From the NCBI GenBank assembly GCA_017937735.1, contig JAGBCZ010000005.1:1-12416 (forward strand): DNA of 12,416 nucleotides. The letters are read 5' to 3'. Under the pieces are notes generated by a model. It was not told where the DNA came from. It saw only the letters and a program-made list of their open reading frames with translations, and did not search any database. A program made the position numbers and the translations under genes. Every line of letters begins with the position of its first letter. Positions within the stretch are counted from its first letter, which is position 1. This document shows, piece after piece, positions 1 through 12,416 of the stretch. Source of the stretch: Alphaproteobacteria bacterium (GTDB taxonomy: Bacteria; Pseudomonadota; Alphaproteobacteria; Rs-D84).

Positions 1-1
1 A

Positions 2-874
2 GAATACTGGCATGAACAATATTTGATATTCACACACGTTCCAACTGGTTGGGAATATCTAAAAGAAAATTTGCAATCAAGAAAAGACCTGGCAAAAAAA
101 TTGGGTGGCAAAACAATACACGATCGTATAAATGCAAAATCACAAAACGATAATTGGTATGTAACCTATAAAAGGTTAATACATAATTTAGAAATTCAGA
201 AAACAATCATAACAAATACAGCATTACAACGAACTAAACAACTGGACAGATTATTATCTGTCATCGCAGTAAAAAATATTCGTACACAAATGCAAACCGC
301 ACTAACCAATGGCCAAACCATCGTCTATGAAACCGTTGGTACCGCGTCAAAGATAAAACAACTGGCCCAACAGTACAAATATAAAACATGTGGTCTGCAT
401 ATATGCGTACTGCACCCAGAAATCAATATTGCGCGTGTTCAACAACGTGTCCAAAAAGGCGGCCATAACGTCCAAACACCGTTAATTATTCGCCGCTATG
501 AAGAATATCTGCAAAATTTAACCAATACATTAGTTACAGAAAATACAGCCGTTGTAATTGACAATTCTGGCAAAAAGCCTTTTATACCTATATTTTTGAT
601 ACAAAACAATCTGCTGACAAATATTGCACAATGTCCGAAATATTTGCAAGAAACACACAAACAAATATCTGATATATTTCCAGAAAAATCTATCAACGAC
701 TTGATTAATTTTAAACAAAACATCGATATAAAAAAATTAACCGATGAACAGCGTGAAAATTTTGGGCAAATTGTCATAACAAATTTATTGAACTTTACGC
801 CTAAAAATCCCACACATAATTTATTAGAACGCATAAAAACACTGCTTCGCATTAACACTATCAATTTAAAATAA
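2..874 (+). CDS. Zeta-toxin / ABC-type-ATPase-like P-loop protein (5' partial)
   Basis: The frame is open to the left edge of the window, so the N-terminus, where the Walker A P-loop should be, is probably missing. The only start-like codon near the edge is a TTG at 23 with no convincing ribosome site, so I treat the gene as partial. Counting from that TTG, residues 100-166 contain IVYETVG, then RVQQRVQKGGHNV, then RRYEEYLQNL. This order (ETxG, RVxxRVxxGGHxV, RRYxxxLxNL) is typical of the zeta-toxin-like 'predicted ABC-type ATPase' family, which phosphorylates small molecules or has unknown substrates. The segment at residues 40-95 looks like a helical insertion. The C-terminal 110 residues are Asn/Lys-rich and not recognised. 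No antitoxin-like partner is visible to its right. Family assignment is from motif memory; function is uncertain. Confidence 0.65.
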   Translation, partial: EYWHEQYLIFTHVPTGWEYLKENLQSRKDLAKKLGGKTIHDRINAKSQNDNWYVTYKRLIHNLEIQKTIITNTALQRTKQLDRLLSVIAVKNIRTQMQTALTNGQTIVYETVGTASKIKQLAQQYKYKTCGLHICVLHPEINIARVQQRVQKGGHNVQTPLIIRRYEEYLQNLTNTLVTENTAVVIDNSGKKPFIPIFLIQNNLLTNIAQCPKYLQETHKQISDIFPEKSINDLINFKQNIDIKKLTDEQRENFGQIVITNLLNFTPKNPTHNLLERIKTLLRINTINLK

Positions 875-895
875 CGTCACACATAACATCCAAAA

Positions 896-1179
896 TTAGC
901 GGGCAAATTAACGATAATGGTATAGATAAACGGGGTGGCAATGGCGTAGTGTACATGGCGCTACATAAGATTCCCACCAACACCATTCACGATTAGCGAT
1001 AAAAATAAATCGGGAATCGTAGTGTACATGACGCTAAATGAATTCTTTTTACCCACCACGTGATTAGCGGGTAAATTAAATAGAACAGTTTAGATGTGGA
1101 ACGGTCTCGATAACGTAGTGTACAAAGGTTACATGAGTTGTCGGGACCGCCCACAGATGAATTGTTATATTTAATTTAC
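896..1179 (+). repeat. Three degenerate structured repeat units between the zeta-like gene and clpB
   Basis: This gene-free stretch carries three related units. Each has TTAGCG (896-901, 993-998, 1064-1069), then the identical core GTAGTGTACA (946-955, 1019-1028, 1115-1124), then a CCCAC block (about 973-978, 1052-1057, 1150-1154). Units 1 and 2 share 17 of 18 bases from the core rightwards (946-963 and 1019-1036). Units 1 and 3 share 15 of 16 bases at the left end (896-911 and 1064-1079). Unit 3 folds best: arms 1102-1114 and 1137-1149 pair over 13 positions with two G-U pairs on the plus strand. Outer arms 1071-1082 and 1168-1179 are perfect 12-base complements and overlap the clpB stop codon. 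The G-U pairs favour a plus-strand RNA. No coding frame is evident. Confidence 0.7.
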
Positions 1180-3228
1180 GGTTAGGGATTTACCGTGCAC
1201 ATCGATATACACAGTACTGCCTTCGTTTAATGTGCCAGACAATATCAGGTCGGCAATTTTATCTTCGACCGCAGATGTTATCAGACGCTTTAATGGACGT
1301 GCGCCAAAGACCGCATCATATCCATTGTCACCCAACCACTTTATCGCCTTGTCTGTGACGTTCAGTTCAATTCTGCGTTCGGCCAAGCGCTTTTCCAGAC
1401 CACGCAGTTGAATTTTAACAATGCCTGCCATCACATCTTTGCCCAACGGGTTAAAGAACACAATTTCATCAATTCGGTTGATAAATTCAGGGCGAAAATG
1501 CCTTTTGACCGCTTCCATATCTGGCAGGTTGCTGGTCATGATAATGATTGTGTTTGTAAAGTTCACAACATGACCCTGACCATCTGTCAAACGTCCATCA
1601 TCCAGTATTTGCAAGAACACATTGAACACATCTGGGTTTGCTTTTTCTATTTCATCAAACAGCAATACTTGATATGGTCTGCGTCTGACGCTTTCGGTCA
1701 GCACCCCACCCTGTTCATAACCGACATACCCCGGGGGACTGCCAATCAAGCGTGATACAGAATGTGGTTCCATATATTCACTCATATCAATACGTGTCAT
1801 GGCCGTATCATCATTAAACAGATATTCCGCCAATGCCTTGGCCACCTCGGTCTTACCAACACCGGTTGGCCCCAAGAACATAAAACTGCCCATTGGTCTG
1901 CGTGGATCAGACAGACCTGCACGACTGCGGCGAATTGCACGTGCAATTACCCCCAGCGCATGATCTTGCCCAACAACACGATTGCGCAATGCATCTTCGA
2001 TGTTTAACAGTTTTGATTGTTCTTCGGCATTTAATCTGTCGGCCGGGACACCGGTCCATTTGCTGACCACTGCTGCGATATGTTCTGGCAAAACTGTTTT
2101 GTATTCTTTTGTATCTGCGTTCATTTTTGCAATTTTTTCTTCCAGTTCTGGAATCTTGCCATATTGCAAGGCAGACGCTTTTTCATAGTCACCATTACGC
2201 ATTGCTGTGGCAACTTCGGCCTTGGCCACATCCAGTGCCGCCATCGCATCCGACAGACCACGCATTTTTTGTTGTTCTGCCTGCCACTGGGCGGTTAATT
2301 CTTTGGATTCGTCTTCGACCAATTTAATGATATTTTCCAAATCTGCCAGACGTTTTTTTGATTCATCGTCTTTTTCTTTTTTCAACGCCTGCTGTTCGAT
2401 TTTCAGTTGCATCAGATGTCTGTCAACTTCGTCCAGTTTATCTGGCTTGGATGCAATTTCGATACGCACACGTGCGGCGGCCTCGTCAATTAAATCGATG
2501 GCCTTGTCTGGCAAGAATCTATCTGTGATATACCGATTCGATAATTTTACCGCCGACACCAGCGCAGCATCTGCGATGCGCACACCATGATGTCCTTCGT
2601 ATTTTTCTTTCAGTCCACGCAAAATAGATATTGTATCGTCAACAGTTGGTTCATCAACATACACAGGTTGAAAACGGCGTGCCAGCGCCGGGTCTTTTTC
2701 AATATATTGACGATATTCATCCAACGTGGTCGCACCCAAACAGTGTAATTCACCACGTGCCAGCATTGGCTTTAACAAGTTTGCAGCATCCATGCTGCCT
2801 TCGCCCTTGCCTGCCCCGACAAGTGTATGCAATTCATCAATAAACAAAATTATTTTACCATCTGCATCTTTGACAGCCTTTAATATTGCCTTCAAGCGGC
2901 CTTCGAATTGACCACGAAAAGACGCACCGGCCATTAACGCCCCCATATCCAGACTTAACAACTGCTTTTTTAACAGATTTTCTGGCACATCGCCTGAAAT
3001 AATACGTGTTGCCAATCCTTCGACAATTGCAGTCTTTCCCACCCCTGGGTTACCAATCAGCACGGGGTTATTTTTGGTACGGCGACTTAACACCTGAATT
3101 GTGCGGCGGATTTCTTCGTCACGACCAATCACAGGGTCTAATTTCCCATCAGCCGCCAGTTTTGTAAAATCAGTTGTATATTTTTCAACTGCCTGCTGTG
3201 GTGTTTCTTGTAAATCATCCGGATTCAT
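1171..3228 (-). CDS. clpB: ClpB disaggregase lacking the N-terminal domain
   Basis: Hsp100 AAA+ ATPase that works with DnaK/DnaJ/GrpE in the cytosol to pull proteins out of aggregates. NBD1 has Walker A GNPGVGKT (59-66), Walker B ILFIDE (127-132) and the arginine-finger region ALARRF (about 181-186). A long coiled-coil M-domain follows (about 260-385), then NBD2 with Walker A GPTGVGKT (453-460), Walker B LLFDE (522-526) and pore loop GYVGYEQGG (500-508). The protein is 685 residues against about 860 for full-length ClpB. It starts just before NBD1, so the roughly 150-residue Clp_N domain is absent. The start is well supported: AAGGAG (3236-3241) lies 7 bases before the ATG. The NBD1 pore loop has Phe ([10 protein letters not shown]) where Tyr is usual, and about 25 residues are missing between TSNL (566-569) and the FRPEFINR block. 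Probably transcribed alone from the promoter at 3259-3290. Confidence 0.95.
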
Positions 3229-3258
3229 ATATATGCTCCTTAATAAATTATTTCTGTG

Positions 3259-3290
3259 CTATATATAGTGCCATAAAATCTGCTTTCAAG
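3259..3290 (-). promoter_or_regulatory. Putative RpoH heat-shock promoter of clpB
   Basis: On the minus strand CTTGAAA (3284-3290) is followed, 17 bases after its CTTG, by ACTATATATA ending at 3259. This fits the alphaproteobacterial RpoH consensus (CTTG, N17, CYTATNTNNG) at most positions, with mismatches at the first C and the final G. It lies 30-60 bases upstream of the clpB start, and clpB is a classic heat-shock gene. Assignment is by consensus only. Confidence 0.65.
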
Positions 3291-3370
3291 ACACAGGAAC
3301 GAATACCAATCCTTGCGCCACAAAAAAAATTATATTAACCTGTACGGCATATACGACAAGGGAAAAAGAC

Positions 3371-4804
3371 ATGACAAACTTTACCGAACAAGATTACACA
3401 CAAATCAAAAATCACCATCTGACGGCGGAACAAGTAAAACAACAAATTACAGATTTCAAAAACGGATTTCCATTTATCAATATTGTATCTGCGGCCATCG
3501 CAGGTGATGGAATACTGCAAATCAGCGATACAAAATACGCAGAATATTACGACAACGAAAAAGATAATTATAAAATAGAAAAATTTGTCCCAGCATCTGG
3601 CGCAGCCACACGCATGTTCAAAGACTTGTTTGAATTTTTAAACACGGGCATAATGAATCAGACAGTTCAAACCGTACTGGACAATCTGTCAAATTTTGCG
3701 TTTTACAATGATTTAAAACAAACGTTGCCCCCAGATGCAAATGCACACGACATTATAAAACACATCATTGATGATTCAGGACTTAATTACGGCAATCTGC
3801 CCAAAGGACTGTTAAAATTTCATAATGATAACAAATCTGGCATTACCGCTGTTGCAGAACACTTGGGCGAAGGCGCACAATATGCACAATCTAATCATAT
3901 TGTAAATATACATTTTACAGTATCCCCAGAACATATATCTGCATTTACAGAATTATTAAACACCATCGTTCCACAATACGAATCGGAAACAGGCATACAA
4001 TATAAAATAAATTTATCCACGCAAAAGTCTGAAACAGACACAATTGCTGTTAATCCAGACAACACACCATTTCGTAATTCTGATGGCACCCTGCTGTTTC
4101 GTCCGGCCGGTCATGGCGCACTGATTGAAAACCTGAACGATTTAGATGCAGACATCATATTCATCAAAAACATCGACAACGTTTGTACCAATGACACACG
4201 TGCGGACACAATACTATATAAAAAGATTCTTGCAGGTATTGCCATCCAAACCCAAAAACAAATATTTGAATATATACATGCAATTGATTCTGGCACGGCG
4301 AACATCACAGAAATCCAACAATATATATCTGACAATTTGGGCATACGAAAATTTGACACAGCACAAATACGCAACATATTAAACCGCCCATTACGTGTAT
4401 GTGGCATGATAAAGAACACCGGCGCCCCAGGTGGCGGACCATTTTGGACACAAAATACAGACGGCACAATCAGTCTGCAAATCGTAGAACCCGGACAAAT
4501 TGCCCCAGAATCAATATCTGTATTACATCAAGGTCAATATTTTAACCCTGTTGATTTGGTCTGTATGACACACGATTATACGGGCAAAAAATTTGATTTA
4601 ACCCAATATATTGATAAATCAACCGGATTTATTTCAACAAAATCTAAAAATGGACGTGATTTACGCGCAATGGAACGCCCAGGCCTGTGGAACGGCGCCA
4701 TGTCAAAATGGAACACAATATTTGTCGAAGTTCCAAACACAACATTCACCCCGGCCAAGGTTGTAACCGACCTGTTAAAAGACGGACACAAACACAACAA
4801 ATAA
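3371..4804 (+). CDS. DUF4301 family protein, nucleotidyltransferase-like
   Basis: A 477-residue protein with the hallmarks of DUF4301: the N-terminal KNGFPFINI stretch (30-38), the motif FVPASGAATRMFK (72-84), and near residues 243-270 the stretch RPAGHGALIENL followed by a LDADIIFIKNIDNV-type segment. The PASGAATRMFK and GHGAL motifs resemble nucleotide- and sugar-binding loops of sugar-phosphate nucleotidyltransferases, but no activity is established to my knowledge. Length fits the family (about 500). The ATG is preceded by AAGGGA about 8 bases upstream. The gene is divergent from clpB and has its own A/T-rich leader. I know DUF4301 mainly from Bacteroidota, so acquisition by transfer is possible; codon use looks like its neighbours, so any transfer is not recent. 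No signal peptide is seen; likely cytoplasmic. Confidence 0.85.
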   Translation: MTNFTEQDYTQIKNHHLTAEQVKQQITDFKNGFPFINIVSAAIAGDGILQISDTKYAEYYDNEKDNYKIEKFVPASGAATRMFKDLFEFLNTGIMNQTVQTVLDNLSNFAFYNDLKQTLPPDANAHDIIKHIIDDSGLNYGNLPKGLLKFHNDNKSGITAVAEHLGEGAQYAQSNHIVNIHFTVSPEHISAFTELLNTIVPQYESETGIQYKINLSTQKSETDTIAVNPDNTPFRNSDGTLLFRPAGHGALIENLNDLDADIIFIKNIDNVCTNDTRADTILYKKILAGIAIQTQKQIFEYIHAIDSGTANITEIQQYISDNLGIRKFDTAQIRNILNRPLRVCGMIKNTGAPGGGPFWTQNTDGTISLQIVEPGQIAPESISVLHQGQYFNPVDLVCMTHDYTGKKFDLTQYIDKSTGFISTKSKNGRDLRAMERPGLWNGAMSKWNTIFVEVPNTTFTPAKVVTDLLKDGHKHNK

Positions 4805-4822
4805 AAAATATGAAAACAATAC

Positions 4823-4849
4823 TTGACTTTTCTAGATTTTTATTATAAA
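4823..4849 (+). promoter_or_regulatory. Possible sigma-70-type promoter for rpmB
   Basis: TTGACT (4823-4828) is followed by TATAAA (4844-4849) with a 15-base spacer, shorter than the usual 16-18. A second TATAAT-like hexamer lies at 4862-4867. The position, 40-60 bases upstream of rpmB and after the DUF4301 stop, suits an independent promoter for a highly expressed ribosomal gene. The exact -10 is uncertain. Confidence 0.4.
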
Positions 4850-4885
4850 TTTAGTCCGCTATATAATAATTTAAGGATAAGTATT

Positions 4886-5254
4886 ATGCCACGTGTATGT
4901 AAAGTTACAGGTAAGAAAACAGAAGTTGGGATGAATGTATCTCACTCTCATCGCCGTACAAAGCGTACGTTCTTGCCAAATCTGCAAACATTAAAGTTCC
5001 ACAGTGATATTTTGGGACGTGATTTTTCATTACGTATTTCAACTGCTGGTCTGCGTACATTGACCAAACACGGCGGTTTGGATGCGTATGTAATGGCAAA
5101 ACCAGTATCACGTTTAACAGCAGAAATGGCTGCAATTAAAAAAGCCATTGAAAAAAAGGCTGGCAAACCTGCTGCACCTGCAAAAAAACCTGTTCACAAG
5201 GCAAACCGCAGTGCACGTTTGGTAAAAAAAGTTGACGCAAAGAAAGCTGCATAA
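4886..5254 (+). CDS. rpmB: 50S ribosomal protein bL28
   Basis: Component of the large ribosomal subunit. The N-terminus MPRVCKVTGKK, the NVSHSHRRTKRTFLPNLQ block and the GLRTLTKHGGLDAYV block are the conserved bL28 signature, and the sequence resembles the roughly 95-residue alphaproteobacterial form. The start is the ATG at 4886, preceded by AAGGA (4873-4877). A longer in-frame reading upstream runs through the promoter region and lacks the bL28 N-terminus. After about residue 92 the protein has a 25-30 residue Lys/Ala/Pro-rich extension (KKAGKPAAPAKKPVHKAN and on), giving 122 residues, longer than usual; it probably extends basic rRNA contacts. tRNA-Leu begins 22 bases after the stop and may be co-transcribed. 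Confidence 0.95.
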   Translation: MPRVCKVTGKKTEVGMNVSHSHRRTKRTFLPNLQTLKFHSDILGRDFSLRISTAGLRTLTKHGGLDAYVMAKPVSRLTAEMAAIKKAIEKKAGKPAAPAKKPVHKANRSARLVKKVDAKKAA

Positions 5255-5276
5255 ACAATTGGCTTTCTGATGCCAT

Positions 5277-5361
5277 GGCCCCGTGGCGGAATTGGTAGAC
5301 GCGCTTGACTCAAAATCAAGTTCTGCGAGGAGTGTCGGTTCGAGTCCGACCAGGGCCACCA
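5277..5361 (+). tRNA. tRNA-Leu (anticodon CAA)
   Basis: A complete class II tRNA. The 5' acceptor strand is GGCCCCG (5277-5283), then TG, D-arm GCGGAATTGGTAGACGC, anticodon stem CTTGA/TCAAG with loop CTCAAAA (anticodon CAA, decoding UUG), a long variable arm, and T-arm GTCGG TTCGAGT CCGAC (5334-5350). The 3' strand CAGGGCC, discriminator A and encoded CCA end at 5361. The acceptor stem has a C6-A67 mismatch and is otherwise fully paired. It is followed directly by a strong intrinsic terminator (5367-5394). Its last seven bases are part of a 39-bp duplication (see 5355-5393 and 5499-5537). Confidence 0.95.
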
Positions 5362-5393
5362 GAATTAAAATCCCCTTTTGGGGATTTTTATTT
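5355..5393 (+). repeat. 39-bp direct repeat, copy 1 (tRNA-Leu 3' end plus terminator)
   Basis: Identical over 39 bases to 5499-5537, offset 144. It includes GCCACCA, the tRNA 3' end, and the whole terminator hairpin. Duplication of a tRNA 3' end is the usual footprint of integration or of recombination at a tRNA gene. Confidence 0.9.
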
Positions 5394-5394
5394 T
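5367..5394 (+). terminator. Intrinsic terminator after tRNA-Leu
   Basis: Perfect 9-bp stem AAAATCCCC (5367-5375) / GGGGATTTT (5380-5388) with a TTTT loop, followed by a T-rich tail (TTATTTT). It closes the rpmB-tRNA unit. Confidence 0.9.
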
Positions 5395-5498
5395 GGTCTG
5401 TGTCGGACGAAGAACCGACCGGTTCGAGCCGCAGCGATAGCGCAGGCGAAAGGGGCCCATAGAGCGAAAGCGAATATGGGAATTTACAATCCGTGCAC
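5395..5498 (+). other. Intervening 104-bp segment with hairpins, possible small RNA
   Basis: Non-coding GC-richer segment between the two terminator copies. It contains hairpin GAACC-GACC-GGTTC (5412-5425) and stem CCCATA/TATGGG (5456-5461/5475-5480) enclosing a GC-GAAA-GC tetraloop element (5464-5471). With the second terminator copy at its end it could be a short structured transcript or a separated piece of a tRNA cassette. No function can be assigned. Confidence 0.35.
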
Positions 5499-5537
5499 GC
5501 CACCAGAATTAAAATCCCCTTTTGGGGATTTTTATTT
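5499..5537 (+). repeat. 39-bp direct repeat, copy 2, shared terminator with trmH
   Basis: Second exact copy of 5355-5393. Its hairpin (arms 5511-5519 and 5524-5532) overlaps the trmH stop codon (5532-5534). Both flanks of the stem are A/T tracts, so it can terminate transcription from the left on the plus strand and probably also the minus-strand trmH transcript. Confidence 0.85.
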
Positions 5538-6131
5538 ACGACAAACAGATGGATCTTTTTTACGCCCACGTGTATGCGTGTTTTGATACGCACGTCTTTG
5601 CTTGGTTATTTCATACAGAACAATACCTGTGGATGTTGCCAAATTAAAACTTTCAATAACACCGTACATTTCAATACTGACACATGCGCTGCTGCGTTCA
5701 ACCGCCAGCGGACTGATTCCACGTGCCTCGTTACCGAACCAAACAGCCAGACGTTTTTGCGTAAAATCCCCATGTTCCAAGACAACATTTACCTTGCCCT
5801 TGACATGTGGTGACGTAACGATTGAAACATACTTGTTTTTTTCCAAATGATCCATACATTCCTGGGTTGATTTAAACTTTTTCACAAACGTCCACTTTAT
5901 TGCACCAACAGATGATTTTAACAAAGTACGTTTATTGCGCATATCTTCCCAGTTATCAGGAACATTGTTATTTGTATCAACAATATATAATTTTTCAACG
6001 CCCAGCGCATTTATATTTCTAATAACAGCACCAATATTTTTTGGATCACTGGGTTCTTCCAGAACTGCAATCAGATTTTTACATCTATCTTTTTTAACAG
6101 CATTTATTCTTGTCCGTAATCCTAAAACCAT
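5532..6131 (-). CDS. trmH: SPOUT RNA 2'-O-ribose methyltransferase, TrmH family
   Basis: Predicted AdoMet-dependent ribose methyltransferase of the SpoU/TrmH class; TrmH itself methylates G18 in tRNA D-loops. The three SPOUT motifs are present: the motif 1 region DPKNIGAVIRN, motif 2 LAVWFGNEARGIS, and motif 3 IEMYGVIESFNLATSTGIVLYE followed by KQRR. These give the Asn, Gly-Asn-Glu and Ser-x-Asn elements of the knotted cofactor site. I chose ATG 6131 because AAAAGGA sits 6 bases upstream; a longer reading from TTG 6170 has no such site. The protein has 199 residues, close to TrmH, with a short basic C-terminus. The gene converges on the tRNA-Leu region and shares its terminator. The exact RNA target (tRNA G18 or rRNA) cannot be told from sequence alone. 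Confidence 0.85.
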   Translation of the reverse strand: MVLGLRTRINAVKKDRCKNLIAVLEEPSDPKNIGAVIRNINALGVEKLYIVDTNNNVPDNWEDMRNKRTLLKSSVGAIKWTFVKKFKSTQECMDHLEKNKYVSIVTSPHVKGKVNVVLEHGDFTQKRLAVWFGNEARGISPLAVERSSACVSIEMYGVIESFNLATSTGIVLYEITKQRRAYQNTHTRGRKKDPSVCRK

Positions 6132-6191
6132 TGAAAATCCTTTTGCTGGGTTACAAAAGTAACTATACAATCAATATATACGATATCAATG

Positions 6192-6247
6192 ATTTATTTC
6201 TTTTTATTTTTCGCTTTTTTTACGGGCGTATCACCCAGCAACTGCAT
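6192..6247 (-). pseudogene. Displaced 3' fragment of the 9371-9637 gene; left copy of a 56-bp direct repeat
   Basis: It matches 9369-9424 at 55 of 56 bases. On the minus strand it encodes MQLLGDTPVKKAKNKKK and a stop, the C-terminus of the membrane/coiled-coil protein encoded at 9371-9637, with one Gln to Lys change. No upstream coding continuation exists: the identity ends abruptly at 6247. It is therefore a gene remnant or an attachment-like duplication. The two copies bracket the ABC exporter operon exactly. Confidence 0.85.
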
Positions 6248-6279
6248 GTCTGATTTTTATATTCATGTTTATAAAACAT

Positions 6280-6888
6280 TTATTCATATTCGTGTTGTTC
6301 AAGCATAATTTTCACTTTTTCTTGGGATTTTTGTTGTTTAATTAAGTGTGCAACATCTACACGATGATATGCGCCGTTTATAATCGCCTGGCGCATTTCA
6401 GATTGGACGTGAGAATTGTCGCTGGCTTGTTTGTTCGGTTTGTTTTTTAACGGTTCGTTCAGAACGTATACTTCATACCCAAAATTTTCTATTTCTTCCA
6501 CAGTATTACATACCTGACGCTTGGATATCTTGATTGCTGTGGGGGAATAATATTCTGTACCTTTGTCGTGAATAAATTTTTCATCTGGCTTTTCGACAAC
6601 AGTGTACAGGTAAAATTCCGGCTTTATACTGTCGGATATCCGTTCAAAAAATATTTTTTTACCATATAAATTACATTGACCACGACCAGCCAAACATTTT
6701 ACCAGGGCAAAGAATTTCGCATCATTTGCATCTGATGTAACAAATGCACCGACAACACGTTTGTTTTGAACACTGTTAAATTGTTCTTTGGGTTCTAAAA
6801 AGTCACCATCTATTTTTGTCGCAGAACCATGATAAAACGTGCGAAACTCTATTTGTTGTACCCCTTTGGCAAAAGCATCTTTTTTCAT
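6280..6888 (-). CDS. Hypothetical YHGS-motif protein, paralogue of the upstream gene
   Basis: A 202-residue protein I do not recognise as a named family. It opens with FYHGS (18-22), then VVGAFVTSDANDAKFFAL (45-62), FFERIS (80-85), YLYTVV (93-98) and YEVYVLNE (138-145). The same motif series occurs in the gene just upstream (6904-7473), so the two are tandem paralogues. An early F/LYHGS, a following FxT...DAxxFA and a later conserved Glu recall ADP-ribosyltransferase folds such as PARP or KptA, but that is only a resemblance. The last 50 residues are charged, helical and absent from the paralogue. The start is supported by AAGGA 6 bases before the ATG. It is the last gene of the three-gene operon (gap 15). 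No signal peptide or membrane segment is seen. Confidence 0.75.
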   Translation of the reverse strand: MKKDAFAKGVQQIEFRTFYHGSATKIDGDFLEPKEQFNSVQNKRVVGAFVTSDANDAKFFALVKCLAGRGQCNLYGKKIFFERISDSIKPEFYLYTVVEKPDEKFIHDKGTEYYSPTAIKISKRQVCNTVEEIENFGYEVYVLNEPLKNKPNKQASDNSHVQSEMRQAIINGAYHRVDVAHLIKQQKSQEKVKIMLEQHEYE

Positions 6889-6903
6889 AATAAGTCCTTG
6901 TTT

Positions 6904-7473
6904 TTATCTGTCCATAGTATTGTTAAGAAATGCCGTTATTTGATTTGGTTCTTCCGGAAGATAGCGTTTGAATTTGCCTGTTCTGCTTATTTTTTGCCAT
7001 AAATCCAAACCTTCCTCTTCTGTCAGGCCATCAAAATCCACCGTGTCTTGCAGGACATAAACCTTAATATTACCATTTCTGATTTCTTGCATAACGTCAA
7101 TTTCATAGGTTTTTAAAATTGGAACATCGTTCAAGCAATAATAATCATCACCATCTGGAATAAAGCCGTCCGAAGAAACTTCATATACATACGCCTTGGA
7201 CTTTGTGATATTTGGGCTTATGCGTTCAACATACAGTGTGTCTATCCCGTTAGGCCATTTCCAACCATTGGAAATTATTCGCATAGCGGCATACAATCGT
7301 GCATGTCTAAAACTGGGGGTTGCGAACGTGGCGGTTATTGGTGTTCGCATACCGTCAGTGTGTCCAGGACGCATTCTGATGAACCCGTCTGTGATTTCAT
7401 GTTGTGACCCATGATAAAGTATTTTTGGTCTGTCTGTCATATCTATGTCTTTATCCTGTACCCAATGGCGCAT
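6904..7473 (-). CDS. Hypothetical YHGS-motif protein, possible ADP-ribosyltransferase-like fold
   Basis: A 189-residue soluble protein, paralogous to the next gene. Motifs: ILYHGSQHEI (18-27), ATFATPSFRHARLYAAM (48-64), YVERIS (81-86), YVYEV (95-99), DDYYCLNDVPI (109-119) and IKVYVLQD (136-143). The pattern of LYHGS near the N-terminus, a FAT...A..YA segment and a later acidic strand is like ART/KptA-type proteins, but I cannot name catalytic residues with confidence. It begins 15 bases after the ABC exporter stop, with AAGAAAA as a weak ribosome site; an in-frame ATG at 7440 is an alternative start. Its place directly behind an exporter suggests a joint role, for example handling or resisting an exported compound. 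That is inference only. Confidence 0.75.
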   Translation of the reverse strand: MRHWVQDKDIDMTDRPKILYHGSQHEITDGFIRMRPGHTDGMRTPITATFATPSFRHARLYAAMRIISNGWKWPNGIDTLYVERISPNITKSKAYVYEVSSDGFIPDGDDYYCLNDVPILKTYEIDVMQEIRNGNIKVYVLQDTVDFDGLTEEEGLDLWQKISRTGKFKRYLPEEPNQITAFLNNTMDR

Positions 7474-7488
7474 TTTGAAATTTTCTTA

Positions 7489-9276
7489 TTATTCCTGTAA
7501 AAATCCGCCAGACTGCATTTTCCACAGGCGGGCATATTCGCCACGCTTGCGCAGTAATGATTGGTGGCTGCCTTGTTCAATAACATGGCAATCCTTGATT
7601 ACAATAATACGGTCCATATTACGCAAGGTGGACAAGCGGTGTGCAATCGCAACCGTTGTGCGTCCGGCCGCCAGTTCGTCAAATGATTCCTGAATTGCGA
7701 CTTCGGTTTCGCTGTCCAGGGCGGATGTTGCCTCGTCCAGGACCAAGATAGGCGCATCTTTCAAGAATGCACGTGCGATGGCGATGCGCTGTCTTTGACC
7801 ACCTGATAATTTGATACCACGGTCACCAACCAGTGAATCGTATTTCTTGTCTGTTTCCATAATGAAATTGTGGGCGGCGGCACGTTTGGCTGCACGGCGG
7901 ATTTCCGCATCGGTTGCATCCACCTTGCCATACCCAATGTTTTCACGCAGGGTGCGATTAAACATTGTTGGGTCTTGTGGAATAAATGCAATATTTTCGC
8001 GCAATGAATCCTGGGTGTATTCTTTGATATCCTGGCCGTCAATCAGGATTTGACCGTGTGTTGGATCCCAAAACCGCATCAGCAGGTGTACCAATGTTGT
8101 CTTACCCGCACCCGATGGACCAACGATACCGACACGTTCGCCACATTTGATTTTCAGGTTCAAGTCACGCAGAACCCATTTGCGTTTGTATTTGAACGAT
8201 ACATTGCGGAATTCAATTGTGCCACATGTGACCTGCATATCTGGGGCATTTGGCGCATCCATGACTTCAATCGGGGCAACCAGCTCTTCATAGGCACGTG
8301 CAGCAGCACCTGTTTTTTCTATAATCGTTGGTATCATATCAATTACAGCTGCAATGGTTCCAAATACACCGATATAGATACTTGTTGCCAAGACTGCGCC
8401 TGCGATTGTCATCTCGCCCTTGGCATACAGATATACGCACAGCAAAATATTTATACCTGTTGTGATATCCCATACAACGCCTGGAACACCATTGAATAAG
8501 CGTTGCAGAAATCCTGTGTTGATTGTTGCTTGTACTTGTTCTGTGCGAACAGGGGCCAGATGTTCTTCTTCCTGTTTGGAACGCGCAAACAGTTTTACCA
8601 GCGAATAATTTGATACACTGTCCAGAACCTTGCCCTGTAATTTGCTGATAACTGTTGCGCGGTGCTTGGTTGCGGCCTTTAATTTTTTTGATAAACGCCA
8701 TGAATAAATAACTCTAAATACAATAACTGCAAAGAACATGTATGCAACGTATCGGTTCACAGCAAACAATAATGTTGCATTAACGACAATTGTGGACAGA
8801 CGGCAAAACGCATCAATAATGTTTCCTAATGCATCAAACCCTGTTGAGATTTGTCCCATTTGACTGCTGGTTTGTCCGGCCATACGACCTGTCCAAAATG
8901 ACATGGATTGTCTATGGACATAGGCTGTCAGAACCTCTGATATTTGGCGATAGGCACGTGGCGACCAGTGATTGTTAATCCAGCCTCTAATTTGCACAAG
9001 TGTCGTAACGGTAAGGTTTAATCCAATTATCATCAATACGGTTGGCAATGCATGTTCCATCAATGTCATGCCGGCTGGTACCGGTGTTTCGAATATTGCC
9101 ACTGTCCAGCTTTGAATAAGTGGCTGTAATACGCGGTCAAATGCGACAATAAATGATAAGATTGCACCCGCCAGAATCATCCAGCCATTACCATGAATTG
9201 CGTGTTTAAAATAAAATCCCCACAGGGTTTTGGGCAGGTTTGTTGTTTTGTTGGCTGTTTGTTTCTGTTTGGTCAT
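7489..9276 (-). CDS. ABC exporter, fused membrane and ATPase domains (MsbA-like)
   Basis: A half-size exporter of 595 residues that should homodimerise in the inner membrane. The N-terminal membrane domain spans about residues 30-320, with hydrophobic segments near 31-48, 77-95, 160-190, 270-285 and 290-315. The nucleotide-binding domain has Walker A GPSGAGKTT (386-394), Q-loop FIPQDP (431-436), signature LSGGQ (490-494), Walker B ILVLDE (510-515) and H-loop His546 in AHRLST. All catalytic elements are intact. Substrate is unknown: the family includes lipid, peptide and drug exporters. The start is supported by GGAGAG just before the ATG. It is first in a three-gene operon with the two YHGS proteins, and the whole operon sits between the two copies of a 56-bp repeat, which suggests it arrived as a block. 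Confidence 0.93.
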   Translation of the reverse strand: MTKQKQTANKTTNLPKTLWGFYFKHAIHGNGWMILAGAILSFIVAFDRVLQPLIQSWTVAIFETPVPAGMTLMEHALPTVLMIIGLNLTVTTLVQIRGWINNHWSPRAYRQISEVLTAYVHRQSMSFWTGRMAGQTSSQMGQISTGFDALGNIIDAFCRLSTIVVNATLLFAVNRYVAYMFFAVIVFRVIYSWRLSKKLKAATKHRATVISKLQGKVLDSVSNYSLVKLFARSKQEEEHLAPVRTEQVQATINTGFLQRLFNGVPGVVWDITTGINILLCVYLYAKGEMTIAGAVLATSIYIGVFGTIAAVIDMIPTIIEKTGAAARAYEELVAPIEVMDAPNAPDMQVTCGTIEFRNVSFKYKRKWVLRDLNLKIKCGERVGIVGPSGAGKTTLVHLLMRFWDPTHGQILIDGQDIKEYTQDSLRENIAFIPQDPTMFNRTLRENIGYGKVDATDAEIRRAAKRAAAHNFIMETDKKYDSLVGDRGIKLSGGQRQRIAIARAFLKDAPILVLDEATSALDSETEVAIQESFDELAAGRTTVAIAHRLSTLRNMDRIIVIKDCHVIEQGSHQSLLRKRGEYARLWKMQSGGFLQE

Positions 9277-9368
9277 GCTGCTCTCCGTTTAATTTCACAC
9301 GGATATTTTATCATAAACAGTCATAATCAAGAAACTTTTTTTACCAGAAAAACCAAACAAATATGGAT

Positions 9369-9424
9369 ATTTATTTCTTTTTATTTTTCGCTTTTTGTAC
9401 GGGCGTATCACCCAGCAACTGCAT
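9369..9424 (-). repeat. 56-bp direct repeat, right copy (3' end of 9371-9637 gene)
   Basis: Right-hand copy of the repeat at 6192-6247, one mismatch in 56. Here it is the intact coding end and stop codon of the small membrane gene. Offset between the copies is 3177 bases. Confidence 0.9.
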
Positions 9425-9637
9425 TTGCATTTTCAAGATTACATCTTCTTTGACCTTGATTTGTTGCAATAACCTTTCATTTTCTTGTCGCAGCGCAGTC
9501 AATTCTTGGCGACTGGTTACAGATTGACGCATCATTTGACGACTGCGTTTACGGTTCAAGAAGAAAGCAAACATTGCCCCCACAACCGCACCAATTGTCG
9601 CACTGATTACATCAAAAAGTGTTTCCATGATAGCCAT
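9371..9637 (-). CDS. Small single-span membrane protein with coiled coil
   Basis: An 88-residue protein of no recognised family. Residues 7-28 form one hydrophobic helix (FDVISATIGAVVGAMFAFFL), followed by a basic patch NRKRSR and a long heptad-like coiled coil (about 41-76, TSRQELTALRQENERLLQQI and on). The end is Lys-rich (KAKNKKK). The layout suggests an inner-membrane anchor with a cytoplasmic coiled coil, by the positive-inside rule. ATG at 9637 and ATG at 9628 (METLFDV) are both possible starts; neither has a strong ribosome site. It lies between the HAD phosphatase (gap 31) and the ABC operon. Its 3' end is duplicated at 6192-6247. Confidence 0.75.
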   Translation of the reverse strand: MAIMETLFDVISATIGAVVGAMFAFFLNRKRSRQMMRQSVTSRQELTALRQENERLLQQIKVKEDVILKMQMQLLGDTPVQKAKNKKK

Positions 9638-9668
9638 GAAAACACCATAACATTTTTTTATTATTTAA

Positions 9669-10274
9669 TCACTGGGATTCTTTTCGCATGCCTGTTTTTG
9701 GGTCAATCCAGACCTGCTCTGCTGCGATTTCCATCATTGGCAAATCAGACTTACTGTCTGAATATGCACGCACAACCAATGGAATTATTTTATTTTCCTT
9801 GGCCCATTGGTCCATAATATAAACCTTGTTCCGTCCCCAGCACAGCACATTATATTTCCAAGGCCGCTTGGCATCCATTTCAGAACAAAATACCGCATCA
9901 AAATTCATATCACGTACCAACGGACGTAACAGATAATTTGCAGATGCAGACAACAATACCACCTTGCGCCCTGCATCACGTTCACTTTGCACACGTTCCT
10001 TGGCCCAACCGAAACGATTGCGTTTATGCTGTTTTATAAAGCCAGGCGCATACTTTTTTACCATTTTCACATTTACAAACCGGCGCATAGTTTCACGCCA
10101 CCAAATCCCATCTGGGTTAAAGCAACGCGCAATCGCACCCACCAATATCAATGGCAAAAACAACCACGGACGAACCGAGTGACGAAAACAATACTTTGCA
10201 AATTCAAAATTCGCATCATACGCAGACAGTGTTCCATCAAAATCAAACAATACAACTTCTGTTTTTTTCAGCAT
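9669..10274 (-). CDS. HAD-superfamily phosphatase, subfamily IB-like
   Basis: A 201-residue hydrolase using an aspartyl-phosphate intermediate. Motif I DFDGTL (11-16) supplies nucleophile Asp11 and acid/base Asp13. Motif II is LLSASANYL (107-115). A Lys near 150 (GRNKV) could serve as motif III. Motif IV is YSDSKSDLPMME (171-182) with Asp173 and Asp177. The helical cap lies between motifs I and II (about 20-100) and includes a hydrophobic stretch WLFLPLILVGAIA (37-49) that could contact a membrane. This is the HAD-IB/PSP-like arrangement seen in phosphoserine phosphatase relatives; substrate is unknown. AAAGG precedes the ATG. It may be co-transcribed with the 9371-9637 gene. Confidence 0.85.
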   Translation of the reverse strand: MLKKTEVVLFDFDGTLSAYDANFEFAKYCFRHSVRPWLFLPLILVGAIARCFNPDGIWWRETMRRFVNVKMVKKYAPGFIKQHKRNRFGWAKERVQSERDAGRKVVLLSASANYLLRPLVRDMNFDAVFCSEMDAKRPWKYNVLCWGRNKVYIMDQWAKENKIIPLVVRAYSDSKSDLPMMEIAAEQVWIDPKTGMRKESQ

Positions 10275-10345
10275 TAAAAACCTTTTTGATATAAATTACA
10301 GAAATTATATTCCAACCACCACGCAACCGCAAGATAAATATGATT

Positions 10346-11371
10346 TCACACGCCCAGATGCTTTTTTATAAACTGCACCATTTTTTCATTGGAATAAACA
10401 CGTGCGATTGCCAGCAACGCATTTTGCAAGTTATATGTATTTGCCCACTTCATCAACCCATGTGTAGATGCCAAACTGGACACAGTAACAAACGAACGCC
10501 GATTATGCTGGGCGATTTTTTTTATTCTGCGTTTAATTCTGGCGACAGTTCTTTTACGCAACAACAGAAAATTTTTAAACAAGCGAAATCCGATAAAAAT
10601 CATACCCTGTGATTTTATAATTGTGGCCTTGGACAACTGCAAATCCAGTTCTGCAGATACAAATTCTCTAATTGGTTGTTTTATACTGTGCAAGAAATTC
10701 TTGTCATTATGGAAAATGCAAAAATCATCACTGTACCTGACATAGTTTTTACATTTCAGTTTGTGTTTAATAAATAAATCTAGTTCTGTCAGATACAGAT
10801 TTCCCATCCACTGACTGGTCAAATTTCCGATTGGCAGATTTTTTCCACCAGGCAACGAAAACACAATAATACGCAACAGTTTTAATATTTTCCTGTCATG
10901 AATTTTTCTGGCAATTATGTTCATCATAATTTCATGATTTATACTGGGATAGAATTTACGAATATCGCATTGCAGAACATACTTGTTTTTTCTGACGAAT
11001 AACATTGCCTGTTGTACAGCACTGTGAATCCCACGTCCAGGAATACATGCAAACGAATGTTTTACAAATCTGTTTTGCCAAATTGGTCCCAAAACGTTAA
11101 TCAGCGCATGATGCACAATATGATCTGGATACAGCGGCAATTCATAGATTTCCCGGCGTTTTGGTTCAAAAACTTCAAAAATATGATATTTAGATGTTTT
11201 AAATCTGCCAAAAATTAAATCTTGGCGCAATTTTTCCAGCAATTTATCTTTATTTGCCAAAAATACTTTTGTTTGTCTTTTTGACTTTTTACTTTTGACT
11301 GCTTTTTTGGCGGCCAATTCAAAATTTTCAACAGATATGAATTCATCCCATAAATTTTTATGTGTTTTCAT
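10346..11371 (-). CDS. Reverse transcriptase, DGR type
   Basis: A 341-residue reverse transcriptase with no visible maturase, nuclease or protease domain. Motif A is CDIRKFYPSI (135-144, catalytic Asp136). Motif 4 is LPIGNLTSQ (179-187), the IGNxTSQ form characteristic of diversity-generating retroelement RTs and unlike the QGxxxSP of retrons and group II introns. Motif 5 is YSDDF (213-217, Asp215-Asp216), and motif 7 is FIGFRL (259-264). The N-terminus MKTHKNLWDEF resembles other DGR-clade RTs, so I prefer ATG 11371 to the GTG at 11383. The C-terminus (SSLASTHGLMKWANTYNLQ) fits the thumb region. All catalytic residues are intact. The gene follows a frameshifted small gene by 19 bases on the same strand and lies downstream of a candidate template repeat. 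A non-DGR use, such as defence, remains possible. Confidence 0.9.
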   Translation of the reverse strand: MKTHKNLWDEFISVENFELAAKKAVKSKKSKRQTKVFLANKDKLLEKLRQDLIFGRFKTSKYHIFEVFEPKRREIYELPLYPDHIVHHALINVLGPIWQNRFVKHSFACIPGRGIHSAVQQAMLFVRKNKYVLQCDIRKFYPSINHEIMMNIIARKIHDRKILKLLRIIVFSLPGGKNLPIGNLTSQWMGNLYLTELDLFIKHKLKCKNYVRYSDDFCIFHNDKNFLHSIKQPIREFVSAELDLQLSKATIIKSQGMIFIGFRLFKNFLLLRKRTVARIKRRIKKIAQHNRRSFVTVSSLASTHGLMKWANTYNLQNALLAIARVYSNEKMVQFIKKHLGV

Positions 11372-11390
11372 CGCATTACCCACATAACAA

Positions 11391-11716
11391 CTATGACAAA
11401 GAATAGTACCGGTCTATTTTCACTATTGTTCCACGAAACGGCATCTTATCACGTGCAGATTGTATTTGATCAATCAGAACCACAGACCCAGTAAATGCAA
11501 CACAAACCTGATTATTTAAAACGAACTGAATTTGCAAACATTTTCCTTCTGGTTTTTTCTTGGAATTAGTAATTCTAAATCCACGACCAAGATTTCTTTA
11601 TTCAAAATTTCATCCAGTCGTTTTTTATCACCTGGCATTGGCAACTTGTCCCGTGCAAAATCGGCAAACGTATGACATTCACTAGAATTTATCTTGGCAA
11701 TATCCGACAAAATCAT
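11391..11716 (-). pseudogene. Small OB/ssb-like gene with an internal frameshift
   Basis: Reading from ATG 11716 (ribosome site AAAAGGA about 6 bases upstream) gives MILSDIAKINSSECHTFADF and on to DEILNKEI, then runs out of frame and stops near 11516. A different frame continues smoothly from about 11590 as LGRGFRITNSKKK, KCLQIQFVLNNQVCVAFTGS, VLIDQIQSARDKMPFRGTIV and KIDRYYSLS, ending at TAG 11391. Joined, they give 108 residues, and one inserted base near 11585-11597 restores the frame exactly. The second half looks like small beta-rich phage-type proteins that may bind single-stranded DNA; this is from memory and uncertain. It is not the helical Avd accessory protein of classical DGRs. Explanations are a disabled gene, a sequencing or assembly error, or, less likely, programmed frameshifting. 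Confidence 0.7.
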
Positions 11717-11717
11717 T

Positions 11718-11783
11718 TTACATCCTTTTATTGTAATGATTTAGATATCCTGGGTCTTCATCATGATACTGAACGATTACCAA
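11718..11783 (-). CDS. Possible 21-residue leader peptide before the ssb-like gene
   Basis: From TTG 11783, preceded by AGGAG with about 9 bases of spacing, the frame reads LVIVQYHDEDPGYLNHYNKR and a final Met, stopping at 11718-11720, one base before the ATG of the next gene. Such tight spacing suggests translational coupling. The sequence looks protein-like but is very short and could instead be the tail of a decayed gene, since a stop lies about 11 codons upstream. It overlaps a strong hairpin (11743-11794). Confidence 0.25.
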   Translation of the reverse strand: MVIVQYHDEDPGYLNHYNKRM

Positions 11784-11794
11784 CCCAGATATCT
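11743..11794 (-). promoter_or_regulatory. Inverted repeat upstream of the ssb-like/RT genes
   Basis: Arms 11743-11755 (AGATATCCTGGGT) and 11783-11794 (ACCCAGATATCT) pair over 12 positions with a single bulged base and enclose 27 bases. There is no T tract, so it is not an obvious terminator. It sits in the leader of the ssb-like/RT operon and could control translation or mark an RNA boundary. Confidence 0.55.
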
Positions 11795-11856
11795 CCTGCG
11801 TTTTTTGTTTGCGTTATTTGTTTATATAACAATAACACTGGTTGTATCACCCCACC

Positions 11857-11899
11857 TTGATGTGAAAGGCATCAAAACAGATATGTTTCATCATATCTG
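11857..11899 (-). terminator. Two adjacent hairpins after the template-repeat region
   Basis: TTGATG/CATCAA (11857-11862/11870-11875) and CAGATATG/CATATCTG (11878-11885/11892-11899, perfect 8 bp, loop of 6). On the minus strand the second stem is followed by TTTT, giving a weak intrinsic-terminator look. They may end or fold the RNA running from the template-repeat region toward the RT. A further 8-bp inverted repeat AAACTTTT/AAAAGTTT lies at 11937-11944/11953-11960. Confidence 0.4.
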
Positions 11900-11969
11900 A
11901 AAAGCGTTTTATACACTTTGTCCCTGCAGGCTGGCAAAACTTTTTCCTTGTGAAAAGTTTATTTCCTTT

Positions 11970-12089
11970 ACCCAAGGGGCCGACCGACCCGAACAACCCG
12001 GACCGCAGAGCGGCGTTATTCTGGGCGTTGTTACCGCAGTTGTTAGCACAATTGGACGCACAATTCGAAGCGGAATTCGAGTTGTTGAA
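11970..12089 (-). ncRNA. Candidate DGR template repeat (TR) with adenine-free 3' segment
   Basis: On the minus (RT-sense) strand, 12089-12012 forms 26 codons in one frame, of which 11 are AAC or AAT. All but one of the adenines in the stretch are in those Asn codons; the exception is one CAG. DGR template repeats have just this design, because adenines are the mutagenised bases and AAY codons diversify without creating stops. It is followed by 46 bases (12015-11970) with no adenine, resembling the GC-rich initiation-of-mutagenic-homing segment at a TR 3' end. The element is on the RT strand, upstream of the ssb-like gene and RT. Exact TR boundaries cannot be set without the matching variable repeat, and none is present in the window. 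The alternative is a coincidental low-complexity coding segment. Confidence 0.6.
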
Positions 12090-12198
12090 CACCCAACGCG
12101 AATACGCAGCACACCAACAATACGTACAACACGGCAATACAACCAACACCGTTTTGAAACGATGCAAAAAAATATTCCTTAATATTTTCCTGCATCAT
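12043..12198 (-). CDS. Possible 51-residue small membrane protein overlapping the TR candidate
   Basis: From ATG 12198 (or ATG 12195) the minus strand reads MMQENIKEYFFASFQNGVG, then the hydrophobic run CIAVLYVLLVCCVFALGV (about residues 20-37), then a Cys-containing tail to TAA at 12043. The run is long enough for one membrane helix. The ribosome site is weak (AAAG), the start lies inside a 16-bp hairpin (12161-12196), and the 3' end overlaps the candidate template repeat in a different frame. It could be a genuine small protein or a chance ORF. Confidence 0.25.
   Translation of the reverse strand: MMQENIKEYFFASFQNGVGCIAVLYVLLVCCVFALGVQQLEFRFELCVQLC
12161..12196 (-). other. Perfect 16-bp hairpin on the RT strand
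   Basis: Minus-strand arms GATGCAGGAAAATATT and AATATTTTTTTGCATC pair over all 16 positions, with two G-U pairs and an AAGG loop. On the plus strand the same two positions would be A-C mismatches, so the fold favours a minus-strand RNA, the same sense as the RT. It lies about 70 bases upstream of the template-repeat candidate. Confidence 0.65.
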
Positions 12199-12224
12199 TC
12201 TTTAAAAACATCCAGAGAATTGAT

Positions 12225-12383
12225 GGTCGGGCAGTTAGAAAAATCAATATCACAAATGACCCCGTTTGTCTTTAGTCAAGACCTATTGTATAACAAACGG
12301 CTCCCCGACCAGTTAAACAGTTGGGGTACGCAAACAAATGTGGCAAAATACCACAAACACGGGCAATGATGTGACAACACATC
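12225..12383 (-). other. Nested and serial inverted repeats upstream of the TR candidate
   Basis: GGTCGGG/CCCGACC (12225-12231/12304-12310) encloses CCGTTTGT/ACAAACGG (12262-12269/12293-12300), a nested pair. Further right are TGTGG/CCACA (12339-12343/12351-12355) and GATGTG/CACATC (12368-12373/12378-12383). No convincing coding frame covers this stretch. Two minus-strand frames are open from the right edge, to 12276 and 12313, and either could be the tail of an upstream gene. The density of complementary arms suggests a folded RNA or a recombination site. Confidence 0.5.
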
Positions 12384-12416
12384 GTGTGACATCGGCTTTT
12401 CTACGACCGCGAACCC

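Follow-up and report, generated by a model that had tools for sequence, protein, structure and literature searches.

The window analysed here is a 12,416-nucleotide stretch from the start of contig JAGBCZ010000005.1, assigned to an alphaproteobacterium. Towards its end, positions 10346-12107 of the minus strand hold a genuine diversity-generating retroelement (DGR), confirmed by a DGR-type reverse transcriptase (RT), a template repeat (TR) and a gene other than Avd beside the RT. Along the minus strand, starting at 12107 and ending at 10346, the order is TR, a 262-nt spacer, a small gene of an OB-fold-like family, and the RT:

11979..12107, minus strand: template repeat (adenine codon positions; variation in the target family)
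11970..12015, minus strand: 46-nt A-free run at the 3' end of the TR, the longest of its kind and, by position only, a candidate IMH*
11717..11978, minus strand: structured spacer separating the TR from the OB gene; its RNA is a candidate for recruiting the RT and for priming (folding energy compared with shuffles)
11391..11716, minus strand: OB-fold-like (ssb-like) accessory gene, frameshifted near codon 46 (homologue search, family HMM, model of relatives)
10346..11371, minus strand: DGR-type RT of 341 aa, in an ORF open from a GTG at 11383 (phrog_1423, LPIGNLTSQ, YSDD, 8ub7)

These components had been proposed by a sequence-only reading of the same DNA, and each was recovered. The RT frame is unbroken and carries LPIGNLTSQ and YSDD as claimed, the TR lies within the stretch 11970-12140 that had been put forward for it, no Avd HMM match occurs near the RT (the window ends 1,033 nt past the first base of its ORF), and a small gene, with a one-base frameshift in this copy, stands in the place of Avd. 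The host replicon looks like an alphaproteobacterial chromosome. Neighbouring genes in the window encode a HAD hydrolase, a SpoU methylase, a DUF4301 protein, an ABC transporter, ClpB and tRNA-Leu, and no phage genes were noticed among the window ORFs searched, a search that took in a minority of the small ORFs. Most homologues with a name, for the RT as for the small gene, come from Alphaproteobacteria MAGs, and one is from Candidatus Enterousia merdequi.

Several features of the neighbourhood were recorded in passing. The match of the ClpB-like ORF (1171-3228, minus strand) begins at position 149 of the ClpB model, so that its N-terminal domain is missing or lies elsewhere. The DUF4301 protein (3371-4804, plus strand) is full length (E 1.2e-190), DUF4301 being a domain of unknown function. 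The adjacent ORFs 6280-6888 and 6904-7473 (minus strand) each have an N-terminal YHGS motif, have no Pfam or NCBIfam match, and look like paralogues by eye. At 5305-5586 the peptide-like repeat PELKSPFGDF occurs twice within one ORF, perhaps as an intergenic DNA repeat.

The RT ORF (10346-11383, minus strand) is uninterrupted and probably starts at the ATG at 11371. It matched phrog_1423 at E 2.1e-98, the DRT models far more weakly (best UG17, 3.8e-23), and the NCBIfam group II model at 108 bits, below its cut-off of 300. In a profile search of solved structures the nearest chain was 8ub7 (E 6.2e-63, 328 residues), which we take to be the BPP-1 RT, an enzyme of 328 aa; retron-type and group II RTs followed at about 1e-28 (best 1.1e-28). 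The placement in a phylogeny that had been suggested for this enzyme was made on a tree of 59 rows, thinned by identity, which includes group II introns and leaves out retron and UG/DRT RTs. In this tree the window RT groups with six alphaproteobacterial RTs at 100% and clusters with RTs that have adenine-specific VR-TR pairs, and three group II RTs form a separate branch (100% SH-aLRT). Judged by its sequence, the RT is of the DGR kind and does not fall among the group II RTs.

The TR (12107-11979, minus strand) spans 129 nt with 24 A, of which 11, 13 and 0 fall on codon positions 1, 2 and 3; upstream of it the window continues for 309 nt. No A-free run on either strand is longer than the one that takes in the 3' part of the TR (46 nt, 12015-11970). 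By itself this run is within chance, since the longest A-free run averaged 24.3 nt and reached at most 49 when the minus strand was shuffled 500 times by mononucleotide; the codon pattern together with the matching protein family is beyond chance. Within the window no VR was found: the pair finder returned nothing, and the best TR-like place in a search for adenine-mismatched near-copies was mismatched at 60 of 105 non-A positions. A DNA pattern of the TR 3' end had 0 matches in viral contigs. Upstream of the TR, a hairpin-rich stretch (12217-12310, minus strand) matches Rfam sRNA-Xcc1 over its whole length with 34.3 bits, short of the gathering score (53).

When the TR reading frame was used as a protein query, 108 proteins were retrieved. 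The variation count took in the 64 whose 40-residue tail aligned gap-free and was preceded by over 60 N-terminal residues; the remaining 44 were TR-like all-Asn peptide frames, tails with a residue inserted or missing, other ends, or proteins with short N-terminal parts. In relatives, the target family consists of Cys-rich proteins of 133-189 aa with signal-like N-termini and a C-terminal VR. Over the 64 tails, 72% of the cells in the 11 AAY columns differ from the TR, and 4.1% of those in the 27 A-free columns do. The CAG column differs in 58% (Q 27, R 23, H 7, P 2, others 5; n=64), and the seven H indicate that the TRs of some relatives differ from that of the window. K, E, Q, M and W account for 5 of 704 residues at the AAY columns, compared with 16.2% of the 6345 taken from the middle of these proteins, as expected from the rewriting of two As, because NNY codons cannot encode them. 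The target proteins belong to other strains and species with their own TRs, so that the test is one at the level of the family and involves no TR-VR pair of a single genome. At that level the aligned proteins vary in a codon-restricted way, at the A-containing codons of the TR, in keeping with the earlier proposal that a target protein is diversified. Given this variation and the place of the RT in the tree, the outcome that had been named as refuting the earlier reading did not come about.

Searches of Pfam, NCBIfam and the sequences of solved structures gave the target no name. The Pfam scans and the structural model used the 64 members of alignment A4, a selection that differs from, and overlaps with, the 64 tails counted above. 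PAN_2 matched 9 of these 64 members (best E 7.5e-4; first member 19.4 bits, cut-off 21.1) and was not relied on. The model, examined with a C-type lectin fold in view, places the VR on a strand and a C-terminal helix, and its comparison with the PDB yielded no convincing match. Annotated VR regions are described as systematically C-type lectin by Roux et al. 2021 (PMC8144416).

The small gene between the spacer and the RT (11716-11391, minus strand) shows as two overlapping frames, owing to a one-base frameshift near codon 46, and both frames match the family HMM. Among the homologues found with the downstream frame, 47 of 55 are 108 aa long; the closest is 98% identical over 91% of the searched piece, and its gene is intact. 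Modelling of the relatives suggested an OB-like fold, and the solved structures nearest to the model include SSBs. No Pfam SSB match was obtained for the window's pieces or for 28 relatives, and the family has no name in Pfam or NCBIfam and no solved-structure match by sequence. What had been called an ssb-like gene is, according to the model, a conserved 108-aa OB-fold-like family, broken in the window copy, whose members may bind nucleic acid. The median pI is 8.6 for this family vs 9.5 for Avd, both being basic.

The association of this gene with DGR-type RTs was followed in four sets of loci: A, the closest RTs (best 80 of 161 viral loci); B, BPP-1-like RTs (67 loci); C, RTs like that of locus L090 (best 80 of 309 loci); and D, RTs like that of Prosthecochloris (5 loci). 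The OB gene stands beside the RT in 74 of the 80 loci of set A and 79 of the 80 of set C, with Avd in none of either; set B has Avd in 63 of 67 and OB in none, and set D has Avd in one of five and OB in none. L090, a seed of the HMM, is also a member of set C, and the first HMM contained hankyphage; the search was rechecked without viral seeds and without hankyphage, and an HMM from 28 alphaproteobacterial OB proteins alone gave 74 for A, 0 for B and 79 for C. All 160 OB matches (159 loci, the broken gene of the window counting twice) in 248 sequences totalling 2.57 Mb lie at most 1.5 kb from an RT, a nearness that is partly by design, since the loci of the sets were fetched by their RTs. In a blind test the OB profile matched 4 of 395 genomes, and in all four places an RT frame adjoins the OB gene, with no Avd in about 1.5 kb on each side. 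The phylum draw behind this test and a second phylum draw are not independent, as G147 and G247 are common to both. In another draw, of 288 genomes, the A2 profile found nothing, a result that, having no known positive, shows nothing.

Among alphaproteobacterial matches listed, six RT/OB pairs noted by eye have longest contigs of equal size (P0116/P0148, P0106/P0168, P0094/P0171, P0085/P0152, P0048/P0151 and P0008/P0153), and three pairs of RT and target or TR frame, likewise by eye among the matches listed, do so too (P0002/P0191, P0013/P0208 and P0045/P0213). On the 59-RT tree the OB and Avd labels require one change, with a joining branch at 86% SH-aLRT and ANMV-1 unresolved; the OB label needs eight changes if unlabelled and alphaproteobacterial RT rows count as not OB. 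Avd is present in three cellular loci with a full RT, which came from a contig scan returning four distant loci, and in two plasmids, whose Avds are HMM seeds. Five further named records gave an Avd match in L256, L258 and L259, and neither OB nor Avd in L255 and L257. In the loci examined, the OB gene is linked to the RT and excludes Avd. Two oddities were seen among these records: the Ideonella plasmid DGR (L258:1882-3906) has an annotated Avd on both sides of the RT, followed by a second RT gene, and the RT gene of the crAss-like phage cr53_1 (L093:4001-5020) has eight stops under table 11, perhaps through a recoded stop codon.

The viral loci also supply the VR-TR pairs. The pair finder counts pairs in which at least 75% of the mismatches fall at one base, any base being allowed, and in set A (best 80 of 161) it found a pair in 67 of 80 loci; among the 63 whose upstream sequence reaches 1.5 kb or more, 60 have one. 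With the mutated base chosen freely, it was A in 193 of the 194 pairs of three sets and G in one. The gene orders of the 194 pair loci were VR-TR-RT-OB in 128, VR-OB-TR-RT in 7, VR-Avd-TR-RT in 53 and others in 6; of the 54 pairs in set B, 53 have Avd ahead of the TR. The layout of the window had been called unusual. This holds for its TR-OB-RT order, which is absent among the 194 viral loci with a VR-TR pair, but not for its non-Avd accessory gene, which recurs in two viral DGR sets. In one viral locus (L090:66-1421), three paralogous ORFs stand in tandem upstream of the RT, and an adenine-specific repeat pair falls within their region; this single DGR perhaps has several targets.

The spacer of the window (11717-11978, minus strand) has an MFE of -69.9 kcal/mol (z -4.46), and 0 of 200 shuffles were as low; with a second script z was -5.76, the median for 12 control stretches taken from the window being -0.43. 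The BPP-1 spacer, located 3' of the TR, is described as folding, recruiting the RT-Avd complex and priming the cDNA (PMC12875486). For 25 sampled loci of each set, median z was -1.95 vs -0.02 in controls for set A, -0.65 vs -0.28 for set B and -0.48 vs -0.42 for set C. Spacer RNA structure is not a general mark of DGRs: set A tends to it, and B and C hardly differ from controls.

Several known systems invite comparison. The BPP-1 DGR (brt, avd, TR, mtd) resembles the window in its RT superfamily, in a TR that precedes the RT, in TR adenines to be rewritten and in a C-terminal VR, which for the window is seen in the family of its relatives. It differs in that Avd lies upstream of the TR and no OB gene is present, whereas the window has OB between TR and RT and no Avd. 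The DGRs of the archaeal virus ANMV-1 and the virus vir525 share the OB gene, and both have an adenine-specific VR-TR pair, but their OB gene follows the RT, while that of the window precedes it. The published map of ANMV-1 names an Avd (PMC4372165); our Avd HMM had no match in this DGR. The hankyphage p00 DGR of Bacteroides, reported to be active in culture and marked by its authors with a separate Avd (PMC12135933), is like the window in giving no Avd HMM match and unlike it in carrying a weak OB match inside the C-terminus of the RT gene itself (tblastn from L090, E 2e-4; HMM built without hankyphage, E 4.2e-5). The alphaproteobacterial OB HMM gave no match in that C-terminus. Taken as sequence matches, these results suggest that an OB domain may be fused to the hankyphage RT. 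For the Avd-less lineage 3 (Wu et al. 2018, via PMC7290462), of which crAssphage LMMB is an example, the order target-TR-RT without avd is described. Unlike the window, crAssphage LMMB has no OB match by HMM, and Avd is likewise absent by HMM; the tail of its RT looks OB-like by eye, unsupported by any score.

Wu et al. in 2018 reportedly listed accessory genes beyond Avd. Such accessories are given elsewhere as HRDC, MSL and one protein of suggested DGR association that has no Pfam or CDD name (PMC10053308). No OB-fold DGR partner was named in the literature covered, mostly the main texts of freely available papers.

We consider it probable that the window holds a cellular DGR, belonging to an alphaproteobacterium that is uncultured and probably lives in the gut, and that the partner of the RT is an OB-fold-like protein and not Avd. 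The RT would copy an RNA of the TR and the structured spacer into cDNA, placing random bases opposite template adenines, and this cDNA would replace the C-terminal VR of one or more genes outside the window, encoding small, Cys-rich and presumably exported proteins. The OB-fold-like protein would most likely bind the spacer RNA or the single-stranded cDNA and may allow cDNA synthesis, as Avd does in BPP-1; it may take the role of Avd in one branch of DGRs. The DGR of the window may itself be active, though this copy, with its frameshifted OB gene, may be crippled or misassembled.

That the RT is a relative of retron, DRT or group II enzymes and the TR a chance Asn-rich stretch is extremely improbable. 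Models of generic RTs, of DRTs and of group II RTs do match, but far more weakly than phrog_1423, and the NCBIfam matches remain under their own cut-offs; the three group II RTs branch apart in a tree built without retron and DRT RTs, and variation of the target family at the A-containing codons of the TR already contradicts a chance origin. We ruled this reading out on the strength of the phrog_1423 match, the 8ub7 match, the tree and the target-family variation. A decaying DGR is a rather improbable account, in which the element has lost its accessory gene while its RT and TR can still be recognised, nothing is diversified here and the relatives vary through intact copies of their own. The frameshift in the OB gene and the lack of a VR within the window speak for decay; yet the RT is uninterrupted and the TR has kept its codon pattern, a single-base slip can equally be an assembly error, and the OB genes of relatives are intact at 98% identity.

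It is unlikely, while deserving serious weight, that the OB-fold-like protein has another job in the DGR, such as guarding the cDNA or integrating it in the target, and that cDNA synthesis by the RTs of this branch requires no cofactor of the Avd kind. The modelled OB-like fold, whose nearest solved structures include SSBs, would suit such a job, as would the location of the OB gene, mostly after the RT (128 of 194 pair loci), when Avd lies before the TR (53 of 54 set B pairs). Against it, OB and Avd exclude each other in all loci of sets A to D, which suggests a shared role, and the weak match in the C-terminal end of the hankyphage RT hints at a protein in close contact with the enzyme.

According to one paper retrohoming cannot do without Avd (PMC10053308), and another puts the share of DGRs that have no Avd homologue at about a quarter (PMC7290462). 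If the preferred reading, an OB-fold protein in the place of Avd, is right, the cofactor of Avd-less RTs becomes directly testable, and setting side by side two cofactors that are unrelated yet serve one family of RTs would reveal what such a cofactor must do. The hankyphage OB match points to a system whose activity has already been measured in the laboratory (PMC12135933). We somewhat favour, by a small step, a wider view in which DGRs are of two biochemical kinds: those with helical-Avd RTs, and those with OB-fold-partner RTs, found in phages, archaeal viruses and Alphaproteobacteria, the OB sometimes being fused, with alphaproteobacterial targets that show hypervariable residues on one face of an alpha-helix in an exported Cys-rich protein of small size, which would be a display scaffold distinct from the C-type lectin fold. 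If this is true, variable residues displayed on a helix would widen the known target scaffolds of DGRs beyond the C-type lectin.
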